Shown: one piece after another, positions 1 through 64,000 of the stretch | Layout of the letters: each line of letters opens with the position of its first letter | Position numbering within the stretch: the stretch's first letter is position 1 | Assembly: GCF_021462415.1 (NCBI RefSeq) | Contig: NZ_JAKEDS010000001.1 | Span: 406,273-470,272 of the forward strand | Length of the DNA: 64,000 nt | DNA from: Rhodohalobacter sp. 614A | GTDB lineage: Bacteria > Bacteroidota > Rhodothermia > Balneolales > Balneolaceae | Direction: 5' to 3' | The notes under the pieces: generated by a model | What the model was told of the DNA's origin: nothing | Databases searched by the model: none | The model's input: the letters and a program-made list of their open reading frames with translations, nothing else | Position numbers and translations under genes: made by a program

Positions 1-313
1 GATATATTTCGTCGTCGAAATTAAACACCGAAACTTTTACACCCGTAACAGGTGATTTCAGGCTTCCAAAACCAACAGCAGAAAAAACGATGTGAACCGT
101 CATTCCGTCGTTTAAATAGAACTGATAATTCCAAAACTCATTAAAATGGTTACCTCTCAGGGTTTGAGCCCAAATCCGTTCATTGTCAACGGCTTCGAGT
201 TCGCCTTTTGGGTTAGAAATCTGTGCAGAAAGGGACTGGGGAACCAGCAGACAGATTAAAATTGCGGGTAAACTTTTTAGAAAATTACCGTATACATCAA
301 ACTTCATATGCAT
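1..313 (-). CDS. Secreted protein of unknown function, N-terminal part only
   Basis: This is the 5' end of a minus-strand gene that runs off the left edge of the window; about 104 residues are visible. It opens with a signal peptide: a short basic stretch, a hydrophobic core (SLPAILICLLVP) and a likely cleavage site after SLSA, before QISNPKGE. The mature part is rich in aromatic residues (RIWAQTLRG, FWNYQFYLND) and looks like beta structure. I do not recognise the family. Two start codons lie six bases apart (313 and 307) and neither has a clear ribosome binding site. The 243 bp up to the divergent Stealth gene are AT-rich and presumably hold both promoters. Confidence 0.6.
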   Translation of the reverse strand, partial: MHMKFDVYGNFLKSLPAILICLLVPQSLSAQISNPKGELEAVDNERIWAQTLRGNHFNEFWNYQFYLNDGMTVHIVFSAVGFGSLKSPVTGVKVSVFNFDDEIY

Positions 314-556
314 CTTTATCTTTGTATTATTCTAACAAAAGAACAGCATAATACGAGAGATTTATGAATTTGATATGACCTTATTTTAAATAATCGGTCT
401 AAAACTGAACCAAAATTAGTCAATTAAGTGTTTTTCTTTACTGGCTTTATTAAATTTTTAATAATATGAATGAATCAATCAGATATATGATTTTGTTACA
501 CATATCCTGATTGATTGATTTTGTATTGCACTAATAGTATGTACTTCGGAGGCAAC

Positions 557-1570
557 ATGAAGAATGAGCACACCCAAATTGATGCAGTAATTGCCTGGGT
601 GGATGGAAACGACCGAAACCATCATAAAAAAAGACTGGACACTTTTAGAAAAGTTTCTGAAAAAGAAGAACACAGTCTGCCCACCAGTTTCGACAATACC
701 CGGTTCAGAGATAATGGAGAATTGAGGTATTGTATTTCCTCTATCATTAAATTTGCCCCGTGGATCCGAAATATATACGTAGTTACAGATAACCAGGTGC
801 CCGGTTTTCTTACTCCTGAAATCCAGGATCGGTACAATATTCACATTGTAGATCATAAGGACATATTTGAATCCTACGAATGGGCTTTGCCAACCTTCAA
901 CACACGTTCTATTGAAACTGCTCTTTGGAGAATCCCGGGATTGGCGCCACGTTTTATCTATTTCAATGACGATTTTGTAATCACAAATCCCGTTACACCA
1001 GAAGATTTCTTTGTTGAAGGAAAAGTTGTTCTGAGGGGACATTGGGATCCCATCAGTACATACGGTCCGGGAAGATTGATGTTAAATGATGTGGGCAGTG
1101 TAGTGGCAAAAAATGTCTTGGGAATCACACGATCCATGCATCTTCTTTTGCAGATAAAGTCGGCCGAACTTGCCGGATTTTCCGAACAGTATTTCAGGAT
1201 TCCACATGTTCCCCATCCCATTGTTACCGATACTTTAAAAACATTCTTCACTAAAAATCCTGAATTATTTGAAGAAAACATCCAGTATCGCTTTCGAAAC
1301 AGGGACCAGTTTTCTGCCATATTTCTGGCTCATCATCTGGAAATAAAAGAAGATAATGCTGTTTTAAGAGATGCCGGTGATTCATTAATGCTCAACGGAG
1401 AGATTGATTTTTTACCTTTAATCAACCTGAAACTAAAAAAAATTAAAGGTGATCGTATTCTATTTGTATGTTTGCAAGGGCTGGAAAAGTTTAATAAGTA
1501 TTATCGCCAAAAAATAGAATATGCTTTTGATTCCATGTTTGACGCCGGCAAAAAGGCAATCCGGTTATAG
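557..1570 (+). CDS. Stealth-family sugar-phosphate transferase
   Basis: This is a 337-residue Stealth protein, the bacterial relatives of the human GlcNAc-1-phosphotransferase subunit GNPTAB that move hexose-1-phosphate from a nucleotide sugar to a surface glycan. CR1 is at residues 8-19 (IDAVIAWVDGND). CR2 runs from about 49 to 142, with RFRDNGELRYC, IYVVTDN, LPTFNTRSIE and FIYFNDDFV. The CR3-like block HVPHPIVTDTL and the final RFRNRDQFS segment follow. The ATG at 557 is chosen over the in-frame ATG 14 codons earlier because CGGAGG lies just upstream and the IDAV start fits the family. It has no TM segment or signal, so it should be cytoplasmic. The usual capsule or glycosyltransferase cluster is absent; only a membrane protein follows. 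Confidence 0.88.
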   Translation: MKNEHTQIDAVIAWVDGNDRNHHKKRLDTFRKVSEKEEHSLPTSFDNTRFRDNGELRYCISSIIKFAPWIRNIYVVTDNQVPGFLTPEIQDRYNIHIVDHKDIFESYEWALPTFNTRSIETALWRIPGLAPRFIYFNDDFVITNPVTPEDFFVEGKVVLRGHWDPISTYGPGRLMLNDVGSVVAKNVLGITRSMHLLLQIKSAELAGFSEQYFRIPHVPHPIVTDTLKTFFTKNPELFEENIQYRFRNRDQFSAIFLAHHLEIKEDNAVLRDAGDSLMLNGEIDFLPLINLKLKKIKGDRILFVCLQGLEKFNKYYRQKIEYAFDSMFDAGKKAIRL

Positions 1571-1611
1571 TGGTACTTTTTGAAAAGAATATTATTCTTT
1601 GACTACAATAC

Positions 1612-2598
1612 GTGATTAAAAAAGAGAAACTACGCAAAATCTGGAAAGCCCTTATTGACAGCCCGCGTGCAAAAAAAGTACAGAAAATTGTACGAAGGGT
1701 AATCATAGCAGCACTTTTTGGAGTTATTGTATACCAGCTTTTCCTGATTGGCTGGCAAGAAGTGCTCAGATCATTGCCCACCGAGCCGCTTTTCTACATT
1801 CTCTTTCTCGTCTTGTATGTAACACTTCCCATTGCAGAAACTTTTATTTACCGTCAGGTTTGGGCCATTCCCAAAGTACAACTCTTTAAAACCGTACTCA
1901 CAAAGAAAATCTATAATGATGAAATTGTGGGGTATTCAGGCGAGTTTTATCTTTTTATATGGGCACGAAAACATCTCAACAAGCGCGACAGCGTAATCCT
2001 GAAAAACCTTCGCGACAACAATATACTTTCCGTTGTAACTTCAAATTTTGTAGCTCTTAGCCTTATTGGAGCACTTGTTTTTACAGGCATAATCGACATC
2101 GGGGATCTGGTTCCAAATGTGAATTTTGTTTATGTAACCATCGCCCTGATAATTGCCATTCTACTTGTTATTCTATTTATACAATTCAGAAAGTATCTGT
2201 TTGATCTGCCGCTGAAAAAAGCATTCATCATCTTTTCTATTTACCTGTTTCGCTTTGTTCTGCATAACAGTTTGCTGGTTGTTCAATGGGCTGTCGTCAT
2301 TCCTCAAACACCTCTTTCCACCTGGCTGATTTTCCTTGCCATTACTATTGTAGTTAACAGAATTCCATTTTTACCAAGCAGAGATCTTGTGTTTATGTGG
2401 GCCGGCATCGAACTTTCACGTGTACTGAATATGACGACGGCTTCTGTTGCGGGAATGCTGTTGGTATCGAGCGTGCTGAAAAAATGTACCAACCTGATCT
2501 TGTTGTTATTGCTCCCTTACTTTTCTGATGCGCCGGATATTAAACAGATGAGAGAACAGAAACAGATATCTAAAATCATTCAATCGGAAACAGATTAA
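1612..2598 (+). CDS. Polytopic membrane protein, possibly LPG-synthase/flippase-like
   Basis: This is a 328-residue membrane protein with a GTG start, 41 bp downstream of the Stealth gene and probably co-transcribed with it. A basic N-terminus is followed by about seven hydrophobic segments, at roughly 29-48, 57-77, 140-165, 172-193, 205-230, 236-255 and 277-302. The segment FLPSRDLVFMWAGIELSR near residue 260 resembles the conserved loop of lysylphosphatidylglycerol-synthase TM / UPF0104 proteins, but the match is too weak for a firm call. The pairing with a Stealth transferase suggests a role in lipid-linked or surface glycan export; this is inference. Synthesis of aminoacyl-lipid is unlikely because there is no catalytic GNAT domain. 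Confidence 0.75.
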   Translation: MIKKEKLRKIWKALIDSPRAKKVQKIVRRVIIAALFGVIVYQLFLIGWQEVLRSLPTEPLFYILFLVLYVTLPIAETFIYRQVWAIPKVQLFKTVLTKKIYNDEIVGYSGEFYLFIWARKHLNKRDSVILKNLRDNNILSVVTSNFVALSLIGALVFTGIIDIGDLVPNVNFVYVTIALIIAILLVILFIQFRKYLFDLPLKKAFIIFSIYLFRFVLHNSLLVVQWAVVIPQTPLSTWLIFLAITIVVNRIPFLPSRDLVFMWAGIELSRVLNMTTASVAGMLLVSSVLKKCTNLILLLLLPYFSDAPDIKQMREQKQISKIIQSETD

Positions 2599-2632
2599 TA
2601 ATAACAGATAGATTTCAACAAAGTCTGAAGTT

Positions 2633-4012
2633 CTAATCCCCGTTTCTCTTGAGATATTGCCACGCAATACCGAGCAAAAACAGGTAGGCGATCAGTGCAA
2701 ACATAACCACCCAAAATCCTTCTGTGGGGTCGTCAAAATAATGAACGGGAGCGTTGATAAGGATCAAAAGGGGAAAGCCAAAAACCAATGCCAGGCCACT
2801 GCCATATACAAGGTTATAACTGGCAGGAGATTTCATCCCGGAATCTACAATTCGCAGTAAAACCAGGGCCGATTGAAGAGTTCCGGTCATATTCCCAAAA
2901 ATTGTTGCGAACCGCTCAAACTCAAACTGCTGGAATGCGTCTTGCGTCAGGTACTGGATAACCCCCCAGGTTGCCAGCGTAACCATAATGGAAATCGCTA
3001 AAAGTGGCAGCCAGTATTGGGCTACAACAACCAAACTTATAGCAGCAACTGAAGCCACAATCATAAAATCCATAAAAAGATTGGAGCAGCGGGTCATAGT
3101 AGTGTCATCAATAATTCTGCTGGCATTGGTAGAATCGAGGATTTTCCGGACGAAGAGAGCTACGATAGCGGCAAAAATAAAATGAAATGACCAGAGCGTT
3201 GTTACTTCGTTTTCCGCTCCTACAGCGACTAATCCCCATTCCATCAACGTAACCACACCGTATGTCAGAATAAATGTAAACCCGATCAACGCGATGTGAA
3301 ACGTGAACGACTCAATATTTTCTGAAGCCGTGGTAATTTTTTCCTCTTTGTTGGGTTTGGGATTTTCCAGTATCCCTTTTTTTACCTCATCCGGCAATTC
3401 ATCACCGGCATTGATATATGCGGCTCGTCCCCGCCGAATACCTCTCCTCACCAACCAGATTCCCACCGTATAGGCAACCAGGAAACCTGCAGCGGAAAAT
3501 GTTAAACCTACAATCCCCCCGCTTTCAAAGCCGAACTGTTCCCAATTTGTACCAATGGTATAAGCAATACCGGGATTCATTCCGAAGCCAAGAGGCGGCA
3601 ACAAACCAATACCGGCAAAAAGATCGGGAAACAGGGAATAAATGAGCAGGAATGCTATAGCCAAGCCAACAATTGCCTGAACAAGATAAACAGCAATGAA
3701 AATCAGTCCAAACTTAACGGACGATAATCCCATTTTACTTTTGGGAGCCCTCAGCCCCAAAGCTATAAAAAGAAGGGCCAGCAAATGATAGACGTAGGTT
3801 CCAAGACGATCTGAAGTCAGATCAATCCATCCCAGCAGATTCGCACCAAGAATCAACCCAAACACACCCGCAAGTAAATTGGCAGGGATCAGGTATTTTT
3901 GCAGAATGCCGATTTTGCTTCTCAAATACGTAGAAACAACCAACAACACCCCCATCCAGGCAAAATCAAGGAAAAATGCTCCGGCAGAAATATCAAGCGT
4001 CCAAGAACTCAT
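2633..4012 (-). CDS. Sodium/glutamate symporter-like (GltS-type) transporter
   Basis: A 459-residue protein with about 11-12 hydrophobic segments in two halves separated by a charged loop near residues 190-240. The features that suggest GltS are LIPANLLAGVFGL near residue 40 and the loop PPLGFGMNPGIAYTIG near 140, followed by FGFESGGIVGLTFSAAGFL, which sits where GltS carries its GFE-containing re-entrant region. It lies 1 bp downstream of the acyltransferase gene (4014-5213), so the two form an operon and are probably translationally coupled. The substrate is not predictable; the second half diverges from classic GltS. Confidence 0.7.
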   Translation of the reverse strand: MSSWTLDISAGAFFLDFAWMGVLLVVSTYLRSKIGILQKYLIPANLLAGVFGLILGANLLGWIDLTSDRLGTYVYHLLALLFIALGLRAPKSKMGLSSVKFGLIFIAVYLVQAIVGLAIAFLLIYSLFPDLFAGIGLLPPLGFGMNPGIAYTIGTNWEQFGFESGGIVGLTFSAAGFLVAYTVGIWLVRRGIRRGRAAYINAGDELPDEVKKGILENPKPNKEEKITTASENIESFTFHIALIGFTFILTYGVVTLMEWGLVAVGAENEVTTLWSFHFIFAAIVALFVRKILDSTNASRIIDDTTMTRCSNLFMDFMIVASVAAISLVVVAQYWLPLLAISIMVTLATWGVIQYLTQDAFQQFEFERFATIFGNMTGTLQSALVLLRIVDSGMKSPASYNLVYGSGLALVFGFPLLILINAPVHYFDDPTEGFWVVMFALIAYLFLLGIAWQYLKRNGD

Positions 4013-4013
4013 A

Positions 4014-5213
4014 TTAGAGCGAAGTTACAGGATTTTCGCCTTTTTTCAATCGTTTGATATATAACTGCCATTGGAGTGCGCTCTGGCCTTCCAGATTTAT
4101 CTGGATGATATCGTGAGGGCTCGTTACAGTAAGCTTGTGGTTTTGTTCAACGGACGTATAGTTGATTTGATCAAAAGGAAGTTCAAATTTTTGTGAACCG
4201 ACCGATACAAAAAGACCGTTTGAGGTAAGTTTTACGTATCCGCGGTCAAGTTTCTGAAGACGCTGTTCCTGATCCAGTTTATTTACCTGAGAACCACTTT
4301 TTTCCAGCAAAATATTATCCTTAGAATCCGAAAAAACCATCGGCATTTCATTGATTTTGTTGAACAGATCAATGATCGAAACGGCCTCGCCCTCAGAATC
4401 TACCAATCGGGAGGCCGTATTCATTCGATAACGAAACTCAGATTCACGACTAAAAACACTCACGCCATCCGGCGAAAATATAGCGCCGTTTACCCCCGTA
4501 TCGGGGCAACGGTATAAAAACCTTTGAATGCCGGCCGCCGGTTTGCTGCATTTGACAGGAATTGCCTCTTCCGGCGGATGGTACTCATCAAAGGTGATTA
4601 ACTCACGGCAATGATTTGCAAAGGTCTCGTAATCGTCAAAATCGGATGAATGAACCGGATCTAAAAAACGGAGTTCCACGCTTCCACGGCGGAGATTGTC
4701 GGCCCAGCGCGGCCAGCTAAGGTACGAGCCGTGAATCTGGACTGGATGAACCGGGATTCTCATCTTCCAAAAAAGCTTGAGCGTCGTTTCGATCAGGGGT
4801 TTTGGTTTTCCATCCCAGCGCCGGCCACCTTCCGGAAAAATGACAATCATTCTTCTTTGATCAATCATTTTTATCACACTCCGAATACTTCCCGGCTCGG
4901 GTACATACTTGCTTGTAGGTACAATCCCGATCCCGTCCATAAAAATACGTGGGAGCATTTTATGAAACTGGTCGCGGGTCATAACCCCGGCGGTAGGCTC
5001 TTGCGTCATCCCCACGTTAATCATAAACGGATCAAAGTAATTCGCGTGATTTCCGTAGATAAAACAGGGGCCGGTTAACGGCATGTTTTCCGGATTTGTG
5101 ATTCGGGGTTTGAAAAGAAATTTTGTTGTTGGGATGATAGTTCTTCGCATGAAAGCGAAGGCTTTATCCGAAAACCCCCGTTCATTTTTGTTGAAGGTGA
5201 AATCGTCGAGCAT
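4014..5213 (-). CDS. PlsC-type acyltransferase with C-terminal extension
   Basis: This is a 399-residue member of the lysophospholipid/glycerol-3-phosphate acyltransferase family. Catalytic motif I is NHANYFD (H56 and D61, the HX4D motif), and the glycerophosphate-binding FPEGG is at about 126-130. The acyltransferase domain ends near residue 215. The remaining 180 residues hold FSPDGVSVFSRESEF, LYIKRLKKGE and short alternating strands, which look like a PH- or GRAM-like beta domain; this is a weak structural guess. Ordinary PlsC proteins are about 240 residues long, so the C-terminal half is an accessory domain. There is no signal peptide and probably one hydrophobic segment. It heads an operon with the GltS-like carrier. 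Confidence 0.82.
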   Translation of the reverse strand: MLDDFTFNKNERGFSDKAFAFMRRTIIPTTKFLFKPRITNPENMPLTGPCFIYGNHANYFDPFMINVGMTQEPTAGVMTRDQFHKMLPRIFMDGIGIVPTSKYVPEPGSIRSVIKMIDQRRMIVIFPEGGRRWDGKPKPLIETTLKLFWKMRIPVHPVQIHGSYLSWPRWADNLRRGSVELRFLDPVHSSDFDDYETFANHCRELITFDEYHPPEEAIPVKCSKPAAGIQRFLYRCPDTGVNGAIFSPDGVSVFSRESEFRYRMNTASRLVDSEGEAVSIIDLFNKINEMPMVFSDSKDNILLEKSGSQVNKLDQEQRLQKLDRGYVKLTSNGLFVSVGSQKFELPFDQINYTSVEQNHKLTVTSPHDIIQINLEGQSALQWQLYIKRLKKGENPVTSL

Positions 5214-5328
5214 CCTTTATGGCAGACTTATTTCTGAGTTTTTTCTGTAGAAAATTGTTTCATAGCCAAAGGTAGTAAAAGATTGAGTGAAACGGCAGAC
5301 GTTAGGCAGCAAACGTGAGACCGGTGCA

Positions 5329-5545
5329 CTACTTTTTTACATATTTTTTTATCTGTACTAAAATCCCATTGATATTTTTCAAAATTTCATTGTTTGAAAA
5401 TCTTATGACTGAGAAACCATATCTCTGGAACTCCTTTGTACGTTCACTATCATAGTATTGCGCACATCCTGTTCATAATATCTGTCATCTCCTGCCGAAG
5501 CCGTTTTGCGTATTTGAATGGATGTTGTTCAGCACCGGCGTGAAG
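5329..5545 (-). pseudogene. Decayed DUF559 (PD-(D/E)XK nuclease-fold) gene
   Basis: Reading the minus strand in three frames recovers pieces of a DUF559 protein. The first piece is an N-terminal helix, HPFKYAKRLRQEMTD (about 5545-5480). A frame change leads to YYEQDVRN (about 5480-5455). A second leads to the typical C-terminal end YDSERTKEFQRYGFSVIRFS then NNEILKNINGIL, stopping at TAG 5331-5329. The central part that carries the nuclease residues in this Vsr-like family is missing. No intact reading frame remains, so this is a fossil with at least two frame breaks and an internal deletion. The family call rests on remembered family sequence, not on a search. Confidence 0.6.
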
Positions 5546-5573
5546 TGGTAGTCTGATTGTTTTTTGCCTTTTC

Positions 5574-5625
5574 CGCCCTCACCCCACCCCCTCTCCCGCG
5601 GAAGAGGGGAAGTCTCTTTTTCATC
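5574..5625. repeat. GC-rich hairpin element beside the DUF559 remnant
   Basis: A pyrimidine-rich run containing CCCTCACCCCACCCCC is followed by a hairpin with 7-bp arms (CCCCTCT at 5588-5594 with AGAGGGG at 5603-5609, loop CCCGCGGA). It stands out from the AT-rich surroundings. Elements of this kind are scattered through many bacterial genomes. The rest of the 500-bp gap (5214-5715) holds the DUF559 remnant and nothing else I can name. Confidence 0.5.
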
Positions 5626-5715
5626 GTTATTTGTCATAAAATCATTTCAAATTGAACCACTTCAAACATCAAAAGTATTCATAAGAATACCTTACGTTGG
5701 GAAAGGCAGAAACCC

Positions 5716-6846
5716 TCAATCAATCGTTGGATACGGGTCAATCGTCTCGATCGAACCGTCCGGATTGTGGGTCAGTTCCGTCATCTTGATGTTTCGGAGA
5801 TGAGTTTGACCGCCGGAAAGCTCCGTATCATGATAAAAGAGATACCACTGTCCTTCAAACTCTGCAATTGAATGATGATTGGTCCAGCCGATGACCGGTT
5901 CGAGGATTACTCCCTGGTAAATAAATGGTCCATATGGATTGTCGCCCGTGGCGTAGACAATATAGTGAGTGTCTCCGGTGGAATAGGAGAGGTAGTATGT
6001 GCCATTATACTTGTGAACCCAGGCCGCTTCAAAAAAGCGACGATCATTGTCTCCGGCTGTGATTGGATCACCGTTTTCGTCTAAAATCATCACATCGCGT
6101 ACGTCCTCATCGAAACTCAGCATATCATCGCTCATACGGGCAATTTTCGGCATGATGGCCGGCTCATCATCCGCCGGATAAACATCTTCTTCAATATATT
6201 CGCCGGATTCCCATCGCTGAAGTTGTCCGCCCCAGATTCCACCAAAGTACATGTAATATTCGTCATCATCATCCTGAAAAACAGCCGGATCCATACTGTA
6301 GCTTCCTTCAATCGGTTCTGGCTGCGGCTCAAACGGTCCGGTGGGAGAATCATCCGTTGCAGCGCCAATGTAGAATACTCCGTTCTCATCTTTAGCAGGA
6401 AAATAGAAATAGTAGGTATCTCCTTTTTTTGCTGCGTCCGGCGCCCACATCTGGCGGCTGGCCCACGGCACATCATCTACATGAAGAGCCAAACCATGAT
6501 CGGTTACTTCTCCACCGATGGATTCCATCGAAAAGACATGATAATCTTTCATATCAAAATGGCTGCCCAAGTCGTCTTCAGGAATGCCAGATTCATAATC
6601 GTGAGAAGGATAGATATACAGTGTGCCATCGAAAACATGCGCCGAAGGGTCGGCCGTATACATATGATTGACTAGTGGTTCGGAAATGGCCTCAAGTGTA
6701 TCGCTCATCACTGAACTTAGAATGCTGTCCGATTCAGCAGAAGAATCGGACATTTCACCATCAGATTCACTCTGGCAACCCCATGCTGTTACAAGAAAAG
6801 TTAAAACTAAAATGAAAAAATGCTTCCCAGATAAGCTATTTAACAT
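5716..6846 (-). CDS. Glycoside hydrolase family 43 lipoprotein
   Basis: A 376-residue GH43-type five-bladed propeller enzyme, a family of alpha-L-arabinofuranosidases and beta-xylosidases acting on arabinan or xylan side chains. It has a lipoprotein signal with Cys24 (VTAWGC), followed by a long acidic Ser/Asp linker. The blades begin at MYTADPSAHVFDG, where D66 is the probable catalytic base. SMDPAVFQDDD carries the pKa-modulating Asp, and RRFFEAAWVHKYNG carries the likely acid Glu. SYSTGDTHYIVYATG and TNHHSIAEFEGQWYLFYHD are further typical blade motifs. The acidic linker suggests a cell-surface lipoprotein. There is no SusCD pair next to it, so the substrate stays open. Confidence 0.88.
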   Translation of the reverse strand: MLNSLSGKHFFILVLTFLVTAWGCQSESDGEMSDSSAESDSILSSVMSDTLEAISEPLVNHMYTADPSAHVFDGTLYIYPSHDYESGIPEDDLGSHFDMKDYHVFSMESIGGEVTDHGLALHVDDVPWASRQMWAPDAAKKGDTYYFYFPAKDENGVFYIGAATDDSPTGPFEPQPEPIEGSYSMDPAVFQDDDDEYYMYFGGIWGGQLQRWESGEYIEEDVYPADDEPAIMPKIARMSDDMLSFDEDVRDVMILDENGDPITAGDNDRRFFEAAWVHKYNGTYYLSYSTGDTHYIVYATGDNPYGPFIYQGVILEPVIGWTNHHSIAEFEGQWYLFYHDTELSGGQTHLRNIKMTELTHNPDGSIETIDPYPTID

Positions 6847-6862
6847 AATGTTTGGCTTAGGT

Positions 6863-9337
6863 TTAAGGTTGAATGTTTAACATTCCGCATTTGTAATCAA
6901 AGAAATCATCACTCCCAATAGGTGATCCCGGAGGATTGTAAGGCGCCGGTGGAGTTGAGAATGTTTCGGGATCTTTCTGATACTGCTCAATTAATCCGAG
7001 GATATAATTATAATGGGCGTTCCAGACGGTATTGTCAAGTTCAAACACTCGTTCTGTTAGTGCCACTTGGAGGTTCTGAAGTACCATTTTAGCAACTGCT
7101 TTGGCATCCGGTGAAGCATTTTCATCCGATGCAAGCTCTACCAGGTTTCGGAAAACGGCTACATTCACAGCTCGCTGAATAGCTCCATAATACCCGCTTT
7201 CACGTTCTCCCAGAAGTGTGGCATCCAGAACGGACTCGGCTACTTCCATAAGTCCGGGATAACTGCTGTTTCGGGCAGATTGAGTCATTAAACGCGCGCT
7301 TCTTTCGGAGTTGAATATCATTGAAGCTGTGATATCTGTAGCTACTTCGGCCATAGCCATCGGATCGAGCATAGGGTTGCTGTATCCCCTGAAATGTTCT
7401 CTTGATGAAGGAGTTCCCACAGGTTGAGGTGGAATCAAATCCAAAACACCTTCGGGCAGTGCCAAAACCTCCGGCTGTAGTGTTTGTACAAGAGATTCAA
7501 TCGCATTTCTCTGAAGTTCTGCATCTACAATTTCAGGATTGGATTGAGTATCTCCCCGAACTTTATACGCGTAATTCACTCCGCCAATCAGCTTTGAAAC
7601 AGCCTCAACCTGATATCGATGATACAGATATATCGGCACGAGTCCATTTTCCAGATCTGACATCGGCCGCCCCATTTGAATGGCTTCTTCTCCAAAATTA
7701 TTCAATGCCACACTCCGGATTTCAAGAATATGATCCATTTGGTCAATCACATCTGTACCATAATCCCATAAATGTGCTGAAGGATGAACACCGCTTTGAG
7801 GCCGGGCAGCCTCATCAGAAATATATAATAAATCCATACCGAGGGTTTCCTGAATCATCTCATTCAGGGCTTCTTCTTCATTCTCATCGCCCGAAAAATC
7901 CTGGTAGCCAAATGCAATCGTTCGCTTATCCCATTCACCAATGTCTGTATCGTAAGCATTTTCGAGACTAATTCTTCCGCCGTCCAGAATCTCTGCTTGT
8001 GGATGAGGATAATCCATTACGGAAGCATCATCATTTGTGCTGGCAGCAAAATTATGGGCGAGTCCAAGTGTATGCCCAACTTCATGAGCCGATAACTGGC
8101 GAATTCGTGCCAAAGCCATCTCCAGCATTCTGTCATCTGATTCAGCGCCTTCTTCATAAGCAGCAAGTAATCCTTCGGCAATCAGGTAATCCTGGCGAAC
8201 CCGAAGAGATCCCAATAACACATTTCCTTTTATGATTTCGCCAGTTCTTGGATCCACAACGGACGAACCGTACGACCAGCCCCGGGTTGAACGATGCACC
8301 CAATTGATAACATTGTACCGGATATCGAGCGGGTGAGCATCATCCGGGAGAATTTCTACCTGGAAAGCATTTTCGTATCCAATGGCTTCAAATGCCTGGT
8401 TCCACCATCGTGCGCCATCCAGAAGAGCCGATCGAACCGGCTCAGGTGTTCCGTTATCCAGATAGTAAATAATTGGTTCGACCGGCTCACTGACTTCTGC
8501 TTCCGGATCTTTCTTTTCAAGCCGATGACGAACAATAAACTGTTTGTAAAACTCTCCACCGATTGGCGCACTATAATCCTGGTAGCCGATGGCAAAATAA
8601 CCTGATCTCGGGTCGAACTTTCGGGGCTTATATTCATCATCCGGCAATTCAACAAAAGAATGATGTTGACGAACGGTAACAGCATTTGAGCTGGGAGTTA
8701 CCGATCGAAGCCATCCACCGGCTCCGCTTCCGGTAAACGTGAGTGTTGCTTCAAACTCTGTATTTTTTGGAAAATTAAATGTACCGGGCAAATGCAAGGC
8801 TGATCGGGACTTGTCTATCGAATAACTTCCCTGGTTGCTCTGCCTGAGCCTGTCTGAAACGCCATGCGCGTCCTGCATTAAGAAATCTGTAAGATCGACG
8901 AGAATTCGTCCATCTTCCTGTGCGGCAGCATCAAACCCAAAAAGTACCGATTGTGCAAACGCTTCGTTGATCGACTTTTCTTCAAGAGGATTGTTCGAGG
9001 TTGCGCGATAATCATAATTTGGCTGAACAAGCAGAACTTTTGGTCCCACTTTTTCGAATTTCACAATTCGTGTATCTCCAAGCTGACTTCGGTCCAGGCC
9101 TATATCATTCGAACCAATTCCGGCAGCCAGTGAATTTACATAGATAAACTCCTGGTTGAGGTTGTCCACTTCCAACCAGATTTTTCCTTCGGCATCATCC
9201 CACCAGTAATCAAAAAAACCTTCGAATTTTTCCATCCCTTCTGTTTTTTCGGAGATGGTGGTTTGTGCGTGGAGCGTAATCAGGAAAAAAGTGCTGAAAA
9301 GTAGTGTAAGAAAAGAGATTAGTAGCGTTCGTTTCAT
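6863..9337 (-). CDS. Secreted zinc metalloprotease, DUF5117/DUF5118 type
   Basis: An 824-residue zincin. The site HEVGHTLGLAH is at about residues 417-427 (two His, catalytic Glu, third His) and the Met-turn ASVMDYP follows, which makes it a metzincin. The N-terminal region (IWLEVDNLNQEFIYV, GLDRSQLGD) and the long C-terminal helical part match the large zinc-dependent metalloproteases with DUF5117 and DUF4953 domains known in Bacteroidota. I chose the ATG at 9337 because it begins a clean signal peptide (MKRTLLISFLTLLFSTFF, cleavage after LHA). The longer in-frame ORF starting at 9454 adds a non-signal extension that runs into the terminator region of the gene upstream. Export to periplasm or outside is expected; the substrate is unknown. 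Confidence 0.87.
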   Translation of the reverse strand: MKRTLLISFLTLLFSTFFLITLHAQTTISEKTEGMEKFEGFFDYWWDDAEGKIWLEVDNLNQEFIYVNSLAAGIGSNDIGLDRSQLGDTRIVKFEKVGPKVLLVQPNYDYRATSNNPLEEKSINEAFAQSVLFGFDAAAQEDGRILVDLTDFLMQDAHGVSDRLRQSNQGSYSIDKSRSALHLPGTFNFPKNTEFEATLTFTGSGAGGWLRSVTPSSNAVTVRQHHSFVELPDDEYKPRKFDPRSGYFAIGYQDYSAPIGGEFYKQFIVRHRLEKKDPEAEVSEPVEPIIYYLDNGTPEPVRSALLDGARWWNQAFEAIGYENAFQVEILPDDAHPLDIRYNVINWVHRSTRGWSYGSSVVDPRTGEIIKGNVLLGSLRVRQDYLIAEGLLAAYEEGAESDDRMLEMALARIRQLSAHEVGHTLGLAHNFAASTNDDASVMDYPHPQAEILDGGRISLENAYDTDIGEWDKRTIAFGYQDFSGDENEEEALNEMIQETLGMDLLYISDEAARPQSGVHPSAHLWDYGTDVIDQMDHILEIRSVALNNFGEEAIQMGRPMSDLENGLVPIYLYHRYQVEAVSKLIGGVNYAYKVRGDTQSNPEIVDAELQRNAIESLVQTLQPEVLALPEGVLDLIPPQPVGTPSSREHFRGYSNPMLDPMAMAEVATDITASMIFNSERSARLMTQSARNSSYPGLMEVAESVLDATLLGERESGYYGAIQRAVNVAVFRNLVELASDENASPDAKAVAKMVLQNLQVALTERVFELDNTVWNAHYNYILGLIEQYQKDPETFSTPPAPYNPPGSPIGSDDFFDYKCGMLNIQP

Positions 9338-9437
9338 TTCGATCATTCTGTTGATTTTCGTGATATTTGAAGAAACGAAATGTTGGCGGGATTTGGAAGT
9401 TGTTATTTCAATCTCTGGATTACACGTCAACCATCCA

Positions 9438-9471
9438 TAAAAAAAGCCCCGCATTTTTCAATACGGGGCTT
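9438..9471 (-). terminator. Rho-independent terminator of the ankyrin gene
   Basis: On the minus strand, an 8-bp perfect stem (AAGCCCCG at 9471-9464 with CGGGGCTT at 9451-9444) with a 12-base loop runs straight into a T tract. It lies 19 bp past the stop of the ankyrin gene and separates it from the metalloprotease downstream. Confidence 0.9.
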
Positions 9472-9489
9472 CAAATAGAGATGAAATTT

Positions 9490-9978
9490 TTATCTCGATA
9501 AAGACGCTTCCGTCTTGTGTTTCAGTATATCGACAATGGCCGCATGACCATTTCTTTTTGCAATTTCCAGGGATGTGAAACCCATAGCATTTTTTGCATT
9601 TTCATCCGCTCCTTTTGCGAGGAGTTGCTCAACCACAAAGGTCTGGCCATGTTCTGATGCTATCATCAAAGCAGTATTTCCGGCACTATTCTTTTTGTTC
9701 AAATCCGGGTTATGTGCAAGAAGAATTCTTACAATTCTGGGATTCCCGATTTTAGCAGCAACCATCAGGGGAGTATTTCCATCCTGATCAACCGTATCGA
9801 CACTTGCACCTTCAGATAGCAGTACATTCAGGCTGACCAAATCAAGATTTGACACAGCATCAATCAAGTTATCCGTGAATTCGGATTCCGTTGCTTGTAG
9901 ATCATCAACTTGTGGTGAGGCAGCAAAAGACAGTGTGCTTAATAATAGGGTTAATGTTATTGTTAATAGTGTTTTCAT
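9490..9978 (-). CDS. Exported ankyrin-repeat protein
   Basis: A 162-residue protein with a signal peptide (MKTLLTITLTLLLSTLSF, cleavage near AAS) followed by about three to four ankyrin repeats. The repeat hallmarks are DGNTPLMVAAKIGNPRIVRI, AGNTALMIASEHGQTFVVEQ and MGFTSLEIAKRNGHAAIV. The start at 9978 is preferred over the ORF start 39 codons upstream because it begins the signal peptide. Bacterial periplasmic ankyrin proteins of this size often act as binding or anti-stress adaptors (the AnkB type beside catalase is one example), but there is no partner gene here, so its function is unassigned. It has its own terminator and is probably monocistronic. Confidence 0.85.
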   Translation of the reverse strand: MKTLLTITLTLLLSTLSFAASPQVDDLQATESEFTDNLIDAVSNLDLVSLNVLLSEGASVDTVDQDGNTPLMVAAKIGNPRIVRILLAHNPDLNKKNSAGNTALMIASEHGQTFVVEQLLAKGADENAKNAMGFTSLEIAKRNGHAAIVDILKHKTEASLSR

Positions 9979-10386
9979 TGTAATTTGTAATCTGTTGACG
10001 TGTTTAAAAATTTCCTGATTTTTTGCCGAATTCTTTTTGCATCGGCATATTTTATTTACCCTTCTTATAACGATTCGGCTTTGGGCAGGTTGCACTTTTT
10101 AGCATCAAATTCATAATCCATAAATATTTACCCCACAGGAGCTAAAAGCTTTTTAAAGTAAGTTTTACGTACAGATTTTTACCCGGTTTACTTCGCTAAT
10201 TGCCTTTATCTCTCTTAACAAATTTTTTTTCTTCTATTAATAATAAAGTGATAGTTGAAAACCTTTTTTTGTGAAAATTTCCGATGTTTTATTACATTCT
10301 ATCAGATTACAAGAATACGTTGGCTTAGCAATTTCAAAGAGTATTTATTTACCATCTTAACAATAAAAACAAGAAACTCTTAGAAC
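9979..10386. other. Intergenic region, no gene found
   Basis: This 408-bp AT-rich gap lies between the divergent ankyrin and receiver genes. I found no open frame with family resemblance, no RNA-like structure and no convincing sigma-70-like or Bacteroidota -33/-7 promoter. It should contain both promoters. Confidence 0.5.
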
Positions 10387-10764
10387 GTGAATAATCGTGT
10401 ACTAATCGTTGAAGACTGCCATATTCAGTCTACGGTTGTAAAAAAAATGCTTGAGAGTGAGAATTTTGTTGTTACAGCCGTTTGCCGATCTGGCGAAGAG
10501 GTTCTTAATCAATTAAAAGTTGATGTACCGGATATTATTTTGATGGATATTTTCATCAATGGAAACATAAACGGTATTGAAACCATGAGGCTGGTTCGCG
10601 AGACGCATACAATGCCTGTAATTTTTATTACCGCTTTAACCAAATCCGAGCTGCATGATGAAGCTCTTTCATTAGCACCTTCAGATTTACTTACCAAGCC
10701 GATTTCAAAAGTAGATTTGTTAAACGCTATCACCAAGCTGCTGGATCAGGTCGTAGAAGCTTAG
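10387..10764 (+). CDS. Single-domain response regulator receiver
   Basis: A 125-residue CheY-like receiver with nothing else attached. The acidic pocket is E9-D10, the phospho-accepting Asp is D54 (ILMDIF), T82 is the conserved Thr (FITAL) and K104 is the conserved Lys (TKPIS). The sequence DIFINGNINGIETM resembles receivers found with PAS/histidine kinases. The start codon is GTG at 10387, and Shine-Dalgarno support is poor. No kinase or output gene is adjacent, so it is an orphan that must act through a remote kinase or protein partner. Confidence 0.88.
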   Translation: MNNRVLIVEDCHIQSTVVKKMLESENFVVTAVCRSGEEVLNQLKVDVPDIILMDIFINGNINGIETMRLVRETHTMPVIFITALTKSELHDEALSLAPSDLLTKPISKVDLLNAITKLLDQVVEA

Positions 10765-10829
10765 ATTAGTTTTAAATATCCTATCCTGCCAGTTTCAACA
10801 CTTCTGAAATAACCACCAGATAAAACTTT

Positions 10830-11285
10830 TTACCGGGAATTTCTCCATCGTTCCCGTCGTTGCATTCGGCGATGGTGTATTGAATCTGGATGCGCGAATT
10901 TGCTTAATTCCTGTAATTGCTCTTCCGTCAAAACTTCATCTACATCGTCCACAAATTCTGAATACATTTCCCGCAAAATTTGTGCTTCCTCTTCTTTATG
11001 CTCTGTCATTCGGCTGAACAGAGCCTGGAAATGTTCGGATTGAATTTCAAAAAAGGGCTCAATCTGATCATCCTGAAGATCTAATCTTTCAATCAAAAAG
11101 TTTCTCATACGCTGGGGCATTTCGCCTTCCATCTGAGAAGGAAAATCTCTGTTTGTTCCCGGACCGCGTTCAAAACTCTCGGCGGGTAACCGTGGAGTAA
11201 TTGCCTCATTCAGAAAAAAACCTGAAGCACCTCCAACCAGGAAAATCACCACATAGGCCAATAATGCTTTACTTTTAATATTCAT
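10830..11285 (-). CDS. Spy/CnrX-like periplasmic helical protein
   Basis: A 151-residue protein with an N-terminal membrane anchor (ALLAYVVIFLVGGASGFFL) and a periplasmic alpha-helical domain. The helices contain RLDLQDDQIEPFFEIQSEHF and VLTEEQLQELSKF, the spacing seen in heavy-metal sensor CnrX-type and Spy/LTxxQ chaperone-like proteins. The tail is very basic (RRMQRRERWRNSR). It is the last gene of the sigma-factor operon, 11 bp after the anti-sigma gene. A role in sensing envelope or metal stress and controlling the ECF sigma factor is inferred from this position. Confidence 0.72.
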   Translation of the reverse strand: MNIKSKALLAYVVIFLVGGASGFFLNEAITPRLPAESFERGPGTNRDFPSQMEGEMPQRMRNFLIERLDLQDDQIEPFFEIQSEHFQALFSRMTEHKEEEAQILREMYSEFVDDVDEVLTEEQLQELSKFAHPDSIHHRRMQRRERWRNSR

Positions 11286-11296
11286 TTTTTTGAATT

Positions 11297-11752
11297 TTAT
11301 TCACCAGATAAATCTTCCAAATAGAGTACATAATTTTCGGCAATTGAATTCTCATCCACCGGGTAGAAATATTCTTCTACAACTTCTTCGCTATCTACCT
11401 GTTCTTTTCCAAACGGGATGAGGGAAAACAGCGACGTAATCGCAAAAACAGCAAGCGAAGCAGCCAGGGCATACCTTCGGAACCAATTCAAGGAAATTAC
11501 TTCAAACGAATCTGGTACATAAGAAAAATCACGAATGCTTTGTTTAATGTTTTGAATGGATCGGCCAAAGTTTTCCGTTTGCAAATCTGCCGGATATAAC
11601 GTTGAAAGATCGGGTAACTTCATAATCGACTGGTAATCTTCATACAAATCCGGATGCTTATGAAGTTCATTTTCCAACTTTTCAATTTCACTGGCTGTCA
11701 GTACGCCATCGGAGGCGTCTACAATGAGACGTTCGAGTTCTTCTCTTTTCAT
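11297..11752 (-). CDS. Single-pass anti-sigma-factor-like protein
   Basis: A 151-residue protein whose start overlaps the sigma gene stop by 4 bp (ATGA), indicating translational coupling. The N-terminal cytoplasmic part (ERLIVDASDGVLTASEIEKL, ELHKHPDLYEDY) has the layout of zinc-less anti-sigma domains. A single TM segment (YALAASLAVFAITSLFSLI) and a short acidic external tail follow. There is no HXXXCXXC zinc motif. The function comes from this architecture and from gene order. Confidence 0.75.
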   Translation of the reverse strand: MKREELERLIVDASDGVLTASEIEKLENELHKHPDLYEDYQSIMKLPDLSTLYPADLQTENFGRSIQNIKQSIRDFSYVPDSFEVISLNWFRRYALAASLAVFAITSLFSLIPFGKEQVDSEEVVEEYFYPVDENSIAENYVLYLEDLSGE

Positions 11753-12264
11753 GACTGATCAACCCCCATTTGTTTTAAAGTTATAGCTAACTGTTTTCGG
11801 GCACGGAACATTCTGTTTTTCAAGGTTTGTTCATTAACACCGGTTACGTCAGATATTTCCGGGTAGCTAAGCCCGTCAATCGATTTCATGATGACAATAC
11901 TTTTTAGCATTTCCGGTAGTTGTGAGATGGCTTCTTTCAGCAGTTGCACATCCTCTTTCTTATTCTCTGTGCTGTAATCATCGGATTCAATCTCAAACTC
12001 TTCAACAGGAACAGAACTTCGGTTTGATTCATACTTACGTTTTCGAAACTCATCAATACACTTATTCCTGGCAATGGAATAGAGCCAGGTATACATATTT
12101 GATTTCGCTTCAAACTGATCCAGGTTTTTATATGCTTTGAGAAATGTATCCTGCAAAATATCCTCCGCTTCAATATCAGATCCTGCAAGGTAAGCACTCA
12201 TGGATCGGTGGAGGCGAGGGTAGAGTTCTTCGATCTGTTTTTCAAACCAATCATTTCTGCTCAT
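11749..12264 (-). CDS. ECF-type RNA polymerase sigma factor
   Basis: A 171-residue sigma-70 family protein with only regions 2 and 4. Region 2 contains AEDILQDTFLKAYKNLDQF and YTWLYSIARNKCIDEFRKR (core binding and -10 recognition). Region 4 contains LPEMLKSIVIMKSIDGLSY and the helix-turn-helix SDVTGVNEQTLKNRMFRAR (-35 recognition). It sits between a Spy-like gene and an anti-sigma gene on one strand, so it probably drives an envelope-stress response and this operon. Confidence 0.93.
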   Translation of the reverse strand: MSRNDWFEKQIEELYPRLHRSMSAYLAGSDIEAEDILQDTFLKAYKNLDQFEAKSNMYTWLYSIARNKCIDEFRKRKYESNRSSVPVEEFEIESDDYSTENKKEDVQLLKEAISQLPEMLKSIVIMKSIDGLSYPEISDVTGVNEQTLKNRMFRARKQLAITLKQMGVDQS

Positions 12265-12319
12265 TCCTCAATTGCCTCCACGGTTTCCATCCGTACCACA
12301 CGATCTATTCACGACCGGG

Positions 12320-13054
12320 TTACCTGCTCCACATTCGGTATCCCCGACCGTAATTTCCCTGGCCGCGATTCCCAAATCCAAACCCGAGGTTTTGACGCAG
12401 ACTTTCATATTCATCAACAGTCAAAATATTTCGAAGCTGGTCATCGGTTTCTCTCATTTGCTGGAAGTGGTCAGTCCACAAATCCTGATTCATTTCTCCG
12501 GGATTCGTAATTCGCTGTCTGGCCCATTCCAAACGATTGTTACTTTGCGCATTCAGAAGATTTAAAACCTGTTCCGCTTTATCGCCTTCAATACCGGCTT
12601 CATTTACAATGTATTCATGTCGAAATGTACGAAATTCATAGGCTTTCTCTGTTTGCTCAATCATCTTGTTTTGGAGGATTTCTACCTGATCATCGGTAAG
12701 AATATCCAAAACCTCCTGTCTGCGTGCCAATCTTGCTTCAGCATTCGCCCCCCCAAATCCAAAATCCTGGTTTCTGAAACCCTGGCCGCGCGAACCTCTT
12801 CTATTATTCCGAAAATTACCGCGATCTCCGCGTCTCATCGACCGATCAGCCGGACGAAATTGGTTTCTGTGTTCAATTTGAAGTGCGATTAATTCACTCT
12901 TTTGATCATCTGTCAAATTCAGTTCGTCACCATATTGGATGATTAATTGCTGAACTCCCGGTGTGGCTAATCCCATCCGGTTCCCTGGCTGCGCAAATAC
13001 TTGGTTTACAGCAGCTATAAACATAAAAACAATTAAGAGGATTGCTTTTTTCAT
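12320..13054 (-). CDS. Secreted Arg/Gly-rich Spy-like helical protein
   Basis: A 244-residue exported protein. The signal peptide (MKKAILLIVFMFIAAVNQ, cleavage after VFA) supports the ATG at 13054 over the ORF start three codons earlier. Two LTxxQ-like helices (LNLTDDQKSELIALQIEH and VLDILTDDQVEILQNKMIEQ) flank a disordered region rich in Arg, Gly and Asn. A third helical block near the end (ILTVDEYESLRQNLGFG) is followed by a Gly-rich tail. Spy-like periplasmic proteins bind unfolded proteins or metals; that role is inferred. It is the first gene of the sigma operon and may be both target and sensor. Confidence 0.75.
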   Translation of the reverse strand: MKKAILLIVFMFIAAVNQVFAQPGNRMGLATPGVQQLIIQYGDELNLTDDQKSELIALQIEHRNQFRPADRSMRRGDRGNFRNNRRGSRGQGFRNQDFGFGGANAEARLARRQEVLDILTDDQVEILQNKMIEQTEKAYEFRTFRHEYIVNEAGIEGDKAEQVLNLLNAQSNNRLEWARQRITNPGEMNQDLWTDHFQQMRETDDQLRNILTVDEYESLRQNLGFGFGNRGQGNYGRGYRMWSR

Positions 13055-13218
13055 GGTATTCACCTTTGTCTTAAGGTTGTTTGTTTCTCTTGATTATTAG
13101 ACGGTGAATTTCCCAATCCGTTTGGTTCTGCTTTCAAAATTTTTTACACCCGATTTTCTTATGCTTCATTCCATCAATTCTGTACATTAAAAGTATATGC
13201 TAACGAAATTTATTTTCC

Positions 13219-14058
13219 ATGAAATCCATTCATCTGCTTTTCCCGGGACTCCTCATTTCACTTTTACTGTTCTCAGCATGTTCAAATTCTGAAGAAATAT
13301 CATCTGCCGACCAGGAAGAATGGATTGAACTCTTTAACGGTGAAAATCTTAACGGGTGGGATATTAAAATCACTCATCATGAGTTAAACGAGAATTATGC
13401 CAACACTTTCCGAGTAGAGAACGGACATCTCATTAACCGGTTTGACGGATATGAAGAGTTTGGCGGTCAATTCGGTCACATTTATTATCAGAAGCCTTTT
13501 TCATATTACAGGCTAATTACCGAATATCGATTCCCGGGCGAGCAAGTTGAAGGTGGACCGGGATGGGCATTTATGAACAATGGAATCATGTTTCATTCCC
13601 AGCCGGCAGACAGTGTTACGCTTGATCAGGAATTCCCAAATTCCATCGAATTTCAATTGCTTGGTGTTGAAAGCGATACGCTGGAGAGATCAAACGGAAA
13701 TGTCTGCACCCCCGGAACTCATGTTGTGATTGATGGAGAGTTAATCACGAATCATTGCACCAGTTCAAACGGACCGACAAATCTCGGGAGTGAGTGGGTC
13801 ACGGCTGAATTGATCGCTTATGGCGATTCATTGATTCAGCATAAAATCAATGGAGAGATTGTACTGGAATATACCCAGCCACAGCTGGATGACGGAACTC
13901 CTTTAACCGGCGGATATATTGCCTTTCAATCAGAAAGCCATCCCACGGAATTCAGATCCATTCGGCTCTTGAACCTGGAAGGATGTATGGATGAAAACGC
14001 CTCGAACTATAAAACGTACTATGTAAAATCAAAGCCCGAAAGTTGTAGTTACGATTAG
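13219..14058 (+). CDS. DUF1080 (3-keto-disaccharide hydrolase-type) lipoprotein
   Basis: A 279-residue protein with a lipobox (LLFSAC, Cys21) and a single DUF1080 jelly-roll domain. Characteristic parts are EWIELFNGENLNGWDIKI, FGHIYYQKPFSYYRLITEYR, NNGIMFHSQ and SIEFQLLG. Family members hydrolyse or bind 3-keto-sugars and are common in Bacteroidota, Balneolota and Planctomycetes. After the domain comes GCMDENASNYKTYY ending in CSYD. This is a short cysteine-paired motif of the GCMDxxAxNYxxxA type that usually decorates long repeat-containing secreted proteins, so finding one copy here is unusual. The gene overlaps the convergent DUF488 gene by 4 bp. Confidence 0.87.
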   Translation: MKSIHLLFPGLLISLLLFSACSNSEEISSADQEEWIELFNGENLNGWDIKITHHELNENYANTFRVENGHLINRFDGYEEFGGQFGHIYYQKPFSYYRLITEYRFPGEQVEGGPGWAFMNNGIMFHSQPADSVTLDQEFPNSIEFQLLGVESDTLERSNGNVCTPGTHVVIDGELITNHCTSSNGPTNLGSEWVTAELIAYGDSLIQHKINGEIVLEYTQPQLDDGTPLTGGYIAFQSESHPTEFRSIRLLNLEGCMDENASNYKTYYVKSKPESCSYD

Positions 14059-14426
14059 ATATCGTTTCCGTTTTCGAGCAGATCTTCAAGGAATTCTTTC
14101 AGAAGCACCGTGCTGTTATGCTTTTCATCTTTAGAAGCATAAACCAGTGTTACCGTTTCATTCATTTTGATGATTTCGAGAAGTTCTTCAATCTGTTCCG
14201 ACCCAAAAAGCTCTTTACGATAACGCCCTTTGAACTCATCCCATTTTTCGTGATCGTGATCAAACCACTTTCTGAGATCCTGGCTGGGCGAAATTCCTTT
14301 CATCCATTGATCCAGATTTGCCCGATCTTTGGTAACTCCGCGCGGCCAGAGGCGTTCTGTAAGAATTCGAACTCCATCGGATTCTTCAGGTTCTTCATAA
14401 ACGCGTTTGGTTTTGATTTTACTCAT
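14055..14426 (-). CDS. DUF488 family protein
   Basis: A 123-residue member of the YeaO-like DUF488 group. Family hallmarks are RILTERLWPRGVTKD near the start, the DLRKWFDHDHEKWDEFK block in the middle, and TLVYASKDEKHNS near the end. The ATG at 14426 (MSKIKTKRVYEEP) matches the usual family N-terminus; the ORF extends nine codons further but without need. The biochemical function is not established. It lies 30 bp downstream of the globin gene on the same strand and is probably co-transcribed. DUF488 and globin genes are often near neighbours. Confidence 0.88.
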   Translation of the reverse strand: MSKIKTKRVYEEPEESDGVRILTERLWPRGVTKDRANLDQWMKGISPSQDLRKWFDHDHEKWDEFKGRYRKELFGSEQIEELLEIIKMNETVTLVYASKDEKHNSTVLLKEFLEDLLENGNDI

Positions 14427-14456
14427 GATTGAAATGTTTTTCACAATTTTCACAAC

Positions 14457-14834
14457 TTAATTAAACTTGCCGCTCATCTCCATTTTCAGCGCAAATGATG
14501 AAGCAATTTTAGCCGCCATCTCTTTTGCATAGTCAGCTTTTTTTCCTTCAAATAATTCATCAACTGTGGATTCAAAAAGTCCAAACCACAGCGAAAAATC
14601 ATCTTTTTGAATAGGGAGAGGAATATGTTGACGAAACGGCCGCCCTTTGTATTGACCGGTTTGAAACAACAAGTTCGACCAAAAATCAACCATTATCGAC
14701 AGATGCGTATTCCAGTCAACTTTGGCAACATCATTAAAAATGTACCCCATGCGTTCATTATCCCGCACTTTGCCATAAAATGTATGGACCAATTCCCGCA
14801 CATCCGATTCATTGCTGATATCGTGCTTAGCCAT
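14457..14834 (-). CDS. Group III truncated haemoglobin
   Basis: A 125-residue globin of the 2-over-2 type, group III. The pattern DWNTHLSIMVDFWSNLLFQT followed by GRPFRQHIPLP is diagnostic. His70 in FRQHIPLP is the expected proximal heme ligand, and the aromatic-rich FFQTG region matches the group. Group III globins are poorly understood; proposed roles include protection from NO or peroxide and redox chemistry in microaerobic conditions. The gene lies 35 bp after the stop of the cysteine-rich barrel-like protein and shares its strand, so the two appear to form an operon that continues into DUF488. Confidence 0.9.
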   Translation of the reverse strand: MAKHDISNESDVRELVHTFYGKVRDNERMGYIFNDVAKVDWNTHLSIMVDFWSNLLFQTGQYKGRPFRQHIPLPIQKDDFSLWFGLFESTVDELFEGKKADYAKEMAAKIASSFALKMEMSGKFN

Positions 14835-14869
14835 CTCTTTCTTTACTTCGTCAATATTTTATTGAGCTG

Positions 14870-16678
14870 TCAGGCCTCGCTTGGCACCAGGTTAAATATT
14901 TCTGCCAATCGCAGCTTCTGTTCTTCTACTGTAGATTGGAGCGAATGCAGGTTTTCTCCTTCATAAGATGAACCTTTCGCAATCTCCATACAAAGCTCCA
15001 TCCCGGCATCCAGATTTTTCTTCATTCGGAGAAGTTTCTTCCATTCCGCATCTTCCGGATCAGCCAGAATTGCCAGTTCATTGATATAATCCACATACAT
15101 CGTAAGTTCTTTGGCAAACATGTGTGGACGCTCTTTTGGCACAAGAGATTCTCTTCGTCCATAGATATGATCAACCATCTCATCCAGTGAATATTCCCGG
15201 TTAAACCATGCAATATTTGGCCCCGGACAAATGGCCTGCCGACCGTACGATGGTTTCATAATTCCCAGCCGAATCATTGACCCCGTTCCAAGATTGGTGC
15301 AGAGACAGGTTTTATCCATCACCCTGTTTTTTTGATTTTCTTTTTCTTCATCAGAAATATCGCTCTCCTGGATAGAGTTGATTTTCAACAGTTGATACTC
15401 TGCAGATGCCGTACAGATAGGCTCTTCAGTAAATTCCGTATTTGAAACCAAAAAACCCTTCGGACATTTTGATCCGGGCTTGCCTTTTTCGACCAATTCC
15501 CGGGTATATTTTTCTGAACCTGTACCCCTCACATTATTAAATGGCACACCAAGCGGCGATACATTACTGAGATAGAGATCTTTCTCCGCAGCATTTGCGA
15601 GAACTTTGGAAGTCAATTCATCCACACAAGTTGCTTCCGGCACAAGCAAAAACGGACTTCCCCAGCCGGTGGCATCCATTCCGTACTCTTCCAATAAGCG
15701 GCGCATCTCGCCATTATTTCCAATTCCACCTTGTACGGTGATTTTTGGTGTCGTTTCTTCTTCGCTTAACTCGGGATATTCCCAACCTTGTGATTCATAA
15801 AAACTTTGAATCATTGGTTGAAAGGTTTCTTTTAGCTGGTTTCTCTTCTCACGAAATTCATTCAATAAAACCGGCAACAAATATCCGTCTGAGGCAAACG
15901 CATGGCCACCACAATTTAAGCCTGACTCAATTCTGAACTCAGCAACTTCAAGGCCTTTCTTCGCCAGGAATTTTCCTTGTATGAGTGCAGATCGAAAATC
16001 ACTCACTTTTAAGATTATTTTTTTCTTGATGTCGCCCGTTTTATCTCTGTAAAAATCCTTGAATTCGGAAAGGTAGCTGTACAGCCGCGGATTAAAACCG
16101 GCAGAAAGCACCAGTGATGATGAAAGTTTACTGTTCGCATACCCCCGTAACGCCGAACTCGCGTCGCTGTATTCACTGCTTAACGGCTGACCGTCGTCAC
16201 CCATTTTCAAAGCATCCACTTTCGCCATAATGTTCACATCAATGGAGCCGAGCGTCATTTTCCCTGTTATTTCCTTAATCAGGTTTTGGCGGACCGCTTG
16301 GTTTGTCAGCGATGCAATCTTGTCATAACTTTTTCGCAAGGGATTGCTTTCCGGCAACAGCCTAAAATATCGATCCTTCTCTGTGCCTTCCAGAAGTGAC
16401 ATTTTCTTCAGTTCATCAAATTTTTGGCCAACAATATCAGCCATAAGATTCAGATACGCCGTAATCCTTTCGGCACGTCCGTCTGCGGCAGATTTCGGAA
16501 TATTCTGATAAGCAATGTTGTGTACCGAAGAATAATGCTGTCGGATTTTCTCGCAGAGCATGTCATCAACAACAGAAACAACCGAGTTAATTCCTAAATG
16601 AGCGATGCGAATGGGAGTGTCGATGGAGTGGCCGGTTCCCATGACCGGAATGTGAAAGAGATGTTGATTTTGGATCAT
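14870..16678 (-). CDS. Large cysteine-rich protein, possibly flavin TIM-barrel related
   Basis: A 602-residue protein I cannot name. The N-terminus PVMGTGHSIDTPIRIAHLGI opens like an FMN-binding barrel. ESGLNCGGHA (251-260) and VQGGIGNNGEMRRLLEE with GMDATGWGSPFLLVPEAT (315-350) resemble the GGI..., phosphate-binding and gating segments of nitronate monooxygenase / FabK-like enzymes. The second half carries many cysteines (C351, C405, C422, C458, C460, C484), including KTCLCTNLGTG, which could hold an Fe-S cluster or disulfides. No signal or TM segment is present. The pairing with a group III globin suggests a redox or NO-related role. The resemblance was judged by eye; an entirely different fold is possible. 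Confidence 0.75.
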   Translation of the reverse strand: MIQNQHLFHIPVMGTGHSIDTPIRIAHLGINSVVSVVDDMLCEKIRQHYSSVHNIAYQNIPKSAADGRAERITAYLNLMADIVGQKFDELKKMSLLEGTEKDRYFRLLPESNPLRKSYDKIASLTNQAVRQNLIKEITGKMTLGSIDVNIMAKVDALKMGDDGQPLSSEYSDASSALRGYANSKLSSSLVLSAGFNPRLYSYLSEFKDFYRDKTGDIKKKIILKVSDFRSALIQGKFLAKKGLEVAEFRIESGLNCGGHAFASDGYLLPVLLNEFREKRNQLKETFQPMIQSFYESQGWEYPELSEEETTPKITVQGGIGNNGEMRRLLEEYGMDATGWGSPFLLVPEATCVDELTSKVLANAAEKDLYLSNVSPLGVPFNNVRGTGSEKYTRELVEKGKPGSKCPKGFLVSNTEFTEEPICTASAEYQLLKINSIQESDISDEEKENQKNRVMDKTCLCTNLGTGSMIRLGIMKPSYGRQAICPGPNIAWFNREYSLDEMVDHIYGRRESLVPKERPHMFAKELTMYVDYINELAILADPEDAEWKKLLRMKKNLDAGMELCMEIAKGSSYEGENLHSLQSTVEEQKLRLAEIFNLVPSEA

Positions 16679-16721
16679 AAAAAGAACCTTTCTGGTTATG
16701 GAAAAATATTCTTATTAAACG

Positions 16722-16747
16722 GATAAAATACTCTTAATTATAATAAT
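16722..16747 (+). promoter_or_regulatory. Candidate operator, copy A (shared with the rrf2 promoter)
   Basis: This AT-rich 26-bp stretch, GATAAAATACTCTTAATTAT plus AATAAT, matches the stretch at 18043-18068 in 20 of 26 positions without gaps. It lies 44 bp upstream of the start of the cysteine-rich protein (14870-16678) and in the same intergenic space as the heme A synthase promoter. It could be the binding site of the nearby Rrf2 regulator. This is a two-copy comparison in AT-rich DNA, so chance is not excluded. Confidence 0.35.
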
Positions 16748-16905
16748 ATGATAGCAGTTTTTTGCGTTGACTGGATACAAACGGGGATCACATATGAAAT
16801 TCACACAAAATCATTCTGATTTATTTCTGTAAAGGTAAAATTCATGGAAAATTCCGCGAGGGCTTCACAAAATATTCTCTTTGATTCTGTATTTTTTGGA
16901 CTTCT

Positions 16906-17973
16906 GTGAATGATAAATTTAATTGGATGACTGAAAGAGATAAAAAGCACGTCCGTACCTGGTATTGGAGTGGTGCAGTTCTGATTTTTGTAATGGTAGT
17001 CATTGGCGGTATTACACGCCTCACGGGTTCCGGGCTCTCTATGACAGACTGGAACCCGATTATGGGGGCTATTCCTCCACTTTCCGAAGCTCAATGGGAA
17101 GAGGTGTTTGAACAGTACAAACAGTTTCCCGAGTATCGTGAAATAAATTACAACATGACCCTTCCGGATTTTAAAGCCATCTTTTTCTGGGAATATATTC
17201 ATCGGCTTTTGGGCCGAATTATAGGATTGGTTTTCATCATTCCGTTTGCCTGGTTTGTCATCAAAAAGAAAGTAGATGCCAGAAATATCAAAAGGGGGAT
17301 CATCCTTTTTGTACTTGGTTTGAGCCAGGGACTGCTTGGCTGGTTTATGGTGATGAGCGGTCTTGTGGATGTACCGGAAGTGAGTCATTATCGATTAGCG
17401 GCTCACCTTTTGCTGGCTTTTTCAATCTTTGGTTTTTGTGTTTGGTACGCCCAGGATTTAACTCCATCAACCAGCCCGCATGAAAAAACCGGTCATAAAT
17501 TAAAAGGGTGGCTTTATCTGCTGATGGTATTGCTGGTTATTCAAATTATGTATGGTGCTTTTGTGGCAAATTTGCAGGCCGGTCATATCTACAATACTTT
17601 CCCAAAAATGTATCAACATTGGGCACCGCCGGAATTGTGGGTGATTAAACCTGTCATCCTGAATTTCTTTGAAAATATTGTCACCATTCAGTGGCTGCAC
17701 CGTGTTTTTGGAACCCTGCTTGGACTGATGGTCATCGCCATCCTGATTCGAACATTTCTGCTTGATGCAAAATCTGTAACAAAACGCTGGAGTATTGCAC
17801 TATTTACCATCGTTCTGGTACAATATCTGATTGGTATCTTTACACTGCTTTTACATGTACCCATCTGGCTGGGCGTTCTGCATCAAACCGTGGCTCTTGT
17901 TCTTTTTGGAGTCATTTTGGGTTTTCTGAACTATTTGAATCAGCCCGGTTCTCTTGGTGAATTGAATGCGTAA
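16906..17973 (+). CDS. ctaA: Heme A synthase, COX15/CtaA family
   Basis: A 355-residue protein with eight predicted membrane segments in two four-helix halves. It oxidises the C8 methyl of heme O to the formyl of heme A for aa3-type cytochrome oxidase. Conserved pieces are GGITRLTGSGLSMTDWNPI (35-52), YIHRLLGR with H99, SHYRLAAH (H161, H167), IQWLHRVFG and LHQTVAL, which supply the heme-ligating histidines. The length and absence of the paired cysteines of Bacillus CtaA place it in the COX15-like (type 2) branch. The start is GTG at 16906; the ATG at 16927 is the alternative. It is divergent from the globin operon, and no oxidase subunit gene is adjacent. Confidence 0.93.
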   Translation: MNDKFNWMTERDKKHVRTWYWSGAVLIFVMVVIGGITRLTGSGLSMTDWNPIMGAIPPLSEAQWEEVFEQYKQFPEYREINYNMTLPDFKAIFFWEYIHRLLGRIIGLVFIIPFAWFVIKKKVDARNIKRGIILFVLGLSQGLLGWFMVMSGLVDVPEVSHYRLAAHLLLAFSIFGFCVWYAQDLTPSTSPHEKTGHKLKGWLYLLMVLLVIQIMYGAFVANLQAGHIYNTFPKMYQHWAPPELWVIKPVILNFFENIVTIQWLHRVFGTLLGLMVIAILIRTFLLDAKSVTKRWSIALFTIVLVQYLIGIFTLLLHVPIWLGVLHQTVALVLFGVILGFLNYLNQPGSLGELNA

Positions 17974-18042
17974 AACTAATTTTCAGTAGAAGTTTTTTTG
18001 TTCATAAATAATAGAAAGTGATATTGAAATTATTTAATTTAA

Positions 18043-18068
18043 GATAAAAGAGTCTCAATAATATAAAT
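18043..18068 (+). promoter_or_regulatory. Candidate operator, copy B upstream of rrf2
   Basis: This is the second copy of the 26-bp motif noted at 16722-16747 (20/26 identical). It is centred on GAGTCTC, so the core is an imperfect palindrome with AT-rich flanks. It ends 8 bp before the ATG of the Rrf2 gene, which is a usual position for an autorepressor site. Binding is not shown. Confidence 0.38.
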
Positions 18069-18076
18069 TTGATGTT

Positions 18077-18544
18077 ATGCTATTATCCAAATCCTGTGTA
18101 TACGGCCTTCGTGCTTCGTTATACCTCGCATCAAGAAAGAACGGTGAATTTATTCCAATCCGGAAAATGAGTGATAAGCTTGAAATCTCTTTCCATTTTT
18201 TAACCAAAATCCTCCAACAGTTAACCGCCCAGGAACTTCTTGAATCTTTCAAAGGCCCGAATGGTGGTGTTCGCCTGAAAAAACCGGGAACAGAGATTCG
18301 TCTGATGGATGTTGTACTGGCCATCGACGGGCCACAATTGCTCACCGAATGTGCACTCGGACTCCCAGGTTGCGGAACTAAAGATCCATGTCCACTACAC
18401 GACAAATGGGCTGAAACCCGAGATGCCATTCGCGAAATGCTGGAAGACACCAGCCTTAAAGAGCTTGTCGAAAAAGGAAAAGCAGAAAATCTCCGGCTGA
18501 CAACCGACGGGGGATTTGATATTCTTTTTGAAGATGATGAATAA
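18077..18544 (+). CDS. Rrf2-family [2Fe-2S] transcriptional regulator
   Basis: A 155-residue Rrf2 protein with an N-terminal winged helix (SKSCVYGLRASLYLA, HFLTKILQQLTAQELLESF, GPNGGVRL) and the three cluster cysteines C92, C99 and C105 (ECALGLPGCGTKDPCPLH). This spacing is that of NsrR/IscR-type sensors, which read NO, redox state or Fe-S supply through a [2Fe-2S] cluster. The neighbours are hemN (overlapping), heme A synthase and, 1.4 kb away, a globin operon, which argues for a NO/oxygen/heme regulator rather than an isc regulator. No isc or suf genes are in the window. The acidic tail (FEDDE) encodes the start of hemN. Confidence 0.92.
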   Translation: MLLSKSCVYGLRASLYLASRKNGEFIPIRKMSDKLEISFHFLTKILQQLTAQELLESFKGPNGGVRLKKPGTEIRLMDVVLAIDGPQLLTECALGLPGCGTKDPCPLHDKWAETRDAIREMLEDTSLKELVEKGKAENLRLTTDGGFDILFEDDE

Positions 18545-19928
18545 AGATAATCTGCCAACAAACAGGCAACTTTTACAACTGATAAACAAGTACAATGTAC
18601 CGGGGCCGAGGTACACCTCGTATCCAACGGCTGTTCAGTTTCAGAGTAATTTTAACCAATCTCTGCTTACTTCCGAATTTCGGTACCGGTCAAACAATCC
18701 GGCGTTTTACTCTCTTTATATTCATATTCCGTTTTGTTTCTCGCTCTGCTGGTACTGCGGCTGCACCAAGCTGATCACCAAAGACCAAAGCCGGGGTGAT
18801 ACCTATCTCGATTACCTGGAAAAAGAGATGGAATTGGTTTCAGAACACATCCATCCCGAATCGAGCCTGAGACAAATCCATTTTGGGGGCGGCACACCTA
18901 CATTCCTGACTCCGGATCAACTGTTGAGACTCGGTGAGTTGATTCGCAAATATTTCAGACTTCACTCAACCTGTGAATTCAGTGTAGAAATTGATCCCAG
19001 AAAAGTAACGGAAGAACATGTTATTGCACTCACACAAATTGGGTGTAATCGCGCGTCACTTGGCGTGCAGGATACCAATCCGGAGGTTCAAAAAACCATT
19101 CACAGAATACAGCCCTTTGAACAAACAAAAAAAGTTACTGAAGACCTCAGAAAACACGGCATTCAGCATATCAATTTTGATTTGATTTACGGCCTTCCCA
19201 AGCAGACTTTACAAACCTTCCAAAAAACGTTGGACGATACTTTGAGTCTGAACCCGGATCGCCTTGCTATCTATAGCTATGCTCATATTCCTAAGGTTAT
19301 GCCGGCCCAAAAATTGCTAAAAGTGGAGGACTTTCCATCCACGGAAGAGAAGTTTACCATGCTCTTAACAGCTATCGAGTATTTGCAGGAAAACGGGTAC
19401 GAATATATTGGAATGGATCACTTTGCCAAAGAAGGAGACGAACTGAGTAAGGCGCTTCACGAAGGTTCTCTGCAAAGAAATTTCCAGGGGTACAGCACGC
19501 ATGCTGACCTGGATATGATTGCTCTGGGAATGTCTGGCATCTCACAAAGTGGCCGTTTGTATTATCAAAATGAAAAAGACCTCAACGACTACTACTCTTC
19601 TTTGGATGAAGGAATACTTCCCATCAAAAAAGCGTATTCGTTGACGGATGAGGATAAAATCCGGCGGCAAATTGTTATGCAGATTATGTGCCGCGGAGAA
19701 ATTAATTATGATGAATTCAATTCCAAAACCGGGATAAATCTTCAGAAAAATTACCCGGAAGAACTTGAACAGCTTTCAACATTCGAAGGCGACGGCTTCC
19801 TGATTAAAACTCCCAATGGATTTCATATTACCGAAACCGGTCGCCTGTTCCTGAGAAATATCGCCATGGTATTTGATGAACATTTACAAAGCGCTCGGCG
19901 AAAAGCATCCTATTCAAAAACGGTTTAG
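18534..19928 (+). CDS. hemN: Oxygen-independent coproporphyrinogen III oxidase
   Basis: A 464-residue radical SAM enzyme that converts coproporphyrinogen III to protoporphyrinogen IX without oxygen. The N-terminal GPRYTSYPTAVQF is typical of true HemN. The cluster motif is PFCFSLCWYCGC (CX3CX2C, with the further Cys), followed by the SAM-binding HFGGGTPTFLT and the C-terminal GYSTHADLDMIALGMSGISQ. Starts at 18534 or 18537 (ATGATG) overlap the end of the Rrf2 gene by 8-11 bp, so the pair is translationally coupled and hemN is a likely Rrf2 target. Low-oxygen heme supply fits the adjacent heme A synthase and globin. Confidence 0.94.
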   Translation: MMNKDNLPTNRQLLQLINKYNVPGPRYTSYPTAVQFQSNFNQSLLTSEFRYRSNNPAFYSLYIHIPFCFSLCWYCGCTKLITKDQSRGDTYLDYLEKEMELVSEHIHPESSLRQIHFGGGTPTFLTPDQLLRLGELIRKYFRLHSTCEFSVEIDPRKVTEEHVIALTQIGCNRASLGVQDTNPEVQKTIHRIQPFEQTKKVTEDLRKHGIQHINFDLIYGLPKQTLQTFQKTLDDTLSLNPDRLAIYSYAHIPKVMPAQKLLKVEDFPSTEEKFTMLLTAIEYLQENGYEYIGMDHFAKEGDELSKALHEGSLQRNFQGYSTHADLDMIALGMSGISQSGRLYYQNEKDLNDYYSSLDEGILPIKKAYSLTDEDKIRRQIVMQIMCRGEINYDEFNSKTGINLQKNYPEELEQLSTFEGDGFLIKTPNGFHITETGRLFLRNIAMVFDEHLQSARRKASYSKTV

Positions 19929-19966
19929 TTTTAATCTCCCTGTTTTTGTAGGAAATTTTTTGTACG

Positions 19967-19978
19967 ATAACATGTTAT
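19967..19978. promoter_or_regulatory. 12-bp palindrome before the Fur-family gene
   Basis: ATAACATGTTAT is a perfect palindrome 9 bp before the ATG of the Fur-family regulator. Its halves resemble the TGTTAT/ATAACA elements of Fur, PerR and Zur boxes, though here they point the other way from the Escherichia coli Zur box. It could be an autoregulatory site. Palindromes of this length arise by chance in AT-rich DNA. Confidence 0.35.
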
Positions 19979-19987
19979 AAGTTACAC

Positions 19988-20419
19988 ATGAATCAAACGA
20001 CCACAAATACTCCCCTCGAACAGAAGCTGAAAAGCCGCAAAATCAAACCGACAGCAATGCGGTTATTGGTTTTGGACTATCTCGTGGAAAAAGATGAAGC
20101 CGTGAATCTTTCGGATTTGGAACATCATTTTTCACGATCGGACCGTACTACTCTTTATCGCACGCTGAAAACTTTTGAAGAGCACGGGCTCGTCCACGAA
20201 ATTCATGACTTGAGCGGAAGTACCAAGTATGCACTTTGTGCTGATGATTGCAGCTGTACCTATCCTAAAGATATACATGTACATTTTTACTGCAACTCCT
20301 GCCAAAAAACATTCTGCTTTCCCGACCGCACCGTTCCTGCCATTACTTTGCCCGAAAACTATCAGCCAGACTCTGGCGATTTTGTGATTAACGGGACTTG
20401 TCCCGCGTGTAAGAATTGA
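19988..20419 (+). CDS. Fur-family metalloregulator
   Basis: A 143-residue Fur/Zur/PerR protein. The winged helix contains KSRKIKPTAMRLLVLDYL and DRTTLYRTLKTFEEHGLVHE. The structural zinc site is made by C102-x2-C105 and C138-x2-C141. The DIHVHFYC segment (H97, H99) supplies sensing-site ligands. A second group C84, C88 and C90 (LCADDCSC) is not part of the usual Fur layout and may bind metal. Which metal it senses cannot be read from the sequence. The P-type zinc/cadmium-type ATPase downstream makes a Zur-like role possible, and the heme genes upstream make an iron or peroxide role equally possible. Confidence 0.9.
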   Translation: MNQTTTNTPLEQKLKSRKIKPTAMRLLVLDYLVEKDEAVNLSDLEHHFSRSDRTTLYRTLKTFEEHGLVHEIHDLSGSTKYALCADDCSCTYPKDIHVHFYCNSCQKTFCFPDRTVPAITLPENYQPDSGDFVINGTCPACKN

Positions 20420-20482
20420 TATCGTTACGAACCACACGAAGCAATCTCACAAAGATATTTATCATTAACATTTTATATCTGA

Positions 20483-20586
20483 GTCACCCTGCTTTTTGGG
20501 ACGTGGTGATCTCTTTTCGTTACTGTAACTGAAATTGTACTTCTGGGGATTACCACGTCGTCGCTTTCGCTCCTCCTCGTAATGAC
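20483..20586. repeat. Palindromic dispersed repeat, unit 1
   Basis: A 104-bp unit that begins GTCACCC and ends TAATGAC, with inverted inner ends (GACGTGGTGATC near the left, GATTACCACGTC near the right). It belongs to the GTCATTGCGAG...CTCGCAATGAC class of non-coding repeats found scattered in many bacterial genomes. The left end is degenerate. Confidence 0.65.
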
Positions 20587-20652
20587 TTTATAAAGTGTGA
20601 AATACATTTTCCTGAACTACTAACTTATCTAACTCTAATAGACGTAAATAGA

Positions 20653-20776
20653 GTCATCGCGAGTTCCGATTCATCGGGGCGTGGCGATCTCCTTTCGTTA
20701 TTGCTGCCGCCCCAGATTGAATTACATTTGGGGATTGCCGCGCTACACTCACTCCGTTTGTTTCACTCGCAATGAC
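20653..20776. repeat. Palindromic dispersed repeat, unit 2
   Basis: A 124-bp unit of the same family as unit 1, with better-preserved ends: GTCATCGCGAGT on the left and ACTCGCAATGAC on the right. Inner inverted parts are GCGTGGCGATC and GATTGCCGCGC. A fold-back structure with a roughly 40-bp stem is possible. No coding capacity. Confidence 0.72.
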
Positions 20777-20794
20777 TTCGTCAACATGATAAAC

Positions 20795-20830
20795 GTCATC
20801 GCGAACGGAGTGAAGCGATCTCCTAATGAA
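20795..20830. repeat. Partial repeat, unit 3 (left end only)
   Basis: The stretch GTCATCGCGAACGGAGTGAA followed by GCGATCTCCT matches the left end of unit 2 and of the general family. The matching right end is missing, so this is a truncated copy. It lies 67 bp before the ATPase gene and may influence its transcription. Confidence 0.6.
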
Positions 20831-20896
20831 CTATTGCGGACTCACCTTTGCAATATTGTTGCATTGGTTTGATGACTAATTTTCGGATAGAAATTA

Positions 20897-22915
20897 ATGA
20901 ATCCAAAAATTCTGATTATGAGTACAAGTCACACTCACACACGCGAAAGTTGTTGCTCACCTGAGCCAGACACAGCTTCACCAGATTGTTGTTCTGCTGA
21001 TGCCGGTCATGATCACAATCATTCCCACGACCAAGATGAAAATGCTTCCTTTTTGCGCAGGCACTGGCAACCTATTACCAGTTTTATCCTGCTTATCACC
21101 GGACTGATACTGGATTTCTTTATCGAGCCAGCCTGGTTTTCTGAGCCCGTGAGGATTGCATGGTACATTATTGCTTATCTGCCGGTGGGTTTACCTGTTG
21201 TTCAACAAGGGCTCACCCAGGTGAGAAAAGGAAATGTGTTCACTGAATTCTTCCTGATGGGAATCGCAACCGTTGGGGCATTCCTGATTGGCGAATACCC
21301 GGAAGGCGTCGCCGTGATGCTTTTCTATTCGGTGGGTGAAGCCTTTCAGCATGGAGCCGTCGCAAGAGCTCGCGGCAACATAAAATCCCTGCTGGATATT
21401 CGCCCGAATACTGCTCATGTAAAACGTGGAAATACCTTTTCCGTGGTTCATCCCAAAGATGTGGCTATTGGAGAAATTATACAGGTAAAACCGGGCGAAA
21501 GAATTCCTTTGGATGGAAACCTGATCACTCAACGCGCCGCTTTTGACACATCCGCCATTACCGGAGAGAGTAAACCGAGACATTTCAAAAGAGAGGAAAA
21601 AGTACTCTCTGGCTTTATCAACCAGGATCAGGTCATTGAAATGGAAGTTACCAGCACGTACGAAAACAATTCCATTACCAGAATCCTGAAGATGGTTGAG
21701 GATGCAGCTTCCCGAAAATCAAAAACAGAGCAGTTCATTCGGTCCTTTGCCAGAATCTATACGCCTATTGTCGTTCTTCTTGCAACACTTCTGGTTCTGA
21801 CTCCCTGGTTTTTTGTGAATAATTACGTGTTTGATGAATGGTTCTATCGTGGCCTGGTTTTTCTTGTGATTTCCTGCCCGTGTGCTCTTGTCATTTCCAT
21901 CCCGCTTGGGTATTTCGGCGGAATTGGTGCGGCTTCGAGAAATGGAATTTTGGTGAAAGGATCGAACTATCTCGATGCTCTTAAGTCCGTCAAAACCGTT
22001 GTATTTGATAAGACCGGTACCCTGACCAAAGGTGTTTTCGCTGTCCAGGATTTTCAGAGTTTTGATCACGATGAAGATGAACTCTATTCCTATCTCCACG
22101 CCGCGGAAAAAAATTCAACACACCCCATCGCAAAAGCGATCACAGCATTTACGGAAATCCGAAATGGAGCTCCTGTGAATATCACCAAACAATCTGAAAT
22201 TCCGGGACATGGTATTCATGCAATCGTGGATGGCTCGGAAATCCTTATCGGAAATAAAAAGCTAATGGACCGCGAAAATATCTATCTGAATGGATTTTCC
22301 AAAGATTCGAATGAAACGGTAATTCATGTTGCTGTAAATGGAAGTCACGCCGGCCTGTTAACAATTTCAGATGAAGTGAAAGATGATTCAATCCAGGCGA
22401 TTCAGAAAATCCGCGATCTCGGAGTCGAAAGGACATTTATGCTCAGCGGTGATATTCAATCAGAAGCCGACCGAATCGGAAATTACTTAAAGATCGATCA
22501 GGTTTTTGGTGAACTATTGCCGGAAGAAAAAGCTGAGAAACTCGAAAAAATCCAGCATGATTTTGAAGGTACCACTGCTTATGTAGGCGATGGAATCAAC
22601 GATGCGCCGGTTCTGGCGTTGAGTGATATCGGAATTGCCATGGGGGCGATGGGAAGTGATGCTGCCATCGAAACAGCCGATGTTGTGATTCAAACCGATC
22701 AACCTTCAAAACTGGCAACAGCTATTTCTATTTCTCAAAAAACACGCAACATCGTTTGGCAAAATATTGGTTTGGCCATGGGCGTCAAAGGCCTCGTACT
22801 TTTCATGGGAGCCGTGGGAATGGCAACTCTCTGGGAAGCTGTTTTTGCGGATGTGGGTGTTGCCCTTCTCGCTGTATTGAATGCCATTCGAATTCAACGA
22901 ATGAATTTTGAATAA
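20897..22915 (+). CDS. Heavy-metal P1B-type ATPase, Zn/Cd/Pb type
   Basis: A 672-residue P-type ATPase that exports soft divalent metals. Diagnostic parts are the membrane metal site CPC (327-329), the phosphorylated D371 in DKTGTLT, the HP dipeptide in NSTHPIAKAI, the TGES-type TGESKPRH of the actuator domain, and GDGINDAPVLA. Transmembrane helix 8 ends in MATLWEAVFADVGVALLAVLN with an Asp, as in ZntA/CadA. The N-terminus has no HMA domain with GMDCxxC. Instead it has pairs CC and CC and a His/Asp run (HDHNHSHDQ), which probably binds metal. An alternative ATG at 20918 (MSTSHTHT) is equally plausible. The Fur-family gene upstream may control it. Confidence 0.92.
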   Translation: MNPKILIMSTSHTHTRESCCSPEPDTASPDCCSADAGHDHNHSHDQDENASFLRRHWQPITSFILLITGLILDFFIEPAWFSEPVRIAWYIIAYLPVGLPVVQQGLTQVRKGNVFTEFFLMGIATVGAFLIGEYPEGVAVMLFYSVGEAFQHGAVARARGNIKSLLDIRPNTAHVKRGNTFSVVHPKDVAIGEIIQVKPGERIPLDGNLITQRAAFDTSAITGESKPRHFKREEKVLSGFINQDQVIEMEVTSTYENNSITRILKMVEDAASRKSKTEQFIRSFARIYTPIVVLLATLLVLTPWFFVNNYVFDEWFYRGLVFLVISCPCALVISIPLGYFGGIGAASRNGILVKGSNYLDALKSVKTVVFDKTGTLTKGVFAVQDFQSFDHDEDELYSYLHAAEKNSTHPIAKAITAFTEIRNGAPVNITKQSEIPGHGIHAIVDGSEILIGNKKLMDRENIYLNGFSKDSNETVIHVAVNGSHAGLLTISDEVKDDSIQAIQKIRDLGVERTFMLSGDIQSEADRIGNYLKIDQVFGELLPEEKAEKLEKIQHDFEGTTAYVGDGINDAPVLALSDIGIAMGAMGSDAAIETADVVIQTDQPSKLATAISISQKTRNIVWQNIGLAMGVKGLVLFMGAVGMATLWEAVFADVGVALLAVLNAIRIQRMNFE

Positions 22916-22958
22916 TCTTATCTAAAAGAGTTTACCAGGCTATTTTTGATCAAATTTA

Positions 22959-23384
22959 TTATTCGATAATCACTTCCTGTCCGTTGTTTCCGCCATTTAT
23001 ATTTCGATTCTGAAACAGTTCGATCAGGTTCGAGATTCCATATAGCAACAGGAATGCGGCAATGAAATATGCTACCGAATCCGGATTCATAATGATAAGA
23101 ATCGCAATCAGAAGAGTCAGAAATCCCATAATGGAAAGGGAAAATGTCATGAGCAGAATCAATCCAAAAAATCCCAAAAAGACAGCGAAAGTAATGGGAA
23201 TCAACTCCGGAAAGGCGAAAATAAGGAGACCTGTTAAAACAGGAATCGCCGCTATAACCGGCGGCGTTTTCGCATACATAAACACCAGTCCGAGAGCCAC
23301 CAGATATCCAGCCGCAATCAGGTACAGAAATGTGGGATAGGTTAGCGTCAGGATTCCCGTGGCGAGTGCCAGAATGGCATTCAT
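22959..23384 (-). CDS. HdeD/DUF308-like membrane protein
   Basis: A 141-residue protein made of about six short hydrophobic helices with small loops, typical of the HdeD/DUF308 family, whose founding member is an acid-resistance membrane protein. The repeats ALATGILTLTYPTFLYLIAA and FAFPELIPITFAVFLGFFG show the two-fold internal similarity of the family. I chose the ATG at 23384 because GGAG lies about 7 bp upstream. The ORF continues 18 codons further with a basic non-family N-terminus. The function is unproven. It is convergent with the ATPase gene. Confidence 0.75.
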   Translation of the reverse strand: MNAILALATGILTLTYPTFLYLIAAGYLVALGLVFMYAKTPPVIAAIPVLTGLLIFAFPELIPITFAVFLGFFGLILLMTFSLSIMGFLTLLIAILIIMNPDSVAYFIAAFLLLYGISNLIELFQNRNINGGNNGQEVIIE

Positions 23385-23459
23385 GATTCTCCGTTCACGG
23401 GGTTTGTGATGGATATTTATTCGGAATGATTGAATCATACGTTAATTATTTTACACCCG

Positions 23460-24794
23460 CTATTTCATTACTTCTTCGATATCTTTGATTTCTTTCGGAA
23501 CATCCGTCAGATTCTCACACCCATCTTCCGTGATAATCAGATTATCTTCGATTCGAATTCCACCAAAATCATATAAGGATTCGATTTTCTCTTTATTCAA
23601 AAATTTGGCTTTCTCTTCATCTTCCAGAGCTGGTTTTAACAATGCCGGGATAAAATAAATACCCGGTTCTATGGTGATAACCATTCCGGGAATCAATTCT
23701 CTACGAACGCGCAGATATTTAATTCCGGGGCGATCAATTCGCTCCACGCCTTTGGGATATCCGCCCACATCATGCGTATCCAGGCCGAGAAAATGACCCA
23801 ATCCGTGAGGAAAGAAAAGCGCAAAAATATCATTCGCCATCATTTCTTCTATATCTCCTTTTACAATACCGGCATCTTTCAAACCATTCAGGATAATTCT
23901 GCATGCATTCATATGCAGTTCTTCCATTTTTACCCCGGGCCTGGAGTTTTCTATGGAGTTATTCAGAGCGTCCAGAACAATTTGATAAATGGCTGCCTGA
24001 TCAGAAGAAAATTTTCCGTTGATTGGATATGTTCGCGTAAAGTCTGACGCATATCCTTTGTACTCAAAACCCGCGTCGATCAGGTACAGGTCGCCATCAT
24101 TTATTTGCTGATTATTCTCAACATAATGCAAAATTGCACTGTTCACGCCACCCGCATGAATCCCGGTATATGCCGGCTGCAAAAGTCCATGTTTCTCTTG
24201 ATGATAATCGAAAATAGCTTTTGTCTCATATTCGTACATACCGGGTTTTATACTCTTCATCACTTCAAGATGAGCAGCATTGTTCACCTCTGCTGCCTTA
24301 CGCATCAGATCCAGTTCGTAATCCGTTTTAATACAGCGGCAGTAGGTAATGGCATCCACCAGTGTATCGATTTCGAGATTGAAATCCCGGTTTAGATCTT
24401 CCAGAAATTCGGCCTGCTCATCATCCAAACAATAGATCAAATCAGGATCCAAATCATTCAGCACAGAGAGCAGTTGATTGTCGTAATGCAAATGATCTGG
24501 CTTATACAAATCCTGGATTTCTTCCATCGGCTTGATACGACCGTGCCAAACCGCAAATTGAGAATCCCTTTTGGGAGTAAACAAGTGATAGTCTCCCGAC
24601 TTGATATCTAAAATAACATGACAACCGGGCTCATTGACTCCAGTCAGGTACCAGAAATTACTTTCCTGGCGAAATGGAAATTCATAATCGGTGGCATATC
24701 GATACATAAGATCAGCTCCCTTAATGTAAATAACGCCTTCCTCTGTATCTTCAAAAAGGGACAATAACTTGCTTCGGTGTAATTGATTTGACAT
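23460..24794 (-). CDS. pepP: Xaa-Pro aminopeptidase (aminopeptidase P)
   Basis: A 444-residue dimetal peptidase (pita-bread fold, M24B) that removes an N-terminal residue preceding proline. The N-terminal AMP_N domain covers about residues 1-135 (FRQESNFWYLTGVNEPGC). The metal ligands are visible in order: Asp in LIDAGFEYKG, Asp in ASDFTRTYP, His in PHGLGHFLGLD, Glu in VITIEPGIYF and Glu in GGIRIEDNLI. Length and motifs fit bacterial PepP. It is cytoplasmic, with no signal. The upstream neighbour is the HsdR-N-like gene, with a 57-bp gap. Confidence 0.94.
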   Translation of the reverse strand: MSNQLHRSKLLSLFEDTEEGVIYIKGADLMYRYATDYEFPFRQESNFWYLTGVNEPGCHVILDIKSGDYHLFTPKRDSQFAVWHGRIKPMEEIQDLYKPDHLHYDNQLLSVLNDLDPDLIYCLDDEQAEFLEDLNRDFNLEIDTLVDAITYCRCIKTDYELDLMRKAAEVNNAAHLEVMKSIKPGMYEYETKAIFDYHQEKHGLLQPAYTGIHAGGVNSAILHYVENNQQINDGDLYLIDAGFEYKGYASDFTRTYPINGKFSSDQAAIYQIVLDALNNSIENSRPGVKMEELHMNACRIILNGLKDAGIVKGDIEEMMANDIFALFFPHGLGHFLGLDTHDVGGYPKGVERIDRPGIKYLRVRRELIPGMVITIEPGIYFIPALLKPALEDEEKAKFLNKEKIESLYDFGGIRIEDNLIITEDGCENLTDVPKEIKDIEEVMK

Positions 24795-24851
24795 AGCCTA
24801 ATTTTTTATAAGTGATTTCTTTTCCCGAAAGTTAGCAGATGCTGACTTCAA

Positions 24852-25769
24852 TCAAAAAAAATTGATCAAATGCCGGGGAAGAGTTTCAATTTGTTTGGGA
24901 TAGAAAGAATCAAAATCAAAAGGTAAATCACGATCACTGAGATCCGTTTGTCTCTTCCTGCCGTTGATTAACAAAATAGCTCCTTTCTCTTTCTGTTGAT
25001 ACAGATTCAGGTTAATCACCAGCACACCCTGATTTACCCCCCTGAAATTCAAGACAGAAACCACGTAATTATCAGACGTTCCATATCCCAAAAATGTGAG
25101 GGCCAGTTTGCGTTCGTCTCCCATATCAAAAATATTATAGTATTGATTCATGGGTACGTTCAAAAGGGTTTTTCCAAAATCGAGATATTGTTTCTGTGCC
25201 GTATTCTCTTCTTTCCAGAAAGTATTTATTGCAGGAGTCAGCCAATGTTTCATATCGGCGGGAATTCTTGAAGAACAAAATCCTCGTTGATGCCAATATT
25301 CATGATTTCTCTGCGAATTCCATTTGGTTGAGTCTTCCTCAAAAAAATTACCGGTACTTTGAATTACGTTTCCTTTTATTTCGAACCAATAATCCTCAAG
25401 GCCGTTGGTCAGCACCATGTGCCGTGCTTTTGTTTGGCTGTTGTACCTTGCTGCCTGTTCTGCAGCAGCTTGATTTAATTTTACCGAGTTGGATTTACAT
25501 TCGACAAGAACCGCCGGCTCCATGTTTTTTGAATAGAGAATTAAATCGGCCCGGAGTGTATTTTTTTCCTGAGAAACCTTTATGGGAGCCTCAAATCCAA
25601 TTCTTGATTTCGACCACTTTGTTTGATGAAGTATATATTCAACCCAGCACAGACGCACACGTTCTTCCGGCCGGTTTTCATATCTTTTTTTGAGGATGGG
25701 ATTAAAAAGCCAAAATCGGTCGGGCCTGGCAACAACTCGTGGAAAATGATCTGTTGATACACTTTTCAT
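24852..25769 (-). CDS. Orphan HsdR-N-like (PD-(D/E)XK) protein
   Basis: A 305-residue protein whose first half matches the N-terminal domain of type I restriction R subunits. The helix EERVRLCWVEYILHQTKW is followed by the nuclease core RADLILY...AVLVECKSNSV, where Asp, Glu and Lys form the PD-(D/E)XK site, and then QAARYNSQTKARHMVLTNGL with the Q-rich helix. There is no helicase domain, and no hsdM or hsdS gene nearby. The C-terminal half (about 165-305) is unrecognised. Such stand-alone proteins are widespread and conserved in Bacteroidota, which argues for a DNA-repair or nucleic-acid role rather than restriction. The active-site residues look intact. Confidence 0.82.
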   Translation of the reverse strand: MKSVSTDHFPRVVARPDRFWLFNPILKKRYENRPEERVRLCWVEYILHQTKWSKSRIGFEAPIKVSQEKNTLRADLILYSKNMEPAVLVECKSNSVKLNQAAAEQAARYNSQTKARHMVLTNGLEDYWFEIKGNVIQSTGNFFEEDSTKWNSQRNHEYWHQRGFCSSRIPADMKHWLTPAINTFWKEENTAQKQYLDFGKTLLNVPMNQYYNIFDMGDERKLALTFLGYGTSDNYVVSVLNFRGVNQGVLVINLNLYQQKEKGAILLINGRKRQTDLSDRDLPFDFDSFYPKQIETLPRHLINFF

Positions 25770-25878
25770 AACCCACCAAACTTACGAAACATCCGATTCA
25801 TTGTTGGCTTTTCAGTATCTAAACTTTGGGTACTGAAGAAGAAAAAGTTTCTCAGTTTCTCATCAGTTTTGGAAAGAG

Positions 25879-25903
25879 GTAAGAAAAACGAAGAGTTTCT
25901 TAC
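25879..25903 (-). terminator. Weak hairpin at the yidC stop
   Basis: An 8-bp perfect inverted repeat (GTAAGAAA with TTTCTTAC, loop of 9) overlaps the last bases of yidC. The minus-strand sequence after it is pyrimidine-rich but has no T run, so its termination function is uncertain. Confidence 0.35.
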
Positions 25904-27729
25904 TTCTTTCCTTTCTTTGAACTGTCATCATCGCTGCTGCCCTTCACCTGCTTATTAATGTAGGCTTGCTGTGCGATTGAAAGAACGTTATAAACCAGGT
26001 AATACAAACTGAGTCCGGCAGCAAAATTATTGAAAACCAAAAGCATAATTACCGGCATAATGTACATCATTCCCTGCATATTGGGGCCACCGCTTGGAGC
26101 TCCGCCACCACTCATTCCGCCAGACAACTTCGACTGGAAAAACATAGCCACGGACATCAATAGCACAAATCCGGCTATCTGGTCACCAAGTACCGGTATG
26201 CTAAATGGAAGATTGATAATATAATCCGGAGCAGACAAATCACTCGCCCATAAGAATGATTCCTGCCTGATGATCATCGAGTTCTGGAAAAAGTAGAACA
26301 GCGTAATCAAAATCGGGAACTGTAATAGCATAGGCAGACAACCGCCAAGCGGGTTCACACCGGCTTTTCTGTAGAGAGCTATCGTCTCCTTCTGTTGTTT
26401 TTGAGGATCATCCTTATACTTTTCCTGGATCTCCTTCATTTTTGGCTGCAACTCTTTCATCGCCGCCATACTTTTGAAACTCTTCTGTGTAAGCGGAAAG
26501 AGAATAAGTTTTACAATCACTCCAAACAGAATAATCAGAATTCCATAATTAGAGATGATTGTGCTTCCGAGGGCAAAGAATGGAATAATCAAATATCGAA
26601 CCAACGGATCGGCAAACCATCGGAAAATAGCATACCCGATTTCAACGACATCATAAGCGTGTTCGTTGTATTCTTTCAGATCGTAGTAGCGTAGGGGACC
26701 GGCATATAACTCGTACGAAAGTTCTTGTGTTTGAACATAGCTCGATTGAACTGACGAACTGTATCGGAAATACGCCTCAGGCAAACCTGCATTTGAGATT
26801 CGTTCACCTCGCAGAATCGCTGCATTGGAATTGGTTACCGGTTTAATGTATTGGCCAAAAAACCTGGAACGGGTAGAAACCCACTCAATATTTCCATTAA
26901 TTCTCTGTTCATTCTGTTCCGCTTCCGGTACCTGGAACTTCTCAAGTTCACCGCCGGCAAATACGTATGCAGCTGTGGCCTGTGCATCTTTTTGGGCATC
27001 ATGTTCCGTTAGATTCAGTGCTGCGTACCATCCAAAATCAACATTCGTGCCACTGATGTAATCCTGCATGTTTACAAACTGGATATCCAAATCGTACGTG
27101 TAAACATCCCCATAAAAAGTATATGTAAAGATGATTTCGGAACCCTCTCCTACATTCAGCCTGTAGGCGAGTTCTGCGTTTTCATCTCCGGAAAGATCAA
27201 GAACTGCCGTATCCTGAAGAGGTTCAAAAACCAGGTCTCTCGTCTCAATATTATAATTCTGGCTGGAGAGAAAACCCAGTGAATACGCTGAATGACGTAC
27301 CTCGCGAATCATTTGAACGGGGTTATCATCCCATGTTTGATGTTCCATCAAACTTATGTGCGATGGACCCGCGCCCACATTGGTCATTTCAATCTCAAAC
27401 TCTTCAGTTCGAATGGTGGTCAAAACCGTATCAGGATAATTAGCCTGATTGAAAAGGCCGAGATTTGGGGTTTGGTTTGTTTCTCCTAAACTGGGCTGAG
27501 CTTGCTCGCCGGAATTTTGCTGATCTTCTTCATTAAGCTGATTTTGTGAATTTGCGGAATCAGCATCTGCGAATAACGAATCCTCAGCTTGTACGGCGGC
27601 TAAGCTGTCCTGCATGGCCTGTTCTGCCTGGCGTTGTGCAAGTTCTTCTTCGCTGGGCATTGTAAACCAAGCCCATCCAATGGTTATTACAAATATTAAA
27701 AGAAGCCCGGTTACGGTATTTCTGTCCAA
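25900..27729 (-). CDS. yidC: Membrane protein insertase YidC
   Basis: A 609-residue YidC/Oxa1 insertase. It has an N-terminal TM helix (TVTGLLLIFVITIGWAWF), then an acidic Gln/Asn-rich linker and the large periplasmic beta-sandwich P1 domain (about 110-370). The conserved C-terminal core of five helices includes FPLTQKSFKSMAAMKELQPK (the C1 coiled-coil loop), PLGGCLPMLLQFPILITLFY and LVYNVLSIAQQAYIN. A basic tail (KGSSDDDSSKKGKK) probably contacts ribosomes. The start lies 4 bp after the rnpA stop, so rpmH-rnpA-yidC form one operon. Confidence 0.96.
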   Translation of the reverse strand: MDRNTVTGLLLIFVITIGWAWFTMPSEEELAQRQAEQAMQDSLAAVQAEDSLFADADSANSQNQLNEEDQQNSGEQAQPSLGETNQTPNLGLFNQANYPDTVLTTIRTEEFEIEMTNVGAGPSHISLMEHQTWDDNPVQMIREVRHSAYSLGFLSSQNYNIETRDLVFEPLQDTAVLDLSGDENAELAYRLNVGEGSEIIFTYTFYGDVYTYDLDIQFVNMQDYISGTNVDFGWYAALNLTEHDAQKDAQATAAYVFAGGELEKFQVPEAEQNEQRINGNIEWVSTRSRFFGQYIKPVTNSNAAILRGERISNAGLPEAYFRYSSSVQSSYVQTQELSYELYAGPLRYYDLKEYNEHAYDVVEIGYAIFRWFADPLVRYLIIPFFALGSTIISNYGILIILFGVIVKLILFPLTQKSFKSMAAMKELQPKMKEIQEKYKDDPQKQQKETIALYRKAGVNPLGGCLPMLLQFPILITLFYFFQNSMIIRQESFLWASDLSAPDYIINLPFSIPVLGDQIAGFVLLMSVAMFFQSKLSGGMSGGGAPSGGPNMQGMMYIMPVIMLLVFNNFAAGLSLYYLVYNVLSIAQQAYINKQVKGSSDDDSSKKGKK

Positions 27730-27733
27730 AGTA

Positions 27734-28216
27734 TTAAGTACGTTTAGTTTCGCTATTTGTATTGCTGCCAGACGAAATGTCTGTTTTCGAAAGGCGGCTT
27801 TCCATATTCAACAGACGATCGCGCACTTGTTGTAATAGCGGGATCATATCTTTTTTGATGTCGCTGAATGTAAGTTCAGACTTCCGGGCCAAAAAGACAC
27901 CGTGAAATCCAAAAACATTCTTTGAGAAAATATCCTGTACGAAATCCTGATGGATTCGATACACTTCTCTCATAAGTCGTTTTGCCTTATTTCGCTGAAC
28001 CGCGCTGCGCATTATTTTCTTGGGAGCAATAAATCCGATATAACATCCTTCGGAGGGATCGTTGTACAATCTGTATCGAAACTGGATTGAGTCGGAAGTC
28101 AGCACGGTAGATTTTTCAAACAGACGTTGGAAATTACGCCGTCCGCGTAAAATTTTTGATCGTGGTAAAGATTGATCAGGCTTGTCACCATCAGACCTAT
28201 TTCGGTCCTTTTTCAT
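27734..28216 (-). CDS. rnpA: Ribonuclease P protein component
   Basis: A 160-residue C5-type protein of RNase P, which helps the catalytic RNA trim tRNA 5' leaders. The family signature [13 protein letters not shown] is present, as are [15 protein letters not shown] and the strand [16 protein letters not shown]. Compared with the usual 110-125 residues it has an extra basic and acidic N-terminus of about 20 residues ([14 protein letters not shown]) and a long C-terminus. The first 20 bp lie inside the end of rpmH, so initiation is probably coupled to rpmH translation. Confidence 0.93.
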
Positions 28217-28352
28217 TACTTACAGTAAGTTTATGACGCCCTTTGGCGCGGCGACTTTTAATCACACCTTTCCCGCCGTTGCTTTTCATGCGCTTGCGGA
28301 ACCCGTGTTTGTTCGCTCTCTTTCTTTTACTTGGTTGATATGTACGTTTCAT
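28197..28352 (-). CDS. rpmH: Large ribosomal subunit protein bL34
   Basis: A 51-residue ribosomal protein, too short for a simple ORF screen but unmistakable: [20 protein letters not shown], then [20 protein letters not shown]. The last six residues (NEKGPK) extend beyond the usual family end and overlap the rnpA start by 20 bp in another frame. It sits first in the rpmH-rnpA-yidC operon. The upstream 257 bp to the divergent secA hold both promoters; no dnaA gene lies alongside. Confidence 0.96.
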
Positions 28353-28609
28353 AGCCAGACACTAATATATTATTCAAAATCCTGTTTTTCGATAGACCCC
28401 AAAAATAAGAAGAAAATCATTAAATCCGAACCTCTTATTTTATGAAATTTATAACAGCCTTTTATTCAATCTTTCTGCCATTATTGCGTTAGAAGAAAAA
28501 ATATAGATGATGGCATAATTATTGTACCATTTCAAACGTGCAACCTTGTTGAACACGGGAATATTTAGCTGTAACTTGCTGAACTGAATTTTAAACGCTC
28601 CTTACATAC

Positions 28610-31600
28610 ATGTTAGAACAAATATCTAAATTTCTTACCGCCATATTTGGAACCAAAAGTGAAAGAGACATCAAAAAAATATGGCCGGTGGTGGATGAAA
28701 TTAAAAGCTACGAAGACGAAATAAAGGCCCTGTCTGATGAAGAGCTCAAACAAAAAACCGAGACATTTAAGCAGCTCATCAAAGAGAGAACCCAGGAAGT
28801 AACCGATGAAATTGAAGGCATTAAGGAGAAAATGGACTCCAATGATGAATCGATTACTCTTGAGGAACGCCGGGAATTTTCCGATACCATCGACGAGCTT
28901 GAAGAAGAATGGCTTGAAATTCTGGAAGATACGTTAGAAGAAATTTTGCCTGAAGCTTACGCCGTACTCAAAGATACCTGCCGCCGATTTGTCGGAAAAA
29001 AATGGAAAGTTGCAGGAAATGAGAATGAATGGAGTATGATTCCTTATGATGTGCAGCTTATTGGCGCCATTTCCATGCATAACAGCAGTATTGCCGAAAT
29101 GAAAACCGGTGAAGGGAAAACCCTCTCTGCTATTTTCCCCGCTTATTTAAATGCTCTTGCCGGCCGTGGCGTTCACGTTGTTACGGTAAACTCCTATTTG
29201 GCCGAACGTGATGCGGAATGGAACGAACCGATCTTCAATTTTCACGGCTTGACAGTTGATTGCATTGATCGCTACAAACCCAATACAGAACCACGACGAA
29301 ATGCCTATAAGGCAGATATTACTTATGGTACCAATAACGAGTTTGGTTTTGACTACCTGAGAGATAACATGGTGGTTGAAGAAGAGCAGTTGGTTCAGCA
29401 CGGTCATCATTTTGCCATTATTGATGAGGTGGATTCCATTTTAATTGATGAAGCCCGTACACCGCTTATTATTTCCGGGCCGGTTCCGCAATCAACCGGA
29501 CAGCAAAAATATGAAGAAATGAAGCCCCGGGTTGAGGCTTTGGTAAATGCTCAGAAAAAACTGGTGGCTTCGTTAGTGAATGAAGCTGAAAAATACTACA
29601 ACGAAGGCAATGAAGAAGAAGCCGGACTTGCACTCTACCGGGCCGAACGCGGATTCCCCAAAAACAAGAAATTCCGCAAAATGATGCAGGAAGCTCACTA
29701 TCAGCGGTTGGTGCAGCAAACAGAAAGTTACTACCTCGCTGATAATGCCAAAAAACTTCCTTTTGTTGATGAATATCTCTTTTATGCTGTGGATATGAAG
29801 CAGAAGTCCATCGAAATGACGGAAAAGGGACGAGAATTCATCACCAAAGAAGAAGAAGGAGATGAGTTTTTTGTGATTCCGGATTTGGGTACCGAGACCT
29901 CTGAAATTGAAGACCAGGTAGAAGCTCTGGAAAAAGAGAGGGTTGAAAAAATCCGAGCGAATGACGAATTCAGTGATGATTATAAAGAGAAAAAAGTTGA
30001 AGAGGCTATCTCTGAAGTAAAACAAGAGCGTGAAAAACGCTTTAACGAGCTTCACCGGCTGTTTGCTGAACGCGGTGACCGTATCCATACTGTTAACCAG
30101 CTTTTGAAAGCGTACACCTTGTTCGAACGAGAAAGCGAATACATTGTTCAGGACGGCAAGGTAAATATTGTAGATGAGCATACCGGACGTGTTCTTTCCG
30201 GACGACGATATTCCGATGGCCTTCACCAGGCGATTGAGGCAAAAGAAGAAGTGAAAGTAGAGGCCGCCACGCAAACCTATGCCACCATTACTCTCCAGAA
30301 TTTTTTCCGGATGTATCACAAGCTGTCGGGTATGACGGGTACGGCTGCAACGGAGGAAGGGGAATTTAATGAGATTTATGAATTGGATGTCACAGTTATC
30401 CCAACCAATAAACCCATCATAAGAGATGATAAAGAAGATTTGATCTTCCGCACAAGACGGGAAAAATATGGTGCCACCATCGATAAAATTCGTGAGTATC
30501 ACGAAAGTGGCCAACCGGTTCTGGTAGGTACAACCAGCGTGGATGTATCCGAAACCATTAGCCGGATGCTGAAACGGGCCAAAATTCCACACAATGTTTT
30601 AAATGCAAAACAACACGCCAGCGAAAGTGAAATTGTTGCCCATGCAGGCCAGGTAGGAGCCGTTACGGTTGCAACCAACATGGCCGGACGTGGAACGGAC
30701 ATCAAGTTGGGTAAAGGCGTGAAGGAGAAAGGCGGCCTTGCTATTTTAGGTACAGAGCGCCATGAATCACGGCGAATCGACTTACAGCTGCGTGGACGAT
30801 CCGGACGCCAGGGCGATCCCGGGGAAAGTCAGTTTTTTGTTTCTCTTGAAGATGATTTGATGACGCTGTTCGGCGGAACGGATCGGATTGCCAATATCAT
30901 GGAAAAACTGAATTTCCAGGAAGGGGAGGTAATTCAACACCCGTGGGTTACCAAATCCCTGGAACGTGCTCAGAAAAAAGTAGAACAGAACAACTTTAGT
31001 ATTCGGAAACGTCAACTCGAGTACGATGATGTTTTGAACAACCAGCGTAATGTAATTTACGCCCGAAGAAAACACGCTCTTCTTGGGGATCAGCTTCAGA
31101 GTGATATTTTTGATATGCTTGAAGACTTGGTAGAATCCACTATTCAGGAATACTATCCTCAGGGTGAATTCGAAAAACTTCGTGATGAAATTCTCCGCTT
31201 GCTTGCCGTTGATGTAGACCTGGATCTCGATCAATGGGCCATACAGGGTGAAGATGGAATGATTGACCTGATTATTGAAAAGGCGTACGAAGCTTATCGC
31301 AAGAAAGAAGAGTTCATTGCCGAACCTCTCTTCAAAGTCATTCAACAAATCCAACAATCGGATGCAGAAAAGAAACCTACCAAAATCCAGGTGATCTTTA
31401 CAGATGGTATCCGGCGAATGAGAATCATTGTGGATGTGGAACGGGCCGAGAAAAATAAAGGACGCGAAGTTGCCCGGGCACTTGAACGAACGGCTATTCT
31501 TTCCACTATCGACAATAAATGGATGGAACATCTCCGTGAACTTGATTCTGTGAAAGAAGGTATCGGACTACGATCATTCGGCCAAAAAGACCCGCTTCTT

Positions 31601-32011
31601 GAATACAAGCGAGAGGCTTTTGAAATGTTTAAATCGCTGATTGATGAAATTAACCAGGAAGCTATTTCATTAATCTGGAAGGCTATTCCCGAAATGCAGG
31701 CTGATCCATCCAAGTTACAACAGGCCCGCAAAGAGTCAGGAAAATACAATATGGATAAAGCCCAAACTCAACATGCCGATTCTACAAATATGGGACTAAA
31801 GGGCATGAAACAACAGGGCAACGGCAGTGAGGGCCAACAGCAGGCTTCCGCTCCCGGAGAAAAACGCCAACCGGTAACTGTTGATGACGAACCCGGGCGA
31901 AATGATTATGTGAAAGTGCAAAATATGAGCACCAACCAGGTGAAAGAGGTGAAGTGGAAATATGCCAAAAAAATGGTTGATGAAGAAGGCTGGGTATTAA
32001 TAGAGAGATAA
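28610..32011 (+). CDS. secA: Preprotein translocase ATPase SecA
   Basis: A 1133-residue SecA motor that pushes unfolded preproteins through SecYEG. Walker A is GEGKTLS at about 167, the DEVDSILIDEART Walker B region is near 272, and motifs GTDIKLGKG and GRSGRQGDPGES are in NBD2. The long IRA1/HSD and wing regions follow. It is much longer than Escherichia coli SecA (901 residues): there is an expansion of about 100 charged residues (about 310-490, YYNEGNEEEAGLALY) in the preprotein cross-linking region. The C-terminus has a Gln-rich linker and a conserved end (VKVQNMSTNQVKEVKW) in place of the CXCX8C zinc finger that binds SecB in proteobacteria. Confidence 0.96.
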   Translation: MLEQISKFLTAIFGTKSERDIKKIWPVVDEIKSYEDEIKALSDEELKQKTETFKQLIKERTQEVTDEIEGIKEKMDSNDESITLEERREFSDTIDELEEEWLEILEDTLEEILPEAYAVLKDTCRRFVGKKWKVAGNENEWSMIPYDVQLIGAISMHNSSIAEMKTGEGKTLSAIFPAYLNALAGRGVHVVTVNSYLAERDAEWNEPIFNFHGLTVDCIDRYKPNTEPRRNAYKADITYGTNNEFGFDYLRDNMVVEEEQLVQHGHHFAIIDEVDSILIDEARTPLIISGPVPQSTGQQKYEEMKPRVEALVNAQKKLVASLVNEAEKYYNEGNEEEAGLALYRAERGFPKNKKFRKMMQEAHYQRLVQQTESYYLADNAKKLPFVDEYLFYAVDMKQKSIEMTEKGREFITKEEEGDEFFVIPDLGTETSEIEDQVEALEKERVEKIRANDEFSDDYKEKKVEEAISEVKQEREKRFNELHRLFAERGDRIHTVNQLLKAYTLFERESEYIVQDGKVNIVDEHTGRVLSGRRYSDGLHQAIEAKEEVKVEAATQTYATITLQNFFRMYHKLSGMTGTAATEEGEFNEIYELDVTVIPTNKPIIRDDKEDLIFRTRREKYGATIDKIREYHESGQPVLVGTTSVDVSETISRMLKRAKIPHNVLNAKQHASESEIVAHAGQVGAVTVATNMAGRGTDIKLGKGVKEKGGLAILGTERHESRRIDLQLRGRSGRQGDPGESQFFVSLEDDLMTLFGGTDRIANIMEKLNFQEGEVIQHPWVTKSLERAQKKVEQNNFSIRKRQLEYDDVLNNQRNVIYARRKHALLGDQLQSDIFDMLEDLVESTIQEYYPQGEFEKLRDEILRLLAVDVDLDLDQWAIQGEDGMIDLIIEKAYEAYRKKEEFIAEPLFKVIQQIQQSDAEKKPTKIQVIFTDGIRRMRIIVDVERAEKNKGREVARALERTAILSTIDNKWMEHLRELDSVKEGIGLRSFGQKDPLLEYKREAFEMFKSLIDEINQEAISLIWKAIPEMQADPSKLQQARKESGKYNMDKAQTQHADSTNMGLKGMKQQGNGSEGQQQASAPGEKRQPVTVDDEPGRNDYVKVQNMSTNQVKEVKWKYAKKMVDEEGWVLIER

Positions 32012-32061
32012 AACCCGAGCATTTTTAGGTCAGAAATACTTCCCAAATTTTGCATTACATG

Positions 32062-32082
32062 GAAGAGACGGATCGTCTCTTC
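32062..32082 (+). terminator. Terminator-like hairpin after secA
   Basis: A 9-bp perfect stem (GAAGAGACG with CGTCTCTTC, loop GAT) lies 50 bp after the secA stop and is followed by TTCATTCATT, a modest T-rich tail. Confidence 0.6.
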
Positions 32083-32130
32083 TTCATTCATTGTGATCCC
32101 GAACTCAGGTTAAATAAAGCTGAAAAATCA

Positions 32131-32150
32131 GAATAAGGAACCTCTTATTC
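32131..32150 (-). terminator. Hairpin at the end of the antiporter gene
   Basis: On the minus strand, GAATAAG and CTTATTC form a 7-bp stem with a 6-base loop, followed by TGATTTTTC. It overlaps the stop codon of the antiporter gene. The stem is AT-rich and weak. Confidence 0.4.
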
Positions 32151-33239
32151 TTCTTTCCTGGTTTTAAAAAGCCCTACGTACCTCGCTCTCCAAATCCACT
32201 CTGAAATGGAATGATACAGAATGGTAATGATGGCCACCGGAATTACGAAAAAGATCATCACATTTATAAATACATCCAAAAACTTGTGATCGGTGGTTGA
32301 AAGAAACAGGTAAAACAGATAGGCAAAATAGAAAAAGAGAAATAAAGCCCCTTCCCAGCGAACAATTTTGTGACCGGTATAAAAAATAGGAATGCAAGCA
32401 ATAGTCGCTGCAATCAGTACAAGAAAATCGAAATCAAGAAGTGATTGCTGAACGGGAATGGAATTGGGAGAAAACAGGCCGGCAAATCCCAGTACCGCCA
32501 GGAAATTTAAAATATTACTGCCAACCACACTTCCTACGGCAATATCCCTCTCACCCCGGATTGCGGCTACAAGGGACGTTACAATCTCCGGCAGGGAAGT
32601 TCCAATTGCTACAACTGTAAGACCAATAATCAACTCGCTGATTCCAGCCATTTCGGCAAATATCAATGAACTGTTGATGAGCCAGCGCGCGCCGGTCACC
32701 AGTAAAACTAAACCTAAACCACTGAAAAGAATGTTGGCAAGTAAACTTCCACCTTCATCTTTTCCTTCTTCCGGGACGGAAGGAATTTCTGCGTGGCCTT
32801 TCTTTCTGGACAAAAAGAATAAGTAGATAACCAGCAATAAAACGAGCAACCCGCTTTCCCAAACAGAAAGACTGCCATTTAATGACAAAAAATAGATTAG
32901 GAGTGTAATGCCCAGCATGATGGGGACATCCGACTTAATCAGGTTCTTGTGAACCTTTAAAGGGATGAAAATAGCTGATAATCCTAAAATGAAAAGCGTA
33001 TTGCTGATGTTGCTACCAACAATATTCCCAAGCATCAAATCGGTCTGGCCGTCCACACTGGCCTGGATACTAACAGCCAACTCCGGCGCGCTAGTGCCAA
33101 ATGCAACAACGGTTAATGCAATTACAAGTTTTGAGACACCAAGTTTAAGTGCTAGTTTGGAAACATATCGAACCAAAAGTTCCGCTCCGCCGATTAAAGA
33201 AATCAAACCGGCAACGAACCATAACAGGGGTATAATCAC
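32145..33239 (-). CDS. Calcium/sodium antiporter (CaCA family)
   Basis: A 364-residue exchanger of the YrbG type with ten predicted membrane segments. Two inverted alpha-repeats carry the ion-binding residues: ALTVVAFGTSAPELAVS with GNIVGSNISN in the first half, and GLTVVAIGTSLPEIVTS with GSVVGSNILN in the second. The Glu of each (S)PE is the transport residue of this superfamily. A longer charged loop (RKKGHAEIPSVPEEGKDEGG) separates the halves. The last helices (DVFINVMIFFVIPVAII) are followed by a basic tail. It stands alone between secA and glutamate dehydrogenase, convergent with the former. Confidence 0.92.
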   Translation of the reverse strand: MIIPLLWFVAGLISLIGGAELLVRYVSKLALKLGVSKLVIALTVVAFGTSAPELAVSIQASVDGQTDLMLGNIVGSNISNTLFILGLSAIFIPLKVHKNLIKSDVPIMLGITLLIYFLSLNGSLSVWESGLLVLLLVIYLFFLSRKKGHAEIPSVPEEGKDEGGSLLANILFSGLGLVLLVTGARWLINSSLIFAEMAGISELIIGLTVVAIGTSLPEIVTSLVAAIRGERDIAVGSVVGSNILNFLAVLGFAGLFSPNSIPVQQSLLDFDFLVLIAATIACIPIFYTGHKIVRWEGALFLFFYFAYLFYLFLSTTDHKFLDVFINVMIFFVIPVAIITILYHSISEWIWRARYVGLFKTRKEE

Positions 33240-33379
33240 AAAGAGCTATTTAATTCGGGATTCGGAAAATATTTATCAGAAATAAAAAATATCAAAAAAA
33301 ATTAACTGAATATGCAACAAAGCTCTGGCGGCCACGTAGTATTCAACATAAGATGTTTTGGTTAAAGAAATGTAAATGA

Positions 33380-33417
33380 AACCCTGTGTTGTGAAAGACA
33401 CAGGGTTCTTTTTTTTA
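33380..33417. terminator. Strong hairpin terminator at the gdh stop
   Basis: A 10-bp perfect stem (AACCCTGTGT with ACACAGGGTT, 8-base loop) is followed on the plus strand by CTTTTTTTT. The T run overlaps the TAA stop of the minus-strand dehydrogenase gene. In the minus direction the hairpin is followed by TTTCATTTACATTTC, so it can serve gdh, and its best orientation is for plus-strand transcripts entering gdh. No plus-strand gene ends here, so it may limit antisense transcription. Confidence 0.75.
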
Positions 33418-34818
33418 TGGGAAAATTCCCATTCGTTCGTAAAGCCCACCTACTTTGTTAATGGCACTTATAAAGGCCGCCGTTCTCAAATCAACATCAT
33501 GTTTTTTTCTTATTTCGTTGATTTCGTTATAGCTGTTTACCATTGTGTCCTGCAATCCTGAATCAACCAGTTCTTCTTCTCCGGCTCCGTGGGCGAGAAA
33601 TTGCAGTTCCTGGTCCGTAAATTTGCGTTCGGATATGGTTTCAATTACAGAGAGTATTCGGCGAAAACTGTTTTCTTCGAACCGTTTTTCCATCCTTCCG
33701 AACCGAACATGCTGAATATTTTTTAGCCATTCGAAATAAGACACCGTCACACCGCCAGCATTCAGAAAATTATCGGGAATAATTAAAGCTCCTCTTTCTT
33801 TCATGATCTCGTGTGCCTCGGAAGTTGTTGGACCATTTGCCGCTTCAGCAATAATTTTTGCTTTTATGTTGGGTGCGTTACTCTCTTTTAATTGATTTTC
33901 GAGAGCTGCAGGAACCAGAATATCGCATTCAGCCTCAAGTACCGCGGCATTGTTTTCCAGTGTTTTGGTTCCTTCAAACCCGACAACGCCGCCGGTTTCA
34001 TTTTTATATTCCATCAATTTGGCGAGATCAATTCCGTTATCGCTGTATATCGATCCATCCATCTCAGCAACTCCTACCATTTTAGCTCCGCCTTCAATCA
34101 GGTATTTTGCAGCGTGAAATCCTACATTACCCAATCCCTGGACGACGAATGTTTTGCCTTCAATCCCGGGATCTAATCCAATTGCTTTCATGTCTTCTTT
34201 ATTTGAACACGCTTCCTGCACTCCAAAAAACACGCCGCGGCCGGTAGCTTCCGTCCTGCCTCGTATACCGCCCTGTCCGATTGGTTTCCCGGTAACACAT
34301 CCTTCAGCATTGATATCTGAGCTGATCTGGCGATAGGTATCCAATACCCATCCCATTTCCCTGGCACTTGTACCGTAATCCGGTGCGGGTACATCGGAGC
34401 CCGGGCCAATAAAATTCTTTTTGTACAGCTGAAACGTATACCGGCGTGTAATTCTCTCAAGCTCGGCTTCAGAATATTTGGATGGATCTATTTTGATACC
34501 TCCTTTTGCGCCACCAAATGGCACATCAACAACCGCACATTTATACGTCATAAGTGCGGCAAGTGCCATGGTTTCGTCTTCATTTACCGTCATACTGTAA
34601 CGAATACCGCCTTTTGTGGGAAGCTTATGATGGCTGTGCTCAACTCTCCAGCCGTGGATCACTTCAATTGAACCATTATCACGCTCCAGCGGAAATGTAA
34701 TGTGCAACACATCATTACAAAATTTCATTTGCTCAAGCAGTCCCTTGTCAAACCGGGTATATTTTGCGGCTTTGTCAAAAGCTTTATTTACCTGGTCGAA
34801 AAATTTATAATCACTCAT
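33415..34818 (-). CDS. Glutamate dehydrogenase (Glu/Leu/Phe/Val family)
   Basis: A 467-residue dehydrogenase interconverting glutamate and 2-oxoglutarate plus ammonia. The substrate-binding Lys is in SHHKLPTKGGIRYS, the catalytic Lys in DVPFGGAKGGIKIDPS, and DVPAPDYGTSAREMGW carries the catalytic Asp. The dinucleotide fold starts at FVVQGLGNVGFHAAKYL, and NFLNAGGVTVSYFEW closes the active site. The length fits the hexameric class. Start support is strong: AAAGGAGA lies 5-6 bp before the ATG, one of the few good Shine-Dalgarno sites here. Coenzyme choice (NAD or NADP) is not certain from sequence. Confidence 0.94.
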   Translation of the reverse strand: MSDYKFFDQVNKAFDKAAKYTRFDKGLLEQMKFCNDVLHITFPLERDNGSIEVIHGWRVEHSHHKLPTKGGIRYSMTVNEDETMALAALMTYKCAVVDVPFGGAKGGIKIDPSKYSEAELERITRRYTFQLYKKNFIGPGSDVPAPDYGTSAREMGWVLDTYRQISSDINAEGCVTGKPIGQGGIRGRTEATGRGVFFGVQEACSNKEDMKAIGLDPGIEGKTFVVQGLGNVGFHAAKYLIEGGAKMVGVAEMDGSIYSDNGIDLAKLMEYKNETGGVVGFEGTKTLENNAAVLEAECDILVPAALENQLKESNAPNIKAKIIAEAANGPTTSEAHEIMKERGALIIPDNFLNAGGVTVSYFEWLKNIQHVRFGRMEKRFEENSFRRILSVIETISERKFTDQELQFLAHGAGEEELVDSGLQDTMVNSYNEINEIRKKHDVDLRTAAFISAINKVGGLYERMGIFP

Positions 34819-34897
34819 GTATCTCCTTTGGTAGGTTTATTCTTCAATCTTCTAATGGTCGGAATTATGAATTCTACTTACAAATCAAAAATTCAAT

Positions 34898-35359
34898 TCA
34901 ACCCAATTTTCTCATATATAGCGTTCTCCACGCCTCAGGCGTTCCTTTACAACGAATCAAAGCTATTCGATCCAGCAGAACTTTTGGGGGAATTTGTTCA
35001 TTTAGCTGTGACACAGTCTTTTGCAGACCTCCACATTCTAACGTACTGTACAGTAATGAGATGTGTGGATATTCCGTCTTTGAATAGTCTCCGCCGAAAA
35101 GCCTGTCTGTTTCCTGATGCAGGGCATGTAACTCTTCGGTTCTCTCAACTTCAATCGTAATCTTTTGATAGGGAAAACGCTTGCACTGAACTTTTTCCAG
35201 AAATAACTCAATCGGCAAAGTGGAGCCGGAAATTTTTTGGATCTCCTTCACCATTTGTTCTTCAGTCCAGTGCGGAATACCAGCCAAGGTAAGGTGGGGC
35301 TGAAAGGGTTCTGATTGATATTTTTCAGCCAGATCCTGAATAGACTTGCCCAATTCCAT
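34898..35359 (-). CDS. thpR: RNA 2',3'-cyclic phosphodiesterase (ThpR/LigT)
   Basis: A 2H phosphoesterase; both catalytic motifs are visible as PHLTLAG and PHISLLY. The first ATG (35359) gives 153 residues but cuts off the first beta strand expected in this fold. The frame is open for 22 more codons upstream, with NYSVWLIPEEQAE matching that strand, up to the TAG stop of the GlsB-like gene, which is in the same frame. The real start may therefore be the ATT at 35425 immediately after the TAG, or another non-ATG codon such as CTG. Family enzymes reseal or cleave 2',5' RNA bonds in vitro; the role in the cell is unclear. Confidence 0.82.
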   Translation of the reverse strand: MELGKSIQDLAEKYQSEPFQPHLTLAGIPHWTEEQMVKEIQKISGSTLPIELFLEKVQCKRFPYQKITIEVERTEELHALHQETDRLFGGDYSKTEYPHISLLYSTLECGGLQKTVSQLNEQIPPKVLLDRIALIRCKGTPEAWRTLYMRKLG

Positions 35360-35425
35360 TTCAGCTTGTTCTTCCGGAATCAGCCAAACGGAATAGTTGT
35401 CAGTATGTGGGAGTTTTGAAGAAAT

Positions 35426-35701
35426 CTACTCAGCTTTTACAGTCACTCTGTCGTCGGTATGGATACTAAATACATTTACAAGAAAGAGGAACGCAATAGA
35501 ACCGACGGCAGCATATAAAAGCGGCGCATACATATCCAGCCAAATAACTACAGCTCCAATAATGATGGATCCAACAGCACCCCATACAACGTTTCCTATC
35601 ATTCCAATTCCGCGTTTGATCATCACGAGATCAATAATGAATCCTACAAGTAAGCCGATGGATAAGAGCCAGTAAATAGTTACGGCGTTAAATTCTAACA
35701 T
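35426..35701 (-). CDS. GlsB/YeaQ-like small membrane protein
   Basis: A 91-residue protein with about three TM helices (IYWLLSIGLLVGFIIDLVM, the Gly-rich NVVWGAVGSIIIGAVVIW, and AAVGSIAFLFLVNVFSI). The size and glycine pattern fit the transglycosylase-associated/GlsB stress membrane family, though the match is by eye. Its frame is identical to that of thpR downstream, separated only by one TAG codon. Confidence 0.7.
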   Translation of the reverse strand: MLEFNAVTIYWLLSIGLLVGFIIDLVMIKRGIGMIGNVVWGAVGSIIIGAVVIWLDMYAPLLYAAVGSIAFLFLVNVFSIHTDDRVTVKAE

Positions 35702-35790
35702 GAATCAATCGAAGTTTTTGAGTTATTTTTAGTACAGGAACAAAGGTACAAATTTTATTTTTTATTCCCGTTGTCCACAGCAATTTTTTT

Positions 35791-36891
35791 ATGAGAGATT
35801 CCGAACATCCCATCCGAAAAATCATCCATGTGGATATGGATGCGTTCTATGCTTCGGTGGAGCAGCGGGATCATCCCGAATATCGCAATAAGCCGGTTAT
35901 CGTTGGCGGATCGCCCCAGGGACGCGGAGTGGTTGCCGCGGCAAGTTATGAAGTACGAAAATACGGAGTTCACTCGGCCATGCCGGCAGCCAGGGCAGCC
36001 AAACTTTGTCCGCATGCCATTTTTGTAAAACCCCGGTTTGAGGTATACAAAGAAGTATCCGAACAAATCAGGGAGATTTTCTTCGAATATACCGACCTGG
36101 TAGAACCTCTTTCTTTAGATGAAGCCTATCTCGATGTCACCGAAAATCACAAAAATATTCCTTCCGGTACTTTGATTGCTCATCGCATCAAAAAACAAAT
36201 CAAAGAGAAAACAGATCTGACCGCATCGGCGGGAGTATCTTTCAACAAATTTCTCGCTAAAATTGCATCCGATCTTGATAAACCGGATGGATTAAGTGTG
36301 ATTACACCCGACAAAGCTGAAGAATTTATCGAAGAACTCAGTATTGCAAAATTTTTTGGCGTTGGAAAAGCAACTCAACGGAAAATGGATTCGCTTGGCA
36401 TCAAAACCGGGGCAGACCTGAAAGCCTGGGACGAAGTGGATTTGGTGAAACAGTTTGGCAAATCCGGCCACCATTATTTCAGGATTGTACGGGGAATCGA
36501 CAACCGACACGTAAAGCCGAACCGAACCCGGAAATCGATAGGAAAAGAGCGGACGTTTTCTGAAGATATTTCCGACCTGGAATGGATCCGGGATTTTCTG
36601 ACCGGGCTTTCTGAGAAAATTTCACAATCGATGAAAAAACTGAATGCTTCCGGGAAAACAATCACTTTAAAAGTTCGGTATGAAAATTTCGAAACAGTTA
36701 CGCGAAGCTATACCCTTCACCATTACACTAATAAAGCGGAGGAGTTGTCTGAAGTTGCACTTCGCCTGTTGAATGAAACCGAAGCCGGAATTCGGGAAGT
36801 AAGATTGCTTGGAATTTCCGTTTCCAGCTTAAACCTTAGAAAAGGTGGCGTCATTGGCGAACAGCTGGAAATTCCGTTTGAGAAGTTTTAA
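35791..36891 (+). CDS. dinB: DNA polymerase IV (Y family)
   Basis: A 366-residue translesion polymerase. The catalytic acidic residues are in HVDMDAFYASVEQRDHPEY (near the N-terminus) and PLSLDEAYLDVTEN (about residue 106). SAGVSFNKFLAKIASDLDKP and the helix-hairpin-helix region FFGVGKATQRKMDSLGI follow. The little-finger domain ends in EQLEIPFEKF, where QLEIPF is a good sliding-clamp binding motif at the extreme C-terminus. No LexA-type box was found upstream by eye. It is convergent with the Mur ligase gene. Confidence 0.95.
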   Translation: MRDSEHPIRKIIHVDMDAFYASVEQRDHPEYRNKPVIVGGSPQGRGVVAAASYEVRKYGVHSAMPAARAAKLCPHAIFVKPRFEVYKEVSEQIREIFFEYTDLVEPLSLDEAYLDVTENHKNIPSGTLIAHRIKKQIKEKTDLTASAGVSFNKFLAKIASDLDKPDGLSVITPDKAEEFIEELSIAKFFGVGKATQRKMDSLGIKTGADLKAWDEVDLVKQFGKSGHHYFRIVRGIDNRHVKPNRTRKSIGKERTFSEDISDLEWIRDFLTGLSEKISQSMKKLNASGKTITLKVRYENFETVTRSYTLHHYTNKAEELSEVALRLLNETEAGIREVRLLGISVSSLNLRKGGVIGEQLEIPFEKF

Positions 36892-37033
36892 ACAAAACAA
36901 CTTTTAAGCGTTTCAAAACGGAGTGGAGAATCCTTAAAGCGTTGTTGATAACATGGTCTCATCGGCTGCTGAATATCTTTAGCTACCGATTTTTGGTATG
37001 ATAGGCATAGAAAACTCACCAACCGAAAACACA

Positions 37034-37070
37034 GGCCACGCTTCAAGGAACTACGGACGCTTGAAGGTGG
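37034..37070. repeat. Inverted repeat between dinB and the Mur ligase
   Basis: GCCACGCTTCAAG and CTTGAAGGTGGC pair with one bulge across a 12-base loop and abut the stop codon of the Mur ligase gene. There is no T run in either direction, so it may be a Rho-independent-like pause or simply a repeat relic. The rest of the 180-bp gap shows nothing else. Confidence 0.45.
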
Positions 37071-38750
37071 CTATGAATTATACGTATCCGGCAAGTCGTT
37101 TTCATAGAGAACCACATCTCCCTCGTTGCCTTCACTCTTCAGAAAATCATTCGCCTCAAAAAGAGATTTTACCACTTTAACCTGTTTCTCTCTTCCCTTT
37201 TCCGTTGATTGAATTCCTTTTAGAATAGGCTTGGTTCGTTCTTCTCCTACCAAGACGGCCACATCGATGGAGGAATTTCCAATATGCCTTCCAAACTCTT
37301 CGTTTTCCTCCTCTTCTCTATCCCCTAGTTCAATCATTCCGGGAGTGATAATAAATTTCCTGCCAATGGGAAAAGAATCCAGAATATTGACGGCGTTGGC
37401 AGCGCCCACGGGATTGGAGTTAAAGGCGTCATCAATTACAACAAATCCATTTCGATTTTTCAGCTCCAGCCGATGTTCTACGGGTTTCATATTTGAAGCA
37501 GCCAAAGCAATGGTTTTTAAACGGATATCAAATTGCCTGGCAACCGCCGCTCCCAGCAACATATTTTGGATGTTGTGCCGACCCAAAAGCTGGGTGGTAA
37601 TCTTTTCCCGGTCAACCAATTGCTGTTCATCATTGTACCATTCCATCCAGAATGAAGTGCCACCCGGACCGGTTTCGATATTGGATGCCCGAACGGATCC
37701 TTCTTCCCCGATAAAAACGGTTTTTACATCGTCTCTGAGCTCAGCCATTTTTCGAACCAGGGGATCATCTCCATTTAAAATGAGAGTGCCGCCTTGCTTT
37801 AACTCTTTGGCAAGGGTCGATTTTTCCCTGGCTATGGCTTCTTTCGAGCCAAATGTTTCCAGGTGAGAAATTCCAACATTGGTGATAATGGAAATATCGG
37901 GACGGGCAATCTCACACAACTCTTTGATGTTTCCTTCATAACGCGCACCCATTTCAAGGATTAGAGCTTTATGAGTAGCTTCAAGCTGATTGTTGATCAC
38001 CTTGCAAATTCCCATCGGCGTATTGTAGCTGCCGGGAGTTGTGCAGACGCTCATTCGCTCGTTCATGAAAGCATCAATCACAAACTTCGTACTTGTTTTT
38101 CCGTAACTGCCGGTAATCGCGATCACCTTGAGATGCGGCAAAGAAGCTAATTTTTTTCGCGCCTGTTTCTTGAATCCATTTTGGATGTAAAGCTCAACCG
38201 GTTTCAGAACCCATGCAAAAATCCACACGAAAGCCGGGATCAGCATATCCACCAATACCATTCCAAAACTCATGAAATAGGGTTCGATTTCCACAAATGG
38301 CTCAGCGAAATCGCGAAGTCTTAGCACCAGGTGTCCCCAATCAATCAAAACAAACCAGATAAAAAAGAGAGCAACCGCAATCGTGATTCCAAGCCTCAGC
38401 ATACGTGGCGTGTAAACCAACGGCTTTTTCTCTTTTTCCTCGCGGTATCGCGATGTTCCGGCAAACCAAAAAATGGCAAAAGTTCCCATGATGATCGCGC
38501 CTGATGTGAGCGTAATTCGGTCGGCCAGCAGATACACCATCACTAAAATGAGAATATTAAAAAACAGGTGCTCTGTTGTAACTCCCCTGGAAAACAGATG
38601 GACTGAAAACCATTGCCGGAATTCGTTGGTTTTGTATCCAACCTGCTGAAACATATGCAGCATAAATCGGAGTCGATAAAGAGAATGGCGCATGAAAACA
38701 GCTATCATCAAAAAAATAAAGCCGTTTGTAAGTATTGTATAAAATTCCAA
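37071..38750 (-). CDS. Membrane-anchored Mur ligase family protein (MurF-like)
   Basis: A 559-residue protein in which the soluble Mur-ligase core (about 190-559) is preceded by a membrane domain with five or six helices (TILTNGFIFLMIAVFM, HLFFNILILVMVYLLADR, GITIAVALFFIWFVLI, MVLVDMLIPAFVWIFAW). The core has the ATP loop ITGSYGKTSTKFV, EMGARYEGNIKELCEIARPD, TNVGISHLETFGS, ILNGDDPLV and the C-terminal domain VIDDAFNSNPVGA, all as in MurF. The MurF N-terminal UMP-binding domain is absent and the membrane part takes its place. It therefore may not be the essential MurF but a ligase acting on lipid-linked or other substrates. No other mur genes lie nearby. Confidence 0.85.
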   Translation of the reverse strand: MEFYTILTNGFIFLMIAVFMRHSLYRLRFMLHMFQQVGYKTNEFRQWFSVHLFSRGVTTEHLFFNILILVMVYLLADRITLTSGAIIMGTFAIFWFAGTSRYREEKEKKPLVYTPRMLRLGITIAVALFFIWFVLIDWGHLVLRLRDFAEPFVEIEPYFMSFGMVLVDMLIPAFVWIFAWVLKPVELYIQNGFKKQARKKLASLPHLKVIAITGSYGKTSTKFVIDAFMNERMSVCTTPGSYNTPMGICKVINNQLEATHKALILEMGARYEGNIKELCEIARPDISIITNVGISHLETFGSKEAIAREKSTLAKELKQGGTLILNGDDPLVRKMAELRDDVKTVFIGEEGSVRASNIETGPGGTSFWMEWYNDEQQLVDREKITTQLLGRHNIQNMLLGAAVARQFDIRLKTIALAASNMKPVEHRLELKNRNGFVVIDDAFNSNPVGAANAVNILDSFPIGRKFIITPGMIELGDREEEENEEFGRHIGNSSIDVAVLVGEERTKPILKGIQSTEKGREKQVKVVKSLFEANDFLKSEGNEGDVVLYENDLPDTYNS

Positions 38751-38958
38751 ATTGAGTAATTCTTCTAATTATAGATTCTCTCGCAGGTCGAATAAGTTCA
38801 ATCAAACCTTTATATTAGCGATGCTTGAGAACAATTAAAAAATTCAGCAGTAAGATATAAAACATCCTTGTAAAGATGTTTCGTTATCATACGTAAAACT
38901 TTCGGAAAGATTCTTCAGAGAGCAACTTTCCTGTAAACCAAAAAATATTATCTAACGC

Positions 38959-39957
38959 ATGAAATTGATTATCCCCATGGCCGGCAGAGGAACCAGAGTT
39001 CGGCCTCATTCGCATACTACACCAAAACCTCTTTTGCCTGTAGCGGGAACCATGATTATTGAACGAATTGTAGAAACGTTTGCCCGCACGCTGGATCGAA
39101 CCATTGATGAAATCGTCTACATTCTTGGACCCGATTTTGGAAAAGAAATTAAAGATACGCTCAAAGCTATGAGTGACCGGCATAACGCAAAAGCACACTT
39201 CCGTGTTCAGGAAGAAGCGCTGGGTACAGCCCATGCCGTTTATTGCGCCAAAGAAGATTTGGATGGCGAAGTCATCATCGTTTTTGCGGATACTCTTTTT
39301 GATTCATACGACAAAGTTTCTGTGGAAGAAGCTGACAGCGTCATATGGCTGAAGGAAGTGAAAGACCCTTCCCGTTTTGGCGTGGCTGTTCATGAAGGGG
39401 AAAAGATTACTGATTTTGTGGAGAAGCCAAGTGAACCAATTTCAAACCTCGCGATTATCGGCGTGTATTATTTCAAGGAAGGAAAGGACCTCCAAAAAGA
39501 AATCCAATACCTGCTGGACCATAAAGTGACCGGCCACGGAGATGAATACCAGCTTACGGATGCGTTAGACAGGCTTTTAAAAGACGGTAAAGTTTTCAAG
39601 AAAGCGACGGTTGATGAATGGCTGGACTGCGGAACCCTTCCCGCATGGTTGAATACCACCGGACAAATTTTGAAAAAGGAAAAACACGAATACGATTCTT
39701 ATGAGGACACCGTGATTCATCCCCCGGTTTTTATTGGAGACGGTGTTACCATTACCGGCAGTGAAATCGGGCCGAATGTAAGTATTGAAGCCGGTACAAA
39801 AATCCAAAACAGCAGTATTAAGAATTCCATTATCCAAAAAGAAGCCGTATTGGAAGGCTGTGATCTGAATCACTCTACAATTGGGAAAAATACAAAAGTG
39901 CTGCGCGCGAAAGGCAAGATTCATATCGGTGATCATTCGGTTATCCAGGAAGGATAA
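38959..39957 (+). CDS. Sugar-phosphate nucleotidyltransferase
   Basis: A 332-residue enzyme of the glucose-1-phosphate nucleotidyltransferase fold. The nucleotide loop is IPMAGRGTRVRPHSHTTPKP, with LLPVAGTMIIERIVE after it; EALGTAHAVYCA and VFADTLFDS are base- and metal-binding elements. The catalytic domain ends near 235 and is followed by a left-handed beta-helix with hexapeptides (IGDGVTITGSEIGPNVSIEA). This makes it resemble GlmU or RmlA-like bifunctional types, but the acetyltransferase active site is not evident. The substrate (glucose, mannose or GlcNAc phosphate) cannot be decided from the sequence. It is monocistronic with a hairpin downstream. Confidence 0.87.
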   Translation: MKLIIPMAGRGTRVRPHSHTTPKPLLPVAGTMIIERIVETFARTLDRTIDEIVYILGPDFGKEIKDTLKAMSDRHNAKAHFRVQEEALGTAHAVYCAKEDLDGEVIIVFADTLFDSYDKVSVEEADSVIWLKEVKDPSRFGVAVHEGEKITDFVEKPSEPISNLAIIGVYYFKEGKDLQKEIQYLLDHKVTGHGDEYQLTDALDRLLKDGKVFKKATVDEWLDCGTLPAWLNTTGQILKKEKHEYDSYEDTVIHPPVFIGDGVTITGSEIGPNVSIEAGTKIQNSSIKNSIIQKEAVLEGCDLNHSTIGKNTKVLRAKGKIHIGDHSVIQEG

Positions 39958-39975
39958 CAACTGAGTATCGATTCG

Positions 39976-40035
39976 TCATCGGATGAGTGAAGTAATTCAC
40001 AAACAAATTACTTTGACAAAAAACTCATCTGATGA
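39976..40035. terminator. Nested double-stem hairpin between convergent genes
   Basis: The outer arms TCATCGGATGAGT and ACTCATCTGATGA pair with one mismatch. The inner arms AAGTAATT and AATTACTT are a perfect 8-bp stem with an 8-base loop. The arrangement sits between the ends of the nucleotidyltransferase and CDF genes and could stop transcription from both sides. No long T run follows on either side. Confidence 0.55.
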
Positions 40036-40053
40036 ATGAATCAAGTAGCAACA

Positions 40054-40989
40054 TCAAATAAACTCATCCAGATCCCGATTCTTGTTCGCTCCTTTTAGCA
40101 CATCATGAATGTCTTCGTGGGGTTCTTCGGGTTCAAGATGAAGTGTTACCACAGCGTCGCTGTGAATGGCATCAATCAGTTTACGTTCCAGAATGGTTGC
40201 ATCATCGTGGGCTTTCCTCAGGCTGACATCCCTTTTAAAAACCAGATGCAATTCTACCCAGGTTGTCTGTCCCGAAGTTCGATGCCGAAGATGATGCCAG
40301 CTATTGATGGTTCCGGGGAGATCATCCTCCAAAACTCCCAATAATGAATCATGAACATCGGGATCCCTGGTATCCATAATTCCCATAACTGAGAAGCGAA
40401 TCAGTTTGAACCCTTCATAAAAAATGTAGAGAGCGATAGAAATACTTACAATGGTATCAAGGTAAATCCAGCCGATGAGTTGAATCAAAAACAGGGTGAA
40501 AATCACTCCACCACTGGTCCAGACATCCGTTAGAACGTGCCTTCCATTGCTTATGACAATCATATTGTTTTCTTCCCTGCCCACTTTTTTTAAATAAAGC
40601 CCCAGAAAAAGATTGATGATAGCCGCAAGACCCACCAGGTAGATACCCTGTGCCAGATTATCCAGTTCAAAACCATAAACAAGATTCTGGATAGAAAAGA
40701 AGAGAATGGAAAAAGCCGCCAGAATAATTACCGCTCCTTCAACACCGACAGATAAAAACTCTATTTTTTCATGGCCGTAGAGATGCTCTTCGTCGGCTGG
40801 TTTCATGCTCAGAAAAAATCCATATAAAACAAACCCGACGGCGAATACATGCACCACGGATTCTGCGGCGTCGGACATTGCCGTTGTGGAATCGGTAAGA
40901 TAATAGGCCACCAGCTTCGTACAGAGTGAGAGAAAAGAAATTAAAAAACTAATCGTCAGTGCTTTTTGTGCGCGGCTTTGGTCATTCAT
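40054..40989 (-). CDS. Cation diffusion facilitator transporter
   Basis: A 311-residue CDF protein exporting a divalent cation such as Zn, Fe, Mn or Co. Six TM helices cover about residues 10-210. The metal-site pattern of TM2 is YYLTDSTTAMSDAAESVVHV and that of TM5 is SNGRHVLTDVWTSGGV, with Asp/His pairs in the D-x3-D positions. The cytoplasmic domain after residue 210 contains INSWHHLRHRTSGQTTWVEL and DAVVTLHLEPEEPHED. The HxxxD/DxxxD residues are intact. Which metal is moved is not certain. It starts 42 bp from the divergent CCA transferase gene. Confidence 0.92.
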   Translation of the reverse strand: MNDQSRAQKALTISFLISFLSLCTKLVAYYLTDSTTAMSDAAESVVHVFAVGFVLYGFFLSMKPADEEHLYGHEKIEFLSVGVEGAVIILAAFSILFFSIQNLVYGFELDNLAQGIYLVGLAAIINLFLGLYLKKVGREENNMIVISNGRHVLTDVWTSGGVIFTLFLIQLIGWIYLDTIVSISIALYIFYEGFKLIRFSVMGIMDTRDPDVHDSLLGVLEDDLPGTINSWHHLRHRTSGQTTWVELHLVFKRDVSLRKAHDDATILERKLIDAIHSDAVVTLHLEPEEPHEDIHDVLKGANKNRDLDEFI

Positions 40990-41031
40990 AACCCTGTTAA
41001 AATTCAGTGTTGGTGCTCTAATTAGTTCTGA

Positions 41032-42501
41032 ATGCTTTGCGGAATGTTTTTATTTTTACAAGCTAACAAAAAAATCACTGTTTTGATCGATATCCCAAAA
41101 GAACATAAAGCAATTTTTAAAACCATTGGCGAAGCTGCGGACTCGTTGGACCAGCGTGTATTTGTTGTCGGTGGTTATGTCCGCGATTATTATCTCAACC
41201 GCCGGAGTGAAGCCTCGAAAGATATCGATTTTGTAACGGTCGGGTCCGGAATCCAGCTGGCTGAGGAAGTCGGGAAAAAACTTGGCTCGTCAAACATTTC
41301 CATCTTCAAACAATTTGGAACGGCACAGGTAAAACACAACGATCTCGACCTGGAATTCGTTGGAGCCCGAAAGGAAAGTTATCGCCGGAATTCCCGGAAA
41401 CCCATTGTGGAGGATGGAACTTTAGAAGACGATCAACTCCGGCGCGATTTAACAATCAACGCATTGTCGTGGTGCCTGAATCCTGATGCATTTGGCGTTC
41501 TTCACGATCCGTTTGAAGGAATCCAGGATCTTCAAAACAAGATTATCCGAACTCCCATAGATCCTGAAAAAACGTTTGACGACGATCCACTACGCATGAT
41601 GCGTGCGATCCGGTTTGCCACTCAATTGGATTTTAATATTGAGAAACAGACGATGAATGCCATCAAAAAAATGGCACCGCGTCTCGCCATTATTTCTAAA
41701 GAACGGATTATTGATGAGTTGAATAAAATTGTTTTGGCGCAAAAACCATCCATCGGGTTTGCCCTCTTGCTGGAAACAAATTTGTTGAAGCAGTTTTTCC
41801 CCGAGATGGTAGACCTGAAAGGAGTAGAGGAGGTCAAAGGTCAGCGCCACAAAGACAATTTTTGGCATACTTTGAAAGTGTTGGATAACACTGCCGAGGT
41901 TAGTGACGACCTATGGTTGAGGTGGGCAGCAATTATGCACGATATTGCCAAACCGCCCACAAAAAAGTTTGTAAAGGGAACGGGCTGGACTTTTCACGGA
42001 CATGACGCAGTGGGCGCAAAATGGGTGCCACGCATTTTCCGGCGGCTCGGACTTCCTTTGGATGATCGCATGAAATACGTTCAAAAACTGGTTCGGCTGC
42101 ACCTCAGGCCCATTGCATTGGCTTCTGAAGAAGTGAGTGACAGCGCCATCCGCCGCCTCATCTTTGAAGCGGGTGATGAAATTGACGATTTAATGACTCT
42201 TTGCCGCGCCGATATCACCAGTAAAAACGAATGGAAGGTGCAGAAATATTTAAACAACTTTGATCGGGTTGAACAAAAAATCGAAACGGTTGAAGAAAAA
42301 GACCGAATCAGAAAATGGAAAAACCCGATCAGCGGAGAAGAAATCATGAAGGTACTCGATACAAAACCCGGACCCATTGTAGGGGAAGTAAAAGACCGAA
42401 TAAAAGATGCAATCCTTGACGGAGAAATTCCAAATGATCATGACAAGGCCTTCCAATATCTTCTTCGATTAAAAACTGAATTAATCGACAACAAAGAATA
42501 A
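41032..42501 (+). CDS. cca: CCA tRNA nucleotidyltransferase with HD domain
   Basis: A 489-residue class II CCA-adding (or poly(A)-polymerase type) enzyme. The head has VFVVGGYVRDYYLNR and the catalytic DIDFVTVG, then EDDQLRRDLTINALSW (flexible loop) and PLRMMRAIRFATQLDFN. The HD domain follows in the C-terminal half (WAAIMHDIAKPP, with HDAVGAKWVPRIFRRLGLP). The start is uncertain: the first 17 residues (MLCGMFLFLQANKK) are not family-like, and an in-frame TTG at 41083 (LIDIPKEHKA) is a good alternative. It is followed by a SemiSWEET gene 13 bp later. Confidence 0.92.
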   Translation: MLCGMFLFLQANKKITVLIDIPKEHKAIFKTIGEAADSLDQRVFVVGGYVRDYYLNRRSEASKDIDFVTVGSGIQLAEEVGKKLGSSNISIFKQFGTAQVKHNDLDLEFVGARKESYRRNSRKPIVEDGTLEDDQLRRDLTINALSWCLNPDAFGVLHDPFEGIQDLQNKIIRTPIDPEKTFDDDPLRMMRAIRFATQLDFNIEKQTMNAIKKMAPRLAIISKERIIDELNKIVLAQKPSIGFALLLETNLLKQFFPEMVDLKGVEEVKGQRHKDNFWHTLKVLDNTAEVSDDLWLRWAAIMHDIAKPPTKKFVKGTGWTFHGHDAVGAKWVPRIFRRLGLPLDDRMKYVQKLVRLHLRPIALASEEVSDSAIRRLIFEAGDEIDDLMTLCRADITSKNEWKVQKYLNNFDRVEQKIETVEEKDRIRKWKNPISGEEIMKVLDTKPGPIVGEVKDRIKDAILDGEIPNDHDKAFQYLLRLKTELIDNKE

Positions 42502-42514
42502 TTATTTATATCCA

Positions 42515-42772
42515 ATGAACCTTTTTACCCTTATTGGTCTTGCCGCAGGCTTTTGTACAACCATTGCTTTTTTGCCACAGGCAATTAAAACGTGGAAATC
42601 AAAATCGGCTAAAGATCTTTCTTTAGGAATGTATTCCGTATTTTGCCTGGGTGTTCTTTTATGGCTTGTCTATGGAATTTTGACTGACGATTTGCCAATC
42701 ATTATCACAAATTTGGTTACAATTATTCTCGCGGCGAGTATTTTATATTTCAAGCTCAGTTTTAAAGATTAA
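42515..42772 (+). CDS. SemiSWEET-type sugar transporter
   Basis: An 85-residue, three-helix protein with a PQ-loop, the bacterial half of eukaryotic SWEET sugar uniporters that works as a dimer. Typical elements are GLAAGFCTTIAFLPQAIKTW (TM1 with the PQ pair), KSAKDLSLGMYSVFCLGVLL (TM2) and LPIIITNLVTIILAASILYF with the sugar-site Asn. It lies between cca and ispE with short gaps (13 bp on each side), suggesting one transcript with unrelated housekeeping genes. Confidence 0.92.
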   Translation: MNLFTLIGLAAGFCTTIAFLPQAIKTWKSKSAKDLSLGMYSVFCLGVLLWLVYGILTDDLPIIITNLVTIILAASILYFKLSFKD

Positions 42773-42785
42773 TACCGTTCATTTT

Positions 42786-43652
42786 ATGTGGATTGCTAAT
42801 TCGTATGCAAAAATTAATCTCGGCCTTCAGGTGCTGGAGCGTCTGCCGACCGGTTATCACAATATCGAAACGGGATTTTGTTTTATTGAATGGAATGACC
42901 GTTTTGAGGTTAACAGAGGTGAATCTTATCAACTAATTTTATCTGACGATTCCATCCCAAACGATGACAACAATTTGATTTCAAAGGCATACAACGCGTT
43001 TGACAGATACATCGGGCTGAAAAATCACTATTCATTTAATATCACAAAAAATATACCGGCCGGCGCAGGCCTGGGCGGCGGAAGCAGCAATGCCGCACTG
43101 ACACTCAGAATCTTAAACAAGCTAGAAGAAACAAATCTTTCTGATGAAGATCTTGTAGACCTGATTCGTGATTTGGGCGCTGACATCCCTTTTTTCATTA
43201 AAGGTAAACCCGGTTTGGGAACCGGATTAGGTCAACAAATCGACCCACTTGACATTCAACCCGATGGATGGATTCTGACGGTCTATCCCGGATTTGAATC
43301 CTCAACCGCCGATGCCTATGGACATTGCGAGCCGAATCCAAATCCGGAATTTTCAATAAAACGAATTCTAATGGAAGAAGAGATGGATGAATGGCAATAT
43401 CTTCTCCAGAATGATTTGGAGCCGCCGGTTATAACACGGAACCATCTTATTGGAAATATTAAAGATCAGCTGTACGATTTTGGCGCCGTCTACTCAGCCA
43501 TGAGTGGAAGCGGTTCTTCTGTTTTTGGCATTTTCGAACAGGATTTTGTTGCAATTCAGGCTTATGAGTCGTTTCATGAACTTGATTTTAAAACGAATTT
43601 AACCAAACCGAACTTTACTCCCGATCACGGAATTTATTTAAAAGATGTCTAG
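42786..43652 (+). CDS. ispE: CDP-methylerythritol kinase
   Basis: A 288-residue GHMP kinase catalysing the ATP-dependent 2-phosphorylation of CDP-methylerythritol in the non-mevalonate isoprenoid pathway. The N-terminal AKINLGLQVLERLPTGYH has the catalytic Lys and substrate-binding GYH. The ATP loop is PAGAGLGGGSSNAA (about 92-105), followed by GADIPFFIKG with the catalytic Asp, and SGSGSSVFGIF is motif 3. No signal. It follows the SemiSWEET gene by 13 bp and precedes glgP by about 80 bp. Confidence 0.95.
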   Translation: MWIANSYAKINLGLQVLERLPTGYHNIETGFCFIEWNDRFEVNRGESYQLILSDDSIPNDDNNLISKAYNAFDRYIGLKNHYSFNITKNIPAGAGLGGGSSNAALTLRILNKLEETNLSDEDLVDLIRDLGADIPFFIKGKPGLGTGLGQQIDPLDIQPDGWILTVYPGFESSTADAYGHCEPNPNPEFSIKRILMEEEMDEWQYLLQNDLEPPVITRNHLIGNIKDQLYDFGAVYSAMSGSGSSVFGIFEQDFVAIQAYESFHELDFKTNLTKPNFTPDHGIYLKDV

Positions 43653-43735
43653 GGGAAGCGACCAACAGGAAAAGAGAAACAGGTTGGGCGACTCACATTT
43701 TCACTTAATAGAATTTTAATTGATACAAATATAGC

Positions 43736-46195
43736 ATGAATAAAAAACAAGATATTAATCCACGTAGTGGAATGGATGTTGATTCCTTCCGGGAAGATAT
43801 AGAACAACACCTGCGATATACCCTTTCAAAAGATAAATATTCGGCTACTGAGTGGGATAATTACAGGAGCGTGGTTCTCGCTGTGATGGATCGCTTGCAC
43901 GAGCGCTGGATTAACACTCAACAGGGATATTATGACAATGACGTAAAGCGGGTGTACTATCTCTCAATGGAATACCTGATTGGGCGATTATTGGATAATA
44001 TGCTCATCAATCTTGGCCTACAAGATGTAGCCGCCGAGGCAATGGACGAAGTAGGTTTGGATTATGATAAGGTCCGTGAAGCCGAATGGGATGCCGGCCT
44101 TGGAAACGGGGGTCTCGGCCGTCTTGCAGCCTGTTTTCTGGATTCAATGGCTACCCTTGGAATTCCCGCAACGGGATACGGGATTCGATATGACTATGGA
44201 ATTTTTTACCAATCCATCCAGGATGGTTATCAAATTGAAAAGCCGGATTTATGGCTGAGATATGGAAATCCCTGGGATATTGTACGCCCTAAAATTCAGT
44301 ACAATGTGCCTTTCTATGGGGAGTCACACGCCTATCATGATGAAGACGGCGAATTGGAATTCGAATGGCGAAATACCCATGATGTTCTGGCCGTGGCCTA
44401 CGATACTCCCATTCCCGGGTTCAGAAACAATGTTGTGAACAACCTGCGTTTGTGGCGGGCTTCCTCATCTTCATCTATTGACCTCAAAAGCTTTAACCAG
44501 GGGCAGTACATTGACGCCGTTCGGGACACACAACTGAATGAAAATATTTCGCGTGTTCTTTATCCGAATGACAAAGTATTTGTAGGGCAGGAGCTCCGTC
44601 TGAAACAGGAATTTTTCCTCGTGGCTGCATCTATGCAGGATATTCTGCGCCGCTTCAAAAAAACCGAAGATGACTGGAGAAAACTTCCTGAGAAAATTGC
44701 CATTCAGTGTAATGATACCCATCCGAACCTCGCCATTCCGGAACTTATGCGGTTTTTGGTTGATGAGGAAGATCTCTCTTGGGAAATGGCCTGGGATATC
44801 ACCGTTGAAACCATGGCTTACACAAATCATACTCTTTTGCCAGAAGCGCTTGAAAAATGGCCGGTTTCATTACTCAGAAATCTGCTTCCCCGCCACCTTC
44901 AAATTATTTATGAAATAAACAGCCGGTTTCTGCAAAAAGTACAGATTGAATCGGGTGATGACAGAGGAAAAGTGAGCCGGGTTTCCATTATCGGGGAGGG
45001 CGAAGACCCTGTTGTTCACATGGCACATCTTGGAATTGTAGGATCACGAAAAATAAATGGAGTTGCTGAACTGCACAGTAACCTGCTCAAGAAAACACTC
45101 TTTCGCGATTTTAACGACATCTACCCCGAGCGGTTTACCAATAAAACAAACGGAATAACTCCGCGCCGGTGGTTGAGACAATGTAATCGTGGTCTGTCTG
45201 ATTTGATCACAGAAAAAATTGGAGATGACTGGCCAACCGATCTCATGCAGCTCAAACAACTGGAAGAATTTGCGGATGATAAAGGCTTCCAGGAAAAATT
45301 TGCCGCAATCAAACAGGAAAACAAACAGCAATTGGCAGATTACATCAAACAAAAACGTGATATTGATGTGGATGTAAACTCTATGTTTGATATTCAGATT
45401 AAGCGAATTCACGAATACAAACGCCAGTTAATGCTTACGCTGTATGCGATTACGCTGTACAACCGCCTCAAAGAAAATCCGGATTTGGATATCGTTCCAA
45501 GAACCATCCTGGTGGCGGGGAAAGCTGCTCCGGGCTACACGATGGCTAAACTTTTCATCAAACTGATGAATGATGTCGGTACTAAAATCAATAATGATCC
45601 TGATGTTAATGGGAAACTTAAATTCATTTTCCTTGCGAATTACAGCGTTACACTTGCAGAGAAAATGATCCCTGCGGCCAATCTTTCTGAACAGATTTCT
45701 ACAGCTGGTTTTGAAGCTTCAGGGACCGGAAATATGAAATTTGCTTTGAACGGAGCGCTCACTATCGGTACGCTCGACGGAGCAAATGTTGAAATCAAAG
45801 AAGAGGTAGGCGATGAAAACATCTTCATTTTTGGAAACACTGTTGATGATGTAGACAAACTCCGCCACCAGGGATACAATCCATGGCAGCATTATGATCA
45901 GCATGAGGAGCTGAAAAAAGCGATTGACCAGATCCGTGATGGATTTTTCAATGATGATAAAGAACTATTTCATCCAATTGTAGATTCGCTTCTGAATAAA
46001 GGAGATTATTTCCTGGTTCTCGCCGATTATGAAGCTTATATCAACAAGCAGGAAGAAGTGGATGAACTTTATAAAGACCAAGACGAATGGAACCGAAAAG
46101 CCATTCTGAATACCGCCAGGGTGGGTAAATTCTCATCAGACCGAACCATTCGTGAATATGCAGAGGAAATCTGGCGGGTTGAAGTGGATCGATAA
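43736..46195 (+). CDS. glgP: Glycogen/starch phosphorylase
   Basis: An 819-residue GT35 phosphorylase that releases glucose-1-phosphate from alpha-1,4-glucans. Clear family segments are AEWDAGLGNGGLGRLAACFL, NDTHPNLAIPELMR, RIHEYKRQLM and the PLP-lysine region EASGTGNMKFALNGALTIG. Length and motifs match the classic maltodextrin/glycogen phosphorylases rather than the shorter GlgP-like group. No regulatory N-terminal extension is seen. It probably uses intracellular glycogen; no synthase or branching enzyme is in the window. Confidence 0.96.
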   Translation: MNKKQDINPRSGMDVDSFREDIEQHLRYTLSKDKYSATEWDNYRSVVLAVMDRLHERWINTQQGYYDNDVKRVYYLSMEYLIGRLLDNMLINLGLQDVAAEAMDEVGLDYDKVREAEWDAGLGNGGLGRLAACFLDSMATLGIPATGYGIRYDYGIFYQSIQDGYQIEKPDLWLRYGNPWDIVRPKIQYNVPFYGESHAYHDEDGELEFEWRNTHDVLAVAYDTPIPGFRNNVVNNLRLWRASSSSSIDLKSFNQGQYIDAVRDTQLNENISRVLYPNDKVFVGQELRLKQEFFLVAASMQDILRRFKKTEDDWRKLPEKIAIQCNDTHPNLAIPELMRFLVDEEDLSWEMAWDITVETMAYTNHTLLPEALEKWPVSLLRNLLPRHLQIIYEINSRFLQKVQIESGDDRGKVSRVSIIGEGEDPVVHMAHLGIVGSRKINGVAELHSNLLKKTLFRDFNDIYPERFTNKTNGITPRRWLRQCNRGLSDLITEKIGDDWPTDLMQLKQLEEFADDKGFQEKFAAIKQENKQQLADYIKQKRDIDVDVNSMFDIQIKRIHEYKRQLMLTLYAITLYNRLKENPDLDIVPRTILVAGKAAPGYTMAKLFIKLMNDVGTKINNDPDVNGKLKFIFLANYSVTLAEKMIPAANLSEQISTAGFEASGTGNMKFALNGALTIGTLDGANVEIKEEVGDENIFIFGNTVDDVDKLRHQGYNPWQHYDQHEELKKAIDQIRDGFFNDDKELFHPIVDSLLNKGDYFLVLADYEAYINKQEEVDELYKDQDEWNRKAILNTARVGKFSSDRTIREYAEEIWRVEVDR

Positions 46196-46218
46196 TCCTG
46201 AATACTAAACTGTTTGTT

Positions 46219-46250
46219 ACCCGTTTCGAAGTCATTCCTTCGGAACGGGT
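46219..46250. terminator. Hairpin terminator between glgP and the sulfotransferase
   Basis: A 13-bp stem with one G-T pair (ACCCGTTTCGAAG with CTTCGGAACGGGT, 6-base loop) lies 23 bp after glgP and just before the end of the convergent sulfotransferase gene. Bases around it are T-rich on the left (TGTTTGTT), so it can work for the minus-strand gene; in the plus direction the tail is only weakly T-rich. Confidence 0.7.
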
Positions 46251-46255
46251 ATACA

Positions 46256-47161
46256 TTAAGAATAATATCCCAGGCTTTTCATTAAATACCAGCCGTGTTT
46301 ATTAAACAGGTGAAGGTCTTCCTCACTCATACTGATTTTTGAAGGGCTCTGATGTTTTTCTCTCCATATTTTCACTCGTTCTTCGACATTCTCATAAGGT
46401 AGTTCTGTAAATTCAAACAGGTCTTTTATCGAAGATTCATTTCCGGTATAAACATCTTCATATCGAATCTCAAAATACTCTCCTTCAAACCGGTCGCTTT
46501 TGCTAAAATTAATAACCGACTCCGTACAGATTTTCCACTGTAACGCACATACTTCAATCAACTCCATTTTTTTGTAAGCGTCCCAAATTCCCGGAAACAG
46601 GGGACCCCATACCGAATCTTGTTTCCATCCCATGTTGTTCAGGTACAACGGAACAATGTAATTCAATTCACGGATAAACCGGGGTGTCCAAATTTCTTTT
46701 AGATTCCATTTGTCCTCAATTTTCTCTCGGGTGGTTTTGGTTACGTCGCTATCCGGATGTTGAAATTTACTTTCTGAAGCAGTTTGCATCCCTCTCCATC
46801 GGTGGCGCGCCGATAGTGCAACACTTCGTCCATCCCGGATAATGTGAACAAACTTTGCATCCGGAAAGATGTTATACACGAACTCAAACCTTAACGAATT
46901 GGAAGGAGTTTTTTCAAGCAAGACCTCTTTTTTTTGACCCTTCAAATACTCTCTGAAACGTTTTTTGATCCATCTCTTTTTCTCATCCGTTAGATGGTCC
47001 GGAGTTAGCATATCGTGGCCGTGTTTGAAATTCTTATACTTCCAGATATACTTTGGCTCTGGGATATAAGCTACATTTTTGCACCCGGCCATGAGGCGGG
47101 ATATCATCGATGTGCCTGATCTCGCTGCCCCCAAAACAATGATCATTTTAAAATCACTCAT
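46256..47161 (-). CDS. Sulfotransferase-family protein (PAPS-dependent type)
   Basis: A 301-residue protein with the sulfotransferase fold. The P-loop-like 5'-phosphosulfate loop is VLGAARSGTSMISRLM near the start, and the 3'-phosphate motif is VHIIRDGRSVALSARHRW. FEGEYFEIRYEDVYTG and KDLFEFTELP are the usual acceptor-side elements. The protein presumably moves a sulfuryl group to a sugar or lipid, but the acceptor is unknown; no PAPS genes are nearby. The start is the ATG at 47161, preceded by an in-frame GTG. It is monocistronic. Confidence 0.85.
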   Translation of the reverse strand: MSDFKMIIVLGAARSGTSMISRLMAGCKNVAYIPEPKYIWKYKNFKHGHDMLTPDHLTDEKKRWIKKRFREYLKGQKKEVLLEKTPSNSLRFEFVYNIFPDAKFVHIIRDGRSVALSARHRWRGMQTASESKFQHPDSDVTKTTREKIEDKWNLKEIWTPRFIRELNYIVPLYLNNMGWKQDSVWGPLFPGIWDAYKKMELIEVCALQWKICTESVINFSKSDRFEGEYFEIRYEDVYTGNESSIKDLFEFTELPYENVEERVKIWREKHQSPSKISMSEEDLHLFNKHGWYLMKSLGYYS

Positions 47162-47363
47162 CACACAAACTTATGTAAATCTTTACTCGGCGAAAATACT
47201 ATTTTTTGATCACTGTTGATTGTTTAAACCCTATCTCTTTTAAATTTCTGAAAATAATGAATGGCGGTGGGCGGGCTCAAAAAAACAGGAATTGAAAACT
47301 CTGTCTTCAGGTCCACAACGGATAGAATTCAGAAGAAAAACGCAGTCATATTAGATTACGTTA

Positions 47364-48194
47364 TTATTCCAGTACGAAGCGAAATGTAATCGTTCCCCAT
47401 TGGGGTTCTTGGGGAACTCCTGAAGGAAGACGTGAGAACCGCCAGCTTCGGAGGGTTCGCATCACTTCGCGTTCGAGTTCCGGATTCATTTTTTTCAGTG
47501 GAATCACTCTTCCAAGAGAGCCATCGGGGTGAACTTCAAAACGAATCGTAATAACCGCTTCTTCGTTGGTTTGATTGTTTGGAAGAGGCTGAATCATTGG
47601 GTCTCTGTTTAACTCTCCTTCCCATTGCAAATCGTACGGAGCGGATTTATCCGGAGTATTTCCGGGTCCCTGATCCACATTGGGATCACCAGAAGCGCCC
47701 TCTTCATCTCCGCTATTTTCTACCCCCTCTTCAATCACTTCATCTTCCTGAGTTTGTGGCGGAACAACTTCTTCTTCAATTTCTTCCGTTTCCTCTTCTG
47801 TTTCAGGATTGATAACATCCGTTTCTGGAGTCTGAACGGTTTCTTCTTCAGGAATATCTTCTTCCTGGTCTGGCAGATCAACCGGTTTGGACGTTTCTTC
47901 AACCGGATTTTGAGGCGTTTCAACCGGTTCTATAATTTCAGGATCTACCTCTTCGGGTTCTTCTTCGGATGGATTCGGCCGGGTAGCTACCTGCTCATTT
48001 TGCACTTCTGATTGTTGCGCAAGCATACCACTTCTGAACTCGCCCAAGGTCACTTCTATAAACGCAGCACGATTCATGTTCGACTCAATCGTATAAAGAA
48101 GGGCGATAATAAGAAGAACAACATGGATTGCTGCGGTTATAGCAATTCCAAATCGGTCTTCTTCATCAGTATGGTTTTTTATCCATTCAAACAT
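47364..48194 (-). CDS. tonB: TonB-family energy transducer
   Basis: A 276-residue TonB with a short cytoplasmic end, one TM helix (FGIAITAAIHVVLLIIALLY), a very acidic Pro/Glu/Thr-rich periplasmic stretch of about 120 residues (EEPEEVDPEIIEPVETP) and a compact C-terminal domain. The latter (VITIRFEVHPDGSLGRVI, ELEREVMRTLRSWRF) is the TonB fold that touches the TonB box of outer-membrane receptors. It is the third gene of the exbB-exbD-tonB operon, 5 bp after exbD. The TM segment contains the His that contacts ExbB/ExbD in other systems. Confidence 0.92.
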   Translation of the reverse strand: MFEWIKNHTDEEDRFGIAITAAIHVVLLIIALLYTIESNMNRAAFIEVTLGEFRSGMLAQQSEVQNEQVATRPNPSEEEPEEVDPEIIEPVETPQNPVEETSKPVDLPDQEEDIPEEETVQTPETDVINPETEEETEEIEEEVVPPQTQEDEVIEEGVENSGDEEGASGDPNVDQGPGNTPDKSAPYDLQWEGELNRDPMIQPLPNNQTNEEAVITIRFEVHPDGSLGRVIPLKKMNPELEREVMRTLRSWRFSRLPSGVPQEPQWGTITFRFVLE

Positions 48195-48199
48195 GTGTT

Positions 48200-48604
48200 C
48201 TAATTTCTCTCGGTGGCCATGACAATATTCATATTCAATGCCTTCCCGATATTCATTGCACGCACGGCGTCATCAACCCGTGCATCACGGTCGGCACGTA
48301 CTACTAACGAAGCATTTGGCTTATTCTGATACGCCGATCTGATGGCATTTGAAAGGGAGGCTCTGTCTACTTGTTCGCCATCTACAAAAAAGGTTCCTTC
48401 TGGTGTTACAGCTACAGAAATTTGTTGCGATTGCGAAGTTACGCTGGATTCTGCACGCGGAACGTTCACTTTAATTCCAAAATTCGTAACGAATGAGGAA
48501 GTTAACAGAAAGAAAATCAGCAGAAGAAGAATAATATCCGTTAGCGAGGATTGAGAAAACATCGTCAACGGTTCAAGGCTATCCTTGTCGTCACGGAAAT
48601 TCAT
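48200..48604 (-). CDS. exbD: ExbD/TolR proton channel subunit
   Basis: A 134-residue protein with one TM helix (QSSLTDIILLLLIFFLLTSS), carrying the conserved Asp23 needed for proton use, and a periplasmic domain (NVPRAESSV, VDGEQVDRASLSNAIRSA). The gene is 2 bp from exbB and 5 bp from tonB. Together they power outer-membrane transport with the proton motive force. It could also be the Tol version, but no tolB or pal is present. Confidence 0.94.
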   Translation of the reverse strand: MNFRDDKDSLEPLTMFSQSSLTDIILLLLIFFLLTSSFVTNFGIKVNVPRAESSVTSQSQQISVAVTPEGTFFVDGEQVDRASLSNAIRSAYQNKPNASLVVRADRDARVDDAVRAMNIGKALNMNIVMATERN

Positions 48605-48606
48605 TT

Positions 48607-49329
48607 CTATACCTCTTGATGACGTTTTTTAGCGGAAGGAGCCTGCAGCAGATCAACAAAATCGGCGGAGGCATTCTCCAGTTCAAAAATCATTCGGTTG
48701 ATTTTGCCGAGCAGATAGTTGTAAAAACCATAGGCAATAATTCCCACAATCAAACCGGTTGCCGTGGTTATTAACGCTTCCCAAATACCACCGGCAAGAA
48801 CACTGGGATTCACATTTCCCTGTAGAGATTGAATATCCATAAATGCCCGAATCATACCGGTAACGGTTCCGGTAAATCCTATGAGAGGAGCCACACCGGC
48901 AATGGTTGCCAGCCAATTCATACGCTTCTCAAGCAAATAAATTTCCTTTTTCCCGGCATTATGAATGGCTTCTTCGATGTCGCGAATCGGTCGACCCAAA
49001 CGGCGAATTCCTGACTTCAGGATTCTGGCGAGGGGTTTATCGAACTGTTCGCAATATTGAATAGCCCGTGCCTGGCTGCCGGATTTTAGCAGGGTTTCAA
49101 TACTATTAAGAGTCTGATTGATATCCATTTTAGAATTTTCCAGCGTTCTCCATCGCTCGGCAATCACATAAATAGCCGCAATAGAGAGCAGGAAAAGGGG
49201 GATCATCAAAAGACCTCCCTGAGATAAAATATCGAAGAAAGACATGGTCGTATCTTCCTGGAGCATTTCAGCAAGCGTATCTTGAGCTGTGGGCTGTACC
49301 TGTAATAGATAAAAAGAGATGATATTCAT
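48607..49329 (-). CDS. exbB: ExbB/TolQ proton channel subunit
   Basis: A 240-residue MotA/TolQ/ExbB protein with three TM helices: LLMIPLFLLSIAAIYVIAER, then a cytoplasmic domain, then WLATIAGVAPLIGFTGTVTG and LAGGIWEALITTATGLIVGI. The Thr/Ser and Gly pattern of the last two helices lines the proton path with the Asp of ExbD. The first 28 residues before MSFFDILSQGG may be non-native, as an alternative ATG lies at 49245. It is the first of the three-gene energy-transduction group, right after the HU-SPOR gene. Confidence 0.93.
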   Translation of the reverse strand: MNIISFYLLQVQPTAQDTLAEMLQEDTTMSFFDILSQGGLLMIPLFLLSIAAIYVIAERWRTLENSKMDINQTLNSIETLLKSGSQARAIQYCEQFDKPLARILKSGIRRLGRPIRDIEEAIHNAGKKEIYLLEKRMNWLATIAGVAPLIGFTGTVTGMIRAFMDIQSLQGNVNPSVLAGGIWEALITTATGLIVGIIAYGFYNYLLGKINRMIFELENASADFVDLLQAPSAKKRHQEV

Positions 49330-49337
49330 GTAGGTTT

Positions 49338-50507
49338 TTAGTTAGTCCGTATTCTTTGGATAAAATTTTGAGTGTTATATGGGCTTGGGAGCCGGGTTGT
49401 AGCTTGTTGAGCATTTTCGAGTGTTTCGAATTGTCCCACACTAACGCGCCAAACTGTGTTTTCATACACGGTTCTTGAAGAGACAATTACTCGATAACCG
49501 TCCTCACGAAGCATATCGGCAGCCGTCATTGCTCTATCTTCGGTTGTAAACGAATGCAAAACAATAGAATAACCATTATTAGCTTCTTCTACCACAGAGC
49601 CTGTTAATCCGTACAAGGATTGATTGGTTTCTGCGACAGCAACCTCAGGTTCAGTAGTTATTTCTTCTTCTGATACTTGGTCGGAACCTGTCTGTTCCGC
49701 AGCATCCTCATTTTCGCCCACTACTTGTTGATCCGGGGTTGCATCCTCGCCATTTTCATCTCCGGTTTCTTGGGGTAAAGGATCATCTTGTACGGATTCT
49801 GATTGCTCCATACCTGAATCCATCTGAGTCGTGGATTCCGCCTGTTCATCTAATTCTTGTGTCTGGGGAGCTGCGTAATAAAAATAGGCGCCAATAAGAA
49901 CGGCCGCCAAGATGATACCGAGCAGTATAAATATGCCTGTATTATCTCTTCTTTTTTTCACCGGGTGCCTTGCGGCAAGCGGTTTTATATCTTCAATTTT
50001 TGTTTTTGGCTCTTCTTCTACAGGTTCTTCCAGAGATTCCTCAGCCTCAGAAGCGAACGGATCGTAAATGCTGTCATCTATGGGGTCTTCTGATTCATCC
50101 TCTTCTGATGTTGCTGAAATGGCTTCTTCTGTCTCATCTTCTTCATCCAGCCAACTACCGAATGGATCGTCTTCTTCTTGTTCTTCTTGCTCCCCGGCTT
50201 CGGGTTCTTCGCTAAATTCTTCGGGCTTATAAATCGACGTATCCCGTTCCGGTTTAAGTTCAACCGGTTTCATTCCGGCATACTTAAAACTGATTTCCGT
50301 ACTCAATTCCTCTGCTGGATCAAAACTCAATTCCCCTTCCTCATCAAAATAAAAAAGACCAAATTCCTTGATCTCTAATGCTTTACCCCGTTTTGCCGCA
50401 CCCAAAATTCTTTCAATAAGTTGATCAAGCTGATCTTTGATTTCATCCCGGCCCATATCCGTTTTTTCAACCAACAGATCGATAAGCTTGTTCTTGTCAA
50501 TTTTCAT
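49338..50507 (-). CDS. HU-like/TM/SPOR-domain protein
   Basis: A 389-residue protein with three parts. Residues 1-85 (MKIDKNKLIDLLVEKTDMGR) are an HU/IHF-like or CCDC81-like alpha-beta domain. A long acidic linker (EEPEAGEQEEQEEDD) leads to one TM segment (GIFILLGIILAAVLIGAYFY), a second acidic linker and a SPOR domain (GYSIVLHSFTTEDRAMTAAD, about 315-385) that binds glycan strands lacking stem peptides. The ATG at 50507 is chosen because AGGATC lies just upstream. The topology puts the DNA-binding-like part in the cytoplasm and SPOR in the periplasm, possibly linking nucleoid and cell wall at the division site. The start overlaps the HU-like gene by 11 bp. Confidence 0.85.
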   Translation of the reverse strand: MKIDKNKLIDLLVEKTDMGRDEIKDQLDQLIERILGAAKRGKALEIKEFGLFYFDEEGELSFDPAEELSTEISFKYAGMKPVELKPERDTSIYKPEEFSEEPEAGEQEEQEEDDPFGSWLDEEDETEEAISATSEEDESEDPIDDSIYDPFASEAEESLEEPVEEEPKTKIEDIKPLAARHPVKKRRDNTGIFILLGIILAAVLIGAYFYYAAPQTQELDEQAESTTQMDSGMEQSESVQDDPLPQETGDENGEDATPDQQVVGENEDAAEQTGSDQVSEEEITTEPEVAVAETNQSLYGLTGSVVEEANNGYSIVLHSFTTEDRAMTAADMLREDGYRVIVSSRTVYENTVWRVSVGQFETLENAQQATTRLPSPYNTQNFIQRIRTN

Positions 50508-50706
50508 AAGAGATCCTGATATTGGATTTAAATTCAAGGACATCTTCCGGAGGCATCATCACAACTTTCCCGTTATCAAACTTTTTTTGATACTGTTCGT
50601 GATGGACAACTTCAAATTGGCCAAGCCCTTCAATCTCAACCCTGTTTTTGTTGATAAACTGCTCTCTCATCACATCCTTAAACGCTATTAAAAAATCTCT
50701 ATTCAT
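50497..50706 (-). CDS. Small HU/IHF-like protein
   Basis: A 69-residue protein with an HU-like pattern (NRVEIEGLGQFEVVHH, then VVMMPPEDVLEFK). It is shorter than the usual 90-residue HU, with a reduced N-terminal helical pair. It may still dimerise and bend DNA, or bind something else. It starts 6 bp after the barrel gene and runs into the HU-SPOR gene with an 11-bp overlap, so the two HU-type genes are coupled. Confidence 0.8.
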   Translation of the reverse strand: MNRDFLIAFKDVMREQFINKNRVEIEGLGQFEVVHHEQYQKKFDNGKVVMMPPEDVLEFKSNIRISYEN

Positions 50707-50712
50707 ATTTTA

Positions 50713-52440
50713 TTAAAATAGAAATGTAAACCCGACAAAGCCCTGAAAACCTCGTTCCTCGTAGCCTTGCCAAAGCTCGTAATTTTCATTTAACAAGTTA
50801 AGCAGTTTGCCATACACTCCAATATTCTCGGTCAACGAAAGTTCAAACCGTCCTCCGATTAATACAAAGGATGATAAACTGTCCCCATGGTGATCTTCTC
50901 TGCCGCCTGCAAATTCGCCCCATCCCTCAAGCAGCAAATAATTCCTGGGCCGAAAAGACAATGCCGCCTGTAACGACAAGGACTCTGCATAGGGAATCTG
51001 ACTACCATCCGCAAATTCCGGCAACTGCCAGTAGCCGTCTGCACTAAACCATAATACTTCCGGTTTCAAATCCTGTGTAAATCCACCGTAGACTTTAAAA
51101 ATCGTGGCGTCCTCAAATGCTGCCGTATAATAACCTTCGCTAATATCACTGAGGCCCATAGGTGATTGTGTTCTTGTATAATAGAGATAATTTTTTATAT
51201 CCTGAAAAGAAGCTCCGCCAATAATTTTGGTTCCGTAAAAAGGCTCCATTTTAAGTTCGCCTAACGCACGCATTTCGTATTGATGCTCGATGAGAGAATT
51301 TACATTAAAAAACCTATTTTCGCTCTGAATCTCAGAATAAGTTTGATAATAAGGCCGGGCCATTGCCTCACCTCTTATTTCCAGTCCGCGAAATATTGTA
51401 TGGCTGATTTCTGCCTTTGGCGAGAAGTAAACTGCAAAATCGTTTTCGGCATCCGTAACGGCACTGGCTCCAACACTCAAGTGAACATCTGTATTGTAGT
51501 TAAACAATCGCTCGTAATTTGCTGAAAGCGTACTGACCGACCATCCATAACTCTCTTCCAAAAGAGGAGTGGTTGAACCGATTTTGGACTGAAGTTTGAG
51601 GGAATGAATCTCATACAAGTTTTTCCCGAGTCGCGAATAAGCGACTAAAACATCTGCCCCGCCTTCTGATGCCACTTCGTCAAAAGTACTGAGACCGGAT
51701 TCAGAGGTGTATTCATCATAAAAACCTTCTGCTGATACGTTAACCCCCGTTAATGTTGTTCTTGCCACTTTTACATCTGCTGATCCACGAAAACCCAGCC
51801 GCGATATTTTTGTATTCGTATCCAGAAGATCTTCTGTAGCCGCATCTAACTGCAACTGGTGATTAAAATTGGAAATTGCACCCGCGTTCAAAACCAGGGT
51901 GGCTCTATCTGAAAGTCGGTTATAGGATTTCAGACCTACATCAGCAAACCGATACGAAGTATTGACGGCCTCATCATGGCCATCCGATGATGTAAAATGA
52001 ATATCTGTAGAGAGCCAATTACTATCACTCAATTTCGCTGTGGCAAAGGCGTCTAACTCAGGTGAGACATAGCTCCCGATTCCCGCCCTGATAAATGCAT
52101 TCTTCGGCATAGCGTAACCAAGCATTTCATATTCTGGCGGCTCAGGCCGACTTAGTTCACCGATTGGAAGCTGGGCAACGACGGTTTCGGCATCTTCAAC
52201 AAATGGCATCCTGTTGGGATCTACCTGGAATACTCGAGGGCGGGGATTAAAACCAAGGATAGGCTGCCTGCGAAGACCCGGGAAACGCGCCTGGAACTGA
52301 CTTCGAATTTCAATATCCTGGGGATCAATTTCCGGCAGTAATGATTCTTCCGAACCTTGTTGGCTGTCCTGTGCCAATACCTGTCCGCCGTACAATAAAA
52401 AACCGGCCAAAAAACTTATAACGAAAAGAAATTTCCTCAT
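50713..52440 (-). CDS. Outer-membrane beta-barrel protein of unknown function
   Basis: A 575-residue secreted protein with a signal peptide (MRKFLFVISFLAGFLLYG, cleavage near VLA). A proline-rich region follows, then many amphipathic strands ending in aromatic residues (FIRAGIGSYVSPELDAFATA, LSVGASAVTD, the last strand FVGFTFLF). It has no TonB plug domain, so it is not a classic TonB receptor, but the strands and C-terminal Phe are typical of an outer-membrane barrel of roughly 16-22 strands. It is the first gene of the HU, HU-SPOR, ExbB, ExbD and TonB run. This position suggests a role in envelope energy or assembly. Confidence 0.8.
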   Translation of the reverse strand: MRKFLFVISFLAGFLLYGGQVLAQDSQQGSEESLLPEIDPQDIEIRSQFQARFPGLRRQPILGFNPRPRVFQVDPNRMPFVEDAETVVAQLPIGELSRPEPPEYEMLGYAMPKNAFIRAGIGSYVSPELDAFATAKLSDSNWLSTDIHFTSSDGHDEAVNTSYRFADVGLKSYNRLSDRATLVLNAGAISNFNHQLQLDAATEDLLDTNTKISRLGFRGSADVKVARTTLTGVNVSAEGFYDEYTSESGLSTFDEVASEGGADVLVAYSRLGKNLYEIHSLKLQSKIGSTTPLLEESYGWSVSTLSANYERLFNYNTDVHLSVGASAVTDAENDFAVYFSPKAEISHTIFRGLEIRGEAMARPYYQTYSEIQSENRFFNVNSLIEHQYEMRALGELKMEPFYGTKIIGGASFQDIKNYLYYTRTQSPMGLSDISEGYYTAAFEDATIFKVYGGFTQDLKPEVLWFSADGYWQLPEFADGSQIPYAESLSLQAALSFRPRNYLLLEGWGEFAGGREDHHGDSLSSFVLIGGRFELSLTENIGVYGKLLNLLNENYELWQGYEERGFQGFVGFTFLF

Positions 52441-52554
52441 AGTGAAAACAAAATAATAGGCATTGAAAATTTATCTCTTACAATAACGTGCTGAAAAACC
52501 GGTCTGGTGCTGCAAGATACGATTTGTTCAGTGAAAATTTAACAGCAAAGAAGC

Positions 52555-53553
52555 TTATGAATATCTAAGTGTGTAGTACTTGTCCCACCACAGGGCTATT
52601 GGACCAATAACAAACACGGATATTACTGTAACGGCATGTGTTACAGTAGCATAAGTTAATGCTTGTACTAATGAAACATCATATAAAAGATGTAAACATT
52701 GCTGGATAAACAGATGGTATGAACCAACCGCAGCCGGAGTGGGAATACTCACCCCGATAGACGATACCACGGTTACCACAATCCCATCAGCAAATGTCAG
52801 GCCATAGACGGTTTGCATATCCATCATATAAAATGGCAAATAGGTCATTACAATATAGCCTGTCCAAATGCCTGCGGTATAGAGAAGAAATCTGGGCCAG
52901 CTTTTTACACGGCGCAAAGAAATCATGCCTTCACCGAATGATTTGGCCGCAGAAATCAATCTTAATATGACCGGGTTTGTGGTAATCTGTTTTCGATCCA
53001 GAACAATCATCAACTTATAAAATGCAACCATTGCTATTAGAAGTATTACAAATGTTACCGGAATCCATATAAACTGTTTCCATGTCCAGCCTTGAACTCC
53101 AAAAACTTCTTGCAGAAGCTCAACATCACTGACCAGGAGGAATGTCGTAACCAAAATGAGAAAGAACATGGTAAGCAGATCAAAAAATCTCTCGGCTACA
53201 ATGGTTCCTATCAAATTGCCACTGCTTATTTCTTCTTTCCTGGCCACATATACCGGCCGGGAGATCTCACCCAGTCTCGGCACAAGGCTGTTCACAACAT
53301 AACCGAGCATGACACCGGCAAAGAGAGTTGTTCGTCCAATAAATTGTCCGTCATCGGCCAGCAGCAAACGCCAGCGCTCCGCGCGTAAATAGTGGCTGAA
53401 AACAAGAGCAACAACAAAAAAGGGAAGCCAATAGAATGAAACGGTTGAAATTTGATCCCATAATTCGGAAAACTCAACGTTCCTGAAAGCCAGCCAGAGG
53501 AAAAATCCTCCAATAAGAAGAGAAGCCGTGATTTTTAATAGTTTTGACTTCAT
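52555..53553 (-). CDS. Flippase-like membrane protein (UPF0104/YbhN)
   Basis: A 332-residue protein with eight or so TM helices and the family motif SLVPRLGEISRPVYVARKE between them. Related proteins (YbhN, AglD, and the TM domain of MprF) are linked to lipid flipping and polysaccharide or cell-wall transport, but the reaction is unproven. Its start codon shares its A with the stop of the lolA gene (TGATG), so the two are translationally coupled. Confidence 0.88.
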   Translation of the reverse strand: MKSKLLKITASLLIGGFFLWLAFRNVEFSELWDQISTVSFYWLPFFVVALVFSHYLRAERWRLLLADDGQFIGRTTLFAGVMLGYVVNSLVPRLGEISRPVYVARKEEISSGNLIGTIVAERFFDLLTMFFLILVTTFLLVSDVELLQEVFGVQGWTWKQFIWIPVTFVILLIAMVAFYKLMIVLDRKQITTNPVILRLISAAKSFGEGMISLRRVKSWPRFLLYTAGIWTGYIVMTYLPFYMMDMQTVYGLTFADGIVVTVVSSIGVSIPTPAAVGSYHLFIQQCLHLLYDVSLVQALTYATVTHAVTVISVFVIGPIALWWDKYYTLRYS

Positions 53554-54179
53554 CAGGAGTCGTGACGCAGATCAATGACTTCGGCGTCTTCAGGGTATTC
53601 AAATTGAAAAATTTCGGGTGCTCTCTGAATGAATTCTCCATTGCTAAAATGGGTGATCAACTCATTCTCAACCTGGTCTATGGCAACAATCCGTGTAGGC
53701 GTGCCTGATGCATTCAGAAAAATAGAAACGTTCAAAAATATGGAAAAGGGGTCATCGGATGTCAGTTCAATCACGGTTCCTCCCTCTTCGTCTTGATATT
53801 CTTCCACATTGTAGGAATCATCCACACCCTGAAGCATTCGGGACGGAGCAAAATCATCTTCCTCTTCAACATAATCGCTGATGATAACCCGGTTCTTATT
53901 ATTATCAAATACCCTGGATATTTCACTATCAACGAGCATAATACTCTCGCCGCTTCTCATTTTATACTGTTCCTTGCCTACCCAAATAACGCCGGTTGTA
54001 ACCTGTTGATCTCCCGTAAACGTATCATTGTACTCGTGGGTAAAATCGGATTTGAATACAAAATCATTCTCAAATCTTTGCTTGAGCTGATCAAACTGAG
54101 GAGTGTTCTGACCCGCCAGTACTGCAGGTAACAGAACCATCAATATTAACAGAGCAATATTTTTAAATACCAAGTTCAT
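53553..54179 (-). CDS. lolA: LolA-like outer-membrane lipoprotein carrier
   Basis: A 208-residue exported protein with a signal peptide (MNLVFKNIALLILMVLLPAV, cleavage near LAG). The mature part (DQLKQRFENDFVFKSDFTHE, GVIWVGKEQYKMRSGESIML, DPFSIFLNVSIFLNASGTPT) has the unclosed-barrel pattern of LolA, which shuttles lipoproteins across the periplasm. The start at 54179 is preferred to the longer 54194 start because it begins the signal; it overlaps the ftsK stop by 17 bp. Placement after ftsK and before a flippase-like gene is common in this group. Confidence 0.85.
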   Translation of the reverse strand: MNLVFKNIALLILMVLLPAVLAGQNTPQFDQLKQRFENDFVFKSDFTHEYNDTFTGDQQVTTGVIWVGKEQYKMRSGESIMLVDSEISRVFDNNKNRVIISDYVEEEDDFAPSRMLQGVDDSYNVEEYQDEEGGTVIELTSDDPFSIFLNVSIFLNASGTPTRIVAIDQVENELITHFSNGEFIQRAPEIFQFEYPEDAEVIDLRHDS

Positions 54180-56640
54180 CAAATATCTCTTCAAGTTCTT
54201 CCTCTTCGGAAATTCTTACATCACGTGCCGTACTTCCTTGAAACGGCCCAACGATCTCGGCATTGTATAACTGGTCAATAATTCGTCCTGCCCGGTTATA
54301 CCCGATTTTTAATTTTCGCTGAAGGAGGGATACTGACCCTTGTTGATGAAGCACAACAATTTTAGCTGCATCTTTGAACAATTCGTCTATATCATCAAGC
54401 GGATCCGGAATACCTGAGGTTTCATCTTCAATAACCGGCAGATGAAATGGCTTTTTGTATCCCCGCTGACTACCAATAAAGGAGGTGATTTTTTCCACTT
54501 CTCTTGTTGATACATAGGCATTCTGAATACGCGTCATGCCCGCACCGTTAGAAAACAACATATCTCCGCTTCCCACAAGCTGATCGGCACCACCCGTATC
54601 AAGAATGGTTCTGGAGTCTACTTTTGAAGCTACCTGGTAAGCCATTCTGGCCGGGAAGTTAGCTTTGATGGTACCGGTAATTACGTTCACTGAGGGACGC
54701 TGGGTTGCCACCACCAGATGAATACCAACGGCCCGCGCAAGTTGTGCAATCCGCGCGATGGGTTCTTCAATCTGTTTACCGGCGGTCATCATCAAATCAG
54801 CCAGCTCATCAATTACTACAACAATATAGGGCAAATGGCGATGATCAAGATCTTCATCCAGTTCTCCGTTATCAAACTTTTTGTTGTATGCTTTTATATC
54901 ACGAACCATTGCCATTTTTAGCAAATCGTACCGCTCGTCCATCTCTTTGGTGATGCTTTGCAGCGTTTCGAGTGCGGCATCTGTGTCAGTAACAATAGGT
55001 TCTTCCGAACCCGGCAATACGGCAAGAAAATGATTCTGAATATTCCGATAGAGAGAAAGCTCGATTTTTTTGGGATCGATGAGTACAAATTTCAGATCAT
55101 CCGGATGACATTTGTAAAGCAGACACGTAATAATCGTGTTGATACCAACTGTTTTACCAGACCCGGTTGCCCCCGCAATCAAAAGGTGGGGCATCTTGTT
55201 CAGATCCACCATGTATACTTCATTCTCAATCGTTTTTCCTAATGCGATTGGAAGTGCATAATCGGTTTCAACAAATTTCTTGGTATTAAGAACCGTCTTA
55301 ATAAAAACCGTTTCGCGGGTTTTATTCGGCACTTCAATTCCAACAGCAGAGCGGCCGGGAATGGGAGCCATAATTCGGAGTCCGTGTGCAGCCGTTGCCA
55401 TTTTCAGGTCATTGGCATAGCTCTGAATCTTGCTGATTTTCACATCCGGAGCGGGTTCAATTTCATAAAGAGTAACTGTAGGTCCCACAATAGCGTTGAT
55501 ACTGAGAATCTCAATTTTATGCCGCTTGAGTTTTTCCAGGATGATTTTCTTGTTGATTTTAATCTCCTCGAGATCCACTTCATTTCCTTCGTTCGGCGGT
55601 GTATCAAGAATATCAATTCCCGGAAATTTGTATTTGATGACCGGTGTGGCATCTTTGGCTTTTTCTTTGTTTTTGCGATCAAGTTCTTTGTCGCTGGCTT
55701 CTTCATCTCCTTCACCTACAATCACAGAAATTTCCACATCATCTTCTTCTGAACCGGTTTTGGCTTCAGAAGATGAAGCACGTTCCAGAATTGCTCGGGG
55801 CGGACGATTTTCGAGATTGGCGCTCTCTTTTTGGCGCTCTTTCTCACGTATTCGGTCCACTTCTTCGGATTGCTCTACAATCTCATCAATGGTTTTTGTA
55901 CGGCGTCTTTCTTCACGCCGCTCTGAGGCCTCGCTTTTATAAGTCTGTTCCACTTTTTGTTGCTGCCGGACATTGACAGACGAAGAGGGTTCGGGCTGAA
56001 TTTCTTTTTTTGATTTATCTCTCTTAAACTTCTCGAAGGAAAAATTGGGAGACCAATCCTTTACCCGGTCAATAGTCTTCTGGAGATCTCGGTCAATCAG
56101 AATCAAAAGAGATACAAAAAGAAGAACGAACAGGATGATGATAGAACCGACGCCCGTAAAATTCTGCAACAGGCTGGAAAAATAGATGCCGGAATTTCCA
56201 CTCCACGCCATAGAGTAAGCTTCGTAGCGCGTATAAAACCAGCCGACGGTCGTGGAAATCAAAAAAACCATCCATAAGCCGTATGCTACTGCCCATCCCA
56301 GCTCGCTTATGTTTTCCTGTCGAAAAACCACCCAACCAATTGCAAGAACAATAATGGGAATCAAAATGCTAACATAGCCAAAAAGGGTATTCACAAAGAA
56401 GTAGGAGATATATGCTCCAAAAACTCCCAGCCAGTTATTGACGCGAAGAGCCGCGCCCCCATCAACTTCAAGAAGAGTATCGTACGACAATGACTTTACA
56501 ATAGCATAGTCATCCGGATGGTAAGAAGCTATGCTGAGCAATAAAAGCACAGAAATAGCCATGATCAGGATTCCGATGACTTCCATTTTGCGGGAGTCAT
56601 CGAAACCTTTAAACAATTTATTTGAGCTTTTCTTAGCCAT
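54163..56640 (-). CDS. ftsK: DNA translocase FtsK/SpoIIIE
   Basis: An 825-residue septal DNA pump. Four or five N-terminal TM helices occupy about 20-180, a charged linker about 180-330, and the motor starts near 340. Walker A is LLIAGATGSGKTVGINTI, and HLPYIVVVIDELADLMMTA holds Walker B. HLVVATQRPSVNVITG and the C-terminal gamma winged helix (VSLLQRKLKIGYNRAGRIID) close the protein, so it should read polarity signals on DNA. It is rather short, with a modest linker. It overlaps comB by 8 bp and lolA by 17 bp. Confidence 0.95.
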   Translation of the reverse strand: MAKKSSNKLFKGFDDSRKMEVIGILIMAISVLLLLSIASYHPDDYAIVKSLSYDTLLEVDGGAALRVNNWLGVFGAYISYFFVNTLFGYVSILIPIIVLAIGWVVFRQENISELGWAVAYGLWMVFLISTTVGWFYTRYEAYSMAWSGNSGIYFSSLLQNFTGVGSIIILFVLLFVSLLILIDRDLQKTIDRVKDWSPNFSFEKFKRDKSKKEIQPEPSSSVNVRQQQKVEQTYKSEASERREERRRTKTIDEIVEQSEEVDRIREKERQKESANLENRPPRAILERASSSEAKTGSEEDDVEISVIVGEGDEEASDKELDRKNKEKAKDATPVIKYKFPGIDILDTPPNEGNEVDLEEIKINKKIILEKLKRHKIEILSINAIVGPTVTLYEIEPAPDVKISKIQSYANDLKMATAAHGLRIMAPIPGRSAVGIEVPNKTRETVFIKTVLNTKKFVETDYALPIALGKTIENEVYMVDLNKMPHLLIAGATGSGKTVGINTIITCLLYKCHPDDLKFVLIDPKKIELSLYRNIQNHFLAVLPGSEEPIVTDTDAALETLQSITKEMDERYDLLKMAMVRDIKAYNKKFDNGELDEDLDHRHLPYIVVVIDELADLMMTAGKQIEEPIARIAQLARAVGIHLVVATQRPSVNVITGTIKANFPARMAYQVASKVDSRTILDTGGADQLVGSGDMLFSNGAGMTRIQNAYVSTREVEKITSFIGSQRGYKKPFHLPVIEDETSGIPDPLDDIDELFKDAAKIVVLHQQGSVSLLQRKLKIGYNRAGRIIDQLYNAEIVGPFQGSTARDVRISEEEELEEIFDELGI

Positions 56641-57370
56641 CTGTAAGGGTAATCATCCCTTCTTTAAGTCGCGGTAGTATATTCGTTATATCAACCTGAC
56701 AGCAGTAATCTATATCGCCAGAATCGATGATATCTTTCAAACGCATCGCGTGGTTTGATTGGTGTATAACCGTAGATATATCATCACCATATTTATCGTA
56801 TAAACCAAATGCAACTTTTGCGCCGTCACGGGCATCGTTTGGCAGATTTCCTTCACTTAATAAGTGGATGATATTACCGGCCAACAACATATCTTCGAAT
56901 GCCAGCCTGCCTTTCCAACCCGCGCATACCAATACAATATCATTAGTCTGAGCCTTCAGTTCCTCTACAATTGCATTCACATTCAGAAATGCCGAAATAT
57001 ATGTTTTTGAGGATCCAAGTGATTTTTTAATGGCTTTTGTACCATTGGTGGTATTAAAAATAAGGGTTTTTCCTTCTACTATTTCTTTGGTGTATTCAAG
57101 CGGGGAGTTGCCCAAATCGTACCCTTCAATTTTTTCGCCATCTTTTTCGCCACAAAGCAGATAATTATCAGAGTCTACATTCTGTGCAATTTTACTGGCT
57201 TCTCCCATATCACCCACGGGAATAATAGCTTTTGCACCGTTCATAAATGCAGTAACTATGGTAGATGATGCCCTGAGCACATCTATAATAACAACTGTTT
57301 TATCCCTTAACTCATCTTCCTGGAATGAGTGCAATGAGTAGAATACATCGATTTTTTTAAGATTTACCAT
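56633..57370 (-). CDS. comB: 2-phosphosulfolactate phosphatase (ComB family)
   Basis: A 245-residue ComB-type phosphatase. Family motifs are VVIIDVLRASSTIVTAFMNG near residue 30, LCGEKDGEKIEGYDLGNSPL and TTNGTKAIKKS; the Asp/Arg/Glu residues in these lie at the active site. In methanogens ComB makes sulfolactate for coenzyme M; in bacteria the role is different and usually unknown. No ComA or ComC gene is adjacent, so the substrate may be another phosphoester. It overlaps ftsK and follows gcvT by 13 bp. Confidence 0.9.
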   Translation of the reverse strand: MVNLKKIDVFYSLHSFQEDELRDKTVVIIDVLRASSTIVTAFMNGAKAIIPVGDMGEASKIAQNVDSDNYLLCGEKDGEKIEGYDLGNSPLEYTKEIVEGKTLIFNTTNGTKAIKKSLGSSKTYISAFLNVNAIVEELKAQTNDIVLVCAGWKGRLAFEDMLLAGNIIHLLSEGNLPNDARDGAKVAFGLYDKYGDDISTVIHQSNHAMRLKDIIDSGDIDYCCQVDITNILPRLKEGMITLTDG

Positions 57371-57383
57371 CTGTTTACTTTAA

Positions 57384-58481
57384 TTATTTGTTTATAAAAG
57401 GTGGCTTTATGACCATCGCCGGCACCTGATCTTTCCTGATTTTTATAAATATTTTTTCGCCTTCTGCAGCTTTGCTGGTTTCCATATATCCCAACCCTAT
57501 TCCTTTATTCAGAGAAATAGAGTGAGTTCCGCTTGTTACAAATCCAATTTTGGAGCCGTAACTATCACGGATTTCATATCCAGAGCGGGGAATTTTACGC
57601 TCTTCCTGAACTTCAAAACCCATTAATTTTCTTGGAATTCCATTGCTCTTTTGTTCCAGAAGGGATTCCTTCCCAACAAAATCTTCTTTCTGTAATTTCG
57701 TAAGCCAGCCCATGCGTGCTTCCAATGGATTGGTTTCCCTGGTAATATCATTCCCGTACAATGGATATCCCATTTCCAGCCGCAGAGTATCTCTTGCGCC
57801 AAGCCCTGCGGGTTCAAGGTTGAATTCTTTTCCGGCCTGCAATATCTCAACCCATATCTTTTTTATATCCACCTGGTCTGTATTCATATATAATTCAAAA
57901 CCCTTTTCGCCGGTATAGCCTGTTGCCGAAATAATAATATCATCTTCGCCGGCTACGCTTCCTTTTTCAAATCTGTAAAAGGGTATGGATGCAACTTTTG
58001 TTGAAGTCAGCTTCTGAAGAATTTCTACAGACTTCGGTCCTTGCAATGCCAGCAAGCCAATGCTGTCAGATCGATTTTGAACATCTGCTTTCATGCTGTT
58101 TTTACTTTGAATCCAGTCGAGATCTTTCTCAATATTCGATGCATTCACCACCAACATGTACTGTTCTTCATCAAGCATATAAACCAAAAGGTCATCAATA
58201 ATCCCGCCGTTTTCGTAACACATGGCAGAATATTGTGCCCTTCCCGGTGTTAAAACGGAGGCATCGTTAATCGTTACCTTCTGAATAAGTGCCAACGCTT
58301 CGGGCCCGGAGATAAAAAACTCACCCATGTGTGATACATCAAATAGGCCTGCATGTTTCCTCACCGCAAGATGTTCTTGCTTAATACCTGCATATTGAAC
58401 GGGCATTTCAAATCCCCCAAAATCAATAAGGCGTGCCCCCAATTCTTTATGTTCAGTATATAGTGGAGTTTTTTTTAACAT
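57384..58481 (-). CDS. gcvT: Glycine cleavage system T protein
   Basis: A 365-residue aminomethyltransferase that takes the aminomethyl group from lipoylated H protein and makes 5,10-methylene-THF and ammonia. Family segments are [16 protein letters not shown] with the folate-binding region, [30 protein letters not shown] and [20 protein letters not shown], with the Asp that activates the folate. The C-terminal barrel ([20 protein letters not shown]) completes it. No gcvH or gcvP gene is adjacent. It leads the comB-ftsK run. I saw no glycine riboswitch in its 277-bp upstream region. Confidence 0.94.
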
Positions 58482-58758
58482 CTTTTCGACTTGCTTTTGC
58501 AGTTAACTCTTTTAGTTGATTTTAACAGAGCTCATACCAATAGCTCTCATTTAAAAAAATGGCAGAATGATTACCTGATTTTCAGGCTTGAATGTTAAGA
58601 GGGTAAACGCCTCGCAAATGATATTTTTCTGATTGAAGTTAATCAATCTTAAAATCTTATAACAGCTTATTGAAACGCACCGGCTTAATATACCGTTTAG
58701 TTTGCCTCACAATCTACTTATCTTTAGAAGGTAAAAACTTTAAGACTTAAATAAAGAT

Positions 58759-59892
58759 ATGTCTATCCACAAAGAAGAGGTAAAAAGTGCCCTCTCACAG
58801 GTCATCCATCCAACCTACCAGAAAGACTTGATAACTCTGGATTTAATCCAGGATCTGGTAACACAGGATAAGTATATAGCCTTTACACTTGAACTGCCTG
58901 AGAAAAATGACAAACTGGCAAATAAATTAAAAGACGAGTGTCAACAAGCTGTTAAAAAGTTTATTGACCCCGAAGCTGTTTTGGATATTACTATTGGTAT
59001 AAATATTTCCAAACAACGTGAACTTGAAGGAGATCAGGGACAACAGAAAAATCAGCAGCAACAGACACAGCAACCGGTTCTTCCCGGCGTAAAAAATGTA
59101 ATTGCTGTGGCGTCGGGCAAGGGTGGCGTGGGGAAATCCACAGTAGCGGCAAACCTTGCCGTGGCAATTGCACAAACGGGGGCGAAAGTCGGCTTGCTGG
59201 ATACCGATATCTACGGCCCCAGCATTCCTACCATGTTTGGCGTGAAGGAACGGCCCAATATCACCACTCAAAAAAAACTCGTTCCCATCGAAAAGCATGG
59301 CGTTCACCTTGTGTCTATGGGCTTTTTGGTTGATACCGATCAAGCTATGATCTGGCGCGGACCGATGGTTACAAGCGCCATCAAACAATTTATGCAGGAG
59401 GTAGAATGGGGAGAGCTGGATTATATGATATTGGATCTCCCTCCCGGAACTGGCGACATCCAGCTAACCCTGGTACAGACAGTTCCCCTTACAGGCGCTG
59501 TGGTAGTTTCTACACCGCAAACCGTTGCTCTGGATGATGCCCGAAAAGGAGTTGCCATGTTTGGCAAAGTGAATGTTCCGGTTTTGGGGATTATTGAAAA
59601 TATGGCGTACTTCGTGCCCGAAGATATGCCCGAGAAGAAGTATTACATTTTCGGGAAACATGGAGCCAGAAACCTTGCTAAAAAACTTGAAGTGCCATTT
59701 CTGGGCGAAATTCCATTGAGGGAAAATCTTCGCAAAACCAGCGATTCGGGAACGCCGATTGTGGCAAAAGATCCTGCTTCTGATTCGGGCATTTGCCTTA
59801 AAGAAATTGCGAACCGAACCCTGCAGTCGCTTGCCATTCGTAACCAGCAACAGCAATCTACAGATAAAGTTGACATCAAAATTCGTCCATAG
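58759..59892 (+). CDS. mrp: Mrp/ApbC-type P-loop iron-sulfur carrier
   Basis: A 377-residue Mrp protein with an N-terminal MIP18/DUF59 domain (about 1-90) and a Gln-rich linker, then a deviant Walker A ASGKGGVGKSTVAANLAVAI and Walker B LDLPPGTGDIQL. In most Mrp/NBP35 proteins two cysteines (CXXC) near the C-terminal IFG segment hold the transferred cluster; here the equivalent stretch reads ENMAYFVPEDMPEKKYYIFG with no CXXC. Cluster binding may therefore differ or be absent. The ATPase residues are complete. A 14-bp inverted repeat follows the gene. Confidence 0.92.
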   Translation: MSIHKEEVKSALSQVIHPTYQKDLITLDLIQDLVTQDKYIAFTLELPEKNDKLANKLKDECQQAVKKFIDPEAVLDITIGINISKQRELEGDQGQQKNQQQQTQQPVLPGVKNVIAVASGKGGVGKSTVAANLAVAIAQTGAKVGLLDTDIYGPSIPTMFGVKERPNITTQKKLVPIEKHGVHLVSMGFLVDTDQAMIWRGPMVTSAIKQFMQEVEWGELDYMILDLPPGTGDIQLTLVQTVPLTGAVVVSTPQTVALDDARKGVAMFGKVNVPVLGIIENMAYFVPEDMPEKKYYIFGKHGARNLAKKLEVPFLGEIPLRENLRKTSDSGTPIVAKDPASDSGICLKEIANRTLQSLAIRNQQQQSTDKVDIKIRP

Positions 59893-59901
59893 AATTTCAA
59901 G

Positions 59902-59961
59902 ATCATCCAATGAGATAACTGTTGATTTCCATAATCTAAGTTTAAACTCTCATTGGATGAT
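59902..59961. repeat. 14-bp perfect inverted repeat after mrp
   Basis: ATCATCCAATGAGA (59902-59915) and TCTCATTGGATGAT (59948-59961) are exact inverse complements across a 32-base loop. They lie between the stop of mrp and the start of the TlpA gene and could form a terminator-like stem (the loop is long and the tail is TTACTTG). It may also be a regulatory site for the downstream gene. Confidence 0.55.
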
Positions 59962-59986
59962 TTACTTGTCCTGACGCACGTAAAAT

Positions 59987-60589
59987 ATGGCCGAGAATTC
60001 TACCTCAACTAAAAAGGATTATCGCTCGCTGATAGAGTGGGGAGTGATTATTGCCGTTATCCTTGTGCTTTACCTGACCGGCTGGCACACACAGGTGATC
60101 GGTACCCTTCAGCGTGGAGTTCTGGCAACAGGGCTAATAAAACCGTCCATCCCGGAAAACACTACCGGCTTTGAAAACGCCAGCCTCGACTTCTACTTTA
60201 CGGATGAAAATGGTTCTGAAAAATCGCTTGGTGATTTCGAAGGAGACGTTATTTTTATGAATATCTGGGCTACATGGTGCCCGCCCTGCATTGCAGAAAT
60301 GCCGTCCATCCATTCCCTTTATACTCATTTCAAAGACGATGAAAATATTTCATTTGTCTTGGTCTCAATGGATGAGGATTTTGAAAAGGCCCGGCAATTT
60401 ATGGAAACGCGAGAGTATGATCTACCGATCTATCACTACCGCACAAAAGTGCGTGGAACGTATGAGAGCACCGTAATACCTACCACATATGTCATTTCAC
60501 CCGATTCCAAAATTGTTCTTGAAAAGCGAGGATTTGCCAAATATGATACAGAAGAATTCAGGAATTTCCTGGAAGGATTGGCAGAGTAA
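59987..60589 (+). CDS. TlpA/ResA-like membrane-anchored thioredoxin
   Basis: A 200-residue protein with one N-terminal TM anchor (WGVIIAVILVLYLTGW, about residues 14-30) and a periplasmic thioredoxin fold starting near 75. The catalytic motif is WATWCPPCIAEMPS, and TTYVISPDSKIVLEK contains the cis-Pro loop. Such proteins reduce apocytochrome or receptor disulfides. It is probably expressed with mrp, though the inverted repeat lies between them. Confidence 0.93.
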   Translation: MAENSTSTKKDYRSLIEWGVIIAVILVLYLTGWHTQVIGTLQRGVLATGLIKPSIPENTTGFENASLDFYFTDENGSEKSLGDFEGDVIFMNIWATWCPPCIAEMPSIHSLYTHFKDDENISFVLVSMDEDFEKARQFMETREYDLPIYHYRTKVRGTYESTVIPTTYVISPDSKIVLEKRGFAKYDTEEFRNFLEGLAE

Positions 60590-60607
60590 ACAACAAGATA
60601 GGCAGAA

Positions 60608-60648
60608 ATAAAAAAAGAACCGGAGCACATTTGTATATCCTTCCGGTT
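60608..60648 (-). terminator. Candidate terminator on the minus strand
   Basis: On the minus strand AACCGGA and TCCGGTT pair with a 17-base loop and are followed by CTTTTTTT. It lies about 180 bp past the end of the metalloprotease-like gene (60830) and would stop minus-strand transcripts; it is also just behind the TlpA stop on the plus strand. Confidence 0.5.
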
Positions 60649-60782
60649 TGGATGTGATACACAAGCAAAGTCGCGGCAATTTTTCGACTTCAACACCGAT
60701 CCCACCGTAGTGTTTTCGGCGTCAGTGCTCAATTGTAATTAGCACAATTCCGCAACGTTTGTCAATACTTGTCGGCAATTAT

Positions 60783-60828
60783 TTTTCCACAACTTTTTCA
60801 CCAAGTTATCCACAAAAAATGTGAATAA
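60783..60828. other. Cluster of DnaA-box-like sequences
   Basis: Within 46 bp of AT-rich DNA there are TTTTCCACA (60783-60791, one mismatch), TTATCCACA (60806-60814, perfect box) and TGTGAATAA (60820-60828, inverse complement of TTATTCACA, which fits TTATNCACA). The cluster borders the stop of the metalloprotease-like gene. AT-rich sequence also precedes it (about 60720-60782), with AATTGT/ACAATT as a small inverted repeat. No dnaA, dnaN or gidA gene is in the window, so an origin or a titration site (datA-like) is only a suggestion. Confidence 0.4.
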
Positions 60829-60829
60829 C

Positions 60830-62512
60830 TTATCTCACATACATTAGCTTGCCTGTGTTTACTTCTCCTCCCACAACAATGCGATAGATATAGATTCCGG
60901 TTGTGTACCCTCGCAAATCTACATATTCCTGATAAATTCCTGGCTGTATGTGGCTATCAACAAGTGATAAAACATGCTGTCCGGCAACCGTATATACATC
61001 CAGCAATACATCGGCAGCTTCAGAAATTGAAAACTCGATGATAGGGCTGGACAAATTTTCAGTATTATCCTGAACAAATGGATTGGGATAACTCTGGTAT
61101 AATTGAACGACTTGTCCCTCTTTTAATGCTTCTGCCAGAATTGGAATTGAAAGAGGAGTCGCCTCATTATTGCCGGTATGCTGAATCATCAGGTTACTTC
61201 TCTGCCGCACATCATTTGTTGGTGTATAGGTAACAGTAAATTCCTGTGAAGCTCCCGGTTGAATGGTGAAACTGCTATTTCCCGCAATAGCGAACTGACC
61301 ACCTTCTACCTCCATCGAACCTGTAAGAGGCAATTCAGCATCTTCTCTATTGGAAAGAGTTATTGTTCTCTGGGCTGTTTCACCCAAATTAATCACTCCA
61401 AAATTTAATTCATCTGTACTGGCAGTGATGATGGAAGAATCTATCAGGTCCAGGCAACCTTCTCCAAGTGGCCAACCCATATCACTGAAAATGCCACACA
61501 TGAGTGGCCCCGGGCTATGTACGGCAAAAGCCGAGGCAATATTGGGTACCATCAGAGCATTCACTGTTCTATTGAATGTATTCAGATCCACATGCGAATA
61601 ACTTGACCCCTGCCTGTACGGATTAGGTGTAAACAGCTTTGCTCGATGAAATACGCCGAAGCCATTCAATGAATTGTTTGCATTTTCTCCATCGAAGAAA
61701 ACACCGCCTTCTTCTCCCACGAGTGCTTCATAAAGCTCTTGCGAAGGGTTTGGATAGGTACTTGTCTCAATCAAATGAGTATTGTTTCCATCTACTGTGA
61801 ACCGATCATAAATAATGGGTGTATCAAATGCCCATTCTGCTGTTTCCGTCTCTTCCTCGGCTGAAAGCCCTCCAAGAAAACCAAGGCCGTGGCCTATTTC
61901 ATGTAAAATCACCGTTACAAAATCGTATCGACCAGACGGCACGTTGGCATCTGTGCCAAAATACCAATCGTCACGAGTACACTGCACGTCCATATCAATA
62001 TCATAATCAACTTCGTCGAGCTGATCTCTATAAGGCTGTTTGGCAATTGCACTGATTTGTGAAATTGCATACCATGTGTCTGGTAATCCGTAATTGGAAT
62101 CAGGTAATTTTAAAACCCGGCCAGGAGTGGCACTGGCAAGTGTGTTGTCATCCAATTCCGTCCAGTTTGCCCTCACCTTAATGGGAATATCAGAATTAAC
62201 GTGATCTGCCCAAATGGCCATGGCAAATTCAAAAGCACCTTTCGCTTGTTGCGGCCATTGCTCTCCACTGCAAGAACTGGAAAAATCAACATCTAAAAGG
62301 GTTTGTGTTTTAGCTTTTATCCTGTCCCTCACTTCAGGATTGGACTGAACAAAAAAGTGAGCATCGACGTCGGTTGCAGGAAGGTTACAAACATGCCTGC
62401 TGTGGGCTTCATCAATAAAATTTAAGGGATGATTTCCGGCATCCTGGGCAGACATATTATGAATGGACAGAAGCCCTATCAGAAGGGTTAGAAAAAATAA
62501 TTTCCTGAACAT
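60830..62512 (-). CDS. Secreted HEIGH metalloprotease-like protein with T9SS signal
   Basis: A 560-residue protein with a signal peptide (MFRKLFFLTLLIGLLSIHNM, cleavage after SAQ), a protease-like domain and a C-terminal sorting domain. The zinc site is ILHEIGHGLGFLGGL: HEXXH is intact but the expected third His or Asp after GLGF is a Gly, so zinc binding must use a residue elsewhere or catalysis is weak. A beta-sandwich module (LNFGVINLGETAQRTITLSN, ASH-like) follows. The end (YQSYPNPFVQ, GIYIYRIVVG) matches a T9SS type A sorting domain. The start is the ATG at 62512, five codons inside the longest ORF. Confidence 0.85.
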   Translation of the reverse strand: MFRKLFFLTLLIGLLSIHNMSAQDAGNHPLNFIDEAHSRHVCNLPATDVDAHFFVQSNPEVRDRIKAKTQTLLDVDFSSSCSGEQWPQQAKGAFEFAMAIWADHVNSDIPIKVRANWTELDDNTLASATPGRVLKLPDSNYGLPDTWYAISQISAIAKQPYRDQLDEVDYDIDMDVQCTRDDWYFGTDANVPSGRYDFVTVILHEIGHGLGFLGGLSAEEETETAEWAFDTPIIYDRFTVDGNNTHLIETSTYPNPSQELYEALVGEEGGVFFDGENANNSLNGFGVFHRAKLFTPNPYRQGSSYSHVDLNTFNRTVNALMVPNIASAFAVHSPGPLMCGIFSDMGWPLGEGCLDLIDSSIITASTDELNFGVINLGETAQRTITLSNREDAELPLTGSMEVEGGQFAIAGNSSFTIQPGASQEFTVTYTPTNDVRQRSNLMIQHTGNNEATPLSIPILAEALKEGQVVQLYQSYPNPFVQDNTENLSSPIIEFSISEAADVLLDVYTVAGQHVLSLVDSHIQPGIYQEYVDLRGYTTGIYIYRIVVGGEVNTGKLMYVR

Positions 62513-62736
62513 AAAAAGTAGAATCAAAAATGTGCAGTTAAGTAGAAAACGTCTTGATGCTTCTGAAAATTAAAGACCTTGTGATGTTACAAGATTTTCA
62601 CTCGAAAGTCAGAATTTTTTGAAAAAAATAACTTTTCCAAACGAAACAAAAGGCCTTTAAGTTTTTTAAATGGCGATGATTAAGAACTCATCACCAACTG
62701 TGTGATCACTGAATGAAAACACCTTTTTGAGTTGAT

Positions 62737-63234
62737 ATGAATTCTCAGGTAAGCCGAACCACAACTTCATCAATCGTTGGATTAATCCTGTGGATTGGAC
62801 TATGCTTTTTAGTTGCGTGGACCGGCGCCAGGGTATCTCCGGGAATTGCACCTTCGGAATGGTACAACGCTTTAAACAAACCGGGCTGGAATCCTCCCAA
62901 CTGGGTTTTTGGGCCGGTATGGACGCTGCTTTATACGTTAATGGGAATCGCAGCCTGGAGAATCTGGAATAAATTTGGATTCCGTGAGGCGAGACCAGCC
63001 CTCGTCCTTTTCCTGCTTCAGTTGGGACTGAATGGATTATGGTCTCAACTTTTTTTTAGACTGCAATCTCCCGGATGGGCATTTATAGAGATTTTCTTTC
63101 TTTTGGCAGCTATTATCATCACAAGCTACCTCTTTTCAAAAAAAGACAAATGGGCGTTTGGGTTGATGGTGCCATATATTCTTTGGGTCAGTTTTGCGGC
63201 CTGCCTGAACGGCACCATCTGGTGGATAAATTAA
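62737..63234 (+). CDS. TspO/MBR-family membrane protein
   Basis: A 165-residue tryptophan-rich protein with five TM helices, the bacterial form of the mitochondrial translocator protein. Diagnostic elements are PSEWYNALNKPGWNPPNWVF, GPVWTLLYTLMGIAAWRIWN and LFLLQLGLNGLWSQLFFRLQ, then YILWVSFAACLNGTIWWIN. Such proteins bind or degrade porphyrins and tune stress or photosynthesis genes in other bacteria. The heme cluster is 40 kb away, so no direct operon link exists. The start is the ATG at 62737. Confidence 0.93.
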   Translation: MNSQVSRTTTSSIVGLILWIGLCFLVAWTGARVSPGIAPSEWYNALNKPGWNPPNWVFGPVWTLLYTLMGIAAWRIWNKFGFREARPALVLFLLQLGLNGLWSQLFFRLQSPGWAFIEIFFLLAAIIITSYLFSKKDKWAFGLMVPYILWVSFAACLNGTIWWIN

Positions 63235-63239
63235 ACGGA

Positions 63240-64000
63240 CTATTTGATAATTGCCATCTTTTGCACCTCCATAAAATCGCCGGCAACAATTCGGAGGAAG
63301 TACGTTCCAGAGGCTAAGCTTGCAGCCTGCAATTGTTCGAAATACACACCCGCAGCCCGCTCCTCATCAATTAAAACAGAAACTCTTCTGCCTACCGAAT
63401 CAAAAACATCCAGAGTAACATCAACATTTTGTGATAACTGGAAACGAACGGTTGTCGAAGAATTGAACGGGTTTGGATAATTCTGGGCAATGGCCGTTTC
63501 CCTTACAACTGTTGTAAATTGGTTTACTTCGCTCCAATCACTCTCCCCGCCAATATTGGTCGCTTTAACTCGCCAATAATAAATTGTTGCGGGATCAATC
63601 GGATCACTGAGTGTGAACATTGGATCTGAACTGGTTCGTTGAATCACTCCGTCTGAAAAAAAGATTTCATCCTGGGATATCTGGATGATGTACTCGGAAG
63701 CGCGTTCACTTTCAGACCAGCTAAAAGTAGCCGTGGTTGAAACCTGATTTTCATTCTCTGATGGCGAAATGAGTAACACCGGATCGGGTTTTTCTATAAT
63801 TGTTGTAAACGTTCGAACCTCGCTCCAACCGCCGGAACCAGATGAATTTAAGCCTCTGACACGCCAATAATACACTGTTGAAAAATCTAAAAAGCCTGTA
63901 TTCAAAAATCGTGGTGGAGAAATGGTTTCATCAATAACAGGATTAGAGAAACCAGGATTTTCAGCTACCTGAATCTGGTATTCATCGGCCCTGCCAGACG
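63240..64000 (-). CDS. Large secreted fibronectin-III protein, C-terminal part
   Basis: This is the 3' part of a gene running off the right edge. The visible 253 residues contain fibronectin type III modules repeated at least twice (TVYYWRVRGLNSSGSGGWSE and ATIYYWRVKATNIGGESDWS, both followed by V+TFT or VNQFTT strands), and ending in a T9SS type A sorting domain (AIAQNYPNPFNSSTTVRFQL, then YFLRIVAGD). The reading frame remains open past an internal Met at 63905 to the edge, with GRADEYQIQVAENPGFSNP, so that Met is not the start. The function depends on the missing N-terminal part; such tails occur in proteases, adhesins and polysaccharide lyases. Confidence 0.88.
   Translation of the reverse strand, partial: SGRADEYQIQVAENPGFSNPVIDETISPPRFLNTGFLDFSTVYYWRVRGLNSSGSGGWSEVRTFTTIIEKPDPVLLISPSENENQVSTTATFSWSESERASEYIIQISQDEIFFSDGVIQRTSSDPMFTLSDPIDPATIYYWRVKATNIGGESDWSEVNQFTTVVRETAIAQNYPNPFNSSTTVRFQLSQNVDVTLDVFDSVGRRVSVLIDEERAAGVYFEQLQAASLASGTYFLRIVAGDFMEVQKMAIIK

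Follow-up and report, generated by a model that had tools for sequence, protein, structure and literature searches.

A divergent FabX-like barrel protein of Bacteroidota in a candidate Rrf2-type nitric oxide and low-oxygen regulon of Balneolia

A 602-residue protein encoded in a 64,000-nucleotide stretch of the Rhodohalobacter sp. 614A genome (the whole of which we call the window) is probably a FabX-like FMN/Fe-S oxidoreductase belonging to an Rrf2-type nitric oxide (NO) or low-oxygen regulon, a judgment that takes enzyme class and regulon together and excludes the substrate. It would be a divergent member of the FMN-dependent TIM-barrel superfamily of FabX, FabK and nitronate monooxygenase (NMO), with FMN as its predicted cofactor. 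Of 296 genomes drawn evenly across the phylum, 112 have the family (66 of 139 genera), with rarely more than one copy per genome. Over a third of the phylum's sampled genomes therefore encode it, yet Pfam and NCBIfam models do not match it, and a testable role follows from its placement as a FabX-like flavin/Fe-S enzyme within a regulon for nitrosative stress and low oxygen. The features of the window on which the analysis draws are as follows.

14055..14417, minus strand: DUF488-N3i protein ("inactive" subclade; PF22752, 128.8 bits), possible third gene of the same transcript
14457..14834, minus strand: group III truncated globin, 125 residues (PF01152, 24.2 bits; profile match to 2ig3)
14870..16678, minus strand: 602-residue FabX/FabK/NMO-type barrel protein with a C-terminal cysteine region (open reading frame, fold match and profile match)
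16696..16715, minus strand: second, weaker operator-like match, ATAAGAATATTTTTCCATAA, with 3 mismatches
16722..16735, minus strand: operator-like palindrome core upstream of the 602-residue protein gene, AAGAGTATTTTATC, an exact match to the clade core
16906..17973, plus strand: CtaA/COX15 haem A synthase, divergent from the 602-residue protein gene (PF02628, 365.7 bits)
18039..18058, minus strand: operator-like palindrome upstream of rrf2, with 2 mismatches
18077..18544, plus strand: Rrf2-family regulator, candidate sensor of the regulon (PF02082, 109.4 bits; TIGR00738 above cut-off)
18516..19928, plus strand: HemN, oxygen-independent coproporphyrinogen III oxidase (TIGR00538, 541 bits; cut-off 325)

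The barrel protein gene and the globin gene lie on the minus strand, 35 bp apart, just where a sequence-only reading had placed them, and the GGHA, GGIGNNGEMRRLLEE, GWGSPF and KTCLCTNLGTG motifs that it singled out are all present in the barrel protein. That reading had also called the second half of the protein rich in cysteines, which overstates their number (nine in 602 residues, seven of them in the second half), but six of them are invariant. Searches of Pfam, NCBIfam and PDB sequences gave no real match; neither the protein alone nor 23 members of its family reached the curated cut-off of PF03060, the Pfam NMO model; the plasmids searched carried no relative; and a literature search found no paper on the protein in Bacteroidota. 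A scan of genome contigs recovered 24 relatives, mostly from Balneolaceae, with a few on contigs labelled Neomarinimicrobiota and Planctomycetota, the distribution having been sampled chiefly within Bacteroidota and hardly beyond.

The AlphaFold model of the protein, built on an alignment of 23 sequences, has a pTM of 0.81. Foldseek returned 19 matches in the PDB at E ≤ 0.001, all of them to FabX, PfaD, the DfnA enoyl reductase, FabK or NMO/nitroalkane oxidase, with a best E-value of 3e-8 and Helicobacter pylori FabX as the top solved match. VIA-align superimposed the model on FabX with a Z score of 21.7 over 328 residues at 3.3 Å, and Z scores of 20 to 22 were obtained for FabX, PfaD, FabK and NMO, a list from which no family is ruled out. 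A TIM barrel is thus seen in the model, in line with the flavin-barrel resemblance proposed earlier, and these comparisons support the assignment of the predicted fold to the FMN type, matching solved members of the superfamily. Because pLDDT falls below 50 at residues 153-159, 257-260, 388-414, 419-421 and 457-463, covering several cysteines and the GGH loop, the cluster site, the arrangement of the cysteines and part of the active site are unreadable in the model.

Among 104 ungapped homologues, C256, C405, C422, C458, C460 and C484 are invariant in every sequence, and on this alignment the invariance of the six is judged to be beyond chance. In the same sequences conservation is 97% or higher at K153, D155, K224, D227, R229, E251, H259, the glycine pair at 317-318 and S374-P375. 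H259 is invariant and lies in a GGH motif, as does the catalytic histidine of the FMN-barrel superfamily. The clearest sequence link is to a FabX-like family of Bacteroidota with a CLC motif, here called A3: hhalign gave E 1.2e-6 over 274 columns, against 0.19 for a reversed control and 3.6e-5 for the barrel part alone, all single-comparison values. The alignment sets GGH259 on the AGGH motif of A3 and C405, C422, C458 and C460 on C319, C332, C358 and C360, in order, with C458/C460 and C358/C360 in a common KTCLCT motif. The A3 profile in turn matches H. pylori FabX at E 3.5e-27, which carries GGH259 to FabX His182, and a weak alignment sets S374-P375 on FabX S273-P274. Compared directly, the 602-residue family and FabX gave E 0.035 over only 69 columns, and the comparison with ordinary NMO/FabK (PF03060) was not significant (E 0.42). 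A3 (CLC plus CxxC cysteines; loci L138-L145) differs from the family described here in its length of about 420 residues, in two further cysteines (368 and 371) and in occurring in other families of the phylum: of the 296 sampled genomes 64 have it, nearly all from a single family, and none of the 64 is among the 112.

FabX itself (PDB 7e1q and 9lt5) binds FMN, carries a [4Fe-4S] cluster on C300, C304, C308 and C320, spaced C300-x3-C-x3-C-x11-C320, and uses His182 as its catalytic residue (PMC8626469). The two proteins have in common the FMN-type TIM barrel, the GGH histidine, a Ser-Pro after a late strand and a cysteine region after the barrel. The FabX spacing is absent from the 602-residue protein, which has five invariant C-terminal cysteines (C405, C422, C458, C460 and C484) instead, and we therefore place it as a FabX-like variant and not as FabX. 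It is also longer (602 residues against 363), only about 15-17% identical and without a direct significant sequence match. A further cysteine precedes its GGH histidine by three residues, and the protein has additional helices, both as insertions and at the C-terminus. NMO and FabK have the same fold (Z about 16-22) but, unlike them, the 602-residue protein has no Pfam match. The suggestion that the cysteines mark an Fe-S protein is borne out to the extent that KTCLCT is common to the FabX-like family, and, like FabX, the protein probably carries an Fe-S cluster, in its C-terminal region.

Upstream of the 602-residue protein gene, Rhodohalobacter-like genomes have the clade consensus TAAGA[GC]TATTTT[AG]TCTT. 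The palindrome TTAAGANTATTTTNTCTTAA, with up to 2 mismatches, occurs at 27 sites in 408 kb of Balneolia loci and at none in one Markov shuffle, a count that is partly circular because the core was first seen at the 602-residue protein gene and the longer form was fixed once the sites at RIC (the iron-centre repair protein ScdA/YtfE) were known; the sites at rrf2 and at amino-acid lyase genes are the more independent ones. Twenty-five of the 27 lie within 260 bp upstream of gene starts and none lies inside a gene. The genes behind them are rrf2, RIC, the 602-residue protein gene, tyrosine phenol-lyase/tryptophanase and an acyl-CoA synthetase-like gene; a weaker match precedes a membrane-protein/globin operon (L019), and two further loci (L027 and L034) have the palindrome at the same place before rrf2 as the window does. 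From this shared palindrome, seen only in Balneolia, rrf2, RIC, the 602-residue protein gene and the lyase genes appear to belong there to a single Rrf2-type regulon for nitrosative stress and low oxygen. The position of the sites makes Rrf2 control through the palindrome a putative one, with TTAAGACTATTTTGTCTTAA as the candidate target sequence and the palindrome as candidate operator. The sequence upstream of the 602-residue protein gene has no FNR or NsrR consensus box. In the window's own genome a loose pattern (1 to 3 mismatches) scored at or below a backwards control, and so no regulon members are drawn from it. The best match there outside the window (G000:C2:1067291-1067310, locus L158, 1 mismatch) lies some 125 bp before the gene of a NarL-type response regulator.

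The window regulator carries an Rrf2 domain (PF02082, 1.9e-31; TIGR00738 above cut-off). Its identification as NsrR was rejected, the equivalog score being 65 bits, far below the cut-off of 182. NsrR-type Rrf2 regulons, the subject of comparative work in PMC1274295, resemble the Balneolia set in having the regulator beside RIC/YtfE, in its apparent control of RIC/YtfE and nitrosative-stress genes, and in a site at its own gene. The Balneolia set differs from them in its palindrome, in that regulator score and in its content of a FabX-like enzyme, a group III globin, tyrosine phenol-lyase and a membrane protein resembling haem-copper oxidase.

The conserved partner of the 602-residue protein gene is RIC, rather than the globin. 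RIC (ScdA_N) occurs in 47 of 66 family-positive genera and in 25 of the 73 others (p 1.8e-5), and lies within 1 kb of the gene in 13 genomes. Co-occurrence with NosZ is marginal at genus level (p 0.04), and NosZ lies within 13 kb in 16 genomes; Nos genes and cytochrome c' are found in the wider neighbourhood. Two gene orders recur in Balneolia, Rrf2-RIC-602-membrane protein and NosF-NosY-HemN-PPDK-CtaA-RIC-602-tyrosine phenol-lyase, the latter with membrane protein-globin-cytochrome c' nearby; their labels denote clusters with representatives checked by Pfam/NCBIfam, and the Nos, PPDK and acyl-CoA synthetase names were read from sequences. RIC, NosZ and ordinary NMO were undetected in the window's own genome, which keeps rrf2, hemN, the 602-residue protein gene and the globin. 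In several Fodinibius-type loci tyrosine phenol-lyase follows 30-170 bp downstream of the 602-residue protein gene (L018:9865-11256, L015:9989-11374). A candidate tryptophanase label for the L018 copy (cluster 3) was set aside after the Pfam/NCBIfam check in favour of tyrosine phenol-lyase; a tryptophanase-like copy and an acyl-CoA synthetase with the same palindrome do occur in Fodinibius-type loci.

The globin of the window matches PF01152 weakly (24.2 bits, cut-off 21), and the Pfam model, which missed this very globin in a genome-level survey, was replaced by a dedicated profile. The profile of the globin and its relatives matches the Campylobacter jejuni group III truncated haemoglobin 2ig3 at E 8.8e-23, and F19, Y20, H44, W52, H70 and W83 are invariant in the six sequences of its family (A2). 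We take Y20, H44, H70 and W83 to be the haem-pocket positions B10, E7, F8 and G8, and by these comparisons the protein is a genuine group III truncated globin. The ATG of the DUF488-N3i gene lies 39 bp after the globin stop, on the same strand. In the closest relative, Rhodohalobacter sulfatireducens (G199, locus L002), a decayed copy of the globin with five stops lies in the corresponding position downstream of the 602-residue protein gene (G199:C127:20951-21298).

The sequence-only reading had suggested that the barrel protein and the globin, if their pairing is conserved, could be a two-component module, with the barrel protein supplying electrons to the globin or handling NO-derived compounds. 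In its reductase form, this reading would have the 602-residue enzyme hold the globin haem in the ferrous state, allowing NO turnover by the two together. The two genes do adjoin in three genomes (the window, G199 with its pseudogene, and the distant G033), and the palindrome match before the L019 operon agrees with such a link, but conservation of the pair fails: a group III globin was found within 1.3 kb in only 5 of 112 family-positive genomes (these three, G270 and G282) and not in the other 107, and 57 had none found anywhere (contig ends hide a few). An association at genome level (55 of 112 against 40 of 184; Fisher p 1.6e-6) was rejected as phylogenetic, since it is gone after collapse to genus (28 of 66 against 28 of 73; p 0.73), the level at which our co-occurrence tests handle kinship. 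Moreover, the gene before the globin in Fodinibius-type loci is that of the haem-copper-like membrane protein, not the 602-residue protein gene, and in one of them (L016) the globin is fused to this membrane protein. Direct electron transfer to the globin is an unlikely role for the family, and the reductase reading a very improbable one. What survives of the link is co-regulation in Balneolia, where one globin operon locus has an operator-like palindrome; the globin seems to be a co-regulated NO/O2-binding neighbour there and no obligate redox partner.

The main rival would have the protein detoxify nitro compounds or NO products, as an FMN/Fe-S oxidoreductase acting oxidatively or reductively on nitronates, nitro-aromatics or the nitroso products of nitrosative stress. 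The common fold class with NMO, the partnership with RIC, and the Nos and cytochrome c' genes nearby would all suit it; we nevertheless consider it unlikely, as FabX-like proteins, and not ordinary NMO, stand nearest to the protein by sequence, and as NMO works with O2, in contrast to the low-oxygen type of the regulon. The substrate is not readable from the active-site residues. That the barrel is a non-catalytic sensor or structural protein, for example an Fe-S sensor of NO, would accord with the failure to match any known enzyme family and with co-regulation with stress genes, but the invariant histidine, Ser-Pro, GG and Lys/Asp at superfamily active-site positions, and the wide single-copy conservation, fit an enzyme, leaving a sensor role highly doubtful.

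For the preferred FabX-like oxidoreductase, we infer the cofactors, substrate, acceptor and signal as follows. In Balneolia the protein would be made together with RIC, the globin, the haem-copper-oxidase-like membrane protein, HemN and the amino-acid lyases when the Rrf2-type regulator answers to NO or to loss of oxygen. His259 would act as the base that deprotonates the substrate beside its carbonyl or nitro group, FMN would accept the hydride, and the Fe-S centre would relay electrons singly to a non-oxygen acceptor. An acyl thioester is put forward tentatively as the likeliest class of substrate, as for a FabX/UfaA-like dehydrogenase-isomerase that makes unsaturated fatty acids without oxygen. 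Two things speak for this class: the link to FabX, and the gonococcal FabX homologue NGO1024, whose expression is induced under anaerobic conditions (PMC3032703) and which is reported to be indispensable for making unsaturated fatty acids anaerobically, with an unknown acceptor (PMC11300592). HemN replaces an oxygen-dependent step and other members of the set serve life with NO or little oxygen, which suits an acyl role, whereas the lack of any fatty-acid gene seen among the conserved neighbours does not fit it. More speculatively still, facultative Bacteroidota may possibly owe to this family, as a new Fe-S flavoenzyme, a way of making unsaturated (or otherwise dehydrogenated) acyl chains without oxygen while they respire NO or nitrous oxide, with the enzyme's own cysteine-bound cluster passing electrons to a non-oxygen acceptor and with an Rrf2 switch common to RIC and the globin. 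An acyl role would bear on how membranes are made without oxygen in bacteria that rely on oxygen-dependent desaturases.

The membrane-protein family that adjoins the 602-residue protein gene or the globin (A6; L019:11949-13214 and relatives) has no Pfam match. Its model, with a mean pLDDT of 69, is similar to subunit I of haem-copper oxidases (best E 4e-4), and an HAHSH motif, H198 and H330 are invariant in five sequences. At L016:9827-11455 a protein of this type and a group III globin form a single in-frame fusion of 542 residues, which could be real or could reflect a stop lost in assembly; at L018 and L022 the membrane protein and the globin are encoded by separate, adjoining genes.
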